A DNA stretch of 64,000 nt from an uncultured Cohaesibacter sp. (GTDB taxonomy: Bacteria; Pseudomonadota; Alphaproteobacteria; Rhizobiales; Cohaesibacteraceae), in the NCBI RefSeq assembly GCF_963682185.1, contig NZ_OY821667.1, forward strand, positions 3,485,501 to 3,549,500. Direction: 5' to 3'. The notes under the pieces were generated by a model that saw only the letters and a list, made by a program, of their open reading frames with translations, had not been told where the DNA came from and did no database searches. Both the position numbers and the translations under genes were made by a program. Below, piece after piece: positions 1-64,000 of this stretch (position 1 is the stretch's first letter; each line of letters opens with the position of its first letter).

Positions 1-1
1 A

Positions 2-832
2 TTCATAAATCTGTTTTGCACTGCTATTGGGCGTATAAGCCAATAGCGCACCGGTTGCCTGATCCACATATCCAGAGCCGTTGGCGGTCGTCAGCGTAAA
101 TGCGTCACTTGCATCCCCGTTGTAGGGGAAGGTCAGGTCGCGCAATTGTGTCACCGACACATTCTGCAGCCCTTCAAGGGAGACGATGGGGGCTGGTGTT
201 CCTCCATTGACATCAGGGAAAGCGATGTTCGAACCGGAGCCGTCCGGCGCAAGCCCGAATGTAGCGGCGGTCATATAAAGGCCCGTAATGGCACTCAGGC
301 TTAAGCCAACAATGGCCATCCGAGCCACTTCAAGGTGCAGACGTTGGGACAGCGTTCCCCGGATCGGACCGAAGAGCTGACGCCAGCCCCCCATTCGGCG
401 TTTGATCATAATCAGGCCAGACACACAGATGAGCAGCATGACCGCCGCCCCCAAACCGGCGGTCATGCGCCCGCCATCGCCCATAAACAGGGACCGATGC
501 AAATCGGTGAGCCAAATCCGGGTCTGAGATGGCTGGTAGGCCCCAAGACTTTTGCCCGTGGTCGGATCGATAAGGTCTGAACCGGAATTGCCATTCTCAA
601 AATAGTAGGCAACGATCTGCCCGGAGGCGTGGCGAACGATTTGGGATGTACCTGGATGGCTCTGTTTAACTGTGCTAGCCAGCTCCGCAACTGACAGGTT
701 GGTAGCGGAACCTGTTGATTGGCTGGTTTGTTCCAGTACAGGATAAATGGAAAGGGCTGCCCCGCTGATGGCGATAACCAGAACAAGAGGCATGAGAAAG
801 AGGCCGGTTATTTTATGAATAAGCTGCTGCAT
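2..832 (-). CDS. PepSY-associated membrane protein (partial, C-terminus outside window)
   Basis: The reading frame is open from an ATG at 832 to the left edge, so only the first 277 residues are seen. Residues 1-25 form a membrane anchor (MQQLIHKITGLFLMPLVLVI) typical of PepSY-associated TM proteins. A periplasmic PepSY-like region follows, ending in DPTTGKSLG and the motif LTDLHRSLFMGD, then a second membrane segment (AAVMLLICVSGLIMIKRR), a third, and part of a second PepSY repeat (GYVDQATGALL). Such proteins are inner-membrane electron-transfer or iron/flavin-linked factors, but the exact role is not settled. It lies 54 bases downstream of the DUF2271 gene in the same direction, so the two are probably one operon. 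Possible TTG starts lie upstream, but the ATG fits the membrane-anchor start best. Confidence 0.8.
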   Translation of the reverse strand, partial: MQQLIHKITGLFLMPLVLVIAISGAALSIYPVLEQTSQSTGSATNLSVAELASTVKQSHPGTSQIVRHASGQIVAYYFENGNSGSDLIDPTTGKSLGAYQPSQTRIWLTDLHRSLFMGDGGRMTAGLGAAVMLLICVSGLIMIKRRMGGWRQLFGPIRGTLSQRLHLEVARMAIVGLSLSAITGLYMTAATFGLAPDGSGSNIAFPDVNGGTPAPIVSLEGLQNVSVTQLRDLTFPYNGDASDAFTLTTANGSGYVDQATGALLAYTPNSSAKQIYE

Positions 833-886
833 GGCAAGAAATCTCGTTATCAATCGAGGCAATCAATCCGAATTATGAAACAGGGG

Positions 887-1357
887 CTACATGTCGAAAC
901 TGAATGACTGGATGAAGCGACGGCCAGATGTCGCCTTGCCAGCATTGTTCCTATCAAGCGGTACAACGACTTCCGAGGGAGCAGAGCCCATATGTTCAAC
1001 AGCTGTGTCTATGTGCAGCTCATAGCCTGCATCAAACAGGGCATCTGACAAATCCAATGTCACATTCAGCGTGCGCCCACTTCCAACGCTTGCACCGGTG
1101 ATGCCATCCACTTCGGCTGAGTTGCCACCTGTTGCGCGAGACCAATCGCGCAGATCGCGATAATATTTCGAGCGGCTGCCCGACATCCACAATGAACCCT
1201 GATAGGCCCCGGAAGCATCGGTGACATACATCACCATATAGGCTTCCGGACCGCCATAGTTGCTCATGGTCGTTGAGAAGGTTACTGGTTTGGCTTGCGC
1301 TGCGGCGGGCAATACGAACGCGCTGGCGAGAGCAGCAGAAGCGAGGTATTTATTCAT
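887..1357 (-). CDS. DUF2271-type periplasmic protein
   Basis: This 156-residue protein has a clear Sec signal peptide (MNKYLASAALASAFVLPAAAQA, cleavage near residue 22). The mature part resembles DUF2271: an early YMVMYVTDASGAYQGSLWM strand, a KYYRDLRDW motif, GITGAS, and a late GYELHIDTAVEHM segment. DUF2271 proteins are commonly found beside PepSY membrane proteins and ApbE-type flavin transferases. A role with the downstream PepSY protein in a periplasmic redox or metal module is inferred, not shown. The start is supported by the signal peptide and an upstream AAAGGAAACC stretch. Confidence 0.82.
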   Translation of the reverse strand: MNKYLASAALASAFVLPAAAQAKPVTFSTTMSNYGGPEAYMVMYVTDASGAYQGSLWMSGSRSKYYRDLRDWSRATGGNSAEVDGITGASVGSGRTLNVTLDLSDALFDAGYELHIDTAVEHMGSAPSEVVVPLDRNNAGKATSGRRFIQSFSFDM

Positions 1358-1443
1358 GTCTGGTTTCCTTTGAAAATGTATTAGCCCCGACCATTTTTGA
1401 TCCGGTTCGGGGCCGAGAGTTTGGCTCCAGGTGCGTTAGATAG

Positions 1444-1779
1444 TCAGTTCATGGTGACTTTCGGGGATGATCCCTTGTTGATCAGTTTGTTGTTGTTGAT
1501 CGGGCCTGTCGGGTTTTGTGCCGCGGCCTGTCCATGCCCTCCCCGATGATCGTCGTCGTCATCATCGTCCCAACCAAAAGGCATCTTCCAGCCAAACAGG
1601 CTGAAGTGATGATCCCCGTCGCGATCAATGTCGCGATAGCGGGCTTCTTTGCCTCGTCCATATTCGCGTTCCTGTCCGGAATAACCGCGTCCGTCATGGC
1701 CGTAACCGTCGGCATAGGTTGCACCGGCTGCGAGTGTGATGCCGCTGATCAGCAAGGCACCTGCAATAAGTTTCTTCAT
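1444..1779 (-). CDS. Small secreted Asp-rich protein with DxDxDG motif
   Basis: The 111-residue product starts at an ATG preceded by GGGAGACC. An upstream in-frame extension would run into the divergent response-regulator gene and has no signal peptide. Residues 1-22 are a Sec signal peptide (MKKLIAGALLISGITLAAGATYA). The mature part holds Gly/Tyr-rich sequence, a DIDRDGDHH segment that fits the DxDxDG calcium-loop pattern, and a run of seven aspartates followed by HRGGHG. I recognise no named family. Composition suggests cation binding. It is divergent from the two-component system at 1952 and may be one of its targets; that is inference. Confidence 0.65.
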   Translation of the reverse strand: MKKLIAGALLISGITLAAGATYADGYGHDGRGYSGQEREYGRGKEARYRDIDRDGDHHFSLFGWKMPFGWDDDDDDDHRGGHGQAAAQNPTGPINNNKLINKGSSPKVTMN

Positions 1780-1951
1780 GGCTCTGGTCTCCCGTTGCAT
1801 TGATTTGATGGAGGCACTATCGCGGACCAGACTGAAGGCGACCTGACTGATAATTTCTTTTTGCTTCAGCTTCCTGTAAGGTTGCGCGGCAACACTGCGG
1901 CAGGCTTCAAAAGCAACTCGGTGTAAAATAATCAAAAGAAGGCGAAGAAAA

Positions 1952-2611
1952 ATGCGGGTCTTGTTGGTCGAGGATGACACGGTATTGGGGTCCGCGGTGC
2001 GCGACCAGATTGCCGCAGACGGGCACAGCGTAGATTGGGTGCAGCGTCTTGATGCCGCAAGCGATTATATTCTCACAGCGCCTTATGAGTTGGTCCTGCT
2101 GGACCTCATGCTGCCAGACGGTCTCGGCATTCCGTTCCTCAAGAAATTGCGCGGATCAGGCGATGTGACACCGGTGATCATTCTCACAGCACTGGATCAG
2201 ATCTCTGACCGGATAGATGGCCTCAATGCCGGTGCTGATGACTATCTGGTCAAGCCTTTTGACCTTCAGGAATTAACGGCGCGCCTCAAGGCTGTTGCCA
2301 GACGCTATAGTGGCAATCCCAATCCGATTGTCAAACTTGGTGCCTTGGAAGTTGATATCGCCGCTCGCTCCATCTCACGCGAAGGCAAAAAAGTCAGCCT
2401 CACTGCAAGGGAATGGGCCTTGTTTGAAGCCTTCTTGCAACATCCGGGCAATCTCCTTTCCAAAAGCCAGCTTGAGGAAAACCTTTATGCATTTGACTCG
2501 GAAATCGAGAGCAACACCATCGAGGTTCACATCTCTCGCATGCGCAAGAAACTGGGTTCTGGGATTATAGAAACCGTGCGTGGTATGGGCTATCGGCTGG
2601 AGCAGCCATGA
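1952..2611 (+). CDS. OmpR/PhoB-family response regulator
   Basis: The 219-residue protein has an N-terminal receiver domain (acidic pair D8-D9, phospho-acceptor D51 in LLDLMLPD, T79, K101 in DDYLVKPF) and a C-terminal winged-helix DNA-binding domain ending RKKLGSGIIETVRGMGYRLEQP. It resembles QseB/PmrA-type regulators. Its stop overlaps the start of the kinase gene by four bases (ATGA), a sign of translational coupling. Divergent secreted and PepSY-type genes lie immediately upstream, and such systems often regulate adjacent membrane and metal-handling genes. The target set here is inferred from position only. Confidence 0.93.
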   Translation: MRVLLVEDDTVLGSAVRDQIAADGHSVDWVQRLDAASDYILTAPYELVLLDLMLPDGLGIPFLKKLRGSGDVTPVIILTALDQISDRIDGLNAGADDYLVKPFDLQELTARLKAVARRYSGNPNPIVKLGALEVDIAARSISREGKKVSLTAREWALFEAFLQHPGNLLSKSQLEENLYAFDSEIESNTIEVHISRMRKKLGSGIIETVRGMGYRLEQP

Positions 2612-4167
2612 AATTGAAATCTTTCGTAAAAAACAGCCTGCAACTACGACTTTCACTCGGGTTGGCTCTCGGGGTTGGCCTTCTGTGGGCAGCCGCGACA
2701 ATGGTCAGCGGCGTTATCGTCAAGCACGAACTGGATGGTGCTTTTGATCAGGCGCTTGCCGAGGCCGTCGAGCGCTTGTTGCCGCCTGTCATTCACGACA
2801 TTGTCGAGGGGCGAGACACGCGCGATGAAATGGGTGACCTGGCGATCGATGGCCTGAATATTGGGCGTATTGGCAGATCGTGGCGAGAAGAAAGAGGGCT
2901 TGATCGCGAAGGGTTCAAGCGTCGTTTTCATAGAGAGAGGGACGACGAAGAGGACGGCGAAAAAGACGAAGAAAAGCATGAAAGAGAAGATGATGAAAAG
3001 CCTGTCTTCACCGCGCCAGAAAGCCAATATCTCACTTATATCGTAAGAGATGCTCAAGGCAGGATCCTGCTGCAATCCAAAAATGCAGAAGCGGATATAT
3101 TCCCCCCCATAGACCAATTGGGTTTTTTGACGCTGGATGATTATCGCATTTTCACGGGCTCCACGCTGGATGGGAATGTGATCATTTCTGTTGCAGATCC
3201 CATGGCTCGACGTCAAAGGGCAGCGCATGACACGCTGGAAGCGCTTGCCATGCCGCTCTTTATTCTGGTGCCGCTCAGCATGCTGGGGGTCTGGCTGCTG
3301 GTACGCATCTCTATGAGATCGATCCGCGGTTTCAGAACGGAGATTGAAGTGCGTGGCGCTGGAGATCTTTCCCCTATCGGCGCCCAAAATCTTCCAACGG
3401 AAATTGAGCCTGTAGCAGACTCGGTTAATAATCTGCTTGATCGCATGCGTAGGACGCTGGAGGCCGAACGCAGTTTCACAGCCAACAGCGCGCACGAACT
3501 TCGAACCCCCGTAGCTGCGGCCCTCGCTCAAACACAAAGATTGATCTCCGAGGCCGAAGACGCCCCGATTCAGGAACGCGCACGTCAGATTGAAACGGCT
3601 CTCAAGTCTCTCTCACGCCTTACAGAAAAACTGATGCAGCTCGCACGCGCCGAAGGCGGAGCGATGCTATCAGAAGAAGCCAGAGATATCCTTCCGATTT
3701 TCACTCTAGTTCTTGATGAATTTCGCGAGGATAGAGACCGGCTGAAGATCAGGTTGCCGGACAAACCACTACCGTTGCTCATAGATGCCAATGTGTTCGC
3801 CATCCTCTTGCGCAATCTCATCGAAAATGCCCTCAAGCATGCAACACCGAACAGTTTGGTAGAGATGGAACTGCACCAAAATGGCGAGCTGGCGGTGCGC
3901 AACGACTGCGATGTGATTGCACCAGACACACTCAGTCGGCTGACACGCCCCTTCGAACGTGGACATACGGGTGCCAAAGGCAGCGGTGTGGGGCTTGCTA
4001 TCGTTGCGGCGATCGTCAAGGGCAGCGGTGCCACGCTCCGCCTCAACTCGCCCATTGCCGGAAAAGCCAGAGGCTTTGAAGCCATTGTTTCATTCGCGCG
4101 ACAGGAAGACCATCGAGCACGTCGACAATCTCATACCTCAAACAAGTCCTCAAACATGCGGAATTAA
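2608..4167 (+). CDS. Sensor histidine kinase with charged periplasmic insert
   Basis: The 519-residue kinase has membrane segments at about residues 15-38 and 213-233 flanking a periplasmic domain. A HAMP-like linker follows, then a HisKA helix with phospho-acceptor H296 in NSAHELRTPVAA, an N box (LRNLIENALKHA, about 401-412) and a G box (GSGVGLAIVAAIV). It is the partner of the response regulator at 1952, with which it overlaps by four bases. The periplasmic domain carries an unusual Arg/Glu/Asp/His-rich stretch at about residues 93-132, which could sense cations or charged peptides. The gene ends convergent to a chemoreceptor gene. Confidence 0.93.
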   Translation: MKLKSFVKNSLQLRLSLGLALGVGLLWAAATMVSGVIVKHELDGAFDQALAEAVERLLPPVIHDIVEGRDTRDEMGDLAIDGLNIGRIGRSWREERGLDREGFKRRFHRERDDEEDGEKDEEKHEREDDEKPVFTAPESQYLTYIVRDAQGRILLQSKNAEADIFPPIDQLGFLTLDDYRIFTGSTLDGNVIISVADPMARRQRAAHDTLEALAMPLFILVPLSMLGVWLLVRISMRSIRGFRTEIEVRGAGDLSPIGAQNLPTEIEPVADSVNNLLDRMRRTLEAERSFTANSAHELRTPVAAALAQTQRLISEAEDAPIQERARQIETALKSLSRLTEKLMQLARAEGGAMLSEEARDILPIFTLVLDEFREDRDRLKIRLPDKPLPLLIDANVFAILLRNLIENALKHATPNSLVEMELHQNGELAVRNDCDVIAPDTLSRLTRPFERGHTGAKGSGVGLAIVAAIVKGSGATLRLNSPIAGKARGFEAIVSFARQEDHRARRQSHTSNKSSNMRN

Positions 4168-4392
4168 GGTCTTTGACCAGTAATTGCAGGTGAGGCGAAT
4201 TTCTGGCGTTTGGGCGATAACATCTATCTTTCCCGAAGGCTATAGAAATGGCAGTCCGGCAATGTTCAGTTAAGTTGGATGTTGCAGGCAAACCGATGTC
4301 TCAAATTTCACCGCTTACAGGCCCTTTGGAGACCTTCGGCCGGGGCGACTTTCAAGAAGCTAGATTCTCCATTCCTGATTTGTTATTCAAAT

Positions 4393-6828
4393 TCAGGCTG
4401 CCAGAAACTCCAGTTCCTCTGACAGAGCCTCCTGAAAATCAATGCCAAATCCAACGTTGCTCTCACGAGCGACGGTTCCACGAACCCGTCCCCCATTCAA
4501 CAATTCAAGTGTGACGGTCTCACCCACCTTTAGGCCTTGTATCTGACTGATTTGCGCTCCGGTCTGACTAATATCCACAAATTGCACTTTGCTTGAAGAA
4601 CCTGAAGAGCGAACAAGAGTTACATCCTCACAAAACGCTTTGCGCGTGGAACGGCGGCGATCCTTCACATCTTTCGTAACATCAAGTAAGAATTGCTCAA
4701 TTTCTTGAGCAAGACTGTTGCTTGCCTCTGAAACCAGATCTGATGCAGTGTTCACCGAAGACGCTTCAGCTGAAGTCTGCTGAGCGGCATGGCTCACAGA
4801 TGACATGTTGGAAACCGCTTTTCCGGTACTATCACTTGCCGAAGTCGCAGACCGAGCAATCTCGTCATTCGTTGCCCGTTGTTCTTCGATGGCACTGGCG
4901 ACAGATCCGGTAAGGCTCTCGATGTCGTTAATCTTGCCGGAAATTGCTTCAATCTCAATGGCAGCATTGCGGACCGATGACTGAATGCCGTGGATCTGCT
5001 CTGAAATGACATCGGTTGCCTTAGAGGTCTGTTGAGCAAGTTCTTTGACTTCAGACGCAACCACAGCAAATCCCTTCCCGGCTTCTCCTGCTCGCGCTGC
5101 CTCAATAGTTGCATTAAGCGCCAGCAAGTTTGTTTGTTCTGCAATGGCTCGGATGAGACTTAAGACGCTTCCTATCTGCTCAGCGGCGCTTGAAAGTGTG
5201 TTTACATTTTCAGTCGTTGAACGGGCAGAAAGAACCGCATCCCTGACGATCTGATTGGTATTCGAAGTTTGGCTCGCTATTTCCGCAACCGTTGCTGTCA
5301 TCTCTTGTGTTGCGGCGGCAACGCTGGCAACGTCATCTGAAGCACTCTGGGATGCATCACTCGCGATTTCACTCTCGGCACTTGCATTTGTGGCAAGTTT
5401 ATCAAGTGTGATCGCGGATTTGCGCATGAGGTTCATTTGTTCTGTTACGACTTCCAGACGCATTGCTATCGCGGACTTGAAACGACCAATCAAGTCCTCA
5501 AGATACGCCTGTCGTTGGCGTTCCAGTTCACGTTCGGAGTTTGCTTTTTGTTCCAGTTCAACGCGTTGCACGGCATTATCCCGGAAGACTGAAACCGCTC
5601 GAAGCATGTCTCCGATTTCGTCCGTTCGTCCACCATCATCAATATCGACATCTATGTTGCCTGCGGACAGGGTTGACATGGAATTTACGACCCTATTCAT
5701 CGGTTTGGTGATAGAGCGTGCCACCAACAGGCCGACAAACGCAGCGAACACAATTAACCCAAATCCGATCAAGGCCATATGGTTTCGCAAGGCCACTATG
5801 TCAGTCATTTTTTCGCTTATCGCTTCAAAGGCGACCACAGCATAGGGAACCCCTTGATAGGTGAAGGACTTAACTGTGAGATCCATTTCCTCGTCACGAC
5901 CGAGGGGATCATGACCGCTCGCTGTTCCGTTGGCAAATGCGTCGCGAATAATCTGATTATCCAGGCGTGTTACCAGAATGTCGTTCTTGTCAGGCGTAAA
6001 GTCCGTGTCGTTACGCATCAGGCCATCTTGCCCGATTAACATAATTTCACCTGTCCGCCCCAATCCCAGATCTTGCGTCATCAATTCGTTGATCTTGTCT
6101 ATCGGCATCTGAAAGGCCAACACGCCAATGTTCTTTCCAGCTTCATCGCGCACAGGGGCAGCCATGAAGCTCGCTGGAGCATCAAAACTGGGTTTGTATG
6201 CCTCGAAGTCCTCGAAAGCGATTTGTTCTGCATCCGTAAGTGTCATGGCCTTGTGGAATACTTCGCCCAGATCCGTGTTCACCCATTGGCCATCACTGGA
6301 TATGAAGTTGGTGGCATAGTCGAGTTCTTTGAACACCGAATAAATCAGGTCGCCTTCTGCATTGAACAAGAAGACGTCGTAATAGCCCTCATTCTGCTGC
6401 AGCGTATGGAACCACGGATGAAATTTCGCGTGAACCTTGTCATACACAGAGCCAGTTGATGCACTATCCAGCTTGTCTTTTTCACCAGTAGGATACGGAT
6501 TGTTCTTGATGTAGGCGTCTTGCAAAATGCCTTTCACGTCCAAGCCCTGCTTGGCCAACTCTGACCAGGCACTTTGAAACGCTTGTACAGACTCGAGAGT
6601 TCCTGGATGTTTGGACAACAGCTTGAGTTGCCGCTCGATGGACTGAAAATATCGAGATGTCCTCTCCGCGCCAATGTTTGCAGCAGTCTCAACAGTGTGT
6701 TCCTTAATAGAAGAGATGCTCTCCTTTGCACTGAAGTAACTTGCAGTCGCAATACCAACTCCCACAAGAGCCGCCGTCCCGACGACCAATGCCGGAATTT
6801 TCTGAGATAGCTGCAGCTTGATCAACAA
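4393..6828 (-). CDS. Methyl-accepting chemotaxis protein with C-terminal PilZ domain
   Basis: This 811-residue transducer starts at TTG (GGAG nine bases upstream; an in-frame stop lies just before, so no ATG start is possible). Order: TM1 near residues 11-30, a long periplasmic sensor of dCache type ([31 protein letters not shown]), TM2 near 345-365, HAMP, a cytoplasmic signalling domain with the conserved hairpin ([20 protein letters not shown]), and a PilZ domain at about 720-811. PilZ ligand motifs are intact: RRRSTR at about 724-729 and DISQTG at about 752-757. PilZ binds cyclic di-GMP, so the receptor probably couples ligand sensing to c-di-GMP, as reported for Azospirillum Tlp1. No che or flagellar genes lie nearby. 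Confidence 0.93.
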
Positions 6829-7210
6829 TGGAATATACTCCTACACAATGCTCCATCAGATACGGATATACTCAATCTGTGTAAAATCACTTAATGTTTA
6901 ACTTGATTAATCTAACAACAATATTATTTATATTTAAACATAACAAATATATATACTAAAGTATCGCATATAGTTCTGTTTATGAATGAATAATTCGTAT
7001 GATTAATATTTATATAAAATTATTTCATATTATTTTTACTTTTAAATACAAGTATTAATTCGAAGAAATAAAGTTCCACCACCCGCAATCGGTCATGTTT
7101 GTTTTGGCAATAGAATTTTTGGATTTTCAGGAATCTGAAGGGCGAGGCCGTGGAAACATCGGTCGTATGATCAAACATAGTCAAACGGGTTGTTTGACCT
7201 GGAGAAGAAA
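6829..7210. other. AT-rich intergenic region between divergent chemoreceptor genes
   Basis: About 380 bases, strongly AT-rich (especially 6890-7075), separate the leftward PilZ chemoreceptor from the rightward PAS chemoreceptors. It must contain promoters for both directions. I see no convincing RNA gene, and the only open frame inside (from 7095) looks like chance. The composition differs clearly from the flanking genes and matches the stretch after the chemoreceptor pair (10191-10580). Confidence 0.6.
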
Positions 7211-8682
7211 ATGCTCGGTACCATGTCTACCAAATCCGTCTCAGCTAGAAAAAAAGCGAAACGATGCTTCAAAATCTGCCAGTGGCAGTAATGACATGCG
7301 ACCTTATCGATTTCAAAATCAACTATGCCAATGAGGCTACATTCAATAGTTTGAAAGCTATCGAGCATCTGCTGCCCTGCAAGGCTGAAAACATTATTGG
7401 GCAATCGATAGATATTTTTCATAAAAATCCGGAACACCAGCGGCGGTTGCTCGCTGATCCGAAGAACCTGCCACACAGAGCTGTAATTAAGTTTGGCGAT
7501 CAATCGTTAGATCTTAGTATCACTGCGCTGTATGAAAAAGGTGTCTATGTCGGCCCGATGTTGAGTTGGGGTGTCATCACGGAACAGGTCAAGGCAGAAG
7601 AGCAAACTCGACGTCTGCTACAAATGGTCGACAACATGCCTCTCAACGTGATGATGGTCGACAAAGACAGTTTCAATATTACTTATGCCAACAAGACAAG
7701 CATCGAGACCCTCAGGCCACTGCAACATCTTCTGCCTATCAAAGTCGATGAATTGATCGGCGCGAGTGTCGATGTCTTTCATAAACAACCCGAACATCAA
7801 AGAGCAATCTTGAGAGACCCTTCAAGACTGCCATTTCATTCAAAAATCAAACTGGGAAATGAAACACTCGATTTAAGGGTAAGCGCAATATACGACAAAG
7901 ATGGCAATTATCTCGCTCCAATGCTGAATTGGATGGTTGTCAGTGCTGAAGTGAGAATGGCCGACGATATGCAGTCCGCTTCGGAAAAGCTGCAAAAAGC
8001 GGCGCAGTTGATGAATGAAAGATCGACATCACTGGCAGCCGCATCCGAAGAAACCTCTACGCAAACGACGTCTGTGGTTGCGGCTGTTGAGGAACTTAGC
8101 GCTTCCATTGCAGAAATTTCACGCAGCTTGTCTTCATCCAATTCCATCTCAAAGAGTGCCGCTGATGAAGCTGGTGTAGCAGAGGCTGCTTTGTCCAGCA
8201 TGGCGAACGCGACCGACAAGATCAATTCCGTGATCACTCTCATCCAAGAAATTGCCGACCAGACAAACCTACTCGCTTTGAACGCAACAATCGAAGCGGC
8301 TCGTGCCGGCGAGGCGGGTCGAGGGTTTGCTGTCGTTGCAGCAGAGGTGAAGGAACTCGCAGGACAGACAGCAAAAGCAACGCAAGAAATCTCTAGCCAA
8401 ATAGGGGAGATCCAGTCTGCAGCGAACAATTCAGTCGATGGAATGAATCGAATTATCAGCACGATCAACAAATTGGCTGAAATGTCGACCAGTGTTTCGG
8501 CCGCAGTTGAAGAACAAACTGCTGTATCTAAAGAAGTTGCCGAAAACATGACCCACGTTGGTCAGGCTGCTCAAGATGCAGGTCAAATTGCCTCAGATTT
8601 CAGAGATGATGCAGGAAATCTCGCTATCGACGCCAGTCAGCTTCAAGAAACCGTTTCGCTCTTCCTTTCTCGCAACCGTTAA
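7211..8682 (+). CDS. PAS-PAS methyl-accepting chemotaxis protein; start split by A7 run
   Basis: The main open frame runs from an ATG at 7264 (472 residues): two PAS domains (about 1-115 and 116-225, each with an INYAN or ITYAN core and a DVFHKxPEHQR motif), no membrane segment, and a signalling domain with the conserved [28 protein letters not shown] hairpin, here written as overlapping parts ([18 protein letters not shown]). ATG 7264 has no good ribosome site. A strong one (GGAGAAG) precedes ATG 7211 in another frame, which reads 26 codons and stops at 7291. A -1 slip at the seven A at 7249-7255 joins the two frames to give [20 protein letters not shown], a natural N-terminus for this family. 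The gene is thus programmed to frameshift, coupled, or carries a one-base indel. A cytoplasmic sensor of redox or energy state is likely. Confidence 0.82.
7249..7255 (+). repeat. A7 homopolymer / possible slippery site
   Basis: Seven consecutive A followed by GCG, read as A-AAA-AAA in the frame that starts at ATG 7211. This is a canonical -1 slip sequence and also a common site of one-base indels. A -1 shift moves the ribosome exactly into the chemoreceptor frame, 9 bases before ATG 7264. A TAG at 7246-7248 closes the chemoreceptor frame just upstream, so that frame cannot be extended leftward on its own. Confidence 0.7.
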
Positions 8683-8708
8683 TAGCCTCAGGATGAAAGA
8701 ATCTGATT

Positions 8709-10190
8709 ATGGCAATGTTTGATAACGGTCACACGCTTCTGTTAAATGCAGCTTATGATCAGCTGTCTATCAGTGTTCTTATTACAGACAATGAGCGCCG
8801 AATTGTCCACCTGAACCAGTCTCTAAAAGACCGACTGGAAGTCGCAAGCGAAGAAATCAAGAGAAAAGCACCCGGCTTCAAGTTGGCAACACTCGCTGGA
8901 ACGCGCGTTGATTTCTTTTACGAGAAATTCGCGAAACGAGGTCAGGACAAGCAGCTCACCAGCGTTCCAGAAAAAGAAACCATCGATCTTGGTTCCCAGA
9001 CCTATATTCTGCGTTCAAAACCGATTGAATCAAACGGAAAGAAAATTGGTACCCTCATTGAATGGCACGACGCTCAACAAAAACTGGAGATCTCTGAGAA
9101 TAGTGCCAAGCTCGACGCCTTGTGTCGATCGCAAGCTGTTATCGAATTCAATATGGACGGAACGATAGTTTCTGCAAATGCCAATTTTCTGAATGCAATG
9201 GCATACACCCTCGAGGAAATAAGAGGCAAGCACCACAGCATTTTTGTTGACCGACAAACCCTCGAAAGCAAAGACTAGAAAGACTTTTGGCTTAGCTTAA
9301 ATCGAGGCGACTTTAAATCCGCTGAATTTAAGAGGCGCAACAAGCATGGAAAAGATGTTTGGATTCGCGCAACCTACAACCCGATCTTTGATCAGGCAGG
9401 GACTCCCTACAAAGTAGTGAAATTCGCAACCGACATTACTGAAGAGGTTCGGGAAAGAAAATGGCGCAACGAGGTTCAGCAAGGAATTGCAGCCGACTTG
9501 GATAGCATTGCGAACTCACTATCTGACGCCTCAAACCAAGCAGCTTCGTCTGCCGACATTTCCGTACAAACTGCCGGGAATGTTCACAATGTTGCAAGTG
9601 CAGCTGAAGAACTTTCTTCGTCAACGAAAGAAATTGGCGAGCAGATGAGAATGGCACTTGAAGTGGCGAACAATGCTGCCTCGGAAACAAGTCACTCAAG
9701 CGAAATCATGTCCAGGCTAGAAGAAGACGCAAAAGCTATTGGGAACGTTATTGATTTTATCAGCAGCATTGCTAATCAAACGAACATGCTGTCGCTGAAC
9801 GCAACTATAGAAGCTGCAAGAGCTGGAGACGTTGGCAAAGGTTTTGCGGTGGTCGCTTCGGAAGTAAAGAGCCTTGCCACTCAAACAGATAAGGCGACGG
9901 AAGAAATCGCCAAACAAGTGCAGAGCATTCAAGGCGCAACCCATGCAGCTGTCGAGGCAATTCATTCCGTCAAATCAATCGTGGAGAAAATTGGAGATAT
10001 TTCTTCTGCTGTGTCTTCTTCAATGGAAGAACAAGCAAGTGTCACGCACGAGATATCTCACAACATGCACCTCGCATCACAATCGGTTGAGACGATAACA
10101 TCCAACATCAGAAGCATATCAAAAACCACTCTGAGCCTAGATGAGGAAGCGAAAAAAGTCAAAATAGCTTCAAACTCTCTCATGAAATAA
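8709..10190 (+). pseudogene. PAS methyl-accepting chemotaxis protein interrupted by in-frame TAG
   Basis: One continuous frame spans 494 codons but carries a single TAG at 9276-9278. The first part (189 residues from 8709) holds two PAS-like regions, the second breaking off at RQTLESKD. After the TAG the same frame continues [20 protein letters not shown] and [20 protein letters not shown], the usual end of this PAS domain, then a signalling domain with [24 protein letters not shown] split across its conserved hairpin (positions near 9775-9850). No other stop or shift is present. It lies 26 bases after the preceding chemoreceptor and is probably co-transcribed. Either a recent nonsense mutation, read-through, or a sequencing error explains it; a downstream restart at ATG 9417 would give a sensorless signalling domain. 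Confidence 0.8.
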
Positions 10191-10221
10191 ACCAGAGAGC
10201 AATTTTATGCTGTAAGGGAAA

Positions 10222-10464
10222 ATGTTGACTCTCATGAGCACATCAAAAATGCAAATAGAAGAAGACATCATCCTCTTTGAATTGCAGGATGCACTCATAT
10301 TTATGTGTGAGTGTATGACTGTTCAGATTCAAAATTTTAGAAGAAGAAACGTGAATAATAATTCAGAAAACATTGAAGATGAAATTATTTATATACAAAC
10401 AGAAATTAAAAATGATGTCGAAATATCAAAGAAAAAAATGAAAATTTACTTGTATAAATATTAA
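10222..10464 (+). CDS. Possible small AT-rich hypothetical protein
   Basis: An 80-codon frame with AAGGGA three bases before ATG 10222; an internal ATG at 10234 is also possible. The product is rich in Ile, Glu, Asn and Lys (for example ENIEDEIIYIQTEIKNDVEI) with no recognised domain, signal peptide or membrane segment. Base composition matches the AT-rich flanks, so the frame may simply be open by chance. It sits between the interrupted chemoreceptor gene and the transposase remnant. Confidence 0.25.
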   Translation: MLTLMSTSKMQIEEDIILFELQDALIFMCECMTVQIQNFRRRNVNNNSENIEDEIIYIQTEIKNDVEISKKKMKIYLYKY

Positions 10465-10639
10465 GATATTAATTCAAGAATTCACAAAAAATATGTCTAT
10501 TCAAATATTAACTAATTATACATTATATCTTTCGATTAAAACTCATATATCAACCAATTAGTACATTAAAACGAGATGTGGCCGCACCCGTTTTGACAGA
10601 ATTACACTGCGGCGACACTTTTCACCCAGAGGTAACTCG

Positions 10640-11244
10640 GGATTTTATCTGTAATTACTCCGTCTCGACAGCATAAGCAAGCTGCTCGCTGCCCCCGATT
10701 CTCCTTGAGATCCCACGAATGGCCGCTATTGAAGGCAGTACTACGAAATCTCGCGACTGCAATATCCGAGTGCACCAGCATGGTGCGACCGGTAAAAAAG
10801 GGGATCCAATCGAGGCATGGGACGTTCCAGGGGCGGCCTGACGACAAAGATACATGCTCTTGTCGATGCTGATGGACTTCCCATCGACCTGCGTCTGTCT
10901 GAGGGTCAACATGCTGACTGCGGTTATGCCGAAGATCTGCTGCAAAGACTACGAACAGGTACGACCCTGCTGGCAGATCGAGGCTATGACACGAATGCCA
11001 TCAGAGACCAAGTGGCACAGGCCAAGGCTTTTGCCAATATTCCAGCAAAGAGAAACCGAACCAATAGCTTTGCTTTCAGTGCCTTCCTCTATCGCTATCG
11101 CAACCTTGTCGAGAGATTTTTCAATCGCCTCAAACAGGCTCACGGCATAGCAACCCGATATGACAAGCTGTCGACAATTATCTCGCCGCGATCAAACTCT
11201 TCTCAGTAAGGATCTGGATCAGGCATTGTGAGTCTACGGCCTAG
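10640..11244 (+). mobile_element. Decayed IS5-family (IS427-like) transposase remnant
   Basis: Three frame-shifted pieces match consecutive parts of an IS5-type DDE transposase. Around 10761-10812 the frame reads NIRVHQHGATGKKGDPIEA, usual for the segment just before GRSRGG. A one-base shift near 10813 leads to 10817-11170: GRSRGGLTTKIHALVDADG, LLADRGYD (second catalytic Asp) and RNLVERFFNRLK (catalytic Glu), ending IATRYDKLS. A second shift near 11170 restores DNYLAAIKLFSVRIWIRHCE up to a TAG at 11242. The N-terminal third is not recognisable, the left boundary is approximate, and I found no terminal inverted repeats. The element is dead and marks the edge of the accessory block. Confidence 0.82.
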
Positions 11245-11418
11245 GTCTTGGGGAACGCGAATGCGGAAGGAGTATCTATTACCTCTTTTGATGCGGTTGT
11301 TTGATGCGCGTGGCAAGGGAGATTCTCTAAAGTTGTGTACCAGCGTTGTGTGCGAATACAGCAAACCAAGCGCTTGAAATCAAACGTTATTTATAGATAT
11401 CAAATAGATGGGAAGAAA

Positions 11419-11494
11419 TGGTGGAGCTAAGCGGGATCGAACCGCTGACCTCGTGAATGCCATTCACGCGCTCTCCCAACTGAGCTATAGCCCC
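11419..11494 (-). tRNA. tRNA-Ala (GGC)
   Basis: The complement reads as a complete 76-base tRNA: acceptor GGGGCTA paired with TAGCTCC, D arm AGCTCAGTTGGGAGAGC, anticodon stem CGTGA/TCACG with loop ATGGCAT (anticodon GGC), T arm with GGTTCGATCC, and an encoded 3' CCA. It decodes GCC and GCU alanine codons. It is a single transcription unit pointing left, toward the IS remnant. Confidence 0.97.
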
Positions 11495-11759
11495 ACATCA
11501 AAGCGTCATATTCGCTTCGTGGTGAAGCGGAACATATTGAAGCGCTTGGGTGAAATCAATCCCCATTCTCATGAAAATGTGGATTCTTTCCCCAGATAGA
11601 TGATGTCTCTCTCAAAGGCATGTCCCAAAGGCCAACTGACTGTGCCTGTGATACTCCGCAAGCGTGCCTTAATTGGGGGTAGGCATGGCTTGGACCCAGG
11701 GGCGGGTAGGGAGGATAAGGGCAAAATCCCGACAAGGACCAATCCGGCCCCCTATAGAT

Positions 11760-11799
11760 AAAGGAAAAGCGCAGCGGTTTCTGGCTGCGCTTTTCCTTT
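11760..11799 (-). terminator. Rho-independent terminator (bidirectional shape)
   Basis: A 16-bp perfect stem, AAAGGAAAAGCGCAGC with its complement, around an 8-base loop; the A/T ends of the stem give a T-rich tail in both directions. It lies about 90 bases beyond the stop of the leftward TIGR02300 gene. The rest of 11495-11889 shows no gene. Confidence 0.85.
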
Positions 11800-11889
11800 G
11801 GTATAAGCAGAATATCGCCGCGAGGGCCCTATCAATACACCATGCTCGTAGCAAAAGGCCCAAAGCCAGTTGAAAAGAGCGCGTATCGA

Positions 11890-12273
11890 TTATTCGTCGT
11901 CTTCGTTTGGCACAGCCACGTCAAGACCGATCGCATCAAGGGCTTCTTCGTCTTCTTCTTCATCGAGGAAGACATCAGCGTCATCGCTGTTGTCGTCGTC
12001 GTCGAGATCCGGCACATCGATATCAGAAGCCTGCTCGGCGTCAGCATCTTCAAGAGAGATGACTTCTGCGTCACCATCTTCTTTCGAAGCCGCAGTGGTC
12101 GCAACAACTTCTTCTTCTTTGTCATCGACCTCAGCCACTTCAGCAGCCAATGGTTTGGCCAACTCGTAAATCGTCCCGCATTTGGGACAAACGATCGGAT
12201 CGCGGTTCAGGTCGTAAAATTTAGCGCCGCAATCTGCACAGACGCGTTTGGTTCCAAGTTCTGGTCGTGCCAC
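11890..12273 (-). CDS. TIGR02300-family zinc-ribbon protein
   Basis: The 127-residue protein begins MARPELGTKRVCADCGAKFY with two CxxC knuckles (C12/C15 and C30/C33 in CADC and CPKC), a zinc ribbon. The remaining ninety or so residues are very acidic (runs such as DDDDNSDDADVF). This matches the alphaproteobacterial family TIGR02300, of unknown function, usually encoded divergently from aroA, as here. A nucleic-acid or polymerase-associated role is possible from the ribbon but unproven. The 256-base gap to aroA holds both promoters. Confidence 0.9.
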   Translation of the reverse strand: MARPELGTKRVCADCGAKFYDLNRDPIVCPKCGTIYELAKPLAAEVAEVDDKEEEVVATTAASKEDGDAEVISLEDADAEQASDIDVPDLDDDDNSDDADVFLDEEEDEEALDAIGLDVAVPNEDDE

Positions 12274-12430
12274 AGCTTTGCCTCTTCACCTAGCAAGGTT
12301 TTCGATTCTAAGATTTGACCAACTCCATTAGCTAACCTTATGCGGCCTGTCAAAAGCTAAAAGTCGAAAACAGAGTCAATTTACTCTTTTCTTCCGAAGT
12401 TGGCGTGACGTAGTGGGCAATATGGTGTAA

Positions 12431-13867
<1,437 letters not shown>

Positions 13868-13872
13868 AGCCG

Positions 13873-14628
13873 ATGCCTGCGACACCAAAGCGCGTGATCT
13901 CTCTTGTCCCCAGCTGGACGGAAACCCTACTGGCAGCCGGTATCATGCCGGTTGGCCGCACGCGCTTCTGCATTCACCCGCAGAAGGCGGTTGCCGACAT
14001 TCCCGTCGTTGGGGGCACCAAGGATTGGGACTGGGACAAACTCGTGGCCACAAAGCCGGATCTGATCCTGCTGGACAGGGAAGAGAATGCCCGCTTCATG
14101 GGCGAGCAGACGGACATTCCCTGTCATGTCACCCATGTCACGTCGCTGGGAGATATGGCGAACACCTTCGCCGATTTGGCGCGCCTTCTGGCCAATGATA
14201 AATTGCAGCAGATGGCCGAACGCAGTCGGGTGCTCTTGAGCCTTCAGAAGCAGCCGTGGCAACCGGAAACCCCTTTGCCTGCCTTGATGGAATGGGGGCG
14301 GCGGCCCGTGCGACCACCGGAAAAAATTCTCTATCTCATTTGGCGCAAACCATGGATGGCTGTCAGCCGGGAGTGTTTCATCGGTGATAGCCTTTCACGC
14401 CTTGGCGTCGAGATTGCGCATTTTGATGAAAAATATCCCGCGATCGATCTCGATGCTTTCGATCCGGAAACGACTCTCCTATTGTGCGCCTCCGAACCCT
14501 ATCCGTTTCATGCCAAGAAGCAGCTCTTGGCTGAGCTGCCCTTTGCCCACGCTTTCGTCGATGGCGAATGGCTCAGTTGGTATGGTATCCGGAGCCTTGA
14601 GTTTCTGGAGCGGGAATTGGGTCGCTAA
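13873..14628 (+). CDS. BtuF/TroA-like helical-backbone binding protein without signal peptide
   Basis: The 251-residue product starts MPATPKRVISLVPSWTETLLAAG, the classic first strand of cobalamin or siderophore substrate-binding proteins, then GTKDWDWDKLVATKPDLILL and a second lobe (SRECFIGDSLSRLGVEIAHF). No signal peptide, lipobox or upstream extension is seen, so it appears cytoplasmic or uses another route. No ABC permease or ATPase lies nearby. A cofactor- or metal-binding role is suggested by fold, but the ligand cannot be told. It begins 5 bases after aroA and ends 81 before cmk, so it is probably co-transcribed with them. Confidence 0.8.
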   Translation: MPATPKRVISLVPSWTETLLAAGIMPVGRTRFCIHPQKAVADIPVVGGTKDWDWDKLVATKPDLILLDREENARFMGEQTDIPCHVTHVTSLGDMANTFADLARLLANDKLQQMAERSRVLLSLQKQPWQPETPLPALMEWGRRPVRPPEKILYLIWRKPWMAVSRECFIGDSLSRLGVEIAHFDEKYPAIDLDAFDPETTLLLCASEPYPFHAKKQLLAELPFAHAFVDGEWLSWYGIRSLEFLERELGR

Positions 14629-14709
14629 GGAAGAATTCGGCGCGACATCCCGCCCCGCCGATCACAGAGAAAAGACGTGAGACAAGACTGTTAAGGAGTG
14701 GACTGTCCA

Positions 14710-15336
14710 ATGATCATCGCAATTGATGGCCCAGCAGCCTCTGGCAAAGGCACCATGGCGCGCAGATTGGCGGAGCATTTCAAGTTGCCGCATTTGGATA
14801 CGGGGCTGACATTCCGGGCTGTGGCGCATGCGCTTGTTGTCGCGGGTAAACCGCTTGATGACGAAGATGTGGCCGAAGCGGCCGCGCGCGGGCTGGATCT
14901 TGCAGCGTTGGATCGCTCGGTGCTCTCGGCCCATGCCATTGGCGAGGCAGCCTCCAAGGTGGCCGTGATGCCGCGCGTGCGTCAGGCTCTCCTGGAAGCC
15001 CAGCGCGGCTTTGCGAGCCGACCGGGTGGGGCCATTCTGGACGGACGCGACATTGGCACCGTCGTTTGCCCTGATGCGGACGTGAAGCTGTTTGTCACTG
15101 CCAGGGCAGAAGAACGCGCCCAGCGCCGCACCGATGAGATTCTGGCCAAGGGCGAGCAGGCGGACTATGCGCAGATCCTTGCCGATGTGAAGAAACGGGA
15201 CGAACGCGACCAGAACAGAGCTGTGGCTCCCCTTGTGCCTGCGGCAGATGCCCACTTGCTTGACACAACAAAATTGGATATAGAAGGCGCATTCCAGCAA
15301 GCTGTTAGGATTGTTGAGGAAAGCCAGGAAAAATAA
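14710..15336 (+). CDS. cmk: Cytidylate kinase
   Basis: Cmk phosphorylates CMP and dCMP with ATP, feeding nucleotide pools. The 208-residue protein has a P-loop ([14 protein letters not shown], about residues 7-20), [10 protein letters not shown] for CMP binding, [20 protein letters not shown] and the lid arginines [10 protein letters not shown] chose ATG 14710: TAAGGAG lies 11 bases upstream, and the alternative GTG at 14698 overlaps that ribosome site. It lies between aroA and rpsA as in many alphaproteobacteria. Confidence 0.96.
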
Positions 15337-15341
15337 AAGAG

Positions 15342-15371
15342 TGGCAATCAGTCTCTGATTGTTGCCCTTTT
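15342..15371 (+). terminator. Probable terminator after cmk
   Basis: CAATCAG and CTGATTG form a 7-bp stem around TCT, extended imperfectly by GG/CC, followed by CCCTTTTTG. It lies just after the cmk stop. The remaining bases to rpsA (15372-15660) hold no gene and should contain the rpsA promoter and leader; I cannot fix the promoter. Confidence 0.5.
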
Positions 15372-15669
15372 TGCTATGCGCTCACTTGCATAACTCTGGT
15401 TATTTCTTATGTCTTTCAGTCTGTTACGTTGGGGGATGTTACAGGCGGATTGTGCTTTTTCAGTTTTCTCTGTTTTCAGACCTTGACGGGCATCCTTGCG
15501 GAATGCCTTTAAAATTGCGCTCCCTACCGACCGCATACGCGCCGGACCACTCCTTTATCACAAAGGGTGGACTTGTCCTTAAGTTGGACATGGTCGGGAA
15601 AAGAGCATGGTGTAACACGAACCAATTGGCGCGAAGAGCCCCGAAAAATGGGGTTATTTAGGAGTTTTT

Positions 15670-17367
15670 ATGAGCGATCTTAATCCGTCCATGGAAGATT
15701 TTGCCGCCCTTCTCGATGAGTCCTTCAGCGAAACCTCACCTCATGAAGGTGCGGTTATCAAAGGGACTGTCGTCGGCATCGAAAAAGACATGGCTATCAT
15801 CGATGTTGGCTTGAAAGTTGAAGGCCGCGTAGCACTGAAGGAGTTTGGTGCTCAGGCAAAAGACGGTGGTCTTGAGATTGGCTCCGAGGTTGAAGTCTAC
15901 CTCGAGCGTATCGAAAATGCGATGGGCGAAGCTGTTCTGTCTCGCGACAAAGCCCGCCGCGAAGAAAGCTGGGGCAAGCTGGAAAAAGCGTTCGAAGCAG
16001 AAGAAAAAGTCACTGGTACCATCTTCAACCAGGTCAAAGGCGGCTTCACCGTCGATCTGGATGGCGCCGTTGCCTTCCTGCCTCGCTCACAGGTGGATAT
16101 CCGTCCGGTTCGCGACGTGACCCCTCTGATGCACACGCCACAGCCTTTCCAGATCCTGAAAATGGACAAACGTCGCGGCAACATCGTTGTTTCCCGTCGT
16201 GTTATTCTGGAAGAAACCCGCGCCGAACTGCGCACCGAACTGGTTCAGAACCTCAAAGAGGGTCAGACCGTCGAGGGTGTTGTCAAAAACATCACCGATT
16301 ATGGTGCGTTCGTGGATCTGGGCGGCATCGACGGCCTGCTGCATGTCACCGACATTGCATGGCGTCGTATCAACCATCCGAGCGAAGTTCTGTCCATCGG
16401 CCAGACGGTCAAGGTTCAGATCGTTCGCGTCAACCAGGAAACACATCGTATTTCTCTGGGCATGAAGCAGCTTGAAGTTGACCCATGGTCTGAAATCGAG
16501 CAGCGTTACCCAGTGGGCGAGAAATTCACCGGCCGTGTGACCAACATCACCGACTATGGTGCATTCCTCGAACTGGAACCAGGCATCGAAGGCCTGATCC
16601 ACGTTTCCGAAATGTCCTGGACCAAGAAAAACGTTCATCCGGGCAAAATCGTTTCTACCTCTCAGGAAGTAGAAGTGATGATCCTGGAAGTCGATCCTGT
16701 AAAACGCCGTGTGTCTCTGGGCCTGAAACAGACCCTCGACAACCCATGGGCTGTTTTTGCAGAAAACAATCCAGCTGGCACCGTCGTCGAAGGCGAAGTG
16801 AAGAACAAGACCGAATTCGGTCTCTTCATCGGTCTGGAAGGCGAAGTCGACGGCATGGTTCATCTGTCCGATCTGGACTGGAACCGTCCTGGCGAGCAGG
16901 TTCTGGAAGAATTCAACAAGGGCGACGTTGTCAAAGCCGTCATCCTCGATGTGGATGTAGACAAAGAACGTATCTCCCTGGGTATCAAGCAGCTTGAATC
17001 CGATCCGTTCGAAGACGCTTCTGGTGAAATGAAACGCGGTGCAATTGTCTCCTGCGAAATCACCGAAGTGAAAGAAAACGGTCTGGAAGTCAAGGTTGTC
17101 GGTTCCGACATGACCTCCTTCATCCGTCGTGCCGATCTGGCTCGTGACCGCGCTGACCAGCGCACCGACCGCTTCCAGGTTGGTGAAACGGTTGACGCTC
17201 GCATCACCCAGTTCGACAAGAAAAACCGTAAACTCGGTGTTTCCATCAAGGCGCTTGAAGTTGCTGAAGAGAAAGAAGCCATTGCACAGTTCGGGTCTTC
17301 CGACGCTGGCGCTTCCCTCGGTGATATTCTGGGTGCAGCCCTTAAAGCACGCGGCGACGACGAATAA
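15670..17367 (+). CDS. rpsA: 30S ribosomal protein S1
   Basis: S1 binds mRNA on the small ribosomal subunit and helps initiation on structured or weak ribosome-binding sites. The 565-residue protein carries six S1 RNA-binding domains at about residues 25-90, 107-173, 195-263, 280-350, 367-437 and 453-523. The central repeats share the signature TDYGAFVDLGGIDGLLHVTD. The length is normal for an alphaproteobacterial S1. ATG 15670 is preceded by GGAG. Codon use is strongly biased, in keeping with high expression. A strong terminator follows at 17404. Confidence 0.98.
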   Translation: MSDLNPSMEDFAALLDESFSETSPHEGAVIKGTVVGIEKDMAIIDVGLKVEGRVALKEFGAQAKDGGLEIGSEVEVYLERIENAMGEAVLSRDKARREESWGKLEKAFEAEEKVTGTIFNQVKGGFTVDLDGAVAFLPRSQVDIRPVRDVTPLMHTPQPFQILKMDKRRGNIVVSRRVILEETRAELRTELVQNLKEGQTVEGVVKNITDYGAFVDLGGIDGLLHVTDIAWRRINHPSEVLSIGQTVKVQIVRVNQETHRISLGMKQLEVDPWSEIEQRYPVGEKFTGRVTNITDYGAFLELEPGIEGLIHVSEMSWTKKNVHPGKIVSTSQEVEVMILEVDPVKRRVSLGLKQTLDNPWAVFAENNPAGTVVEGEVKNKTEFGLFIGLEGEVDGMVHLSDLDWNRPGEQVLEEFNKGDVVKAVILDVDVDKERISLGIKQLESDPFEDASGEMKRGAIVSCEITEVKENGLEVKVVGSDMTSFIRRADLARDRADQRTDRFQVGETVDARITQFDKKNRKLGVSIKALEVAEEKEAIAQFGSSDAGASLGDILGAALKARGDDE

Positions 17368-17403
17368 GTCGCCCTGCCTTAAAGGCCCTTGTCAATAAAA
17401 CGG

Positions 17404-17436
17404 ATGCCGCAGGTGATTTCACCTGCGGCATTTTTC
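17404..17436 (+). terminator. Rho-independent terminator of rpsA
   Basis: Perfect 12-bp stem ATGCCGCAGGTG/CACCTGCGGCAT with a short ATTT loop, followed by TTTTTC, 36 bases past the rpsA stop. Confidence 0.93.
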
Positions 17437-17547
17437 ATTTGTTATTTCTTTTCAAACTCTTTTTCGATACGCAGGCTATATTGGCGTTGCAAAATCTGTT
17501 TGCGCGGGTGATAAACCAAACAGGAACAGCTTAAGGGGCATACAACC

Positions 17548-18513
17548 ATGGCTTTCGATATGGATCATTTGGTCGAGCGACGCAAGCTACGGCGCAAATT
17601 GTCGGTTTGGCGCATAGTGGCAGTGCTGGCGCTGATCATTCTGGTTGTTGCTGCATCGCTGAACTTTGTCGTCGATAAGGACGGCCTCTCGCACAAGAAG
17701 AGCCATATCGCCAAGATCGTTTTTTCCGGCACAATCATTGGTCAGGAGCGTAAGCTCAAGTTGATCCGGCAGTTGGAAAAAGCCGACAGCGTCAAGGGCG
17801 TTATTGTTTCCATCAATAGCCCCGGCGGGGCGACTTCCGGCGGTGAAGCGATCTACAATGCCCTCAAGCAACTGGCCGAGAAAAAGCCTGTGGTCGCCAG
17901 CATGGATGCCTTGGCTGCATCTGCCGGTTACATCATCGCGTTGCCAGCCGAACGCATTTTTGCAAGACGCACCTCAATCACTGGCTCCATCGGTGTGCTG
18001 TTTCAATATACCGATCTAACCGGCCTGATGGATACGGTGGGCGTGAAGATGCGCAGCATCAAAAGCGCCCCGCTCAAAGCCGAGCCAAACCCGTTTTCCG
18101 GTCAGAATCCTGAAGCCGAAGCGATGATCGCCAGAATGATTGATGATTCTTTCCAATGGTTTGTTGACCTTGTTGCGGAAAATCGCCCCTTTGACAGGGA
18201 AAGGGCGCTGGAATTGGCCGATGGCCGAATTGTCACAGGTGGACAGGCTGTTGATCTGCAGCTGGTAGATGAGCTGGGCGGCCCTGAAGAAGCGAAGAAC
18301 TGGTTGATTCAAAACCATAATCTGGATAGTGATCTGCCATTGATCGAGTGGAAGCCGGAGCCGATCACGGAGAGTTTTCCATTTGGCTTTGCCAGCAAGC
18401 TCGCTGCCAGCCTGCTTCCTCAACCAATTATTGACCTATTTGACCAACGAAATACTGCCCAGCAGCTTGACGGACTGGTTTCAGTTTGGCAGGCTCAAAA
18501 AAACGAACAATAA
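17548..18513 (+). CDS. sppA: Signal peptide peptidase SppA (S49 family)
   Basis: SppA is a membrane-bound Ser/Lys protease that degrades cleaved signal peptides. The 321-residue, single-domain form has one N-terminal membrane segment (about residues 22-42, WRIVAVLALIILVVAASLNF) and a periplasmic S49 domain. The nucleophile is S125 in DALAASAGY and the general base K177 in SAPLKAEPNPF; INSPGG (about 89-94) forms the oxyanion region. It is followed 84 bases later by ihfB, in the order rpsA-sppA-ihfB-lapA-trpF found in many relatives. Confidence 0.95.
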   Translation: MAFDMDHLVERRKLRRKLSVWRIVAVLALIILVVAASLNFVVDKDGLSHKKSHIAKIVFSGTIIGQERKLKLIRQLEKADSVKGVIVSINSPGGATSGGEAIYNALKQLAEKKPVVASMDALAASAGYIIALPAERIFARRTSITGSIGVLFQYTDLTGLMDTVGVKMRSIKSAPLKAEPNPFSGQNPEAEAMIARMIDDSFQWFVDLVAENRPFDRERALELADGRIVTGGQAVDLQLVDELGGPEEAKNWLIQNHNLDSDLPLIEWKPEPITESFPFGFASKLAASLLPQPIIDLFDQRNTAQQLDGLVSVWQAQKNEQ

Positions 18514-18597
18514 GAGCATTTTACGCTTTTTATTCCGTTGGGATCTGCTCGATAACGAATTCAAATCTGTAAGCGTAGCAATGAAGGGGAGCGGACG

Positions 18598-18891
18598 ATG
18601 ATCAAGTCCGAATTGGTACAACATATCGCAGAACAAAACCCGCATCTCTATCAGAGAGATGTCGAACATATTGTGAATGCCATTCTCGATGAGATTTCCG
18701 ACGCTCTGGCGCGCGGTGATCGGGTCGAATTGCGTGGCTTCGGCGCCTTCTCGGTCAAGAACCGTCCGGCGCGCATCGGTCGCAATCCGCGAACTGGTGA
18801 GAAGGTCCCTGTGGCTGAAAAATATGTTCCGTTCTTTAAAACCGGTAAGGAAATGCGCGAGCGCCTCAATGATGGGGACGGGAGCGAATAA
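18598..18891 (+). CDS. ihfB: Integration host factor beta subunit
   Basis: The 97-residue HU/IHF-fold protein bends DNA as a heterodimer with IHF-alpha. [39 protein letters not shown] and the arm [12 protein letters not shown] are diagnostic of IHF-beta rather than HU. IHF also assists sigma-54 promoters, and rpoN is encoded later in this window. GGGGAGCGG precedes the ATG. Confidence 0.96.
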
Positions 18892-18923
18892 GCCTGCCGA
18901 TCAAGACTGGATATCTTTCGGTT

Positions 18924-19313
18924 ATGAAAATAATCAAACGCTTTTTGCAGCTCATCATTCTGGTGCCATTTGCCATTGTCGCTATTTCTCTGGCGGTAGC
19001 AAACCGTCACACTGTGCAGCTGGCTCTGGACCCGTTCTCTCCTGAACAGCCTGTTTTGGATTTCACGGTGCCGCTCTATGTGGTGATCTTTGGTGCGTTG
19101 CTGATCGGAATTTTCATCGGCGGGTTCATGGCATGGCTCAAACAGGGTCGCCATCGCAAAGCAGCGCGCGAGAAACGCTATGAGGCGCAAAAGTGGCGCA
19201 ATGAAGCAGATCGCCAGCAAAAGCGCCTTGAAAAGATTGCCGCCGATCCAAAGAGCAACGTTCCGGCGTTGCCTGCTGCAGGGTCGACCGCCGTTACCAA
19301 GGTCGCGATGTAA
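18924..19313 (+). CDS. LapA-domain (DUF1049) membrane protein
   Basis: The 129-residue protein has two membrane segments (about residues 5-22 and 46-69, VPLYVVIFGALLIGIFIGGFMAW) linked by the short periplasmic loop with NRHTVQLALDPFSPE, and a basic coiled-coil tail (KAAREKRYEAQKWRNEADRQQKRLEK). This fits lipopolysaccharide-assembly protein A domain proteins, which in Escherichia coli (LapA) help control LPS synthesis. No LapB/YciM gene follows, as is usual in alphaproteobacteria. It is 32 bases after ihfB. Confidence 0.85.
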   Translation: MKIIKRFLQLIILVPFAIVAISLAVANRHTVQLALDPFSPEQPVLDFTVPLYVVIFGALLIGIFIGGFMAWLKQGRHRKAAREKRYEAQKWRNEADRQQKRLEKIAADPKSNVPALPAAGSTAVTKVAM

Positions 19314-19392
19314 TTCGAACTGGTTTGCAAGCCGGCTCCCGTTGAGGATTGGCTCCAAAGCCGTTGCTTGGAAAGCGATCTGACAAGAATTG

Positions 19393-19423
19393 ATGCCAGC
19401 CTCAAGGGCTGGCATTTCTGTTT
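19393..19423 (+). terminator. Rho-independent terminator after the LapA-domain gene
   Basis: ATGCCAGCC / GGCTGGCAT, a perfect 9-bp stem with TCAAG loop, followed by TTCTGTTTGG. The T tail is interrupted. It separates the ihfB group from trpF. Confidence 0.7.
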
Positions 19424-19504
19424 GGCCTCGACCCAAGAAGGGCTTTGATTTCCATAAGCTCCCGAGCGGGTGATGACAAAGCCATTGCAACAGGAGGGTT
19501 CCCA

Positions 19505-20158
19505 ATGTATGTAAAGATCTGTGGGCTATCGACGCCAGAGGCGATCGCAACAGGCCTGCAATGTGGTGCCAACTGGATTGGATTTGTTTTCTTTCCGAAA
19601 AGCCCGAGGCATGTGGATTATGGGAAAGCGAAGGAACTGGTGGGTTCGGTACGCGGCAAAGCGTCCATAGTAGCCCTCACTGTCAACGCGAGTGACGATG
19701 AGCTTGAGGCCATCGACCGGTCGATCGATCCTGATATCTGGCAATTGCACGGCTCCGAGACACCCGAGCGTGTCTTGGAGATCAAGGCACGGTTCAAACG
19801 CCCTGTCATGAAAGCCCTGCCCATTCGGGATGAAGCAGATCTTGCGCCCATTCCTGCCTATGAGGCTGTGTGCGATATCCTGCTGTTTGACGCCAAGCCA
19901 CCCAAGGACATGAAGACAGATCTGCCTGGTGGCAACGGCATCACCTTTGACTGGCGCCTGATACAGAATCTCAAGCTCAAGAAACCATTCGTCCTGTCAG
20001 GGGGCCTTAATCCGGACAATGTCGCCGAGGCCATTCGCCTGACCCGCCCGCAAGGAGTTGATGTCTCCTCGGGCATTGAAAGCGCGCCGGGCGTTAAAGA
20101 CCGGCAGAAAATCATGGATTTCGTCCATGCCGCCAAGGCCGCCGCTCAAGAGCTATAG
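19505..20158 (+). CDS. trpF: Phosphoribosylanthranilate isomerase
   Basis: TrpF converts N-(5-phosphoribosyl)anthranilate to CdRP in tryptophan synthesis. The 217-residue beta/alpha barrel begins [13 protein letters not shown] (catalytic Cys in KICG) and contains [20 protein letters not shown] (catalytic Asp) and [11 protein letters not shown] plus [10 protein letters not shown] for phosphate binding. AGGAGGG sits just before ATG 19505, which decides the start over an in-frame ATT/ATG region upstream. It leads trpF-trpB-trpA. Confidence 0.97.
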
Positions 20159-20202
20159 CGAATACGGTCAGGCGTGGACAGCTTTTGAACAAGGAAGCAC
20201 TA

Positions 20203-21435
20203 ATGACTGACCCGACCACTCTGCCCAACAGCGTCAGCCAGGGCCCCGATGATCGCGGCTTTTTTGGCATTTACGGGGGACGCTTCGTCTCAGAAACCCT
20301 GATGCCGCTCATTCTGGATCTGGACAAGGCCTATAACGAAGCCAAGGAAGACCCCGAATTCCACAAGGAACTGGCCAAGCTGCATAAGGATTATGTCGGC
20401 CGCCAGAGCCCGCTCTATTTCGCTGAGCGCCTGACCGAGCATCTGGGTGGCGCGAAAATCTATCTCAAGCGCGAAGAGCTGAACCACACCGGCAGCCACA
20501 AGATCAACAATTGCCTTGGCCAGATTCTGTTGGCCAAACGCATGGGCAAGACCCGTATCATCGCCGAAACCGGCGCTGGCCAGCATGGCGTGGCAACGGC
20601 CACCGTCTGTGCCCGCTTCGGCTTTCCTTGTGAAGTCTATATGGGCGCGACCGACGTGGAGCGTCAGGCGCCGAACGTCTTCCGCATGAACCTGCTTGGC
20701 GGCGTGGTCCATCCCGTTACCGCAGGTGCGGGCACCCTCAAGGATGCCATGAACGAAGCCCTGCGCGACTGGGTCACCAACGTGGCCGACACCTATTATA
20801 TCATCGGCACAGCAGCCGGCCCGCATCCATATCCCGCCATGGTGCGCGACTTCCAGTCGATCATCGGGCAGGAAACAAAAGAGCAGATGTTGGCCGCTGA
20901 AGGGCGCTTGCCGGATATGCTGTGCGCCTGCCTTGGTGGTGGCTCCAACGCCATCGGCCTGTTCCATCCGTTCCTTGATGACGAAGACGTACAGATCGTC
21001 GGTGTCGAAGCGGCTGGCTACGGCCTTGATACCGATGAACATTGCGCCTCTCTGAATGCGGGTAAGCCTGGTGTTCTGCATGGCAACCGCACCTACCTGC
21101 TGCAGGATGACGATGGTCAGATTCTGGAAGGGCATTCCATTTCTGCCGGTCTGGACTATCCGGGCATCGGGCCGGAGCATTCCTTCCTCAGGGATAGTGG
21201 CCGGGTCGAATATGTCTCGGCTACCGACACTGAAGCGCTTGAGGCCTTCCAGCTGCTCTGCCAAACAGAGGGGATCATTCCTGCTCTTGAGAGCTCTCAC
21301 GCCATTGCCGAAGTCATCAAACGGGCTCCGACCATGGACAAAGACCAGATTATCGTCGTGAACCTGTCCGGTCGTGGCGACAAGGATGTCAACACCGTGA
21401 GCAAGTTTCTCAGCAAGGGTTCCCTTGCGGAATAG
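20203..21435 (+). CDS. trpB: Tryptophan synthase beta chain
   Basis: TrpB condenses indole and serine using pyridoxal phosphate. The 410-residue protein has the PLP lysine K100 in [10 protein letters not shown], the [11 protein letters not shown] loop and the phosphate-binding [13 protein letters not shown] precedes ATG 20203; an in-frame TTG at 20185 lacks a better site. It is followed 18 bases later by trpA, whose product forms the alpha2-beta2 complex that channels indole. Confidence 0.98.
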
Positions 21436-21453
21436 GATGCAGGAGTAAGAGCA

Positions 21454-22284
21454 ATGGAAAAAACACGCATTGATACCCGCTTTGCTGCCTGCAAAGCCGA
21501 AAACCGCGCCGCCCTTGTTGGTTTCATAACGGCGGGCGACCCGGATCTGGATACCTCGCTGGAAATCTTCAAGGCTCTGCCCAAGGCAGGCGTTGATGTG
21601 ATCGAACTGGGCATGCCCTTTTCCGATCCGATGGCCGAAGGGGTTCCTATCCAGCTGGCCACCCAGCGAGCGCTGGCCGGTGGTCACACCATGGCCAAGA
21701 CCTTCGACATGGTGCGCGCATTCCGTAAGGAAGACAATGAAACCCCGATCATCCTGATGGGCTATTACAATCCCATCTATGTGCGAGACCCGAAAGCCTT
21801 TGTCAAAGATGCAAAGGAAGCGGGCGTGGATGGCATGATCGTGGTTGATGTGCCGCCCGAGCATGACGATGAATTGTGCATTCCGGCTAGAGAGGCCGGG
21901 GTTAACTTTATCCGGCTGGCAACCCCGACCACGGACGAAAAACGCCTGCCCAAGGTGCTCGAAAACACCTCTGGCTTCGTTTACTACGTCTCGGTGACCG
22001 GGATTACGGGCACAGGCGCACTGGATGCCGACAAGGTGGCCATCGCCGTCAAGAGCATCAAGGATCACACCGATCTGCCGGTCGCTGTCGGCTTTGGCGT
22101 GAAAACCCCCGAGCAGGCCGAAGCCATTGGGCGCAATGCCGATGGTGTGGTTGTTGGTTCCGTACTGGTCAATGCCATCAAGGATAGCCTTGATGCTGAC
22201 GGCAAGGCGACAGACAAGACTGTTTCTGCCGTGACCGATATCGTCAAGGGATTGGCAGACGGCTGCAAACGCGCCAAGGCTTAA
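21454..22284 (+). CDS. trpA: Tryptophan synthase alpha chain
   Basis: TrpA cleaves indole-3-glycerol phosphate to indole and glyceraldehyde 3-phosphate. The 276-residue barrel carries the catalytic Glu and Asp in [15 protein letters not shown], the loop [13 protein letters not shown] and phosphate-binding [10 protein letters not shown] and [13 protein letters not shown] precedes the ATG. A strong terminator follows, ending the trp unit. Confidence 0.98.
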
Positions 22285-22310
22285 GGTCTGGCACAATCAG
22301 AAGCAACATG

Positions 22311-22338
22311 AAACCCCGGCTCTGTCCGGGGTTTTTTC
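22311..22338 (+). terminator. Rho-independent terminator of trpA
   Basis: AACCCCGG / CCGGGGTT stem around a six-base CTCTGT loop with a TTTT tail, about 30 bases after the trpA stop. The stretch to accD (22340-22660) has no gene and should hold its promoter. Confidence 0.92.
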
Positions 22339-22664
22339 ATTGCGGAGTTCTCTGCTTCATTGTTGCCATATCCTTGTTAAGGGTGAGGCAAAAAAAAGCT
22401 GTGCGTGACAAAATAGGGCGTGCCCTGACCACAATTGAGTGTTACTGCTGAGATCCCGACGTCTCCGGCCCGGACAAGATCACGAAAAGCATGGATTTTC
22501 ACTTCCGGGCGCAAGGGGCCGCGGCTCGTGTGGCAAGGCCTATACTAATATCGGGCCTTGAAACCATCAGATTGCATCCCCAGCTGCAATACGGTAAGAC
22601 AGGGGAGCAAATATGGGGTTTGCCCCGTCAAGACTGTTTTAAGGCTCAAGTCAGGAATTGGTTC

Positions 22665-23711
22665 GTGAACTGGATTAACACTGTCGTTCGACCGAAAATT
22701 CGTTCGTTTTTGAATCGCCGGGATGTCCCGGAAAACCTTTGGATCAAAGATCCGGTCACCGGTGAAATGGTGTTCCATCGGGATCTCGAAAACAACCAGT
22801 ATGTTGTTCCCAATTCCAACTTCCATATGCGGCTCAACGCGTCCCAGCGCTTCCAGTATTTGTTTGACAATGCGGACTATAGCCTTCTGGAAGCCCCTGA
22901 AGTGGTCGATGATCCGCTTAAATTCCGCGACATCAAACGCTATTCTGATCGTCTGAAGGAAGCCCGTTCCAAAACCGGCTATAAAGATGCTGTGCAAGTG
23001 GCGCAAGGGGACGTCGAAGGTCTGTTGCTGACCGCTGCCGTGCAGGATCCCAATTTCATGATTGGTACTCTGGGCATGGCCGCTGGCGAAGCGCTGATCA
23101 AGGGCATGATGAAGGCCGTGGAAGACAAAACGCCTTTCGTCCTCTTTTCCGCTTCCGGCGGCGCGCGCATGCAAGAGAGCATTCTGTCTCTGATGCAGAT
23201 GCCGCGCGTAACCATTGCCGTTCAGGCGCTGCGCGAAGCTGGTCTGCCTTACATTGTCGTGTTGACCGACCCGACCACGGGCGGGGTAACCGCATCCTAT
23301 GCCATGTTGGGTGATATCCATATTGCCGAGCCGGGGGCTCTTATCGGCTTTGCCGGTCAGCGTGTGATCGAGCAGACCATCCGCGAAAAGCTGCCCGAAG
23401 GGTTCCAGCGCGCCGAATATCTCAAGGATCATGGCATGGTGGACATGGTGGTCCATCGTCATGACCTCAAGAAGGTTATCGCACGCCTCTGCCGCTTCTT
23501 CACCAATACCGATGTGCCAGAGGATCTTGGCGAAGAGCTGACATCCGAACAGGTCGCCATCGAAAAGGCCATGGCTGATATTCCGGATGCCAATCCGGAA
23601 GGAAGCGCCGAAGCATCCCCTGAAGCCGCATCTGAAAAGGCACCAGAAGACGGTGCCAGCGATGGGGAGAAGAAAGAAAAGGCAAAAGACACCGACAAGA
23701 AGGCTGATTGA
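22665..23711 (+). CDS. accD: Acetyl-CoA carboxylase carboxyltransferase beta subunit
   Basis: AccD with AccA transfers the carboxyl group from carboxybiotin to acetyl-CoA, the first step of fatty-acid synthesis. I place the start at GTG 22665 (AGGAA nine bases upstream), giving 348 residues beginning (M)[13 protein letters not shown] as in relatives; an in-frame ATG at 22491 adds an unconserved tail. The carboxyltransferase core is intact ([39 protein letters not shown]). The N-terminal zinc-finger region ([17 protein letters not shown]) has no cysteine at all. The last 45 residues are a Glu/Ala/Lys-rich tail. Confidence 0.95.
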
Positions 23712-23944
23712 TCCTTCTGATCCTTGCCTGGCGTGGCGGGGTGAGCGGGGCCGGGAGGCTTTTGCAAGAGACCTGCCGACATATTATACCGGAGCATCCT
23801 GTTGTTGGAAAACACGGGATGTTCTTGATTCTGGGCCACCGCTGCGTGGCCTGCTGTTTTTGAGGAATGACAGCATGAATGAGCTGTTGGCGCCGACGCC
23901 CGGTTCTCTTGCGGCTTCCCCGATCTGGATAGCGACATAAGATA

Positions 23945-25255
23945 ATGACCGAACAGACAGAAGCCATTCTGGAACGCCTCGTTGGCCTCCATCCCAAAAG
24001 CATTGATCTGGAGGTGGGGCGCATCGAGCGGCTGTTGGCCAAGTTGGGTAATCCGCATCTTTCCTTGCCGCCAACCATCCATATCGCCGGAACCAACGGC
24101 AAAGGCTCGACCTCGGCTTTCCTGCGCGCGATGGCAGAAGCTGCGGGTAAGAAAGTGCATGTCTATACCTCGCCGCATTTGGTGCATTTTCGCGAACGCA
24201 TCCGGCTGGCGGGCACGCTGGTTTCCGACGAAATTCTGATCGATGCTCTGCGCCGCTGCGAAAAAGCCAACGATGGCGAGCCGATCACCTTTTTCGAGAT
24301 TACGACCACGGCTGCTTTTCTTCTTTTCTCTGAGCATCCTGCCGATCTGTTGATCCTGGAAGTGGGACTTGGGGGGCGTTTTGATGCGACCAACGTCATC
24401 AAGGATGCGCTGGCGACCGTGATTACGCCGATCGCTCATGACCATGAAGGCTTTTTCGGTACCGAGATTTCCCGCATCGCGTGGGAAAAAGCGGGCATCA
24501 TGAAAAAGGACATACCGTCTATCTGGGCGCAGCAAGAAGACGAGGTGCGGTCTGTTCTGGAAGCCGAGGCAGTCAAGGTTGGCGCTCAGCCACTTTCCAT
24601 TGGCGGACAGGACTGGATGAGCTATGAAGAGCATGGCAGCCTGATTTTTCAGGGGGAGAGCGGTCTGCTGGATTTGCCTTTGCCGCGCCTTGGTGGGCGC
24701 CATCAGCTCTCCAACGCCGGAACCGCGATTGCCACAGTCCGTCAGGTGTTGCCAGAAATAACCGATGAGCAAATCGCCAAGGGGCTAACCTCTGTTGACT
24801 GGCCAGCACGTTTGCAACGGCTGACCTCGGGACATTTGTTCGATCAATTGCCTAAAGGGTCCGAGCTATGGCTCGATGGTGGCCACAATCCTCATGCCGG
24901 TCTGGCAGTGGCGTCCGCCTTTGCGGATCTGGAAGAAAAGGCCCCGCGTTCTCTGCATATGGTTGTGGGCATGCTCAACACCAAAGATCCCGCAGGCTAT
25001 TTTGCGCCTTTCAAAGGCTTGGCCAAAGATATCATCACAGTGCCTATCGAGGGCAATGACGCGGCACTTGATCCGGTTGATCTGGCTCAGATCGCTCAGC
25101 AAGCAGGTATCCCCGCGTCGGCGGCAGGATCAGTTGAAGAGGCCTTCAAGCGGCTTACTCTGATGAATATGAAACCGGCACCCCGTATTTTGGTGGCTGG
25201 CTCACTCTATCTGGCTGGCAATATACTCAAGACCAACGGGACCCTGCCACAATAA
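23945..25255 (+). CDS. folC: Dihydrofolate synthase / folylpolyglutamate synthase
   Basis: FolC ligates glutamate to dihydropteroate and extends folate polyglutamate tails. The 436-residue protein has the Mur-ligase P-loop GTNGKGSTSAFLRAM (about 46-60), YTSPHLVHFRERIR, LLILEVGLGGRFDATNV, HDHEGFFG and WLDGGHNPHAG. It follows accD by 233 bases, the standard accD-folC pairing. Imperfect GCAGTCTTGC/GCAAGGGCTG pairing with TTTT about 15 bases after the stop may be its terminator. Confidence 0.97.
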   Translation: MTEQTEAILERLVGLHPKSIDLEVGRIERLLAKLGNPHLSLPPTIHIAGTNGKGSTSAFLRAMAEAAGKKVHVYTSPHLVHFRERIRLAGTLVSDEILIDALRRCEKANDGEPITFFEITTTAAFLLFSEHPADLLILEVGLGGRFDATNVIKDALATVITPIAHDHEGFFGTEISRIAWEKAGIMKKDIPSIWAQQEDEVRSVLEAEAVKVGAQPLSIGGQDWMSYEEHGSLIFQGESGLLDLPLPRLGGRHQLSNAGTAIATVRQVLPEITDEQIAKGLTSVDWPARLQRLTSGHLFDQLPKGSELWLDGGHNPHAGLAVASAFADLEEKAPRSLHMVVGMLNTKDPAGYFAPFKGLAKDIITVPIEGNDAALDPVDLAQIAQQAGIPASAAGSVEEAFKRLTLMNMKPAPRILVAGSLYLAGNILKTNGTLPQ

Positions 25256-25862
25256 CAGTGACATTTTGCTCTGCAGTCTTGCTACGGCAAGGGCTGTTTT
25301 GGGGTGTCCGGAGCCTTCCGGGCCTGCCTGTTGCCTTTTGGTGTGCCTTGGTCATGCTGTTGATCTCAAATCTCTGAAATTTTCCGCAAAGTGCCTGCGT
25401 GTCGGCGCGAAGAGCTGTGTATTTAAATCGATATAAATAGCTTGTGGGGGAATGTTTGGGGGCAAAAATGGGCCCTTTTGCCTATCGCAAAGGGACATTT
25501 TGCACCGACTTCATCTATTTTTCCCTACAACAAGCCTTGCATTCTTTGCAATGGAATCGAGACGTGGAAACTACATACTCCCTTAGTCGTAAAGAAAGAC
25601 GTTTTTAAGGCATTGAAAAATATATATTATTTTTTTGACAAAATTTAGATATCACAATAATGCATAGATAAATTTTGAGATGGGCACGAATTGCATGATA
25701 GTCAAGACAGCTATGCAAACTTGTAGGGTGAAAAATTCGAAGCCATGTTCTATATACATAATCAAGAAAGCGATGAGGAACTTTAAAACGAGTTACAACT
25801 CAGGCGCCTTCGAAAAAAGCAGTTGAACACCTAATGCCACATAGCAACAAAGGATGACGACA
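25256..25862. other. Intergenic and leader region before the DUF1127 gene
   Basis: About 600 bases, AT-rich from 25560 to 25800. Short frames here (for example from 25442) have no ribosome site or family resemblance. The right part should hold the promoter and 5' leader of the DUF1127/small-RNA transcript; see the sigma-32-like site at 25720. Confidence 0.55.
25720..25748 (+). promoter_or_regulatory. Candidate RpoH-type promoter of the DUF1127/sRNA unit
   Basis: CTTGTA at 25720-25725 and CCATGT at 25743-25748, 17 bases apart, resemble the alphaproteobacterial heat-shock sigma pattern CTTGAA-N17-CCATNT. It would start transcription near 25755, about 110 bases before the DUF1127 ATG. The Rhodobacter counterpart (RSP_6037/CcsR) is known to be RpoHI/RpoHII-dependent, which makes the match more credible. 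It is a pattern match only. Confidence 0.4.
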
Positions 25863-26018
25863 ATGATGAATACTGTTGTGAAGAATTACCGTCAGTGGCG
25901 CAACTACCGCGACACTGTTGAAGAACTGAACCGTTTGAGCACCCGCGATCTTAACGACCTGGGCATCTCCCGTTCGGATATCAGCGACATTGCACGCGAA
26001 GCTGCTACTGCAAAATAA
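25863..26018 (+). CDS. DUF1127 (YjiS-like) small protein
   Basis: A 51-residue protein with AAAGGATGACGA just before the ATG (a second ATG follows directly). It begins MMNTVVKNYRQWRNYRDTVE and contains the diagnostic core ELNRLSTRDLNDLGISRSDI of DUF1127, small proteins common in alphaproteobacteria and linked to RNA binding or stress physiology in some species. It is followed by three CCUCCUCCC hairpins, the arrangement of Rhodobacter RSP_6037 and its CcsR small RNAs, so it is probably the first cistron of a stress transcript that is processed into small RNAs. Confidence 0.88.
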   Translation: MMNTVVKNYRQWRNYRDTVEELNRLSTRDLNDLGISRSDISDIAREAATAK

Positions 26019-26078
26019 AAAAGTCTTTCGCTGACGATCAAAAGTCTAAGCGAAAGCCACGAGTTTCTTAAGAATTCA

Positions 26079-26186
26079 GGCTTTACCTCCTCCCAAAGCC
26101 TGATCCGATCCAAAACTTCCTCCTCCCGGTTTTGGATCCTCCAACGAAGCCCACCGGACCTCCTCCCCCGGTGGGCTTTCGTTTGT
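26079..26186 (+). ncRNA. Three CCUCCUCCC-motif hairpin small RNAs (CcsR / cuckoo type)
   Basis: Three consecutive hairpins each expose CCTCCTCCC in the loop. Hairpin 1: stem GGCTTT/AAAGCC, motif 26086-26094. Hairpin 2: stem GATCCAAAAC/GTTTTGGATC (26107-26138), motif 26119-26127. Hairpin 3: stem GCCCACCGG/CCGGTGGGC (26149-26176), motif 26159-26167, followed by TTTCGTTTGT and so probably also the terminator. The loops match the anti-Shine-Dalgarno sequence of 16S rRNA, so the RNAs could pair with GGAGG in mRNA leaders or bind protein. In Rhodobacter sphaeroides, CcsR1-4 behind a DUF1127 gene act in oxidative-stress resistance. Their presence here is read directly; the function is inferred by homology of layout. 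Confidence 0.88.
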
Positions 26187-26275
26187 CTGGCTTCCAGTTT
26201 CCCGATCTATTTCGTGCCAACCAGCGCCAATGCGCGTGAATTGCCATTTGGCTCTCAGACAAAAGTTGGCAAAAG

Positions 26276-26314
26276 GCAAAAAGAAAACCCGGCCAGAGCT
26301 GCTGACCGGGTTTT
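26276..26314 (-). terminator. Rho-independent terminator of trxA
   Basis: On the minus strand, AAAACCCGG and CCGGGTTTT close a stem extended by partial CAGC/GCTG pairing, followed by TTTTCTTTTTGCC. It lies 25 bases beyond the trxA stop and is convergent with the hairpin RNA locus. Confidence 0.88.
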
Positions 26315-26340
26315 GCTTTGTCTTGATTGTGCCGAAGTGA

Positions 26341-26658
26341 TCAGGCGCCGGTTTCGATCCATTTGACCAGATCGGTTTTCGGTGCTGCGCCCACTTTCAT
26401 GGCAACGGCTTCACCGCCCTTGAAGAGCAGGAGCGTTGGAATGGAGCGCACGCCATACTGGGCGGCCGTATTCGGGTTTTCGTCAACATTGACCTTGACG
26501 ATTTTGACGTTGTCGGCTTTTTCCTTGGAGATTTCGTCCAGAATAGGCGCAATCATCTTGCACGGACCACACCATTCTGCCCAGAAATCAACAACAACAG
26601 GAACATCACCCTGAACATCCTGAGCGAAGGTTGCGTCGGTAGCATTTACGATAGCCAT
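26341..26658 (-). CDS. trxA: Thioredoxin
   Basis: The 105-residue protein has the active site WCGPC (C30, C33) after [10 protein letters not shown], the cis-proline motif [12 protein letters not shown] and the [14 protein letters not shown] strand. It reduces cytoplasmic disulfides with thioredoxin reductase. The ATG at 26658, with GAGG upstream, gives the standard N-terminus; a longer in-frame start at 26727 is unlikely. It lies downstream of addA, the usual rhizobial order tsaE-amgK-murU-addB-addA-trxA, but the 130-base gap may hold its own promoter. Confidence 0.97.
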
Positions 26659-26788
26659 AGCTTGCCTCTTTTCAATGCGCCCCTTCCGAGCTCCACAAGC
26701 GAACGGATTCGGGCTAGTTTCTATCAATATTCATTGATAAGTGAATATTGTTCTGTTGCCCTGAAGGTAGGTATTCCCCTTTCCCTCG

Positions 26789-29700
26789 TCAAGGAGCAAT
26801 AGGTCGATTGACGCCAATCTCGTTGAGCGCAGATTGCCGCAGAGCCTCTGGAATCGCCATTATGCAAGGCTCCGCAGTCCACAGCAATAGGGTTTCAACA
26901 GTCTTGCCCGGATAAAGCGGCGCCAATAGGCGGGCATAAAGGGCCATCTGCGTCCGGTAGGCGAGGGGGGCTTCCTCTGGTGAGTGGGGGACGAGACGAT
27001 TCGTCTTATAGTCCACGATGGTGACAGACTGTTCCCCCACTAAGAGCCGGTCGATCTGACCGGACACGGTATGTTCCGCGCCATGAACGGTGACCATGCC
27101 TGCAATCGAGACCTCGGCAAGGCCCTGCGGGCTGAACAGATCTGTCAGTTCGGGGCGTGACAACAGCTGCAAAACCTCTTCCAGAATGGCCTTGCGGCTC
27201 TGCAAGGGCATATCCTTGGCGACATGAGAAAGATAAGCAAGCCCTGCCTTTTGTCTTTCAGATTCAGAGACTTGCGGCAGATGCTCGATCAGCGCATGGA
27301 TGACGGTGCCCCGCCTGCGCGGCTCCCAGTCATGCACCAGACTGCGGCTTGGACCACTGGCTACAAGCTGCATGGCACCCTGATCGCCTTCGATTTTTTC
27401 TGCGGCCTTCGAGGGCTGCAAGAAGGCCATCGGACTGGGCGGTTTGCTCGCTGGCTGCATGATCCATACGGGCAGATCAGGCGCTTCCTTGCCGCCGGAG
27501 AGAGGCTTGGGATCTTCTGCGGGCCGCTCTTGGAAGCGCCCTTCCAGATGCCAGCGATGGATGGGATCGCCGGTCACCGGATGGGGCACTTCTTCGAGAT
27601 GATCAGAGAGAGCCCGTCGCGCCACTTCATACCAGCAATTCTCCGCTGGCCCGCGCACGCCTGCAAAACCGCAAAGATAAAGCCGATCCTCCGCGCGGGT
27701 CATGCCCACATAGAGCAGGCGCAGATATTCTTCCTCGGATTCCGCATCGAGCTTGCCAAGGCTAGAGGCAACAGGGGAAGGCTGGTTGGCGGCTGGCGCT
27801 TTCCACGCCATCATGGCAGGGCCTCCGTCAGCCGCTTCCAGCTCCACCAGATGCGGATGATGGCTGGCGCTGGCGGGCTTGCCGGTACCATCCACCAAAA
27901 AGACGATGGGTGCTTCAAGCCCCTTGGACCCATGCACGGTCATCACGCGGATCTGGCCTTCTGCGGCACCCATATCGCGTTTGATTTCCGCACCGCCTTG
28001 CCGCATGGAGGCAAGGAAAGCCTGAAGGTTCGGTGTCTGCTTTTTCTCGAAATCTAGAGCGCGAGACAACAGCTCGTCAATCACCTCATCAGCCTCTGGA
28101 CCGAGGCGTTCGATAAAGGCGCGGCGCTTGCCCTCCGGTCCCAGAATCTGGGCGAAGAAATCAAACGGAGGCTGGAAATCCACCTGCCCTTGCCAGCGGC
28201 TGAGATGGGCGAAAATCTCGACGAAATCCGCGTCTTGCGGTGCCGCGCTATCAGCGCGTTTTCGCAAACAATCCCAAAGACTTGTGTGGCGTCCCTCCGG
28301 TTCGTAAGCAAGGTCGAACAAGCGCTCGTCCGATAAGCCGAAAAGAGGGCTGCGCAACACGGCGGCAAGGGAAAGATCATCTTCGGGCAACAGCATCACG
28401 TCGCCCAGCGCCAGCAGATCCTGCACCGCAATATGATCGAGCAGAGCAAGGCGGTCTGCCCCTGCCACGGGCAAGCCGGCCTCCTTGAGAGCCCTGTTGA
28501 CGGCGGTGACAAAAGCCCCGCGCTTGCGCACCAGAATAAGCACGTCTCCGGCTGAAATCTTGCGTCCATTGCCTTCCAGATGTTGCCCGCTCTCCAGCCA
28601 ATGGCGAATGGTCTTGGCGATGTCCTGCGCCAGCCTTACCTGTGGGTCGGCTTCGCCCTGTGCGTCCAGCGGCTTGGCCCAGTCCTCATCCATCTCCGGC
28701 TCGATCGGCTCATGCAGTGGCCAGATTTCAACAAGACCGGGATCACGTCCGCGGATCGGCTCATGGTCGGTCCGCTCCTTGTCTGAAGAGAGTGCCTCGT
28801 AGGTGGCTGCGCTGGAAAAGACCTGATCGACCGATTTGAGCACATGGGGGGTCGAGCGGAAGGAGAGCCGCAATTTGATATCATGGAAAGGCTTGTCCGC
28901 CGCCTTTGCTCTTGTGCGGAAGAAATCGCGCATATAGGCGAACCATTTCGGTTCGGCTCCCTGAAAGGAATAGATGGACTGCTTTTCATCGCCCACCGCA
29001 AAGACGGTCCGGTTGACCTCGCGGGCGCTGTCTCCTGAGAAAAATTCTTCCCCCAGCCGCTGGATGATCTCCCACTGATAGGGGTTGGTATCCTGTGCCT
29101 CATCCACCAGAATATGGTCAATGCCTTGATCGAGCTTATAATGCACCCATGCAGCCGCCCGCACCGGACGCAGCATCTGAGCGGCCTTCATGATCAGGTC
29201 TTCAAAATCCATCAGTCCACGCGCCGCCTTGGCGCGCTGATAATAGCCGATTACTCCTTCGGCAAGGGTGAAAAGCGCCCGACTGACCTCCAGCGTGATG
29301 AGGGCATTGCGTTTGTCAAACAGGGCATCCAGCCGCATCTGTTCGCGCTCGATGGCGTCGGCAAGGCCGAGATCGCCTTCCAGCATCTTTTTCGACGCGG
29401 TGTAAGACAGGGACTTGGCCGCACCATCCTTCTTGCGAAACAGTTCAAGCCAGAGCCGTGTCTGCTCACTGAGCGGCGGGCGGGCGAGAAGACCCCGCAT
29501 AAGCGCCGCCTGCGCCTTGTCCCGTTTGCCACCGGTCTCGAACAGGGGCGCCAACTCGCCAAGATAAGAGGCAGGGAAAAATGGACCGAACGGGATATCC
29601 GCTTCCAGCGCTTCGATGCTGTCCGTTCCGGAAAGCCCCAACGTTCGGGCGAGATTGGCAACCGCCGCGTCAAGCCCGGTTGATCCGGCACCCGCTTCGG

Positions 29701-30349
29701 AGCTTTCGCCCCCTTCCATGAAGCGGCCAAACCCTTCCCGGTCATAGACCAGAGAAATGAGCGCATTCTGGATGTCCATATCGCCCATATGGTCCACCAA
29801 TAGCGTCAGGGCTGCGCTCCATTGCGGGCGCGTTTGCAGCCGTGCGGCTCGCATGACATGAGCCAGCGCCGCCGCCTGAAGGTCGGCTGCCAGCTGGTCA
29901 TCGAGAATCTCGAAATGTGCCGGAACATTGGCTTCCAGCGGAAACTGATGCAGCAGCCGTTCGGCAAAGGCATGGATGGTCTGGATTTTCAGCCCACCCG
30001 GCGTTTCCAATGCGCGAGCGAACAGGCGCCGTGCCCGCTGCAACTGTGCATCGGTGGGACGCTTGCCATCCAGTTCGACGAGTTCAGCGCGCAGCTCGTC
30101 GTCGCTCAGCTCGGTCCAGCCGGCCAGCAGCTTGAACACGCGGTTCGACATTTCAGCCGCCGCCGCCTTGGTGAAGGTGAGGCACAGGATCTTGGAAGGC
30201 TCGGTGCCTGCCAGCAACAGCCGGATAACACGGCGGGCGAGCACGAAGGTCTTGCCCGAGCCCGCATTGGCGCTCACCCAGGCGGAATTTTCCGGGTCGG
30301 AGGCGCGGGCCTGAGCATCTTTGGTTTCCTGCGGGATTTGCATGGCCAT
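26789..30349 (-). CDS. addA: Double-strand break repair helicase-nuclease AddA
   Basis: AddA with AddB resects double-strand ends for RecA loading, the alphaproteobacterial equivalent of RecBCD. The 1186-residue protein has a UvrD-type helicase (Walker A SANAGSGKTFVLARRV, motif II ILVDEAQDTNPYQWEI, motif V/VI VMTVHGSKGLEAPIVFLVD and LLYVGMTRAEDRLYLCG) and a C-terminal PD-(D/E)xK nuclease (SVTIVDYKTNRLVP). The start is ATG 30349 with GGAGGAA upstream, two bases after the addB stop, so the two are translationally coupled. Confidence 0.97.
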   Translation of the reverse strand: MAMQIPQETKDAQARASDPENSAWVSANAGSGKTFVLARRVIRLLLAGTEPSKILCLTFTKAAAAEMSNRVFKLLAGWTELSDDELRAELVELDGKRPTDAQLQRARRLFARALETPGGLKIQTIHAFAERLLHQFPLEANVPAHFEILDDQLAADLQAAALAHVMRAARLQTRPQWSAALTLLVDHMGDMDIQNALISLVYDREGFGRFMEGGESSEAGAGSTGLDAAVANLARTLGLSGTDSIEALEADIPFGPFFPASYLGELAPLFETGGKRDKAQAALMRGLLARPPLSEQTRLWLELFRKKDGAAKSLSYTASKKMLEGDLGLADAIEREQMRLDALFDKRNALITLEVSRALFTLAEGVIGYYQRAKAARGLMDFEDLIMKAAQMLRPVRAAAWVHYKLDQGIDHILVDEAQDTNPYQWEIIQRLGEEFFSGDSAREVNRTVFAVGDEKQSIYSFQGAEPKWFAYMRDFFRTRAKAADKPFHDIKLRLSFRSTPHVLKSVDQVFSSAATYEALSSDKERTDHEPIRGRDPGLVEIWPLHEPIEPEMDEDWAKPLDAQGEADPQVRLAQDIAKTIRHWLESGQHLEGNGRKISAGDVLILVRKRGAFVTAVNRALKEAGLPVAGADRLALLDHIAVQDLLALGDVMLLPEDDLSLAAVLRSPLFGLSDERLFDLAYEPEGRHTSLWDCLRKRADSAAPQDADFVEIFAHLSRWQGQVDFQPPFDFFAQILGPEGKRRAFIERLGPEADEVIDELLSRALDFEKKQTPNLQAFLASMRQGGAEIKRDMGAAEGQIRVMTVHGSKGLEAPIVFLVDGTGKPASASHHPHLVELEAADGGPAMMAWKAPAANQPSPVASSLGKLDAESEEEYLRLLYVGMTRAEDRLYLCGFAGVRGPAENCWYEVARRALSDHLEEVPHPVTGDPIHRWHLEGRFQERPAEDPKPLSGGKEAPDLPVWIMQPASKPPSPMAFLQPSKAAEKIEGDQGAMQLVASGPSRSLVHDWEPRRRGTVIHALIEHLPQVSESERQKAGLAYLSHVAKDMPLQSRKAILEEVLQLLSRPELTDLFSPQGLAEVSIAGMVTVHGAEHTVSGQIDRLLVGEQSVTIVDYKTNRLVPHSPEEAPLAYRTQMALYARLLAPLYPGKTVETLLLWTAEPCIMAIPEALRQSALNEIGVNRPIAP

Positions 30350-30351
30350 CT

Positions 30352-33300
30352 CTATTCCTCCCCGCCTTGCTGCGACCATTCCTTGACGCGCGCCAGATGA
30401 TCATAGGGGCTTTCGAACCGCTCGAACATGGGTCGAGCCCGCGATGGATAGCTCTTGGCCGGATCGTCATAGGCGGTGATCAGGGCCAGCAGGCGCTTGC
30501 CGATCAGCTCGACAATGTCCTCGGCGGCGTAATCCTTCTCCACCCCCGGCTTGCGTTCGCCTGCCTTGCGACCGCCGGAAAGGCGTATCCAGACCATATC
30601 GCCCACTTCTATGCCACGCGGAATGGCCTCGAAGCCGCCAAGCTTGGCCATATAGCCTTCCAGTGCCAATTGCGGCGCAAAGCCGGGCAACACCTGCTTG
30701 GCAGAAGGGGGCTGTCCGGTCTTGAAGTCGATCACCTCAAGCCGGTCATCCTTGGTAATGTCCAGTCGGTCGGCCCGTCCTCGCAGCACAAAATCTCCCC
30801 CGCGCACCGGCAGGGTGATGCGGCCTGATATCTCGGCATGGCGGCCAGCAACGGTGTTCTCGCGCTCGGCCTCCCATTCCAGAATGAACCAGCGGGCGAT
30901 GCGCTCAAAGCGGGGCCACCAGAAGGCCAACAGATCAGGGAAATTTTCCCATTGGGCAAAGGCTTCCCGTCCCATATCCAAAAGGCATTCAACCGCCGTT
31001 TCATCAAAGGGGCCCGTCCAATCTTGTGTGAAGCGGCCAAGTATGTCGTGAATGATTGAGCCTTTTTCCGCGCCGCCCGGTGCCGAGCCGATGGGGTCGA
31101 GATCTCTCAGACCCAGCACATGCTTGGCATAAAGGGCATAAGGGTCGCGCACCCATGTCTCGATTTCTGTGACCGAAAGCGAGCGCGGCCTTGCTTCCAG
31201 CGGCGGACAGGGGGCTGGGCGTTTAAGAGTAATCTGCGTGCGCGCGGCATCCAGCTGTTCGGCCCATCGTTTCAGCTCAGCGCCCTTTTCATGCATGGCA
31301 TGGCGGGCATCGGAACCGGCAACCGCCTCAAGGCGTTGCAGCCAACGGCTGGGCACAGTGGGTTCACCGCCGGTCTTGAGCGCGCGGATCAGCACGACTT
31401 CGCTGCGTCCCATGGCTTGTGCAAAGTCATGGGCGGCGAGCCCGATCCGGCGTTCAGGCGGCTCGAGCTTCATTTGCGCGCGCATCGGACGCGATAGCCA
31501 CGCGTCTGTTTTTGTCTCAGCTGGCCATGAGCCTTCATTGAGGCCACCAATAACCACCCGATCCACATCCAGAAGTCGCGCTTCCAACGTACCGAGCAAC
31601 TGAATGCGCGGATCGCCCTCGCCATGGGAGAGCACCGTTTCACCAGACATCATGGCCACCAGAAATGGCTCTAGATCCTGTGGTGAAAGGTCGGACGAAA
31701 TACTCGCTGCCAGCGAGGCGCGATCAAAGAAATCCTGAATGGAGCGCCCGGCAGCTTCGTCATAAAGACGGTCAGGCAGACCGTCCTTGTCCATGGCAAC
31801 AGCCTCAACGGCGGAGATGACTCCTGCCAGCCACTCACCAAAGGAAGGCTCCCTTTCTGCATCCATCAATGAGATCAGCGGTGCGATTGCCTCTGAAAAA
31901 CGCTCGAGAAGATGCGCAGCAATCTGCCAGACTTCCGGCAGAGCAATATCGGCGCCGAGCTTTTCCTGCTCTTTGGCTTGCTTGCGGGCAAATTCATCGA
32001 GCAGCGGCTTCAACCCGTCGCCAAGACGCGGACCACGCAAAACGCGCAATTCCAGAAAACGGGCCGCACGGCGTACATCTGCCCGCGGCATGGCAAAAGA
32101 GGCCAGCGGGTGCTTCATCAACGAGAGTAGTTTGACCGGATCAAAGCCGCTGACCACACAGTCGATCATCAGGCGCATAAGCAAAGCTGGCGGCGTCTCG
32201 GCAAGGGGCATACCGGCGGTGTCTTCCACATTGATGCCCCAGCGCTTGAGCTCCAGCAGCACACGACGGGCCAATGCACGATCAGGTGTTACCAACGCGG
32301 TGCGGGCGTCGGGGCGCTCGAGAACTTCGCGTAAAGCCAACGCGGCGATGCGGGCTTCTTCCTGCTCGTTGTTGGCCTCGGCCATCGTCACGCCAGCAAG
32401 CGCGGCGGCGCGATCTGCAAGAGATAGGGTTTCAAGGCTTGAGCGCCAATGCTCCGTGGTTTCGGCGGGGCGCAGGGCTTCGCTTACCAGCTTTTCTCTT
32501 AAGGCCAGTGGGGCAGATACGGCGCCCAAGCTGACCACATCCGAGCGCTTGAGGGCCATGCGGTCGAGCATTTGCTTAAGGTTGAACTGGGGATGACCGG
32601 CGGCAGGTTCGGGTTGCCCCAGCTCTGGATGCAGATGGCCGATGGCCTGCCAGCTTTCCTCATCAAGATCCTTGTCGAGACCGGGCAGGATGAGTGCCCC
32701 TTTGGGGTGGCGCGCCACTGCTTCCAGCAAGTCGGCAGTGGCGGGAATGGAGCCGGTAGAGCCTGCCGCGATGACAGGTCCGTCATATTGCTCGATGGCC
32801 ATGATCTCGGCAGCAAGCACAGCGTTGCGCCGCTCCACCGGATCAACCAGTTCCAGCCCCTCGAGATGCTCAGGCCATGTGGCCGTGGCGATCTTGAGAA
32901 ATTCAAGGCTCATCTGCCAGAAGGCGCCGTAATCCTCAGGCACCAGATTGTCCAGATAGGCCCAGTCGGAGCGCTCGCGATGCACGGCGTCAATGAGCGC
33001 CAGAAGGTCAATCGCCAGATAGGCGGCATCTGTGGGGCGCCCGGACACATGCAACGGCTGATCCGGCCCCAGCGCCAGAACCTGACGAGCCACCGTCTCG
33101 GCCCAGTGATGCACAAGCCGCGTCATCGTCAGGCGGCGCTCTACGCTGTCCATCGCGGTTGGCAAATGGCGAAAGTCCTCGCCACCGCTGGCTGCCACCT
33201 TGAAGGGCAGAAGATCCTCTTCTGCATCCCCGATTACATGGATCTTGGGTAGAATGGCGCTTTGCCATCCACGCTTTCGCAAATGGGGCAGAAAGGCTTC

Positions 33301-33474
33301 CTTGAGCGCATCGGCGGTGCGCCGTGTGGGCACATAGATAATGGCGCGTCCCAGATCGGAAGGATTCTCGGCGCTGAAGCCCTCAACCAGATGGTCATCA
33401 ATCAGGGCATCGATCAGAGTGGATAGAAAAGAGCAGGAAGGAGAGATGGTAAAAACTTTTGCTGCGCCGTACAT
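30352..33474 (-). CDS. addB: Double-strand break repair nuclease subunit AddB
   Basis: The 1040-residue partner of AddA starts MYGAAKVFTISPSCSFLSTL and has an inactive helicase-like N-terminal half (GRAIIYVPTRRTADALKEAF; ARTALVTPDRALARRVLLEL) and a C-terminal nuclease domain with LRGRADRLDITKDDRLEVID and FKTGQPPSAKQV. Length and layout fit rhizobial AddB. It lies directly upstream of addA and 167 bases downstream of the nucleotidyltransferase gene. Confidence 0.96.
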   Translation of the reverse strand: MYGAAKVFTISPSCSFLSTLIDALIDDHLVEGFSAENPSDLGRAIIYVPTRRTADALKEAFLPHLRKRGWQSAILPKIHVIGDAEEDLLPFKVAASGGEDFRHLPTAMDSVERRLTMTRLVHHWAETVARQVLALGPDQPLHVSGRPTDAAYLAIDLLALIDAVHRERSDWAYLDNLVPEDYGAFWQMSLEFLKIATATWPEHLEGLELVDPVERRNAVLAAEIMAIEQYDGPVIAAGSTGSIPATADLLEAVARHPKGALILPGLDKDLDEESWQAIGHLHPELGQPEPAAGHPQFNLKQMLDRMALKRSDVVSLGAVSAPLALREKLVSEALRPAETTEHWRSSLETLSLADRAAALAGVTMAEANNEQEEARIAALALREVLERPDARTALVTPDRALARRVLLELKRWGINVEDTAGMPLAETPPALLMRLMIDCVVSGFDPVKLLSLMKHPLASFAMPRADVRRAARFLELRVLRGPRLGDGLKPLLDEFARKQAKEQEKLGADIALPEVWQIAAHLLERFSEAIAPLISLMDAEREPSFGEWLAGVISAVEAVAMDKDGLPDRLYDEAAGRSIQDFFDRASLAASISSDLSPQDLEPFLVAMMSGETVLSHGEGDPRIQLLGTLEARLLDVDRVVIGGLNEGSWPAETKTDAWLSRPMRAQMKLEPPERRIGLAAHDFAQAMGRSEVVLIRALKTGGEPTVPSRWLQRLEAVAGSDARHAMHEKGAELKRWAEQLDAARTQITLKRPAPCPPLEARPRSLSVTEIETWVRDPYALYAKHVLGLRDLDPIGSAPGGAEKGSIIHDILGRFTQDWTGPFDETAVECLLDMGREAFAQWENFPDLLAFWWPRFERIARWFILEWEAERENTVAGRHAEISGRITLPVRGGDFVLRGRADRLDITKDDRLEVIDFKTGQPPSAKQVLPGFAPQLALEGYMAKLGGFEAIPRGIEVGDMVWIRLSGGRKAGERKPGVEKDYAAEDIVELIGKRLLALITAYDDPAKSYPSRARPMFERFESPYDHLARVKEWSQQGGEE

Positions 33475-33555
33475 CTGACACTCCCCATGCGGTTTCTTCG
33501 CTCATTTCAGGCTCACGACCAGCCAGCTCGGCTTAAAGCGAGCCACAAAAGCCAA

Positions 33556-33577
33556 TTGGCCGATAGGTATCGGCCAA
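33556..33577 (-). other. Hairpin between murU-like gene and addB
   Basis: TTGGCCGAT / ATCGGCCAA, a perfect 9-bp stem with a 4-base loop, in the 167-base gap. On the minus strand it is followed by TTGGCTTTTGTGG, a weak T tail, so it may be a partial terminator or a processing or attenuation site inside the operon. Confidence 0.45.
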
Positions 33578-33641
33578 CTGATTCATGTTTGGGGTATTTG
33601 AAGCCAGATCGCCTCAAGACGCAAGGCGACAGATGCCGAAA

Positions 33642-34385
33642 TCAGAGCTGGCGTCCACCGGTTGCGCTCTCGGCCAAAGCCCGCTCGGCGCTGCGGATAT
33701 CGCGCGGTGTGCCCACATGCATCCATGTGCCGTCCATGATCAGGCCGTAGAGGCGGCCATTTTCAATGGCTTTGTCAAATTCTGCATTGAGAGAGTGCGA
33801 TCCGGCTGGTGCATCCTTGAACAGGCGTGGATGCATGATGGCAGCGCCGCTGTAAACATAAGGGGAGACTTCGTGGGCCTTGCGGCGACGCAAACGGCCA
33901 TGCGGGTCGAGCAGAAAATCACCGCGCCCCTTGTAGCCAACTGCCGTTACGGTTGGCGCCAGCAGCAGCAGGGCGTCCATGGTTTCGTCGATCCAGTAAT
34001 GGGCCAGAAGATCAAGATTGGGAACAGACCCTTCCATCCAGAAGCTGTCTGAATTGAGCAGATAGAAAGGCTCTTTGCCCAGATGGGGCAGCGCCTTGGT
34101 CACGCCACCGCCAGTTTCCAGCAGGCCATCACGCTCATCTGAAATGACAATGTCGAATTTGTCATATTGCTTGACATGCACCTCGATCAAGTCTGCCAGA
34201 TAATGCACGTTGATAACAGTGCGATCCACACCGGCCCGTTCGAGTGCAGTGAGCGGGCGGTCGATGATCGCCTTGCCACCTACGGTAATCAGGGGCTTGG
34301 GAGTAATTGCAGAAAGGGGTCGCATGCGTTTGCCCATTCCGGCTGCGAGGATCATTCCGGTTTTGGGGCGTTTGAGCGTGGTCAT
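33642..34385 (-). CDS. murU: Sugar-1-phosphate nucleotidyltransferase (MurU-like)
   Basis: The 247-residue protein has the nucleotidyltransferase signature GMILAAGMGKRMRPLS (about residues 10-25), PKPLITVGGKAIIDRPL, the metal site LNSDSFW and GAAIMHPRLF. Members beside AmgK are MurU, which makes UDP-MurNAc from MurNAc-1-phosphate in a cell-wall recycling route that bypasses de novo UDP-MurNAc synthesis. Older annotations call them mannose-1-phosphate guanylyltransferase. The MurU assignment rests on the upstream AmgK-type gene. A hairpin (34415-34443) lies in its leader. Confidence 0.82.
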   Translation of the reverse strand: MTTLKRPKTGMILAAGMGKRMRPLSAITPKPLITVGGKAIIDRPLTALERAGVDRTVINVHYLADLIEVHVKQYDKFDIVISDERDGLLETGGGVTKALPHLGKEPFYLLNSDSFWMEGSVPNLDLLAHYWIDETMDALLLLAPTVTAVGYKGRGDFLLDPHGRLRRRKAHEVSPYVYSGAAIMHPRLFKDAPAGSHSLNAEFDKAIENGRLYGLIMDGTWMHVGTPRDIRSAERALAESATGGRQL

Positions 34386-34414
34386 GGTTTCGTCCGTGCT
34401 TTAGTCTTTATTTT

Positions 34415-34443
34415 CCCCGGTGGTGCAACAGGAAGCACCGGGG
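34415..34443 (-). other. Hairpin in the murU-like leader
   Basis: CCCCGGTG / CACCGGGG, an 8-bp GC-rich stem with a 13-base loop, 30 bases before the murU-like ATG. The minus-strand transcript continues in AAAATAAAG rather than T, so it is not a terminator for this operon; on the plus strand the T-run precedes the stem. It may influence translation or RNA stability. Confidence 0.4.
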
Positions 34444-34520
34444 CTTGGCTGTGGTTATCATTCTATGCGGTCTCTGTCTGCAAAATCCGGAGACAAGGTT
34501 AAACGCTTCGCAAAAAAGCG

Positions 34521-36149
34521 TCAGACAGAAGAAGGCGGCATCAGCTGTTCGGCCTGATACCAGCTATGTAGAGTCTCCAAAATCGGGTGGTCCATGCTGC
34601 GCGCCAGATAGGCAAGGCTGCGCGGGATGTGGGATAGGTAACCGGCGCGCCCGGCCTCATTGGCCGCTCGGGCGAAGGCCCCTAGATTTTTCGAAATGCG
34701 CTGGGCAGCAGCAAGATGATAGGCTTCGTCAAAAGCCGCGCTTTGGGCGTCGTCTAGCGCACGGCTGGTCTTGTAATGCGCGAGCATCTTGTCGGCAAGC
34801 GAAGCGGGAATGGTAACGCGGGCATCCATGCAAAGAGCCGCAAGGTCGTAGGCGTTCGGACCGATGAGGCAATCCTGAAAATCGATGAAACCGATGCGCT
34901 CCTCACCTTGTTCCTCTGCCTCTCCCAGCCAGAAACAGTTGGGATCCTGCACATCGCGCAAAACGAGCACCGGCTCCACTTCCACGAGTCGATCTAGCAG
35001 TGGCGACCAGAGAGCCTTGAAGGCTGTCCGCTTGGCTTGAGGGCAGGGGGCGCCGTGGATATGAGGCCAGTAATGGTCAAGAAAGACATCCAGCTCGACT
35101 TCGAAGGCAGCCTTGTCATAGCGAGAAAGGGCATGTTGTCCGCCAGAGCCATCAAACCCGTCGGGCAGAGGCCTTTGATGCAGGGCAGCCAGCGCGGTGA
35201 CCGTTGCCATATAGCGGGCTTCTACCGGCGTTTCCGGTCCTTCGGCAAGGGTCATGGCGCCAAAGTCTTCCCACAACATCAAGCCTTCATCAAGCGCAAC
35301 ACCGTAGCGTTTGGGAACCCGCAGCCCCATGGCTTCCAACCCCTCGCTGATAGAGAGCATCGGGGCGAGGCGGGTGACGCGATGGGCGACCAGATCATAA
35401 AGACGGCCATCATCAAGCTTGGGGCCGGGCTGGCGTTCGGGCATATCCATCAGGATGGCCACTTGAGGGCTATCGCTTTTGCTCGGAGCCCCCTGAGTTG
35501 AGGGCTCGGTTTCATTGCTCTCCCCCGTCAGATCTTCAGCATGCCGGACACGATCATAAGTGCGCGGGGACAGATCCGAGGCGATCGGCTTGCGCAAGGC
35601 ATCGCCCCAACCGGCATCAATCAGCAGCTGACGCTTGGCACAAAGGCGCTGGAGGCGTTCACCCCAGCGGGCATCGCCTGAAAGAGTCAACCGGCGTGCA
35701 TCATCGTTTTGAGAGAGAACAAAGGACAGCCAAAGGGTCGAGGCTGGCATCAGATCATCCGCCCGATCGGGCCATTCCACAAGGGCGGCGCCCGTCTCCC
35801 AGGCTTCCTCGAAGCCGATTTCATAGAGTTCTTCACTGTCGCTGATTCGGTATAGATCGAAATGAAACAGCTCCAGCTCTTCGTCTCCGGAGGCAATCTC
35901 ATATCCCTGCACCAATGTGAAGGTCGGGCTAGGCACTTCCATGAAGGGATCATCCGCGCGTGCGCGGAGCAGGGCGCGGGCAAAAAAGCTCTTGCCCATA
36001 CCCAAATCCCCTTCCAGCGCAAGCACATCGCCACATGTGAGCAACGGTGCCATGTCCGCAGCCAGAGCGGCGCTTGCGGCCTCAGATAACTGGTCAAAGG
36101 TAAAAGACCAATCAGAGCTGTTATGGAAAGAAGAGGATGTTTGGTCAGC
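34521..36149 (-). CDS. TsaE - AmgK fusion: t6A ATPase plus amino-sugar kinase
   Basis: The 542-residue protein starts at ATG 36149 (AGGG upstream; a longer GTG start at 36203 adds a hydrophobic stretch not expected in the family). The N-terminal 150 residues are TsaE (P-loop GDLGMGKSFFARALL, PSPTFTLVQGYE, FHFDLYRISDSEELYEIG, LVEWPDR), the ATPase that drives tRNA t6A37 formation with TsaB and TsaD. After a linker, about 240-542 is an aminoglycoside-phosphotransferase-fold kinase of the AmgK type (LVLRDVQDPNCFWL for the catalytic loop, IGFIDFQDCLIGPNAYDLAAL for metal binding) that phosphorylates MurNAc/GlcNAc at the anomeric position. The next gene is MurU-like. Confidence 0.92.
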   Translation of the reverse strand, partial: ADQTSSSFHNSSDWSFTFDQLSEAASAALAADMAPLLTCGDVLALEGDLGMGKSFFARALLRARADDPFMEVPSPTFTLVQGYEIASGDEELELFHFDLYRISDSEELYEIGFEEAWETGAALVEWPDRADDLMPASTLWLSFVLSQNDDARRLTLSGDARWGERLQRLCAKRQLLIDAGWGDALRKPIASDLSPRTYDRVRHAEDLTGESNETEPSTQGAPSKSDSPQVAILMDMPERQPGPKLDDGRLYDLVAHRVTRLAPMLSISEGLEAMGLRVPKRYGVALDEGLMLWEDFGAMTLAEGPETPVEARYMATVTALAALHQRPLPDGFDGSGGQHALSRYDKAAFEVELDVFLDHYWPHIHGAPCPQAKRTAFKALWSPLLDRLVEVEPVLVLRDVQDPNCFWLGEAEEQGEERIGFIDFQDCLIGPNAYDLAALCMDARVTIPASLADKMLAHYKTSRALDDAQSAAFDEAYHLAAAQRISKNLGAFARAANEAGRAGYLSHIPRSLAYLARSMDHPILETLHSWYQAEQLMPPSSV

Positions 36150-36354
36150 CATCAGGCACCCTGCTATCAGCGCGATGAAAATGCAAAGCCATGTTCTGGG
36201 CACTGGATATAGCAGGAATGGGGAGCTTGTCGACTCTTATGGTGAAAAACTACAAGCCGCTTGCGGCATGTGAGCCATGAGCAAGACGCTCATCGTCTTG
36301 TTGCGCCTTGAGCTGTTGATCTAACCGCCCGAGGCAAAGGGCCGCCGGAGCTTG

Positions 36355-39051
36355 TTATTCTGCAGCGGCAGTCGTGGATTGGGCGTCTATTTGAGGGTCA
36401 ATGGGAAAGCTACAGAGTACGCTCGTACCCTTTCCCTCATTGCTGGAGATCGTCACTTTACCCCCATGCAGTTCCACAAAACTCTTCACAATTGATAGTC
36501 CCAGGCCGGCTCCGCCGCGATTCGTCTCTGTCGTGCGGCTCTCGAAGCGATCAAAGGCCGAACCGAGATATTCCTCAGGCATGCCGCAGCCGTGATCGGA
36601 CACGGTGAAAATGATGTCGCTCGGCGTGCGCTCGGCCACGATGGAAATCGACGATTCTGGGTCGGAGAAGGAAATCGCATTCGAGATCAGGTTAAAGAGC
36701 ACCTGCCGCACCCGCTTGGGATCGCCTTTGAACTGCCCCATGCTTTCGGCAACAGAGATATCGAGATGGATATTCTTTTCCGCCAGCCTGTCCTGAAGTC
36801 CTTCTGCGGCGGCGCGAATGGAATCCACCGGATCCACCTCTGCCAGCTCCAACACGACGATGCCTGCGTCAATGGTCGCCAGATCGAGAATATCGTTGAC
36901 GATGGCCAACAGCGACGAACTGGACGTCATGATATGGTCGGTATATTCGCGCTGGCGCTCATTGAGCGAGCCGAAGGACTCGCTGGTGAGCAGTTCGGTG
37001 AAGCCGATAATGTTGGTCAGCGGCGAGCGCAGCTCGTAGGAAACATGCTGGATGAAGGTGTTCTTGAGTTGGTCGGCGGCCAGCAGCGCTTCGTTGCGTT
37101 CCTGCAGGCTTCTCTCGACGGTAACATTGCCTGTTACATCGACAAAGGTCATCATGGTCGCGCCATCGGGCAACGGAATCGAGGCATAGTCAAGGAAGCG
37201 TCCATCGATGCAATCCATGCGGCCCATGACGCCTTCGCGTTTGTCTTCCAGCCCGACGACGCTGCCGATCAATGTGGCCCACACCTTGGTGGAATCATAT
37301 TTGCGGCGGCACAGCTCCAGAACAGCGGCAACATGCGGCTCGCCTTCCAGCTGGTCTTCCTGAAAGTCCCAAAGGCGGCTGAAAGCCGGGTTGGACATGC
37401 GCAGGCGACCATCCGAGCCGAACACCACAACCCCGTCATTGAGGTGGTCCAGCGTTTCGCTCTGCATACGGATAAGGGCATTGTAGCGCTTTTCCAGATC
37501 CAGCCGTTCGGTGACATTCTCAAAGATATAGATGACACCCGCATCCGGATTTGGCGCAGCAATGACGCGCAGGGACTGGCCATCTGGCAGATGCCACCAA
37601 TGCTCATGGGCTTCCACATCGCGATAGGATGAGAGGAATTTCTTCTTCCATTCGTGGAAATTGGCCTGTTCAGGCAGGCTGCGATTGATGCGCAGTTTTT
37701 CCAGAATGGCATTCTCGTCGGGATTGCTGTCAAGAAATGCGGGGTCCAGATTGAACTGGCTGCTGTAAGCGGCGTTGTAGAATTGCAATTGCTGGGATGA
37801 ATCAAAAATGGCCACCGGAGTGGTCAGTTGATCCAACGTATTAGCATAGAACAGATGCATGCGATCCAGCGCCTTCTCGGCAGATTCCAGATCGGATACA
37901 TCCGTTGCGATGCCAACAGAGCCCGGATGCAAGTAGATATCGGTTACATCAAAGATCTTGCGCTTGCCTTCAGCGATAATCGGCAGGCGTTTGATGGCCA
38001 GATCCTTGTCGCCACCAGCCTGGCTGCGGCGTTCGTGGATCTGCAAAACAGCTTCCCGTCCGCGCTGGTCGAGCAATTCTGACTGGTCTTCCAGAACGGC
38101 TTCGAGATCACCGCCATCAACCGCCTTTACATAGGCGTCATTGGCCCAAGTCAACTGACCGTCTTCATCGCGAGACCAGACAGGCATAGGCATGGAGTTG
38201 AGCAGGGTGCTCATTCGGCCCAGTTCCTTGCGATGGCGAGACACTTCATGTTCAAGCCGAACGCGGTCATGCTCATCGCCTTCCAGAACACGCAATTGCA
38301 CCAGCGCCCGCCCGCCTGATGTTCGTCCGCGAAATTCGACAAGGTTTCCATTCAGCGTCTGGGCCGACTGGACAAAGCGCTGCCCCGTTGCACGCAGCTT
38401 GGCAATGGACGTCTCAATGTCCTGTACACTGTCGATCTGCAGCCAATTGCCAAAGGCGAGAATGGCATTGCCCACGGGCAGCAGATGATCATTGCTGACC
38501 AGATTGCCGATGACTACAGGCTGCTCGTGATTGCCATTCCAGATGATCATCAACTGATCGGTGGCATCCAGAAGGCTTTCCGAACGGTCCAGCTTGGTCT
38601 GCAACGTCTGGATCGCTTCCATGGCATTGATCAGGCGTTTGCGACTGCGCCGCCGTTCGCGCATGACGGCCCAACCGGCTATCAGCACAAAGATTGTCAG
38701 GGCGCAGATAAGCGCAAGGCCGAGCATTTCCCATTGCAGTGGGTTGCCGCCAAAGGATTCTGTGAGTGAGGAGGTGGGGCGTTCAACAAGGGCAGGGATG
38801 GACGGCAATAGCTCACCGGCCACCAGCTTCTGTTGGGCGGCATCGGACAGAGGGGCTGATGCCGCCTCGGTCTGCGCCAAAGCTGCGGCAGGGAAAAGGC
38901 TGGAAATGGCCACCAGGCTCAGAAAAAAGCGGAACGAAGGGGAAGAGGATGCGTCCCGCGATGAAAGGCCCTTGGATGAATAAGGACTGGCCTTGGATCT
39001 ACCGAGACGATGGGTTTTTATTATATCTCCGAACAGGCCGTTTTTCGGCAT
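36355..39051 (-). CDS. divL: DivL-type cell-cycle kinase with Tyr in place of phospho-His
   Basis: The 898-residue protein (ATG 39051, AAGGAC upstream; ATG 39096 has no ribosome site) has an N-terminal hydrophobic region, a membrane segment (MLGLALICALTIFVLIAGWAV), several PAS domains (for example QLTTPVAIFDSSQQLQFYNAAY; LNDGVVVFGSDGRLRMSNPAF), and a HisKA/HATPase pair. The expected SHELRTP motif reads SYELRSP: the phospho-acceptor is Tyr 672 (codon 37036-37038). The HATPase is complete (LFNLISNAISFSDP, DHGCGMPEE, GGAGLGLSIVKSF). Tyrosine here is the hallmark of DivL, which binds DivK and steers CckA and CtrA in Caulobacter and relatives. GcrA is also encoded in this window. Confidence 0.92.
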   Translation of the reverse strand: MPKNGLFGDIIKTHRLGRSKASPYSSKGLSSRDASSSPSFRFFLSLVAISSLFPAAALAQTEAASAPLSDAAQQKLVAGELLPSIPALVERPTSSLTESFGGNPLQWEMLGLALICALTIFVLIAGWAVMRERRRSRKRLINAMEAIQTLQTKLDRSESLLDATDQLMIIWNGNHEQPVVIGNLVSNDHLLPVGNAILAFGNWLQIDSVQDIETSIAKLRATGQRFVQSAQTLNGNLVEFRGRTSGGRALVQLRVLEGDEHDRVRLEHEVSRHRKELGRMSTLLNSMPMPVWSRDEDGQLTWANDAYVKAVDGGDLEAVLEDQSELLDQRGREAVLQIHERRSQAGGDKDLAIKRLPIIAEGKRKIFDVTDIYLHPGSVGIATDVSDLESAEKALDRMHLFYANTLDQLTTPVAIFDSSQQLQFYNAAYSSQFNLDPAFLDSNPDENAILEKLRINRSLPEQANFHEWKKKFLSSYRDVEAHEHWWHLPDGQSLRVIAAPNPDAGVIYIFENVTERLDLEKRYNALIRMQSETLDHLNDGVVVFGSDGRLRMSNPAFSRLWDFQEDQLEGEPHVAAVLELCRRKYDSTKVWATLIGSVVGLEDKREGVMGRMDCIDGRFLDYASIPLPDGATMMTFVDVTGNVTVERSLQERNEALLAADQLKNTFIQHVSYELRSPLTNIIGFTELLTSESFGSLNERQREYTDHIMTSSSSLLAIVNDILDLATIDAGIVVLELAEVDPVDSIRAAAEGLQDRLAEKNIHLDISVAESMGQFKGDPKRVRQVLFNLISNAISFSDPESSISIVAERTPSDIIFTVSDHGCGMPEEYLGSAFDRFESRTTETNRGGAGLGLSIVKSFVELHGGKVTISSNEGKGTSVLCSFPIDPQIDAQSTTAAAE

Positions 39052-39467
39052 CTTGCTCGTCCTTTCCGCCGCTTCGAAAGACCGCTCAACGGTCATTCAT
39101 TTTTTAAAATTTCCGAACTGGCCCTTCTTTTCGAGAGTCCATATCCGGGACCGGCCAGAAGCCAGTCTATCTGCCCAATTGGTCATTTGCGGTGCCCAAC
39201 ACACCATGACCGGTTCTTCATTCTCAGCCTAGCTTGTTCGGCTGTCTTTTTCTCGTCAGCTACGGACAGAATCCGTAAAAGACTCAGACTCCTCCATCGG
39301 CCCCTGGATGGTGCAAACAAGGGAGAAGCCTTAGGCCCAACGCATTGGATACTGCTAAGATACACGCCACTAAGAGACTTGGTTCGGGGCCTCCTCCGTT
39401 CCAAATCGAATCACTTTACATTAACCTTTCCGCGACTCGGGCAGAAGAGTCCTCGTGTAAAAATGGC

Positions 39468-39507
39468 TAAAAAAAAGCACCCTCTTCACATTGGGAAAAG
39501 GGTGCTT
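39468..39507 (-). terminator. Rho-independent terminator of ahcY
   Basis: On the minus strand AAGCACCCT and AGGGTGCTT form a 9-bp stem around a 15-base loop, followed by TTTTTTTA. It lies 76 bases past the ahcY stop. Confidence 0.88.
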
Positions 39508-39559
39508 GATGGCTCGTTAACCAAGCGGATGGGTTAACCTGTTGGTTTTCCGCCATTCC

Positions 39560-39574
39560 TTAACAAAAGATTAA
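39560..39574. promoter_or_regulatory. Perfect CtrA-type box TTAA-N7-TTAA
   Basis: TTAACAAAAGATTAA fits the full CtrA consensus and is also the core of a small hairpin (CCTTAA/TTAAGG). It lies 9 bases past the ahcY stop and about 510 upstream of the divL start. One such match is expected by chance in a window this size, so the placement near divL is suggestive only. Confidence 0.35.
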
Positions 39575-39582
39575 GGAAACTC

Positions 39583-40974
39583 TTAATAGCGGTAATGGTC
39601 CGGTTTGAACGGTCCTTCCACAGGCACGCCAATATAGTCTGCCTGCTCCTTATTGAGCTTGGTCAATTTGACGCCCAGTTTCTCCAAATGCAGCATGGCG
39701 ACCTTCTCATCGAGGGCCTTTGGAAGCACGTAAACATCCTTGCCATAGCTGTCATGGTTCGTGAACAATTCGATCTGGGCAAGGGTCTGGTTGGTGAAGC
39801 TGGCGCTCATCACGAAAGATGGATGACCGGTGGCGCAACCAAGGTTCACGAGGCGGCCTTCCGCCAGCACGATGATGCGCTTGCCATCGGGGAACTCCAC
39901 TTCATCGACCTGCGGCTTCACATTGTGCCATTTATAGTTCCGCAGCGCTCCGATCTGGATCTCGCTGTCGAAATGGCCGATGTTGGAAACGATCGCACGA
40001 TCTTTCATCGCCCGCATGTGATCATGGGTGATGACATCCTTGTTGCCGGTGGTTGTCACGAAGATGTCCCCCTTGGGGGCCGCTTCTTCCATGGTGACCA
40101 CTTCATAGCCTTGCATGGAGGCCTGAAGAGCACAGATCGGGTCGATTTCGGTGACGAGAACGCGCGCACCCTGAGAGCGCAGAGATTCTGCAGAACCCTT
40201 GCCAACATCGCCGAAGCCGGCAACCACGGCAACCTTGCCCGAGATCATCACGTCGGTTGCACGCTTGATGCCATCGACAAGAGATTCACGGCAGCCATAG
40301 AGGTTGTCGAATTTGGATTTGGTGACCGAGTCATTGACGTTGATTGCCGGGAAGGGCAGATCACCCGCTTTTGCCAGATGATAAAGACGATGCACGCCCG
40401 TGGTGGTTTCTTCCGAAACCCCGAGGATGCCGTCGCGGATTTTGGTGAACCAGCCCGGTGTTTCCTTGGCACGTTTCAGGATCTGGGCCTTGACCACTTC
40501 CTCTTCCTCATTTTCAGGATTTGGAATGATCTCTTCGCCTGCGTCCACCTTGGCACCCAGCAACACATACATGGTGGCGTCGCCACCATCGTCCAGAATG
40601 AGGTTCGGGCCTTCGCCATCGGGCCAATCGAAAATACGGTCGACATAGGCCCAGTATTCTTCAAGGCTCTCACCCTTGATGGCGTAAACAGGAACACCGG
40701 TTGCTGCAATGGCCGCAGCGGCATGATCCTGGGTCGAAAAGATATTGCAGGTTGCCCAGCGCACTTCGGCGCCCAGAGCCGTCAGCGTTTCAATCAGAAC
40801 TGCCGTCTGAATGGTCATGTGCAGGGAACCGGTTATGCGAGCGCCCTTGAGCGGCTGGGAGGGGCCATATTCGGCGCGGGTCTGCATCAGGCCGGGCATT
40901 TCGGTTTCGGCAATGGTTATTTCCTTGCGTCCCCAATCAGCCAGGGACAGATCTTTGACGACATAATCAGCCAT
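39583..40974 (-). CDS. ahcY: Adenosylhomocysteinase (S-adenosyl-L-homocysteine hydrolase)
   Basis: AhcY splits S-adenosylhomocysteine into adenosine and homocysteine using bound NAD, completing the methyl cycle. The 463-residue protein has [16 protein letters not shown], substrate motifs [16 protein letters not shown] and [13 protein letters not shown], the NAD fold [18 protein letters not shown], and the C-terminal [11 protein letters not shown]. It includes the approx. 40-residue insert typical of proteobacterial enzymes (around [20 protein letters not shown]). A 20-base palindrome upstream (41122-41141) is a candidate operator. Confidence 0.98.
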
Positions 40975-41121
40975 AGTGGTTCCTCAAATTCCGGAGCCGG
41001 GTCTTTTCGCCTGCTCCCTATTCAAACGTGACAGTTCTTACGGCGAAATATTGGAATTGGTTTCATGTTCCGCCTGATGTTGCCACAGCTATACCCTGCA
41101 TACTGTGTTAAAGCAATAATG

Positions 41122-41141
41122 ATATAAAGAATTCTTTATAT
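41122..41141. promoter_or_regulatory. 20-base perfect palindrome upstream of ahcY (candidate SahR-type operator)
   Basis: ATATAAAGAATTCTTTATAT reads the same on both strands. It lies about 150 bases upstream of the ahcY start and 170 upstream of the divergent SDR gene. AT-rich palindromes of similar size are bound by the ArsR-family regulator SahR, which responds to S-adenosylhomocysteine in several proteobacteria; that link is inference. No regulator gene is in the window. The rest of 40975-41308 shows no gene or known riboswitch. Confidence 0.5.
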
Positions 41142-41308
41142 GACAAATAGTGTGTAAATGGTACAAAATCTGCTGCACAGGCATGCCCATGCCAGTCTTG
41201 TTTCGCCAGAAACGGACCAAATGCGCCCTCTGTCATAATGCCTCCTTTTTGTGTAACCATTGACAAAGGACGATCAGGGCTGGCTATCAAGTATCAGGAG
41301 ACGAATGA

Positions 41309-42004
41309 ATGAAGCATTGCATCATAACCGGAGCCAACCGTGGTGTTGGTCTTGCTCTGGCGGCGGCCTATCTGGAAAAGGGCGATTGGCATGTCCATGC
41401 TTGTTGTCGCCAGCCGGAAAAGGCGGATGCGCTGCGCGAACTGGTGACAAGCCATCTGGGACGCATAACGCTTCATACCCTTGACGTGGTGGATCAGGCT
41501 TCGGTTGATGCGCTGGCTGAAGATCTCAGGGACCAGCCTATCGATTTGCTGATCAACAATGCGGGCATCAAGGGGTCCAAGCGCCAGTCGCGCAGCGACA
41601 TGGATTATGACGAATGGGCTGAAGTCTTTGCCGTCAATGCCATGGCGCCTCTGAGGGTCACCGAAGCATTATTGCCCCAACTCAAGGCAGCTGAAGGTGC
41701 CAAGATCGCAACGATCTCCAGCCAGATGGGGGCCATTTGCCACAAGGGCACCGGCCAGTATGCCTACCGTTCCTCCAAGGCCGCGGTGAACAAGGTCATG
41801 TCCATTCTGGCACAGGAGGTGGCTGAAGACGGGCTCACCTGTATCCTGTTGCATCCGGGCTGGGTGCAAACCGACATGGGCGGTGCGCATGCTAATCTCA
41901 CGCCTAAAGAGAGCGCCAGAGGCATTTTAGAAACCATCGACAAGGCAACGCAAAATGACAATGGCCGCTTCTTCAAATGGAACGGTGAACCCCATGGATG
42001 GTAA
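41309..42004 (+). CDS. Short-chain dehydrogenase/reductase
   Basis: The 231-residue SDR has the NAD(P) motif TGANRGVG (residues 7-14), NNAG (83-86), a catalytic Ser in TISSQMG (137-138) and YxxxK (Y153-K157). It resembles bacterial CsgA/sniffer-like carbonyl reductases. The substrate is unknown. It is followed 4 bases later by the YdcF-type gene, so the two are co-transcribed; both are divergent from ahcY. Confidence 0.92.
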   Translation: MKHCIITGANRGVGLALAAAYLEKGDWHVHACCRQPEKADALRELVTSHLGRITLHTLDVVDQASVDALAEDLRDQPIDLLINNAGIKGSKRQSRSDMDYDEWAEVFAVNAMAPLRVTEALLPQLKAAEGAKIATISSQMGAICHKGTGQYAYRSSKAAVNKVMSILAQEVAEDGLTCILLHPGWVQTDMGGAHANLTPKESARGILETIDKATQNDNGRFFKWNGEPHGW

Positions 42005-42007
42005 GCG

Positions 42008-42805
42008 GTGATGGGTACTGTTTTCTTTGTCTTCTCCAAGATTGTCGGATTGCTGCTGCTGGTCGAGAGCTGGCTTTTTCTGGGGCTGCTGTTCAGCCTG
42101 ACGATGCTGTTTGCAGGTGCGGTGGTGCCCGCCAGATGGGGCTTGGCGATGACGCTTCTTGTTCTGGTCCTTGTGCTTTCCCCACTGACAGACATGGTCC
42201 TGGCCAAGCTGGAAACTGCCTATCCGACCAACCCCGATCTTGCCAAAGGCGAACCAATCGATGGCATTCTCGTGCTGGGCGGCAGCATCGTGACTGGTCA
42301 TTCCGAAACATGGAAACAGGCAGAACTCAACCATGCCGGAGAGCGGATCACCGAGGCTGCCCGTCTCGCCCGCAAGCTGCCCGAAATTCCGATCTTCATT
42401 TCAGGAGGCAATGCGTCTCCTCTTGATGTCGTGTTTGGAAATAAAGGGGTAAGTGAAGCGGAAATGACCCGCGATCTGCTGGTCGGGATGGGCGTTGATG
42501 CCAGCCGCATCCAGATAGAAACCAAATCACGCAACACCGCAGAAAATGCCATATTCTCCGCTCGTCTGGTTGGCGATGATATATCAAAGCATTGGTTACT
42601 GATAACCAGCGCCTTCCATATGGCCCGCTCCATGCGCAGTTTTGAACGTGCGGGTTGGACAGACCTGATGCCCTATCCGGTGGATCATCGCACAAACCTG
42701 GCTAGCAAAGCCTTCAGCTGGTATCCCGGCGGCAAGATCGAACGCGCAGATTTGCTGATCAAGGAGCTGGTCGGGCTGGTGGTTTATGGCTGGACAGGGC
42801 GTTAG
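42008..42805 (+). CDS. YdcF/ElyC-family (DUF218) membrane protein
   Basis: The 265-residue protein has two N-terminal membrane segments (about residues 8-30 and 33-58) and a periplasmic DUF218 domain: DGILVLGGSIVTG, KLPEIPIFISGGNA, a ETKSRNTAENAIFSA motif with conserved Glu/Asn, and LLITSAFHMARS. Family members ElyC and SanA influence cell-envelope integrity and peptidoglycan or enterobacterial common antigen metabolism. It lies just upstream of a polysaccharide cluster (209-base gap), which fits an envelope role. Confidence 0.9.
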   Translation: MMGTVFFVFSKIVGLLLLVESWLFLGLLFSLTMLFAGAVVPARWGLAMTLLVLVLVLSPLTDMVLAKLETAYPTNPDLAKGEPIDGILVLGGSIVTGHSETWKQAELNHAGERITEAARLARKLPEIPIFISGGNASPLDVVFGNKGVSEAEMTRDLLVGMGVDASRIQIETKSRNTAENAIFSARLVGDDISKHWLLITSAFHMARSMRSFERAGWTDLMPYPVDHRTNLASKAFSWYPGGKIERADLLIKELVGLVVYGWTGR

Positions 42806-43014
42806 ATTTTTGCCTTGGAGGTAAGGAGACGGTTAAGCGGATAGTGAGATTTTTCGAATTAGTTGTTCATTAATCAAGTGTCGTAACCGAATATTTTGGA
42901 AGATCCGCTAGTTTTGGTTGTCTAGGACGGTTGAGGTCAACTGTATCTGTTGGCGATGTAAACCGGCGCGTCGATCCTATTCCGTTGTCCCGGAAGCATA
43001 CAGGTAAGCAGTCA

Positions 43015-44430
43015 ATGACAGAAGCGACACAAGTGACTTCGGCAGGGGGCATGAGCAAGATCATGAGCAAGATACGGCGATTGATCGGTAGCGGGGATGC
43101 GCGGGGCCTGTTTGGAACGATGGTGCTCAAGGCCGGTAGCGCCGTCATCTCCTTTGCCCTCTTCTCGCTGGCCGCACACGCTGCCGGAGCCGTTGAATTC
43201 GGACGCTTTTCCATTCTCTTTTCTGTCCTGTCGATTCTGGCTATCGTGGCCGCCTCAGGGCAAGAGATGCAGGTTGTGCGTTCCTGGAATGAATATCTGA
43301 CGTCTGATCGCCCAGGGCTGGCATTGGGTGCCGTGCGTTACGGCTGGATGGTCAGCTCGGCTGGCGTTCTGATCGTCTGTCTGGGCTTCTGGATCGTCTA
43401 TTCCATGGATCTGCCTTTCTTTCGCGAAACAATCCAGGGCAGCAATTGGACAGCCATCTTTTCCATGGCCTTTCTGGCGGGCAACTGCCTTGCGCTTTAT
43501 AGCTCCCATGTGACGCGGGCTGTTGTCAGCATCAAACTGGCCGACGGACATTATGAGATCACATGGCGGGCCTTTGCCGTCATTTTCCTGAGCATCAGTC
43601 TCCTTGTCGGCCATACGGTTACCAGCACGGAAATTCTGGCCGTTTTTGCTTTTGGGCTGGCTTTTGTTATCGCCACGCAGGCCTATGTGGTTGCTGTGCG
43701 TATAAAAAAGCAGATCGGCGAGGTAACCCCCGGCTATGATGTGCGCCAATGGACGCCGCGATCGGTGCGCCTGTGGCTTGCTTCCATCATGGAAGCCTCG
43801 AACCAGCATCTGGACGTGTTCCTGATCGGCCTGCTGCTCGATCCGGTTTCTGCCGGTGCCTATTTCGTCGCCGCCCGTCTCGCCAATGCGTTCGGCTTGG
43901 CGACCAGTGGCCTCAATACCTTCGGCACCCGGCGCGTACCGGGGCTCTATTTTGCGCGCCAGACCGCCGAGTTGAAGCATGCGCTCAATATGATGGCGGG
44001 CATGAGTTTGCTCATTGTCGTGGTTGGGCTGACCGCTGTGGTCATCGGTGGCGATTATATGCTGATGATCTTTGGCCGCTCTTACGCTGATTATTACTGG
44101 GTGTTCCTGTTGCTTGCCACTGGCACAGGTTTGACGGCCGCCAATGGGGCTGCCCCCGCTTTTCTTATGTTGACCGGCCATGAAGGGCGCTATGTGACCA
44201 TCGTCACATCATCGCTGGCCCTGCGTGTGATCGGATTCTTTGTCATTATCCCACATTTCGGCATTCTTGGTGCCGCAGCCGTGTCCGGTACCGTTATGAT
44301 CGGCATGGCACTGCTGACAAATTATTTCTGCCGTCGCCTCACCGGTATGGATCCTTCGATCCTGCGGTTCGTGGCTGAAAGCTCCGATGAAGCGCCATCG
44401 GGGACGGCAAAAGCACAACCAACTGATTGA
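43015..44430 (+). CDS. Wzx/MOP-type polysaccharide flippase
   Basis: The 471-residue protein begins at ATG 43015 (AGGTAAG upstream; an in-frame ATG at 42931 adds a non-hydrophobic tail). It has about 12 predicted membrane segments, for example VISFALFSLAAHAAGAVEFG and FVIATQAYVVAVRI, and the usual repeat of lipid-flippase MOP proteins (EFGRFSILFSVLSILAIVAA; LLLDPVSAGAYFVAARLA). It would flip lipid-linked sugar repeat units across the inner membrane. It is first in a six-gene polysaccharide cluster. Confidence 0.88.
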   Translation: MTEATQVTSAGGMSKIMSKIRRLIGSGDARGLFGTMVLKAGSAVISFALFSLAAHAAGAVEFGRFSILFSVLSILAIVAASGQEMQVVRSWNEYLTSDRPGLALGAVRYGWMVSSAGVLIVCLGFWIVYSMDLPFFRETIQGSNWTAIFSMAFLAGNCLALYSSHVTRAVVSIKLADGHYEITWRAFAVIFLSISLLVGHTVTSTEILAVFAFGLAFVIATQAYVVAVRIKKQIGEVTPGYDVRQWTPRSVRLWLASIMEASNQHLDVFLIGLLLDPVSAGAYFVAARLANAFGLATSGLNTFGTRRVPGLYFARQTAELKHALNMMAGMSLLIVVVGLTAVVIGGDYMLMIFGRSYADYYWVFLLLATGTGLTAANGAAPAFLMLTGHEGRYVTIVTSSLALRVIGFFVIIPHFGILGAAAVSGTVMIGMALLTNYFCRRLTGMDPSILRFVAESSDEAPSGTAKAQPTD

Positions 44431-44449
44431 CTATCATCGAGGTGATCTT

Positions 44450-45640
44450 TTGAGCAATCTGGACCACGCTGAGCATGACATTTCAGAAGCATCAATTGCC
44501 GATGCCGCGCAAGATGCTGCAGAGACAGAGCGCCCATTGCGCCTGCTCTTCATTCAGACACAGGCCGAGAATGCCGGTGCACAGGAAATATCGCGCCTGC
44601 TTGGCGAGGGCCTGGCCCCCAAGGGCTATGATATTCACCATCTGTTTTTCTATCGCAAGACCGATGCCTTCGATCATGCGCCTCACACCTCCTTCACCGT
44701 TGAAAAACGGCCCCGCAATCCCTTTGCGATCCTGCTGTTTTTCCTCAAGCTGATTTTCCAGATCCGGGCGCTCAAACCGGATGTTGTGTTGACCTTCCAG
44801 CATTATGGCAATCTGTTTGGCGCTCCTGCCGCACGCTTGGCCGGTGTGCGCCATGTGATCGCCAATCAGGTCTCCGCTCAGGCAACGATGAACAACACGA
44901 TCCGGCGCATCGACAAGATTTGGGGCAAAATCGGGCTCTATGATGTGGTAACGGTCAACTCGGTGGATACGGCAGGCGAATATGCAGGCTTCCCGCCGGC
45001 CTATACCCGTCGCATCACCCATGTGCCCCATGGTTTCAAGGACAAGAGCTCAAGGCTTGGCAAGGCAGAGGCCCGTGCCCGCTTCGGCCTGCCCGATGAT
45101 GTCATCCTGTTGGGGTCCATCGCGCGCCTTAACAAGCTCAAACGGCTGGAGGTGGCCATCGAGGCGCTCACCTTCAATGAATGCTGGCATCTTGTGCTGG
45201 GTGGGCAAGGCCCTGATGAAATGCGCCTGCGCTCTGTGGCCAAGGCGCTCGGTGTGGAAGACCGCACCCACTTTACCGGCGAAATGGATTCCACCGCAGT
45301 TGGCGACCTGTTGGCAGCCATGGATATATTCCTGTTCCCGACAGAGGCGGAGACCTTCGGCCTTGCTGCCGTGGAAGCGGCCCAGACCGGCCTGCCGGTG
45401 GTTTGCAATGATCTGCCCGTCTTGCGGGAAGTCATGAAAACCGATCTCGGACCGTGTGCCCTGTTTGCCGATAGCGATCACCCTGAAAGCTATGCAGACC
45501 CAATCCGCAGGCTTCTGCGCGACAAGACCTTGTCTGATCAATTGACCGAGTCCGGTCGCGCGCTCAAATCTCTTTATTCCATGTCCGCAATGGTTGGCCG
45601 CTACGAACAATTGGTTTGCAGCATCACCGGTCGCGGCTGA
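44450..45640 (+). CDS. GT4-type glycosyltransferase
   Basis: I place the start at TTG 44450 (GAGGTGA eight bases upstream), giving 396 residues; an ATG at 44387 would overlap the flippase gene by 44 bases. The C-terminal GT-B half has LLGSIARLNKLKRLEVAIEA, a WHLVLGGQGPDEMRLRSVA segment and the donor-binding motif FPTEAETFGLAAVEAAQTGLPVV (EX7E type), all typical of GT4 retaining transferases. The N-terminal half has QAENAGAQEISRLLGEGL. It probably adds one sugar to the repeat unit; donor and acceptor are unknown. Confidence 0.88.
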   Translation: MSNLDHAEHDISEASIADAAQDAAETERPLRLLFIQTQAENAGAQEISRLLGEGLAPKGYDIHHLFFYRKTDAFDHAPHTSFTVEKRPRNPFAILLFFLKLIFQIRALKPDVVLTFQHYGNLFGAPAARLAGVRHVIANQVSAQATMNNTIRRIDKIWGKIGLYDVVTVNSVDTAGEYAGFPPAYTRRITHVPHGFKDKSSRLGKAEARARFGLPDDVILLGSIARLNKLKRLEVAIEALTFNECWHLVLGGQGPDEMRLRSVAKALGVEDRTHFTGEMDSTAVGDLLAAMDIFLFPTEAETFGLAAVEAAQTGLPVVCNDLPVLREVMKTDLGPCALFADSDHPESYADPIRRLLRDKTLSDQLTESGRALKSLYSMSAMVGRYEQLVCSITGRG

Positions 45641-45687
45641 TCTAGAACACCATTTTAATATCGCTTTTTGAAGGGAGCTCGGGGTCT

Positions 45688-47211
45688 ATGAGATATTGCC
45701 TCCATTTCGACCCGTCCCATTGCCGCATGTGGCATGGTCGGCTTGTCGAACGTTTGTCAGCAAATGGGCAGGCACAGGTCTTTTTCTCCCGTTCGGCCGC
45801 TTCTCCACATCCGACCCATGTGGAGAAACTGCTCCGCTCTGAAGCGCATTCGCTGTTTGAGGGAAAGACCCATTTGGCATCCCCGATGACGCCCGAGGCA
45901 TTAGAGGAAAAGGCGCCCGCATTGAACTCGTCTGACGAGATTGATCTGGTGATTGATCTGGTGGGCGATGGCTCGGCCCCTCAAGGCAAAAAGCGGCTAA
46001 CACTGCTGTTCAACGGGTTTTCCACGGAAGCTGCGCTCATCACCTCGATCATGGCTTCAGGCATGCCGCAGATTGCCTTCGTCGATGAGGAGGGCACCCT
46101 TGTCGCCACCGCAGACCCTTCGGGCGAATTGGCAAAAGGCGTCTCCGGTTCCATGGATCAAACCTATGCCAGAGTGATTACGCTACTGATGGCGTGGGTG
46201 CAAAATCCCGACCGATGGGTCCAACCGCTTTGCACACAAAAGGCCGAATGGCCTTCTGCCGGACAGCTCTCCAAACAGACGGTGAAAAACGGCATCAAGG
46301 CGAACCTCAAGCAGATATACTATCGCCTGTTTCTGCCAAGCCATTGGCGCATTGGCTGGCGTTGGGTGTCTGAGGCCGATGTCTGGAGCCGTCAATCCCT
46401 GGAAGGGGAGCCATGGCACGTGCTTGATGATGTCGACAATCACTTCTACGCCGATCCGGTACCTTGGGAAAAGGACGGGGCGCATTATCTCTTTTTCGAA
46501 GATCTTGATCCCCGCACCCAGAAGGGGATCCTGTCAGTGGTCGAGATGGATGAGAATGGCCCAAAAGGCCCTGCGCAGCCTTGTCTGGAAGAGCCATTCC
46601 ATCTCTCCTACCCCTTTCTGATCGAGCATGAGGGAGAGCTTTATATGATCCCGGAAACCTCGGCGGACGGGAAGGTGACGCTCTATCGGACAGACAATTT
46701 TCCCATTGGATGGAAGCCATTCAAGACCATCCTCACCGACATTGATGCCGCTGACGTGACCATCACCCAGCATGACGGGCGTTGGTGGCTCTTTTGCGTG
46801 ACAAGAGATGGGGGCGGGGGTTATTCCGATTGCCTGTCTATCTTCCATGCCGATGAGCTGTTCGGCCCATGGCATCCGCACGCGCAAAATCCGGTGCTGA
46901 TCGATAAGGCAACGGCGCGGCCTGCGGGCAATTTTGTTCATATCGATGGCAGGCTCTGCCGCCCGGTGCAGGATTGCAGCAGTTCTTACGGCGCGCGCAT
47001 GCAGCTAGTGGAAGTCACTCACCTGTCTCCGGATCACTACGCGCAGAAGACCCTCAAGATACTGGAGCCGAATGATCGCTGGCCGGGGCGCAAGCTCCAT
47101 ACCCTCAATCGGGCAGGGCGTCTTGAGGTTATCGATGGAGCTATTTTGCGCCCGCGTTTGGCATGGCTCAAAAAGCTGGCAGACCGGATCTATCGTCCCG
47201 CCAATCATTAG
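45688..47211 (+). CDS. GIPC-transferase-like beta-propeller protein
   Basis: The 507-residue protein has two parts. Residues 1-170 look like a worn-down formyltransferase or Rossmann-like domain. From about 230 the sequence matches the beta-propeller domain found in plant glucosamine inositolphosphorylceramide transferase and many bacterial polysaccharide clusters: NHFYADPVPWEKDGAHYLFF, FHLSYPFLIEHEGELYMIPE, FGPWHPHAQNPVLIDKATAR, RPAGNFVHIDGRLCRPVQD. The bacterial role is not established; its place between a GT4 enzyme and a Wzz-type gene suggests sugar transfer or modification of the repeat unit. No signal peptide is seen. Confidence 0.82.
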   Translation: MRYCLHFDPSHCRMWHGRLVERLSANGQAQVFFSRSAASPHPTHVEKLLRSEAHSLFEGKTHLASPMTPEALEEKAPALNSSDEIDLVIDLVGDGSAPQGKKRLTLLFNGFSTEAALITSIMASGMPQIAFVDEEGTLVATADPSGELAKGVSGSMDQTYARVITLLMAWVQNPDRWVQPLCTQKAEWPSAGQLSKQTVKNGIKANLKQIYYRLFLPSHWRIGWRWVSEADVWSRQSLEGEPWHVLDDVDNHFYADPVPWEKDGAHYLFFEDLDPRTQKGILSVVEMDENGPKGPAQPCLEEPFHLSYPFLIEHEGELYMIPETSADGKVTLYRTDNFPIGWKPFKTILTDIDAADVTITQHDGRWWLFCVTRDGGGGYSDCLSIFHADELFGPWHPHAQNPVLIDKATARPAGNFVHIDGRLCRPVQDCSSSYGARMQLVEVTHLSPDHYAQKTLKILEPNDRWPGRKLHTLNRAGRLEVIDGAILRPRLAWLKKLADRIYRPANH

Positions 47212-47428
47212 GGGAGATAAGTGACATTGGTAGAATGTCGGGGGATGCGTCCTCTTGTCTCATTTTTTCAGCGAAAATTTGGGTTTGCACTCCGTGTAAC
47301 TGCGAATGGCCGGGCATATGGTTAACCAAAACTCAATATGATCGCCGCATACTGACGACCAAATAGAAGCATCTTTTTGCCGCTTTTCGGTTTATGTTGC
47401 GAATGGTTTCAGTTGCAGGGATTGGCGT

Positions 47429-50011
47429 ATGTTTGGACGCAAGAAAAAGAAATCTGATCTGGATTGGCAGCCGGGTGTCGACCCGGAGGCTTCCGATGCA
47501 GCTGCTGCTTCTTCCGCCGAAAATAAGACTGTCAAGGAAGCAGGAAAAAAGGCGCGTAAAAAGCAGGATGAGCCCGCCTCCTCCATCTTTCATTCCAATC
47601 CTCCGCCCTCCGATGTCTGGAGCGGCTTGGTGCATCCGCGTGCCATCTTGCGCTTCGTGCGGCAGCAGTTTCTGTTTATCTGCTCCATAGCGATACTGGT
47701 GGTTTTGGCCGGGCTCACCATTTTCATGATGCTGCCAGAGAAATACTCTTCCACGGCGCTTATTCTGGTGGATCCACGCCAGCCAAGGGTGACCAATTCC
47801 GACACGGGAATATCCGGTATCGGTGGCGATGCAGCAGCCTTGACCAGCTATGTGCAAATCATGAAAAGCGATGGCTTTCTGGCCAAGGTGGTTGAAGAGC
47901 TCGGGGTCAAGGATGACCCTGAATATGCCAAAGCCCAGAATGAAACCGCGCTGATCGGCATGTTCCGCAACAACATGTCCGCCTATCGTCAGGGCGCGAC
48001 TTACATTGTGGAAGTCAGCACAGCATCGCGTGACAAGACACTTGCTGCCAAATATGCCAACGGTGTTGCGCAAGCCTTCGTGCGAGATCAGAAGGATTAT
48101 CGCAGCAATGCCAATGAAGAAGCGGCTCAATGGCTGTCTGGGCGTCTGACCCTTCTGCATAGCAATCTCAAGAAATCGGAAGAAGCGGTCGTGGCCTATA
48201 GGGCCAAGAACGGGATCGTCGATGCCGGCGCGCAAGGCACGCTTGATAATCAGCAATTGACCTCGCTGGTCTCTCAGCTGGGCACGGTCACCACCGAACT
48301 GGCCGACGTCAAGGCGCGCTATGATCAGGCCCGCAAAGATGGCGTGCCGGGCAGTGTCCGAGGCTCTCAGGCTGGGGAGTTTGCCAATCTCGATCAGCTG
48401 ATGCAGGAACAGAACCGTCTGCGCCGTGAGGCTGCCGAATTGAATCAGACCCTGGGTAGTCGTCATCCGCGCATTCTGGCCAACCGCGATCAGCAGACCA
48501 TTATCGCAGGTCAAATCAAGCAGGAACGGGCCCGCCTGGTAGAGCGTGCCAAGCAGGATTATGAAACCACATTGGCCAAGAAGCAGGCACTGGAAGGTCA
48601 ACTCGCCGATTTGCGCCAGCGCTCTATCATGCTCAACAAAGCCAAGGTCGAGTTGGATAATCTGGAACGTGAAGCCGCGGCAAATCGCAATCTATATGAG
48701 CAGTTTTTGGCTCGCTACAAGGTGACCGACGAGCAGGCGCAGTTCAACTTCAATGAAGCGCGTATTGTATCCAAGGCTCCGGTTCCCATCAAATCTACCA
48801 AACCTTCCATCAAGCTGGTTGGTGTGGCGCTTGTTATTCTTGGTTTCCTTTGCGGCTTCATCCTTGCGTTGATCCGGATCGCCTTTGCCGCCCCGGAATA
48901 TAGAGGCGCTCGCAATGAGCAGTGTGATGCCGACCGTTGGGATGCCGGTGGATTGACTATGGCGACGCATGGAGCGATGCGTGGCACCTCACCCTTGCAG
49001 GCCACTTCTGGAACCTCGACCCAGTTTGGATATGGCCAGTCTGGCTATGCCAGTGGTTATGTGCCAGCCGCGGCGGCTGCCACCTTTGCTGCAGGATCAA
49101 TGGCCAAAGCCAAGGATTCCTCAGAAGGGGCTGGTGCGCCAGAGCAGCCAGTCTTGCACAAGGAAGGCGATGAGCCCTCTGACAAGGCCCCCTCTGTCCC
49201 GGAGCAAGATGAGGCCCAACCACTAGAGGCTTCTGACATTGAGGAAGTCTCTGGAACAGAGTCTCAAGCCGAAAATGTTGATGCAACGGCTCCAGAAAAT
49301 GAGGGCAAGGCAGAAGGCACAGAAAGCCAAGAGGCCAGCATTGATAAACGGGGGGAAGACCCCGTGAGAGATGAAACCGATCAGGAAGCCGGACCTGTTG
49401 TTATTCAAATGCCGCACGGGGCTTCCTCGGGCCATTCCGATCTGCCATCGGGCTCTGAACTCAATGATTTCTTCGAAGCGCTCAATGACTTTGTCAATGA
49501 GAAGGGCGACGGAAATAAGCCGAGCATGCTGGTAACGTCCACTCAGCCTGGGAACGGTTTGGATTTCCTCACCGATCAGATGACAAATCTTGCCGTAAAT
49601 GAGGGCGCTCGCCCGGTTATCATTTCGCTTCAGGAGCAGCCAAGGCTAAGACAGCAAGTTGGGGGCTCTGTGGTCTCTCAACAGCAAAACGCCAAAGTCG
49701 AGCATTTCGAAGCCTTTGATCTTATTCCATTCATCGGCACCGCGGGGTTCACCGATGTTGAGGGCCTTGATCTGCAGCTAGCCCAAGAGCTCTCCAGCCT
49801 CATTGATCTATGCAGGGAAACCTATGGCTTCGTGATCGTTGAAGCCCAGCAAATTCTGACACCGAACGCGCTGGAAGATTTGCTTGATCTGGTGGATTGT
49901 TGCCTGTTGGTGCTTGAAAGCGGTGAACTGAGCCCATCTGAGATGGATGACTGGTGCGAATGGTCCGCAGAAACGGGCGTTGCCCTCATCGTGGACCAAA
50001 CCCAAAGTTAA
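47429..50011 (+). CDS. Wzz/GumC-type polysaccharide copolymerase with degenerate kinase-like tail
   Basis: The 860-residue protein has a basic cytoplasmic start, TM1 at about 81-102, a large periplasmic Wzz domain with long coiled coil (about 103-460, including ILVDPRQPRV and the GSRHPRIL motif), and TM2 near 461-484. A long Glu/Ala/Ser-rich linker (490-690) leads to a C-terminal domain (about 695-860) shaped like a BY-kinase: MLVTSTQPGNGLDFLTDQMT, where the usual GEGKT P-loop reads GNGLDF, and later YGFVIVEAQQ in place of Walker A'. No tyrosine cluster ends it. It would set chain length and couple to export without its own kinase activity. Confidence 0.88.
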   Translation: MFGRKKKKSDLDWQPGVDPEASDAAAASSAENKTVKEAGKKARKKQDEPASSIFHSNPPPSDVWSGLVHPRAILRFVRQQFLFICSIAILVVLAGLTIFMMLPEKYSSTALILVDPRQPRVTNSDTGISGIGGDAAALTSYVQIMKSDGFLAKVVEELGVKDDPEYAKAQNETALIGMFRNNMSAYRQGATYIVEVSTASRDKTLAAKYANGVAQAFVRDQKDYRSNANEEAAQWLSGRLTLLHSNLKKSEEAVVAYRAKNGIVDAGAQGTLDNQQLTSLVSQLGTVTTELADVKARYDQARKDGVPGSVRGSQAGEFANLDQLMQEQNRLRREAAELNQTLGSRHPRILANRDQQTIIAGQIKQERARLVERAKQDYETTLAKKQALEGQLADLRQRSIMLNKAKVELDNLEREAAANRNLYEQFLARYKVTDEQAQFNFNEARIVSKAPVPIKSTKPSIKLVGVALVILGFLCGFILALIRIAFAAPEYRGARNEQCDADRWDAGGLTMATHGAMRGTSPLQATSGTSTQFGYGQSGYASGYVPAAAAATFAAGSMAKAKDSSEGAGAPEQPVLHKEGDEPSDKAPSVPEQDEAQPLEASDIEEVSGTESQAENVDATAPENEGKAEGTESQEASIDKRGEDPVRDETDQEAGPVVIQMPHGASSGHSDLPSGSELNDFFEALNDFVNEKGDGNKPSMLVTSTQPGNGLDFLTDQMTNLAVNEGARPVIISLQEQPRLRQQVGGSVVSQQQNAKVEHFEAFDLIPFIGTAGFTDVEGLDLQLAQELSSLIDLCRETYGFVIVEAQQILTPNALEDLLDLVDCCLLVLESGELSPSEMDDWCEWSAETGVALIVDQTQS

Positions 50012-50070
50012 GTATTTTCAGATATCACGACCCCTGAATGAAAAGAGTGTGGGGCTCCAAGGGGTATCGA

Positions 50071-50829
50071 ATGAAAGAGATTCAACAGATCACGGTTGGC
50101 GGGTTGCCTATCGCAGTGGAAGACTGCGATGGCGCAGCGCGCACCATGCTTGATTTTGCCTATGATAGCCGAGGCAAGGAGCAAAGGCCGCTCTATGTGA
50201 CCTCCGCCAATGGGCAGGTTCTTTCCATTTGCGCCCGGGATAAAGAGATCGAGGATTTGTTCCTCAAGGCCGATCTTATCCACGCCGACGGAACCCCTTT
50301 GGTAAAAGTATCGCGTTTTCTGTCCAAAACGCCCTTGCCTGAGCGGGTTGCGACTACAGATCTCATCCATAACGCGGCGCGTCTGGCGGAAAAGGAAAAG
50401 GCGACCTTCTTTTTTCTGGGAGCGACGGACGAGGGCATCAAGCTGGCCGTCGAAAATATGCAGCGGCTTTATCCGGATTTGCAGTTTGTCGGTTACCGCA
50501 ACGGCTATGTGACCCCGCAAGAAGAGGCTGAAGTGGTCGCGCGCATCAACGAAGCCAAACCTGACATTCTATGGATCGGAATGGGAGTGCCTCTTGAGCA
50601 GCGCTTCGTGGCGCGCAATCTTGAAAAATTGACCGGGGTTGGCGTGATCAAGACCTCTGGCGGTCTGTTTGATTTTCTGTCTGGCAAGAATGCCCGTGCG
50701 CCGCAATGGATGCAGGATGTTGGCCTCGAATGGGCCTACCGCATCTATCAGGAACCGGGGCGCTTGTTCTGGCGCTATTTGACCACCAACCCGCATGCAC
50801 TCTGGTTGTTGCTGACCCGAACCCGCTAG
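50071..50829 (+). CDS. WecG/TagA/CpsF-family glycosyltransferase
   Basis: The 252-residue GT26 protein starts at ATG 50071, which has AAGGGG upstream; ATG 50038 has none. It carries YVTSANGQVLSICARDKEIEDLF, LIHADGTPLV (active-site Asp), FFFLGATDEGIKLAVENM, ILWIGMGVPLEQRF and KTSGGLFDFLSGKNARAP, all diagnostic. Relatives add ManNAc or ManNAcA to lipid-linked GlcNAc (TagA, WecG) or act in capsule synthesis (CpsF). It lies between the Wzz-type gene and a GH5 gene. Confidence 0.92.
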   Translation: MKEIQQITVGGLPIAVEDCDGAARTMLDFAYDSRGKEQRPLYVTSANGQVLSICARDKEIEDLFLKADLIHADGTPLVKVSRFLSKTPLPERVATTDLIHNAARLAEKEKATFFFLGATDEGIKLAVENMQRLYPDLQFVGYRNGYVTPQEEAEVVARINEAKPDILWIGMGVPLEQRFVARNLEKLTGVGVIKTSGGLFDFLSGKNARAPQWMQDVGLEWAYRIYQEPGRLFWRYLTTNPHALWLLLTRTR

Positions 50830-50850
50830 CATTTTCGATCACAAGGGGCC

Positions 50851-52092
50851 ATGTTCATGTCGATGCTCGCTATAAAGAAGGCCTTCCGGTCGATTGCCCA
50901 CCTTGCACATCTTGCCTTTCCTGTCTGTCATATGCTGGCCGTTTTGAGTGCCGCTTTCGCGCTCTTGGGGCTTGTTGCTGCGAGGGATGCAAAAGCATCT
51001 GACATTATGGTGGGGCAGCCGACAGGACTTACTGCGTGCGAGGGTGTTTCTTCGCTCGCAGTTGGCGGTGCCGATGCCAAGCTGGCGCGTGGCTTCAATC
51101 TGCCCAATTGGGATCCTGATTACACCGGCTACAAACCCGATGACAGCCTTCTCAAGCAGCTTCACATGTTGGGCTTTACCCATATTCGTTTGCCAGTTAA
51201 TGGCGAGCGTTTCATGGTGCGCTTTGCCTCCGAGCAGCAAGCAGAAGCCTATATGGCCGCTCTTGATGCGGAAGTCCTAAGGCTGAGCGGCATGGGCTAT
51301 GCCGTGAGCATCGATATTCATCCCTCAGGGCGCTTTCAGCGCATTCATGTTTCAGCGCCGCAAGACGGGCTTGCCCTGCTTACCGAAGCATGGGACCGGA
51401 TCGCGGAACGATCAGCAAACTGGTCCCGAGCCGATGTCTATTTCGAGCTTCTCAATGAACCGGCCGCAGACGCTTCGGTCTGGTGGCAGCAGGCCCAGAC
51501 GCTGGTAACCCACCTCAACACCATCGCTCCGGATCGCAAATTGATCATCGGTCCGGCGATCTTTCAGCGTGTGGAAGTGCTGGCCGGTTCCGAACCGCTT
51601 GAAGGAGAGGGGCTGGTCTATGCCGTGCATTATTATGACCCCATGGATTTTACCCATCAGGGCGCGACATGGATGCAGGGGAGTTCGCTCGCCATCATTG
51701 GTCAGATGCCTTTCCCGGGGGATGCATCGTCTCCGGCTGTGCTCAAACAGGTTGAAAAACTCAAGGCAGCTGGCATGGATGAGGCCGCCCAGAGAATGCT
51801 TGATAGCTATCGTGATGGCTGGGATGCAAAGCGGATTTCAGATGCTTTCGCGATGGTCGGAGATTGGTCGCGTCGTCATCAAAAGCCAGTGATTGTCAAC
51901 GAGTTTGGCACCCTGACTTTTGATGTGGACCCGCATGACCGGGCCAATTGGCTGCGCGCTGTGCGGGCTGGAGCAGAGGAAAACTGTCTGGGCTGGGCAC
52001 ACTGGGATTTCTCCGACGGATTCCAGATGGTCAATCCGGAAACCACCCTGCCAGACCCGCTGGTGCTCGATGCGCTTTTGCCCGATCTTTGA
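50851..52092 (+). CDS. Secreted glycoside hydrolase family 5 glycanase
   Basis: The 413-residue protein has an N-terminal signal or anchor (hydrophobic 28-45) and a GH5 barrel. The acid/base Glu is E203 in FELLNEP and the nucleophile E351 in VIVNEFGT; HIRLPVNGE and a SIDIHPSGRF stretch are also typical. Similarity is to cellulase/endoglucanase members; the true substrate is probably the polysaccharide made by this cluster, as periplasmic glycanases are commonly encoded with export systems. It is 21 bases after the WecG-type gene, so likely the last cistron. Confidence 0.88.
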   Translation: MFMSMLAIKKAFRSIAHLAHLAFPVCHMLAVLSAAFALLGLVAARDAKASDIMVGQPTGLTACEGVSSLAVGGADAKLARGFNLPNWDPDYTGYKPDDSLLKQLHMLGFTHIRLPVNGERFMVRFASEQQAEAYMAALDAEVLRLSGMGYAVSIDIHPSGRFQRIHVSAPQDGLALLTEAWDRIAERSANWSRADVYFELLNEPAADASVWWQQAQTLVTHLNTIAPDRKLIIGPAIFQRVEVLAGSEPLEGEGLVYAVHYYDPMDFTHQGATWMQGSSLAIIGQMPFPGDASSPAVLKQVEKLKAAGMDEAAQRMLDSYRDGWDAKRISDAFAMVGDWSRRHQKPVIVNEFGTLTFDVDPHDRANWLRAVRAGAEENCLGWAHWDFSDGFQMVNPETTLPDPLVLDALLPDL

Positions 52093-52353
52093 GACCCGGA
52101 TTTTTCAGGCTGGGTGGTTGAGAGGACTTCTCCCCGTTCTGCTATTGACTGAAGTGGGCAAGCGGTTGCCTTGTGAGAAAGGCCCGGGCGAGCCTTCGAT
52201 GCATGTGCTTAATGAACAGCAAGTCTTGAGTCGCTGGGGCGAACCTTCTATGCTGCTCCAAACATTGGCAGATATTCGTAAGAAGTCGCTTTTCATTTCC
52301 GTACAGGAGGGCAAGCATCATTGACCCTCTCAATCATCCAGGATTTTTGATCG

Positions 52354-52974
52354 ATGGTAATCAGACTGCATCAGGGAGACCTTCCCAACCTCAACCACTA
52401 TGACAACATTTCTGCAGTCGCGATTGATACCGAGACGATGGGGCTTCACCCGCATCGGGACAGATTGTGTCTGGTGCAGCTGTCTCCAGGCGATGGCAGC
52501 GCCGATCTGGTGCAGATTGCCAAGGGGCAAAAAGAAGCACCCAATCTGTGCACTTTGCTTGGAAATGACAATATTACCAAGATTTTCCACTATGCCCGCT
52601 TTGACGTTGCCGTGCTCTATCACACATTCGGTGTGATGCCGGAACCGGTTTTCTGCACCAAAATCGCTTCCAAGCTCACCCGTACCTACACAGACCGCCA
52701 TGGCCTCAAGGATGTCTGCCGCGAGTTTCTTGATGTCGATATCTCCAAGCAACAGCAAAGCTCCGATTGGGGGGCAGATACCCTGAGTGAAGCCCAGAAG
52801 AAATATGCTGCAACGGATGTTTTGCATCTTCACGGCCTGATGGGCATCTTCCGTGCGCGTCTGTCGCGTGAGGGGCGCAAGGAAATGGCGCAGTCCTGTT
52901 TCGATTTTCTGCCAACCCGCGCCAAGCTGGATTTGGCCGGTTGGGACGAAACCGACATCTTTGCCCATAGCTAA
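52354..52974 (+). CDS. rnd: Ribonuclease D-like 3'-5' exonuclease
   Basis: The 206-residue DEDD exonuclease has Exo I AIDTETMGL, Exo II FHYARFDVAVLYH and Exo III with KYAATDVLHLHGLMG (DEDDy form). It lacks the HRDC domains of Escherichia coli RNase D, like other short alphaproteobacterial members. A role in tRNA or structured-RNA 3' trimming is inferred from the family. It heads the conserved order rnd-lptC-lptA-lptB-rpoN-hpf-ptsN. Confidence 0.93.
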   Translation: MVIRLHQGDLPNLNHYDNISAVAIDTETMGLHPHRDRLCLVQLSPGDGSADLVQIAKGQKEAPNLCTLLGNDNITKIFHYARFDVAVLYHTFGVMPEPVFCTKIASKLTRTYTDRHGLKDVCREFLDVDISKQQQSSDWGADTLSEAQKKYAATDVLHLHGLMGIFRARLSREGRKEMAQSCFDFLPTRAKLDLAGWDETDIFAHS

Positions 52975-53208
52975 GGGCAAGATCTCGGCTGAGGAAAAAA
53001 GCTGATCAATTGGCCAAGGGAGCAACGGCGTCACGCCGGTCTGGCTCCCTTCGTCATTTCAAGCAGCCGAAGAGGCCTTACGCTTAATTTCGCCTCTTTC
53101 CTTTGTAGAAATGACTTGCCGATGCAGCGAAAAGCCTGCAAAAACAGGAAACACCGGAACCGAGCGGCGAAGCAGAAGCATCAAGCCTGCCTTTATTGGA
53201 TGGAAGCA

Positions 53209-54051
53209 ATGCAAGACAGGACTAAACGAGATCAATCCGGCGATCCGGCCGAGCCACAGGTGCGCCCTTTTGAGCGTCCTCAGGGGCCTTTAATGGGACC
53301 GGATCTCGGCGGAAGCCGTCGGGACAGCGCACTGGATAGTGCTCGTATCATTTCATCTGAAGAACAGATGAAGGCCTTCCGTCGGGCCAAGCGCCATTCA
53401 AGACGCGTCTTCATTCTCAAATGGAGCCTGCCGGTGATTGCCTTGGGCATCATTACCGGTTTCGTCGGCTGGGTGAGCAAGCATAATCCCGAGGAAACGA
53501 CTGAAGTGGTTCGGTTTGAGGATGACAAAAGCCTTAAGCAGGACGAACTGGTCATGCAGAATCCGAACCTGAACGGCTACACTGACGGGCGCGCCTATGA
53601 AGTGGCCGCTGATCGGGCCACCCAGAAGGTGGAAACCCCCAATGTGATCAACCTTGAAACCGTCAAGGCACGCATTACAGATGAAAAGCAGGAATGGGTG
53701 ACGATTGGTTCCAAAACCGGCGTGTTTGACCAGAATAATGAAACCCTGGGGCTGGATGGAGATGTGCAGGTCGACTCCTCTCTGGGCTACAAACTGCATA
53801 CCGAAAAGGTGGCCGTTGATATGCCTAAGGGATATATGGAAACCCTCAGTCCGGTGAATATCGCGTCCCGCGACATCCGTCTGTCGGCGGACCGGCTTGA
53901 GGCCATCGACAATGGCGAGCAGTTCCGTTTTACCGGAAGTGTGCGCCTCTATGTCGACGCCGCGCTCCTCAATAAATCGCCAACAAAGGCTCAAGACCAA
54001 ACCGAGCCCCTTCAACAAGGGGCTGCGCAGGAAGAGGGGGATCCCCAATGA
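53209..54051 (+). CDS. lptC: LPS export bridge component LptC
   Basis: LptC sits in the inner membrane and passes lipopolysaccharide from LptB2FG to LptA. The 280-residue protein has a Pro/Arg-rich cytoplasmic start, one membrane segment at about 68-88 (FILKWSLPVIALGIITGFVGW), and a periplasmic beta-jellyroll (NLNGYTDGRAYEVAADRA, DGDVQVDSSLGYKLHTEKV). The start is uncertain: ATG 53209 has GGATGGAAG upstream, ATG 53200 and 53293 are alternatives. Its stop overlaps lptA by four bases. Confidence 0.88.
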   Translation: MQDRTKRDQSGDPAEPQVRPFERPQGPLMGPDLGGSRRDSALDSARIISSEEQMKAFRRAKRHSRRVFILKWSLPVIALGIITGFVGWVSKHNPEETTEVVRFEDDKSLKQDELVMQNPNLNGYTDGRAYEVAADRATQKVETPNVINLETVKARITDEKQEWVTIGSKTGVFDQNNETLGLDGDVQVDSSLGYKLHTEKVAVDMPKGYMETLSPVNIASRDIRLSADRLEAIDNGEQFRFTGSVRLYVDAALLNKSPTKAQDQTEPLQQGAAQEEGDPQ

Positions 54052-54677
54052 CCCTGATTGTTTCCCTTTGTCGTTTGACCGCACAGGCAACCATGAAACC
54101 GGCGCGCAGGCTTTCATGCCTTTCTCTGGTGCTGCTGGTGGCCGGCGGCCTCTTTGTTGCGGGCGGGCTGATGGCGTCCACCCCCGTTATGGCCCAGAGC
54201 ATGGCCGATGTGGCGTCCGGTTTGCGCACAGACCCGGATGCGCCAATCGAGATTGAAGCAGATCAGCTTGATATCTTCGACAACAAGAAAGTTGCGATTT
54301 TCAAGGGCAGTGTGCGGGCACGTCAGGGCGAGACAACCCTGCTCACCTCCACCTTGACGATCCACTATTCGGGCGGTGGCGCAGGCACTGCGCAATCCAT
54401 CACGCGGCTTGAGGCTCATGGCGGTGTAACCGTGAGCCAGAAAGACCAGAAGGCAACCGGCTCGACGGCCTCTGTCGATATGGCAAAAGAAGTGATTGTT
54501 CTGAGCGGTAATGTTGTTTTGACGCAAGGCAAAAATGTCCTGCGTGGCTCTAAATTGACCATCAATATGCGCTCCGGCGCAGCGCGTTTGGCTGCTGCCA
54601 AATCGTCTGGTGGCCAGAATGGCAGCTCAGGTCGCGTGCAAGGCCTATTTATCCCAAACCGCAACCCTAAAAACTAG
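54048..54677 (+). CDS. lptA: LPS transport periplasmic protein LptA
   Basis: LptA forms the periplasmic bridge for lipopolysaccharide. The 209-residue protein has a signal sequence and an OstA-fold domain: PIEIEADQLDIFDNKKVAIF, GSVRARQGETTLLTSTLTIH and VSQKDQKATGSTASVDMA. ATG 54048 overlaps the lptC stop (ATGA), suggesting coupling; ATG 54093 would give a more usual signal peptide (MKPARRLSCLSLVLLVAGGL) and is a real alternative. Confidence 0.92.
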   Translation: MTLIVSLCRLTAQATMKPARRLSCLSLVLLVAGGLFVAGGLMASTPVMAQSMADVASGLRTDPDAPIEIEADQLDIFDNKKVAIFKGSVRARQGETTLLTSTLTIHYSGGGAGTAQSITRLEAHGGVTVSQKDQKATGSTASVDMAKEVIVLSGNVVLTQGKNVLRGSKLTINMRSGAARLAAAKSSGGQNGSSGRVQGLFIPNRNPKN

Positions 54678-54862
54678 GCGAGCAAGGCAAAGCCCCTCGA
54701 CAAGCAGGACAATTGCATTTATGAGCAGTCCAACGGAATTGTCTCGCAGTTCGGAGAAAAAGGGCAGCAAAACCATCACGGCCACTATGGGTTGGCAGGG
54801 GTGAGACAATAATCAGAAGATTGCCTTGAAGCGGCAATCCAGAGTCAGGTACGCATCTGCCA

Positions 54863-55666
54863 ATGCAGGAAAGTGATCATCTTTCATCTCTTGATGAGAC
54901 GGAAAATCAGCAAACCACGTTCGATCCGCTCGAACAGGATGGTTTGGGCTGGATGGTCGTGCATGACATCGGCAAGAGCTACAAGCGCCGTACGGTCGTC
55001 ACCTCGGCGTCGCTTGCTGTCAAACGCGGCGAAGCGGTTGGCCTTCTGGGGCCAAACGGTGCTGGCAAGACGACGATTTTCTATATGATCACCGGGCTTG
55101 TTCGCCCAGACAAGGGCTATATTTCCCTTGATGGCTACGACATCACGAAGCTGCCCATGTATCGCCGCGCCCGATTGGGTATCGGCTATCTTCCACAGGA
55201 AGCCTCGATTTTTCGCGGGTTGAATGTGGAAGAGAATATCATGGCCGTGCTCGAGCTGGTTGAGCCCAAGCGCAAGAAGCGCAAGGAACAGCTGGACGAG
55301 CTGCTGGAAGAATTCTCCATCACGCATCTGCGCAAATCCATGGCCATCGCGCTCTCAGGAGGGGAACGTCGTCGCCTCGAAATCGCCCGTGCCCTTGCGT
55401 CTCGCCCTTCTTTCATGCTGCTTGACGAACCCTTCGCCGGTGTCGATCCCATCGCGGTGGGAGATATTCAGCAACTGGTGCGCCATTTGACAGCGCGTGG
55501 AATTGGTGTTCTCATCACTGACCATAATGTGCGTGAAACGCTGAGTCTGATTGACCGGGCTTATATCATTCATTCTGGCAATGTGCTGACCAATGGCACG
55601 CCCGATGAAATCATCGCCGATCCTGATGTTCGGCGTCTGTATTTGGGTGAGAGCTTCTCCATGTAA
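54863..55666 (+). CDS. lptB: LPS export ABC transporter ATPase LptB
   Basis: LptB powers lipopolysaccharide extraction by LptFG. The 267-residue ATPase has Walker A GPNGAGKTTIFYMITGL, Q-loop YLPQEASIFRGLNVEENI (LptB signature), ABC motif LSGGERRRLEIARAL and Walker B FMLLDEPFAGVDPIAV. About 30 acidic residues precede the usual start. lptF and lptG are not in the window. A 185-base gap separates it from lptA. Confidence 0.97.
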   Translation: MQESDHLSSLDETENQQTTFDPLEQDGLGWMVVHDIGKSYKRRTVVTSASLAVKRGEAVGLLGPNGAGKTTIFYMITGLVRPDKGYISLDGYDITKLPMYRRARLGIGYLPQEASIFRGLNVEENIMAVLELVEPKRKKRKEQLDELLEEFSITHLRKSMAIALSGGERRRLEIARALASRPSFMLLDEPFAGVDPIAVGDIQQLVRHLTARGIGVLITDHNVRETLSLIDRAYIIHSGNVLTNGTPDEIIADPDVRRLYLGESFSM

Positions 55667-56135
55667 GCCACATTGGGCTGATGAGAAGACGGGAAAACAA
55701 TCCGCAAAAAGGCGGGGCCGTGAATTGAGGCTTGAAGTTTTAAAAAATTGCCCAATAATTGTTCAATGGCCATGCGCAAGGCAATAGGGACATTGGCTTT
55801 GAACGTCCCAAGCACAATAATCAGAGGATAAGCTTTTGATAAAATTAGATATTCTATCAATAAGCAGATTTGAATTGTGCAAAAGGGTGTAATCCTGCTA
55901 TATTTTACAAGCAAGATTTGTACCAACTCACAATATGTGTGTTGTTAATTGGTACTATGCGTAAGGCGTTTGATGGCACGCGACCCGCGTCGACACCGCG
56001 TGGTTCAGTGTTTCAGGATGAAAAGAGCGTGCCACAGGCAGGCCGCCGGACATCCTGACAGACTTGAAGTAACAGGGATGAGACCTGCCGTAGCAATCAC
56101 GGTTAGGTGGGGCACAGGTAAGGACAGACGATTAC
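55667..56135. other. Intergenic region between lptB and rpoN
   Basis: About 470 bases with an AT-rich centre (55740-55960). No frame here resembles a gene and no strong terminator or RNA is seen. It should contain the rpoN promoter and leader. Confidence 0.5.
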
Positions 56136-57737
56136 ATGGCTTTGACACCCAGACTGGATATGCGCCAAAGCCAATCGCTGGTGATGACGCCGCAACTGAT
56201 GCAGGCGATCCAGCTGTTGCAGATGTCCAATCTTGACCTCGTTGCATATGTACAGCAAGAACTTGAGAGCAACCCGCTGCTGGAATCTGTCTCGGATGAT
56301 TATTCCGGCGACTCAGGCTCTTCGGATAACAACGGAGAGGGCGCGCGCGAAGCGCAAGGGGCTGATCAGTCCAATAGTACCAATGCGGAAGGCTCTGACG
56401 GACCCAACAGCGAAGGGACTGGCGACTCTGCTTCCGATCCGGACCTGTCCGATCAATTTTCTGGAGAGAGCCCGGAGCAGATGGATGCCATATCCAATGA
56501 TCTGGACGCCCGCCTTGATAATGTTTTTCCCGATGATAGTGGCCCACAAGAGCAAGCAGGCCCAAGCCTGAATGATCCATGGATGTCAGCGCCCATGCGT
56601 GATGGCGGCGGCAACCCCGATTACGACCTTGAAACCGTGCTGGCTGGCGAAATTTCTCTTGCCGATCATCTCGAACAACAGCTGATGACAGCCATTGCAG
56701 ATGAACGCAAGCGGATCATTGGTCAGTTTCTTATCAATGAACTGGACGAATTCGGTTATCTGCAAACCGATCTGGCCATGGTCGCCAATCGCCTCGGTGT
56801 GGATGAAGCGGAAGTAGCCAGTGTTCTCGATATTTTGCAATCCTTCGAACCATCCGGCGTGTTTGCCCGTTCCCTATCCGAATGCCTGGCGATCCAGCTC
56901 AAGGATCTCAATCGCTATGATCCGGCCATTGCGGTGCTTCTGGATAATCTGGAGCTGCTTGCCAAACGGGATTTTGTCGCTTTGCGCAAACTGTGCGCCG
57001 TGGATGACGAAGACCTCACCGATATGATCTCCGAGATCAAGGCGCTCAATCCGCGCCCCGGTAGCGCTTTCGGTCATCTGACCGTGCAGCCGGTCGTGCC
57101 CGATGTGTTCGTGCGGCAGGCATCTGATGGTGGCTGGCGGCTTGAGCTAAACAGCGAAACCCTGCCCCGAGTGCTGGTCAATCGTAGTTATTATGCACAA
57201 ATCAACGAGACGGCCGCAGGCAAAAAGGAGAAAGAATTTCTCATTGATTGCCTGCAAAGCGCCAACTGGCTGGTCAAGAGCCTCGACCAGCGCGCGCAGA
57301 CCATTCTCAAGGTGGCAACGGAAATCGTAAAGCAGCAGGACGCCTTCTTTGCCTATGGCGTAACGCATTTGAAGCCGCTCAATCTGCGCACCATCGCCGA
57401 TGCCATCCAGATGCATGAAAGCACGGTCAGCCGTGTCACCTCGAACAAATATATCGCTACCAATCGTGGCACCTTCGAGATGAAATATTTCTTCACCTCA
57501 GCCATTTCGGCAACGTCGGGTGGTGATAGTCACTCTGCAGAAGCGGTCAAGCATCGCATCAGGCAAGCGATTGATGAGGAGGCCGCCGATAGCATCCTGT
57601 CTGATGATGCCTTGGTGAAGTTGCTGCGCCAATCCGGCATCGATATCGCTCGTCGTACTGTAGCGAAATATCGTGAAGCCATGCACATCCCGTCTTCGGT
57701 GCAGCGACGGCGTGAGAAGAAAGCCGCACGAGGTTAG
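56136..57737 (+). CDS. rpoN: RNA polymerase sigma-54 factor
   Basis: RpoN directs polymerase to -24/-12 promoters with enhancer-binding ATPases. The 533-residue protein has the glutamine-rich activator-interacting region I (MRQSQSLVMTPQLMQAIQLLQ), an acidic region II (about 60-140), the core-binding region III and a C-terminal DNA-binding part with the HTH (LRTIADAIQMHESTVSRVTS) and an RpoN box (ARRTVAKYRE). AGGACAG precedes the ATG. It is followed by hpf and ptsN, its standard neighbours. Confidence 0.97.
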   Translation: MALTPRLDMRQSQSLVMTPQLMQAIQLLQMSNLDLVAYVQQELESNPLLESVSDDYSGDSGSSDNNGEGAREAQGADQSNSTNAEGSDGPNSEGTGDSASDPDLSDQFSGESPEQMDAISNDLDARLDNVFPDDSGPQEQAGPSLNDPWMSAPMRDGGGNPDYDLETVLAGEISLADHLEQQLMTAIADERKRIIGQFLINELDEFGYLQTDLAMVANRLGVDEAEVASVLDILQSFEPSGVFARSLSECLAIQLKDLNRYDPAIAVLLDNLELLAKRDFVALRKLCAVDDEDLTDMISEIKALNPRPGSAFGHLTVQPVVPDVFVRQASDGGWRLELNSETLPRVLVNRSYYAQINETAAGKKEKEFLIDCLQSANWLVKSLDQRAQTILKVATEIVKQQDAFFAYGVTHLKPLNLRTIADAIQMHESTVSRVTSNKYIATNRGTFEMKYFFTSAISATSGGDSHSAEAVKHRIRQAIDEEAADSILSDDALVKLLRQSGIDIARRTVAKYREAMHIPSSVQRRREKKAARG

Positions 57738-58411
57738 GCGCGCTACAGGTCATTAGACACGGCGTCAGCATGTCCGGAGGTGCGATTCCATCAAGTCATT
57801 GGCTTCCTGGCGAGATGGCGCAAATGGTGCCAGTTTTGGCAATATGCCTATAAATTAGCGGGTATAACCTTCCTGATAAAAAGATGCTCGCCTCGATTTG
57901 CCCGTCAGATCATCTCTCGAAATGGTGATTGAACAAGTCTTGGGCAGAGGGGAAGATGCCGCGCATCTGAAGATGTCCTGAAATATCAGATTTGTAATAA
58001 TATATCAATTTAAGTTTGATTTAAGAAATTTTGCGAAATGCATGAGTTGGTAGATGTTTGTTAATTTCACTTTCTCAAGGTCAGTGGATAAATACGTAAA
58101 GATGCGTGTTTAATTGCCAAGATTGTCAAGTCTGCTGGTCAAACCCTATTTATTTTGGCAGACTAAAAGCATGCATGAGAGACTTTTCCATAACATTGAC
58201 ATTTGCGAACTTACCGCCTATTTGTGCGCGGCCCGTACAAATGTCAATGCGGTCCGTGGTTTGTTTCCATGCGTATGGCCGACCGGGCTTTCGATATGTT
58301 GATGACGCCCGCAAATTCCGGCCAAACCTTCAGGCCACATTTGCGAACGTCGTTAAGAGAGAAAGACTAATAGTCGGTCATTCTATAGGCCCATAATTGA
58401 TAGGGGGTTCC
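57738..58411. other. Long intergenic region and leader upstream of hpf
   Basis: About 670 bases without a credible gene. It contains an inverted repeat CATTGACATTTG (58194-58205) with CAAATGTCAATG (58238-58249) that would form a hairpin in the hpf leader, and a 12-base direct repeat ACATTTGCGAAC at 58199 and 58338. A short frame across 58106-58396 has no ribosome site or homology. The region should carry the hpf promoter. Confidence 0.55.
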
Positions 58412-58990
58412 ATGACGCTTCGAGTATCAGGCAAACAAGTTGATGTTGGCGATTCACTTCGCGCCTATGCAGAGGATCGGGTTGCTGAGGCAGTCGAGAA
58501 ATATTTCGACGGTGGCTTTGGTGGCCAGATGACTTTGGAAAAGGAAGGCATCGGCTTCAAGAGTGATCTTGTGATTCATCTCGATACCGGGATGGTGATG
58601 CAGGCAAGCGGTTCGGACGTTGACGCTCAAAAGAGCTTCGACAATGCTGTCGAACATATCGACAAGCGACTGCGCCGTTATAAAAGACGTCTGAAAAGCC
58701 ATCGCAATGATCATCACGAGAGCCCTGAGGGAATCGAGGTCGCTTACGGTGTGCTGCAGAATCCTGCGGCTCAGGATGAAGTGCCCGATGATTTCACGCC
58801 GGTTGTTATCGCTGAAAGCACCAGCAAACCCATCCGTACCATGACGGTTGGTGACGCTGTTGTCGCTCTCGATTTCACCGGGGATCCCGTTGTAGTCTTT
58901 CGAAATGCTGGCGATGATGCTATCAATGTGGTGTATAAACGCACCGATGGCCACATCGGATGGGTGAGCCCGTCCCTTGCTGAGAAGTAA
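58412..58990 (+). CDS. hpf: Long-form ribosome hibernation promoting factor
   Basis: Long HPF dimerises 70S ribosomes into inactive 100S particles in stationary phase. The 192-residue protein has an N-terminal S30AE domain (MTLRVSGKQVDVGDSLRAYA, about 1-105, basic RLRRYKRRLKSHR) and a C-terminal dimerisation domain (PIRTMTVGDAVVALDFTGDP, VVYKRTDGHIGWV). AGGGGG five bases before ATG 58412 decides the start. It lies between rpoN and ptsN as usual. Confidence 0.96.
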   Translation: MTLRVSGKQVDVGDSLRAYAEDRVAEAVEKYFDGGFGGQMTLEKEGIGFKSDLVIHLDTGMVMQASGSDVDAQKSFDNAVEHIDKRLRRYKRRLKSHRNDHHESPEGIEVAYGVLQNPAAQDEVPDDFTPVVIAESTSKPIRTMTVGDAVVALDFTGDPVVVFRNAGDDAINVVYKRTDGHIGWVSPSLAEK

Positions 58991-59139
58991 GCGCATAGGA
59001 ATGTCTTAACGGCAGATGGTCTATGCACCATCAAAACAAGACATAGAGGCGCGCCCCGCCCGATTGGATAATCTGGTTGATTGGGGTGCGCTTTAGCCAA
59101 CTTGGCTCCAAGCCGTTGGTGTTCGCTCAAGATCAAATG

Positions 59140-59165
59140 GCCTTCAGGTCCGACCACCTGAAGGC
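59140..59165 (+). other. Hairpin between hpf and ptsN
   Basis: GCCTTCAGGT / ACCTGAAGGC, a perfect 10-bp stem with a 6-base loop, followed by TTTGATCATTTC. The T tail is poor, so it may be a partial terminator or a processing site between hpf and ptsN. Confidence 0.5.
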
Positions 59166-59241
59166 TTTGATCATTTCAAGAAACCGGGGTATCCTGTTTT
59201 CATCGGACCTGAAAGCACGATACCTGACACATGAGAGTTTC

Positions 59242-59706
59242 ATGGAACTGAACGATCTACTCGCTCCTGAAGCGATCGTACCTCTGCTTAAGGCAAGCAG
59301 CAAAAAGCAGGTAATTCAGGAGTTGTCGGAGCGCGCAGCAAAGCTGACCGGATTACCGCAACGTCAGATTTTTGAAAAACTTCTCCAGCGTGAGAGGCTC
59401 GGCTCGACCGGCGTTGGGCAGGGCGTGGCGATTCCTCACGGTAAATTGCCTGAGCTGGAAAAGATTTATGGCATCTTCGCCCTGCTGGACAAGCCGGTGA
59501 ATTTTGACGCCATGGATGATCAGCCCGTTGATATCGTCTTCCTGCTTCTGGCTCCTGAAGGGGCTGGAGCGGATCACCTCAAGGCCTTGGCGCGTATTGC
59601 GCGCGTACTGCGCAATGAAGACACGCTCAATAAATTGCGTGCGGCAACCGATGGAGACGCCATCAGGGCGGTTCTATGCCATCTGCCGGAATCGGATGCT
59701 GCCTGA
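59242..59706 (+). CDS. ptsN: Nitrogen-PTS EIIA protein (PtsN)
   Basis: PtsN is the terminal phospho-acceptor of the nitrogen phosphotransferase system, linked to potassium, nitrogen and stringent-response control. The 154-residue protein has the usual length; the phospho-histidine is H66 in GQGVAIPHGKL, followed by PVNFDAMDDQPVDIVFLLLAP. ATG 59242 (GAGAG upstream) gives the family start; upstream in-frame codons are not conserved. Confidence 0.96.
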   Translation: MELNDLLAPEAIVPLLKASSKKQVIQELSERAAKLTGLPQRQIFEKLLQRERLGSTGVGQGVAIPHGKLPELEKIYGIFALLDKPVNFDAMDDQPVDIVFLLLAPEGAGADHLKALARIARVLRNEDTLNKLRAATDGDAIRAVLCHLPESDAA

Positions 59707-59871
59707 TGCAGGTTGGCGCGTAGCGCTGACACCGACAAATCTGTCCATCTTTTGAGTTTTCTGTCACCCTGTTATTGGATTGTCAAAATTGGCAAGCAAT
59801 AAAGCTGAGCTCTGGCTCTTATTTCCCTTTGCCAATGGTTGCCAAGGGGGAAGAGAGCTGAAAGGCCGGGT

Positions 59872-61248
59872 ATGGAAGAGGCAAAGCATGAGACGGCGCT
59901 GCAAACTGGCGTTGATAGCGTAGATAGGGCAGACACGCCCACGCTGGGGGAGGCATCAGCCGTCTGGTGGCGCATTGGACTTCTCTCTTTTGGAGGGCCT
60001 GCCGCCCAGATTGCCCTCATGCATCGCCTGATCGTCGATGAAAAGAGCTGGCTCTCGGAGCGCCAATTCCTCAATGCCCTGTCTTTTTGTATGATGTTGC
60101 CCGGCCCGGAGGCCATGCAATTGGCGACCTATGCGGGATGGCGCCTGCATGGGGTGCTTGGGGGCCTCATTGCCGGCCTTGCTTTTGTGCTTCCCGGTGC
60201 GTTGGTCGTGCTGTTGTTGGCAGGTGCTTATGCACTGTTTGGTCAAGCCCCCTTGGCTGCCTCCCTGTTCATGGGCATCAAGGCAGCGGTGCTGATCATC
60301 GTGCTGGAGGCCTTGTTGCGGGTCAGCAAAAAGGCGCTGGACGGGATGGCGCATTGGCTGATCGCAGCCTTGTCCTTTATTGGTATCTTCTTTTTCCAAG
60401 CACCGTTCCCGCTGATCATCCTTGCTGCCGGCCTCTATGGCGTCTGGCATGGGACGCGATTGGGGGCTGAGAAAAAGACGGGGGAAAGCGATCGTCCCGC
60501 CGCTTATTCTCCTGAAGTTCAAATTGGAAGTGGCCAGAGAGTTTCCTATTTAGCCACCCTGCGGACCATTCTCATCTGGCTCTGCATCTGGCTCTTGCCG
60601 CTGATGTTGCTCGTCTGGTTCGTGCCCGTGACAATTTTGGGCACAATCGGGCTGTTTTTCTCAAAGCTGGCAACGGTTACGTTTGGTGGTGCCTATGCGG
60701 TGCTCGCCTATATGGCGCAGGATGCCGTCAGTCATTATGGCTGGCTGAGCACCACAGAAATGCTCGATGGATTGGGGTTGGCTGAGACCACGCCGGGACC
60801 GCTCATTCTGGTCACGGAATTTGTCGGCTTTCTCGCAGCCGCGCGATCAACAGGCGAGCTTAGTTTATGGCTCGGGCTCGCCGGAGCCGGTGTTACCTTG
60901 TGGGCGACCTTTGCTCCGTGCTTTTTATGGGTATTTGCGGGCGCTCCCTATATCGAATGGATCAGCGAACGCCCTCGCTTGAGAGAAGCCTTGCGTGCGA
61001 TCACTGCCGCAGTGGTGGGCGTCATTCTCAATCTTTCGGTCTGGTTCGGGCTTCATGTGCTGTTTGAAAGCGTTGCGAAAGTAAAATTCGGTTGGCTTGT
61101 GATCTATCAGCCCGAATGGACCAGTTTTAATCCGGTTCTGTTTATCTTGGCGCTTCTGGCTGGATATCTTCTGCATCTGCGCAAATGGTCGATCATGCCC
61201 TGTCTTGGAGTGACCGGCGGGCTGGGATGTCTCTGGGGACTGTTGTAG
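59872..61248 (+). CDS. chrA: Chromate transporter ChrA
   Basis: ChrA exports chromate from the cytoplasm. The 458-residue bidomain protein has two CHR halves, each starting with the signature (RIGLLSFGGPAAQIALMHR near residue 35; FFSKLATVTFGGAYAVLAYM in the second) and PGP motifs (MMLPGPEAMQLATYAGW; TTPGPLILVTEFVGF). About 10-12 membrane segments. The start is ATG 59872 with AAAGG upstream. It stands alone, convergent with the DUF1150/Hsp20 pair. Confidence 0.95.
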   Translation: MEEAKHETALQTGVDSVDRADTPTLGEASAVWWRIGLLSFGGPAAQIALMHRLIVDEKSWLSERQFLNALSFCMMLPGPEAMQLATYAGWRLHGVLGGLIAGLAFVLPGALVVLLLAGAYALFGQAPLAASLFMGIKAAVLIIVLEALLRVSKKALDGMAHWLIAALSFIGIFFFQAPFPLIILAAGLYGVWHGTRLGAEKKTGESDRPAAYSPEVQIGSGQRVSYLATLRTILIWLCIWLLPLMLLVWFVPVTILGTIGLFFSKLATVTFGGAYAVLAYMAQDAVSHYGWLSTTEMLDGLGLAETTPGPLILVTEFVGFLAAARSTGELSLWLGLAGAGVTLWATFAPCFLWVFAGAPYIEWISERPRLREALRAITAAVVGVILNLSVWFGLHVLFESVAKVKFGWLVIYQPEWTSFNPVLFILALLAGYLLHLRKWSIMPCLGVTGGLGCLWGLL

Positions 61249-61254
61249 CGAAAT

Positions 61255-61278
61255 GAAAAAGGCCCCAAAAAGGGGCCT
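61255..61278 (-). terminator. Rho-independent terminator of the hsp20-DUF1150 unit
   Basis: AGGCCCC / GGGGCCT stem with a 5-base loop, followed on the minus strand by TTTTTC. It lies about 65 bases beyond the DUF1150 stop. Confidence 0.8.
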
Positions 61279-61287
61279 GAAAACGGT

Positions 61288-61312
61288 GCGGTCTGAAAAC
61301 ACTTCAGACCGC
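61288..61312 (+). terminator. Hairpin downstream of chrA, possible terminator
   Basis: GCGGTCTGAA / TTCAGACCGC, a perfect 10-bp stem with AACAC loop, 40 bases past the chrA stop, followed by TATTGTTTA. The T tail is modest. Confidence 0.55.
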
Positions 61313-61341
61313 TATTGTTTACGTTTGCCGGTAGAGACCGC

Positions 61342-61602
61342 TCAGTGCAGGCTCACCGTTTCAATATCATGGCGCATGGCGCTCAGCTTGACTGCGGATT
61401 CAGACCCGGCCAGGGCAATGGGCTGCCCCTGAACGTCAAGCAGAGCCCAAAGCTGCTGATTTTGCGGAATCTCTGGAGCTTCCGGGAACATGTCCATGAC
61501 TTCTTCCATGCTCACCTGACGTACATAGGCCATACGACGTTCCAGCATGATGGATTCCAGACCATCGTCCAGCTCGTCTTCGAACATTTCTTCCTCATTC
61601 AT
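61342..61602 (-). CDS. DUF1150 family protein
   Basis: The 86-residue acidic protein starts at ATG 61602 (AAGG upstream; alternatives at 61617 and 61680 add unconserved residues). It contains MLERRMAYVRQVSMEEVMDM and LWALLDVQGQPIALAGSESA, the DUF1150 core. The family is almost restricted to alphaproteobacteria and is usually encoded directly after a small heat-shock protein gene, as here (82 bases). The function is unknown; a link to protein quality control is suggested by context. Confidence 0.88.
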   Translation of the reverse strand: MNEEEMFEDELDDGLESIMLERRMAYVRQVSMEEVMDMFPEAPEIPQNQQLWALLDVQGQPIALAGSESAVKLSAMRHDIETVSLH

Positions 61603-61684
61603 GGCATCTGCCTTCATGTTGGGCCAAAAGGTGTCCTTGATTGGGAGGATAGGACAGCACTTCAGGCTGGGGTGGAACACATGC

Positions 61685-62137
61685 TTATTCTTTTACGTCA
61701 ATTGCAATCTTGCGGACGACTTTCTCAGGTTCCGGCCGAGCCAGATCGATGGACAACAGGCCATCTTTCAGTTCGGCGCCAAGAATTTCTATGCCTTCAG
61801 CCAGTACGAAAGAGCGCTGGAACTGTCTGGCAGCGATACCACGGTGAAGATACTGGCGGCTCTGATCATCCACCTGACGACCGCGAATGACAAGCTGGCT
61901 TTCTTCCAATGTCACATCAAGCTGATCGCGGGTGAAACCGGCCACGGCTAGGGTAATGCGCAAGACATCGCCACTACCGCCATTTCCCTCGAGCAGTTTG
62001 CTCTCGGTGGGGTCCAGTCTTTCAATATTATACGGAGGGTAGCCCTCATTGGCACCTTTGGCGACGCGGTCAAGCACACGCTCGACTTCATCAAAGCCAA
62101 GGAGAAAAGGGCTGGAAAAAGCAGACATTCGAGACAT
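61685..62137 (-). CDS. Hsp20-family small heat-shock protein
   Basis: The 150-residue holdase has an N-terminal FLLGFDEVERVLDRVAKGAN stretch typical of rhizobial class A IbpA/HspA proteins, an alpha-crystallin domain (VLRITLAVAGFTRDQLDVTL, QYLHRGIAARQFQRSFVLAE, AELKDGLLSIDLARPEPE) and a C-terminal tail. The start ATG 62137 is directly preceded by a ROSE-like hairpin that includes the AAGGA ribosome site, so synthesis is probably controlled by an RNA thermometer. DUF1150 follows. Confidence 0.95.
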   Translation of the reverse strand: MSRMSAFSSPFLLGFDEVERVLDRVAKGANEGYPPYNIERLDPTESKLLEGNGGSGDVLRITLAVAGFTRDQLDVTLEESQLVIRGRQVDDQSRQYLHRGIAARQFQRSFVLAEGIEILGAELKDGLLSIDLARPEPEKVVRKIAIDVKE

Positions 62138-62163
62138 TAGGCGGTCCTTCTTTTAAGCGACGC
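62138..62163 (-). promoter_or_regulatory. ROSE-like RNA thermometer hairpin
   Basis: In the hsp20 mRNA, GCG and CGC close a hairpin whose inner strands are UCGCU and AGGA(C): U-A, C-G, then a G-G opposition, then mismatches, with a 7-base UAAAAGA loop. The AAGGA ribosome site is the 3' strand. A U-U/C-GCU block opposite AGGA with a G-G pair is the signature of ROSE elements in rhizobial small heat-shock genes. A further weak hairpin (CCGAT/ATTGG) lies upstream. Confidence 0.72.
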
Positions 62164-62558
62164 GCTAGATAACTCCCTTTCCAATCGGAAAAATCGGAGC
62201 TGCATGACAGAGTTTCCACCGAGATCTCTCTGGAACAAAAACTCCAAGTGAAAAATGAACCGCCGATCCTCTCCTCAAAAAGATAGCTCGGTCAGATCAT
62301 GAAAAGGGTCGGCCTAAGCCACATCCCTTGTGCCAGACCTCATCATCAAGCATCTGGCATAGGTTCAATATGGGGGTATTTGCAGCCCGCTTCAAGTTTA
62401 AACATGATCTTGAGAGCGGTGGTTTTTTGCGCGGCGTGGCGTGGTGCCTGTCTTTCTTGGCGAAAGGGACGAATAAGTATCTGGTGCCTAGGGATAATCG
62501 CCAGACCGGTCAACCTTGGCAAGATGGTATTAGCCATGTGAGAAACCGGCTGAGGACA
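62164..62558. other. Intergenic region between hsp20 and gcrA
   Basis: About 400 bases. The left end is the hsp20 leader and promoter. A short frame on the plus strand (from 62299) has no ribosome site or resemblance. No RNA gene is evident. Confidence 0.5.
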
Positions 62559-62590
62559 CAAAAAAACCGTTCGGATTGCTCCGAACGGTT
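62559..62590 (-). terminator. Rho-independent terminator of gcrA
   Basis: AACCGTTCGGA / TCCGAACGGTT, a perfect 11-bp stem around a 4-base loop, followed on the minus strand by TTTTTTTG. It lies just past the gcrA stop. Confidence 0.92.
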
Positions 62591-62617
62591 CAATGAATTG
62601 AAACAGGAAGTCAGCTT

Positions 62618-63142
62618 TTAGCTTGCCCTTTTTGAGCGCCGACGATCTGCCCCCGTATTGTAAGCAATCTCGGAGTGATACTTGCAATAGGGAGACCCTG
62701 ACTCGGATTTGTGACCACAGAAGTGGAAATCAGCGTCACCTGGGTCGCCAATTGGCCATTTGCAGGTATTTTCCGTCAGAGTAAGGATCGATGCGCGCTT
62801 GGAAATAGGCACAACGACCGGATCCACCTCCGGATTTTTGACCGCTTTTGGTTGAGGAGCCGACTGTGGCTGGGTTTCAACCTTGAGAGCCGCCGCTCCT
62901 ACGCTTGGCGCAGCGTTTGACGCACTGCTTGTCCGAGCGGGACGACTGGTCTGGTTGCGAGGGCGCCGCGGGCGAGGTGCTGTTGTCGTCGTTTTGGCGC
63001 GACCGGAAAGACCCAGTCTGTGCACCTTGCCGATAACAGCATTGCGAGTGACACCGCCAAGTTCAGACGCCACTTGGCTGGCGCTCAGGCCTTCGGCCCA
63101 GAGTTTTTTTAGTAGTTCAACACGTTCGTCAGTCCAAGACAT
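62618..63142 (-). CDS. gcrA: Cell-cycle regulator GcrA
   Basis: GcrA works with sigma-70 at methylated GANTC sites to switch on S-phase genes, including ctrA in Caulobacter. The 174-residue protein has the conserved DNA-binding start (MSWTDERVELLKKLWAEGLS, VTRNAVIGKVHRLGLSGRAK), a Pro/Ala/Thr-rich linker (about 50-115) and the conserved C-terminal polymerase-binding part (CKWPIGDPGDADFHFCGHKS, PYCKYHSEIAY). Upstream lie a perfect DnaA box, a near DnaA box and a CtrA-like site. Confidence 0.96.
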   Translation of the reverse strand: MSWTDERVELLKKLWAEGLSASQVASELGGVTRNAVIGKVHRLGLSGRAKTTTTAPRPRRPRNQTSRPARTSSASNAAPSVGAAALKVETQPQSAPQPKAVKNPEVDPVVVPISKRASILTLTENTCKWPIGDPGDADFHFCGHKSESGSPYCKYHSEIAYNTGADRRRSKRAS

Positions 63143-63265
63143 ATAAAAAGCCTCCGTCTAGACTGTTAAAGAAGGCAAACCGAAAACCGCATCTGGTCAT
63201 GAGAGCACAACCAAAGGTTTGTCCTTCGTAAGTGGATTTGATTTTTGCCGCACGATAGTTATTCG

Positions 63266-63280
63266 TTAATAAATCGTAAA
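63266..63280. promoter_or_regulatory. CtrA-like half-perfect box upstream of gcrA
   Basis: TTAA-TAAATCG-TAAA matches the CtrA TTAA-N7-TTAA consensus at seven of eight positions, about 125 bases upstream of the gcrA start. A GANTC site (GAATC) is at 63348-63352. CtrA represses gcrA in Caulobacter. Pattern match only. Confidence 0.4.
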
Positions 63281-63392
63281 CTACTATACGGGTGGAACCT
63301 GCCGCAACTGGATGCAGGCCCAATTTAACCCTTTTCCCCAACTAATCGAATCAACAATTGTCCAAAAATCGCTTGACAACGGTTTTTTGAAT

Positions 63393-63427
63393 TTATCCTC
63401 ATCCATTTGTTGATTGCCTGTGGATAA
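63393..63427. promoter_or_regulatory. Two DnaA-box-like sites upstream of gcrA
   Basis: TTATCCTCA at 63393-63401 (one mismatch) and TGTGGATAA at 63419-63427 (perfect TTATCCACA on the minus strand) lie 17 bases apart in opposite orientation, about 250-285 bases upstream of the gcrA start. DnaA activates gcrA in Caulobacter, so these are credible control sites. There is no other sign of a replication origin here. Confidence 0.5.
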
Positions 63428-63830
63428 GGTGTGTTTAAGTGTTGAATATCCCTGTTGGTTTTTCCCACTCAAGACAGTTGCCTAAATCTGCGGCGGTTTG
63501 ATGGGGTGTGGCGCTTTTATTGGCGTTTGCCGCCTAAGGGTTGTACAAAATCGATTAGGTTGCAGTGTGAAACACTTTATTCTCATACGATGGTCTCAGA
63601 TTGGGTAGTCGTGTCCAAATAGGGCGCGGGCGCTTAATGAGTCAACCGACTGTGAGGACCTGTCCAGAGAAGGCTGCGAAAATGGTTTCACAAAAGCAAA
63701 CGAGCCTCACTTGTGGTGCGCCTCTATAAAATTTTGTGGATTTATTCCTAAACAGCATAAAATGTTGCGATTAGAGTGAAGTCTTTGATTGACAAGAGGG
63801 GAACATTCTTGCAATAGAAGGACCTTCAAC

Positions 63831-63854
63831 AGCCGCCGTTGGAGCGGCTTTTTT
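63831..63854 (+). terminator. Orphan rho-independent terminator
   Basis: AGCCGC / GCGGCT stem around a 7-base CGTTGGA loop, followed by TTTTTTGTTG. No gene is recognised immediately upstream on this strand. Confidence 0.8.
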
Positions 63855-64000
63855 GTTGTATTCCTGCCATTCTCTGTATCGTGTTCCTGGCTCTCTTGCT
63901 CCCTGACATTCGGGCAGATCCAGAACATGAAGGCATTGAGGGAATGGCGTTCATCCGAGGGCTTCGGATCCGCTTTCAAGGGGCCGGACGCTCGACTTTC

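Follow-up and report, generated by a model that had tools for sequence, protein, structure and literature searches.

The 64,000-nucleotide stretch of an uncultured Cohaesibacter sp. genome analysed here (the window) carries a compact unit in which a DUF1127 gene is preceded by an LsrB/VtlR-like promoter element and followed directly by a three-hairpin RNA of the ar14 (NfeR1) family. We read these parts as a single unit, in which LsrB/VtlR-type activation would give rise to both a DUF1127 mini-protein and a 3′-end ar14 RNA that silences mRNAs at their Shine-Dalgarno (SD) sequences, and we put the probability of this reading at roughly two in three. Under such a scheme, a LysR activator of the LsrB/VtlR type would bind about 45–60 nt upstream of the transcription start and turn the unit on; a single transcript would then yield the DUF1127 mini-protein and, at its 3′ end, an NfeR1-type ar14 RNA, whose three exposed UCCUCCC loops would pair with the SD sequences of target mRNAs and so block their translation, while the third hairpin would terminate the transcript. 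The model is drawn from the LsrB/VtlR activation described in relatives, taken together with the presence of both outputs in one Cohaesibacter unit. The features of the locus are as follows (positions are those of the window):

25692–25717, plus strand: LsrB/VtlR-like operator TGCATGATAGTCAAGACAGCTATGCA, from promoter alignment and motif matches
25703–25717: match to the Brucella VtlR motif, 12/15 positions identical
25704–25716: LsrB consensus GCAT-N3-TG-N3-T, matched exactly on the minus strand
25727–25755, plus strand: predicted core promoter, with a weak −35 (GGTGAA, 25727–25732), N17 and a −10 (CTATAT, 25750–25755)
25863–26018, plus strand: DUF1127 gene including the stop codon, 51 aa
26025–26056, plus strand: leading 3′ UTR hairpin without an anti-Shine-Dalgarno (aSD) loop (TTTCGCT/AGCGAAA), from the fold
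26071–26183, plus strand: ar14-type RNA (RF02344)
26076–26103, plus strand: aSD hairpin 1, loop CCTCCTCCC at 26086–26094
26107–26138, plus strand: aSD hairpin 2, loop CCTCCTCCC at 26119–26127
26143–26183, plus strand: aSD hairpin 3, loop CCTCCTCCC at 26159–26167, G+C-rich stem

A DUF1127 gene followed by an ar14-type RNA

The DUF1127 gene lies exactly where the original prediction had placed it, with an alternative in-frame ATG at 25854 that would extend the protein to 54 aa. A profile search assigned the 51-residue product to DUF1127 (PF06568, E value 4.4e-15, 55.6 bits against a cut-off of 23.3). A Cohaesibacter marisflavi contig encodes an identical DUF1127 protein (54/54 residues), and among the nine genes of the window's paralogue group the codon differences, summed over pairs, comprise 267 synonymous and 138 non-synonymous changes.

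The claim that three hairpins with aSD loops directly follow the gene was borne out by motif scan, fold and Rfam match alike. The loop sequence CCTCCTCCC has exactly three matches in the 64 kb when both strands are searched, all of them on the plus strand and within 82 nt; shuffled versions of the 64 kb contained a mean of 0.60 matches and reached three in 1 of 100 shuffles. Folding of the 172-nt region 26019–26190 returned −63.5 kcal/mol, compared with −37.2 (sd 3.75) in shuffles (z −7.0; 0/200 as good), and placed all three CCTCCTCCC copies in hairpin loops, with an unpaired stretch preceding hairpin 1. The leading hairpin is a fourth one, positioned between the DUF1127 stop codon and hairpin 1; it is present in the second copy of the unit in this genome and missing from the third. 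Hairpin 3 likely doubles as a transcription terminator. In view of the proposed mimicry of the 16S tail, the Cohaesibacter genome was searched for GGATCACCTCCTTTCT, the usual alphaproteobacterial 16S end; no exact match was found, and the rRNA may be masked or have a different end.

Membership of the cuckoo/CcsR-type family, for which a covariance-model search had been proposed, was likewise supported: the Rfam model of ar14 (NfeR1) matched over its full length (1–123) at 91.8 bits, above the gathering threshold of 58.8. The window RNA has the three hairpins with CCUCCUCCC in unpaired loops that characterize ar14, and the locus has the aSD hairpins 3′ of a DUF1127 gene that mark a CIN1/cuckoo locus as defined in PMC10253847.

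Copies of the unit and conservation of the loops within Cohaesibacter

In the genome containing the window (5.39 Mb, one contig), RF02344 exceeds its cut-off at three places, each of them 3′ of a DUF1127 gene. Among this genome and 60 relatives, 37/61 returned an RF02344 match at an E value of 0.01 and 23/61 a match over the cut-off. All 18 Cohaesibacter genomes have a match, and together they hold 37 places over the cut-off. These figures supply the copy number in the clade, which the original prediction had supposed to be undescribed; a full-text literature search on these RNAs found no paper naming the genus. A DUF1127 gene lies upstream in 35 of the 37 units, while the promoter element and all three hairpins are present without it in two Cohaesibacter genomes (L064 and L065).

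Loops and stems were counted in the 29 distinct sequences among the 37 units, corresponding to 87 hairpins. TCCTCCC is present in 87/87 loops (the hairpin script demanded this motif, and none of the 87 hairpins failed it), CTCCTCCC in 77/87 and the full CCTCCTCCC in 65/87. Stem pairs have changed on both sides at 5, 1 and 2 of 8 positions in hairpins 1, 2 and 3, respectively, which do not count as independent events because the sequences are related, and non-pairing stem cells amount to 5/696. The conservation of the loop against changing stems, from which selection on the loop had been argued, therefore holds for TCCTCCC, the stems varying compensatorily, and no close relative was found to have lost this motif while keeping the stems. 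Two parts of the argument need qualification. The stems do differ between the three hairpins, yet each is largely constant at its own position across the genus; and the loop CCTCCTCCC, identical in all three hairpins of the window copy, is not so genus-wide, as 22/87 loops lack the full sequence.

Several variants were seen alongside these units. The third paralogue of this genome (L003; C1:72857–72970 and the preceding gene) has a shortened DUF1127 protein core (NRECEVSISRADV), and codon differences among the nine copies of its group are mostly synonymous (473 versus 95, summed over pairs). A fourth DUF1127 gene of the same genome is not followed by an RF02344 match; inspection by eye showed one hairpin there (CAGGGGTC/GACCCCTG), with an aSD-like loop CTCCTTGA (L013:950–975). 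Five low-scoring Cohaesibacter loci (L083, L087, L089, L090 and L091) represent a second kind of aSD locus with two hairpins and without DUF1127 or a clear LsrB box; GTTCACATTTAGTGAAC precedes L089.

An LsrB/VtlR-like element in the promoter

The conserved promoter of the window unit sits before the DUF1127 gene. In a 36-row promoter alignment (35 Cohaesibacter sequences and one from a sister genus), the best-conserved upstream block reads TGCAT-N6-CAAG-n-CAGCTATGCA, and the TAT of the −10 is invariant (36/36). With up to three mismatches allowed, this block occurs at five places in the genome, three of which are the promoters of the three units; the reversed pattern occurs at none.

Published descriptions give the Brucella VtlR motif as CAATGCAGCCATGCA (PMC12595884), the LsrB consensus as GCAT-N3-TG-N3-T, located at −61 to −49 of abcR1 (PMC8844928), and the LsrB site of nfeR1 at −72 to −60 (PMC10746234). 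The three copies in this genome match CAATGCAGCCATGCA at 12, 13 and 12 of 15 positions, the best of 50 shuffles each reaching 12, 11 and 11, so that the 12/15 match of the window copy, taken alone, is equalled by shuffling; all three also match the seven-base LsrB consensus exactly on the minus strand. Each of these consensus matches is weak evidence by itself. If transcription starts about 7 nt past the −10, as we infer, the LsrB consensus match in the window lies at about −58 to −46, and the case for an operator is built on this position and on conservation, among rows that are related to one another.

We also defined a 15-position motif, TGCATAGCTGNNTTGCA, which is derivable from Cohaesibacter alone but was fixed after the promoters of other genomes had been viewed. 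Upstream of the units it scores 12–15 of 15 in 37/37 cases, against a downstream maximum of 11 (36 measured), a result that represents recurrence rather than an independent test because the motif was read from these sequences. In one unit (L029), the best match lies away from the aligned site.

The stress-sigma reading that the original prediction had carried over from RSP_6037 found no support in this analysis. At the window core promoter, three mismatches separate the sequence from the sigma-70 pattern CTTGAC-N17-CTATAT and three, at the same place, from RpoH1, which thus fits no better; what precedes every copy tested is instead the LsrB/VtlR-like element. An RpoH promoter of the Rhodobacter kind is not evident.

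A candidate LsrB-like regulator

A LysR gene encoding 296 aa lies after trxB in the Cohaesibacter genome and is lsrB-like, lsrB being reported to follow trxB in Rhizobiales (PMC11975290). In searches with this protein (18, 5 and 18 genomes), orthologue matches stood at 46 % or more, whereas other LysR proteins did not exceed 36 %, apart from a second copy at 41 %. Amylibacter ulvae, a Sulfitobacter MAG and a Rhodobacteraceae MAG (the genomes of loci L052–L054) have one LsrB-type protein each (46–48 %); LsrB has been called unique to Rhizobiales on the basis of a sample of 12 proteins (PMC11975290). In a 45-sequence tree with a midpoint root, the proteins of these three Rhodobacterales group with those of three genomes from family f65, next to the remaining sequences and with support of 99/99, and three further long-branched sequences fall on the same side as LsrB. 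As the tree is midpoint-rooted and, like the comparisons, contains no LsrB sequence from S. meliloti, Agrobacterium or Brucella for reference, orthology of these proteins with LsrB is likely rather than proven. Among the LsrB-type proteins of Rhodobacterales and family f65 (L137–L139 and L148–L150), no trxB match was found within about 1.5 kb in L137–L139.

Directly behind the lsrB-like gene, in the position described for S. meliloti (PMC8844928), lies an AbcR-like RNA (L104, C1:1283746–1283882; RF02345, 33.2 bits, below the cut-off of 40) that contains a CCTCCTCCC stretch.

A redox signal for the LsrB-like protein was considered and lowered. Cysteines C144 and C273 of Agrobacterium LsrB have been linked to redox sensing, whereas the Cohaesibacter protein has a single Cys, at position 190, and alignment columns 140 and 269 (taken as C144 and C273) are both Cys in 1/32 orthologue rows (G042). 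An oxidative signal cannot be assumed because the equivalents of these cysteines are missing.

Possible functions of the unit

LsrB binding and activation are suggested by analogy with S. meliloti nfeR1 and abcR1, Agrobacterium atu1667 and the Brucella DUF1127 genes; for silencing of translation through the aSD loops, the analogue is S. meliloti NfeR1. In S. meliloti, LsrB is reported to activate nfeR1, and the loops of NfeR1 to pair at the translation start of ntrB, resulting in silencing (PMC10746234); in Brucella and Agrobacterium, VtlR is reported to activate small DUF1127-type genes directly (PMC7486931, PMC12595884). Perfect targets in the Cohaesibacter genome, i.e. GGGAGGAGG followed by ATG within 2–12 nt, showed no enrichment (7 places versus 7 for the reversed control), and shorter pairing or few targets must therefore be assumed.

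Three other readings were weighed against LsrB-controlled silencing. The gene order equals that of R. sphaeroides ccaF1-CcsR1-4, for which an RpoHI/RpoHII promoter and RNase E processing are described (PMC10253847), and the unit might accordingly be a stress operon under RpoH control, with RNase E cutting its transcript into the DUF1127 mRNA and three separate aSD RNAs and the DUF1127 protein aiding their maturation; the unpaired stretch before hairpin 1 could be the cleavage site. We consider this unlikely, as the RpoH consensus is no better than sigma-70 at the window promoter and a conserved operator-like element of another kind is present. Hairpins in UTRs commonly protect mRNA, and hairpin 3 is terminator-like in the fold, so the hairpins could also form a passive 3′ UTR that just stabilizes or terminates the DUF1127 mRNA, with a loop that has no target in trans. 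Such a role is very improbable: TCCTCCC is kept in every loop although the stems change on both sides, the RNA is retained without DUF1127 in two Cohaesibacter genomes, viral contigs (see below) carry it without a DUF1127 gene within 600 nt upstream, and silencing by S. meliloti NfeR1 is reported to depend on the loops (PMC10746234).

The loops might, on the other hand, serve as a sink or landing pad that sponges a protein (DUF1127 or ribosomal) or mRNA leaders generally, tuning translation globally. The fit of the loop to SD sequences in general and the lack of enrichment of perfect targets would suit this role, as would the reported RNA binding of the DUF1127 protein CcaF1 and its action on the CcsR RNAs with which it shares a transcript (PMC10253847). 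However, NfeR1 and AbcR1/2 are reported to silence defined mRNAs (PMC10746234, PMC8844928), and RNA binding may not be general among DUF1127 proteins, one of which is reported to act on the PhoR kinase by protein–protein contact (PMC12501420); a sink is in our view quite improbable.

Relationship to known systems

The window RNA is clearly a member of the known ar14 family, and the pairing of DUF1127 with aSD hairpins has also been published, as the CIN1/cuckoo layout. Hairpins of the CCUCCUCCC type have been on record since 2011 (PMC3927594), and the link between DUF1127 and aSD RNAs is known as CIN1 (via PMC10253847). Three points are absent from the literature searched and thus possibly new: the presence of an LsrB-like operator on a unit that combines both products, the likely extension of this operator to Rhodobacterales, and the copies in phages.

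Like the window RNA, ar14/NfeR1 (RF02344; SmelA075 in PMC3927594) is described with three CCUCCUCCC-loop hairpins and diverged stems, and both systems share an LsrB-type promoter element and a CTATAT −10. NfeR1, the best-studied relative, for which an NtrC site is described in symbionts, is however reported to be a single 123-nt RNA that stands alone behind a promoter of its own (PMC10746234), whereas in Cohaesibacter the RNA makes up the 3′ end of a unit shared with DUF1127. R. sphaeroides ccaF1-CcsR1-4 (CIN1, cuckoo family) has, as in Cohaesibacter, DUF1127 followed by same-strand aSD hairpins and a terminator, but is described with four CcsR RNAs and an RpoHI/RpoHII promoter where Cohaesibacter has three hairpins and an LsrB-like operator. 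The VtlR/LsrB-controlled genes bab1_0914, bab2_0512 and bab2_0574 (Brucella) and atu1667 (Agrobacterium) place DUF1127 behind the same operator type, and their published descriptions, on which this comparison is based, mention no aSD RNA behind them. AbcR1/2 (ar15) are also aSD-motif RNAs, AbcR1 being reported as LsrB-controlled in S. meliloti, but they bind Hfq and belong to a different Rfam family from ar14; a separate candidate lies beside the lsrB-like gene in the Cohaesibacter genome.

In rhizobia, agrobacteria and brucellae, the DUF1127 genes and the aSD RNAs described as being under LsrB/VtlR control occupy different loci, and we found no explanation in the literature consulted for why one regulator governs both. 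In Cohaesibacter, a single unit with a single operator-like site in front encodes both products, so the link can be tested in one small operon, and natural copies exist with and without the DUF1127 protein gene.

Box and loci in other genomes and on plasmids

More broadly, LsrB-type control may be an old switch of DUF1127 genes and aSD RNAs shared across Alphaproteobacteria rather than a speciality of Rhizobiales, with temperate phages of two lineages having captured a stand-alone, LsrB-box-driven ar14 RNA in their replication/recombination module. The first part of this view is based on the occurrence of both LsrB-type proteins (46–48 %) and LsrB-like boxes in Rhodobacterales that have these loci; we hold the view tentatively, at somewhat less than even odds.

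The 450 nt before each RF02344 match were scored for the box in 33 non-Cohaesibacter genomes (19 from the set of relatives and 14 from the class-wide search). Of the genomes that combine an RF02344 match with an LsrB orthologue, 11/24 reached a score of at least 12, compared with 0/9 of those lacking the orthologue (Fisher P=0.015), in a test that is not fully blind because the motif was fixed after some other genomes' promoters had been viewed; at a threshold of 13, the counts were 7/24 and 0/9 (P=0.15). Scores below 12 were returned by 13/24 LsrB-bearing genomes; the RF02344 match of several of these is weak and possibly spurious, and many weak matches across the whole set may be due to chance. 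One genome (G082, locus L111) was counted below 12 because the 450-nt stretch missed a 12/15 box farther upstream. At the aSD loci of Rhodobacterales and family f65, the box scores (of 15) were 13 for L052, 11 for L053 (within chance), 14 for L054, 12 for L111, 15 for L112 and 12 for L116. L111 (G082) and L116 (G391) are arrays of eight and four aSD hairpins, respectively, as counted by our hairpin rule, 3′ of a DUF1127 gene.

The class-wide RF02344 search matched 15/385 genomes, with one over the cut-off, namely the genome of the window itself; these numbers say little about the true spread because the strict filters scored at most eight candidates per genome.

On named plasmids, we examined nine DUF1127 loci, picked for variety among 40 listed of 303 matching records. 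A plasmid of Pseudochrobactrum algeriensis (Brucellaceae) carries a box (TGCATAGCTGCGTTGCT, 14/15, 0/200 resamples), CTATAT, DUF1127 and three aSD loops in the Cohaesibacter order; it is the exception, the other 8/9 loci showing no clear LsrB-like box. In 5/9 loci, CTCCTCCC was not found within about 500 nt of DUF1127, while the plasmid loci of Rhizobium N621, R. leguminosarum 9B and Agrobacterium vitis have three to four aSD loops starting ~190–200 nt behind DUF1127.

Viral contigs carrying the RNA

Scanning a viral collection for three spaced CCTCCTCCC motifs returned 63 stretches (L179–L241), none of which showed a DUF1127 gene on the same strand in the preceding 600 nt. Under a stricter rule (three motifs, no more and no fewer, and stems of five or more pairs), 43 places remained; at 70 % identity over 500 nt, 40 of these form two groups, one of 22 and one of 18. 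An LsrB-like box starts 75 nt before the first loop motif in 40/40 of the grouped contigs (12–14 of 15), and none was found in the three remaining places (scores 8, 8 and 10). All 12 viral loci scanned with the ar14 model of Rfam, including nine from the two groups, scored above gathering. Two contigs were inspected:

L191:10789–10913, minus strand: phage ar14 RNA
L204:7518–7638, plus strand: phage ar14 RNA

In both, the RNA sits among phage replication/recombination genes. Within a few kb, PHROGs annotation gave a helicase, an exonuclease, a Cas4-like exonuclease, a sliding clamp, Sak4, endonuclease VII and a CI-like repressor for L191, and Gam, a primase and a methyltransferase for L204. No description of phage copies of these RNAs was found by full-text literature search. 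If capture of the ar14 RNA is real, phages would produce an RNA that silences translation and is controlled by a regulator of the host, which raises the question of whether an SD blocker under host control curbs host or phage translation.

The fold of the L191 RNA gave a z of −6.5. The 501-nt region around it had no match among 50,697 phage records and one partial match elsewhere, on a Neorhizobium plasmid, where four aSD loops form an array with a 12/15 box.
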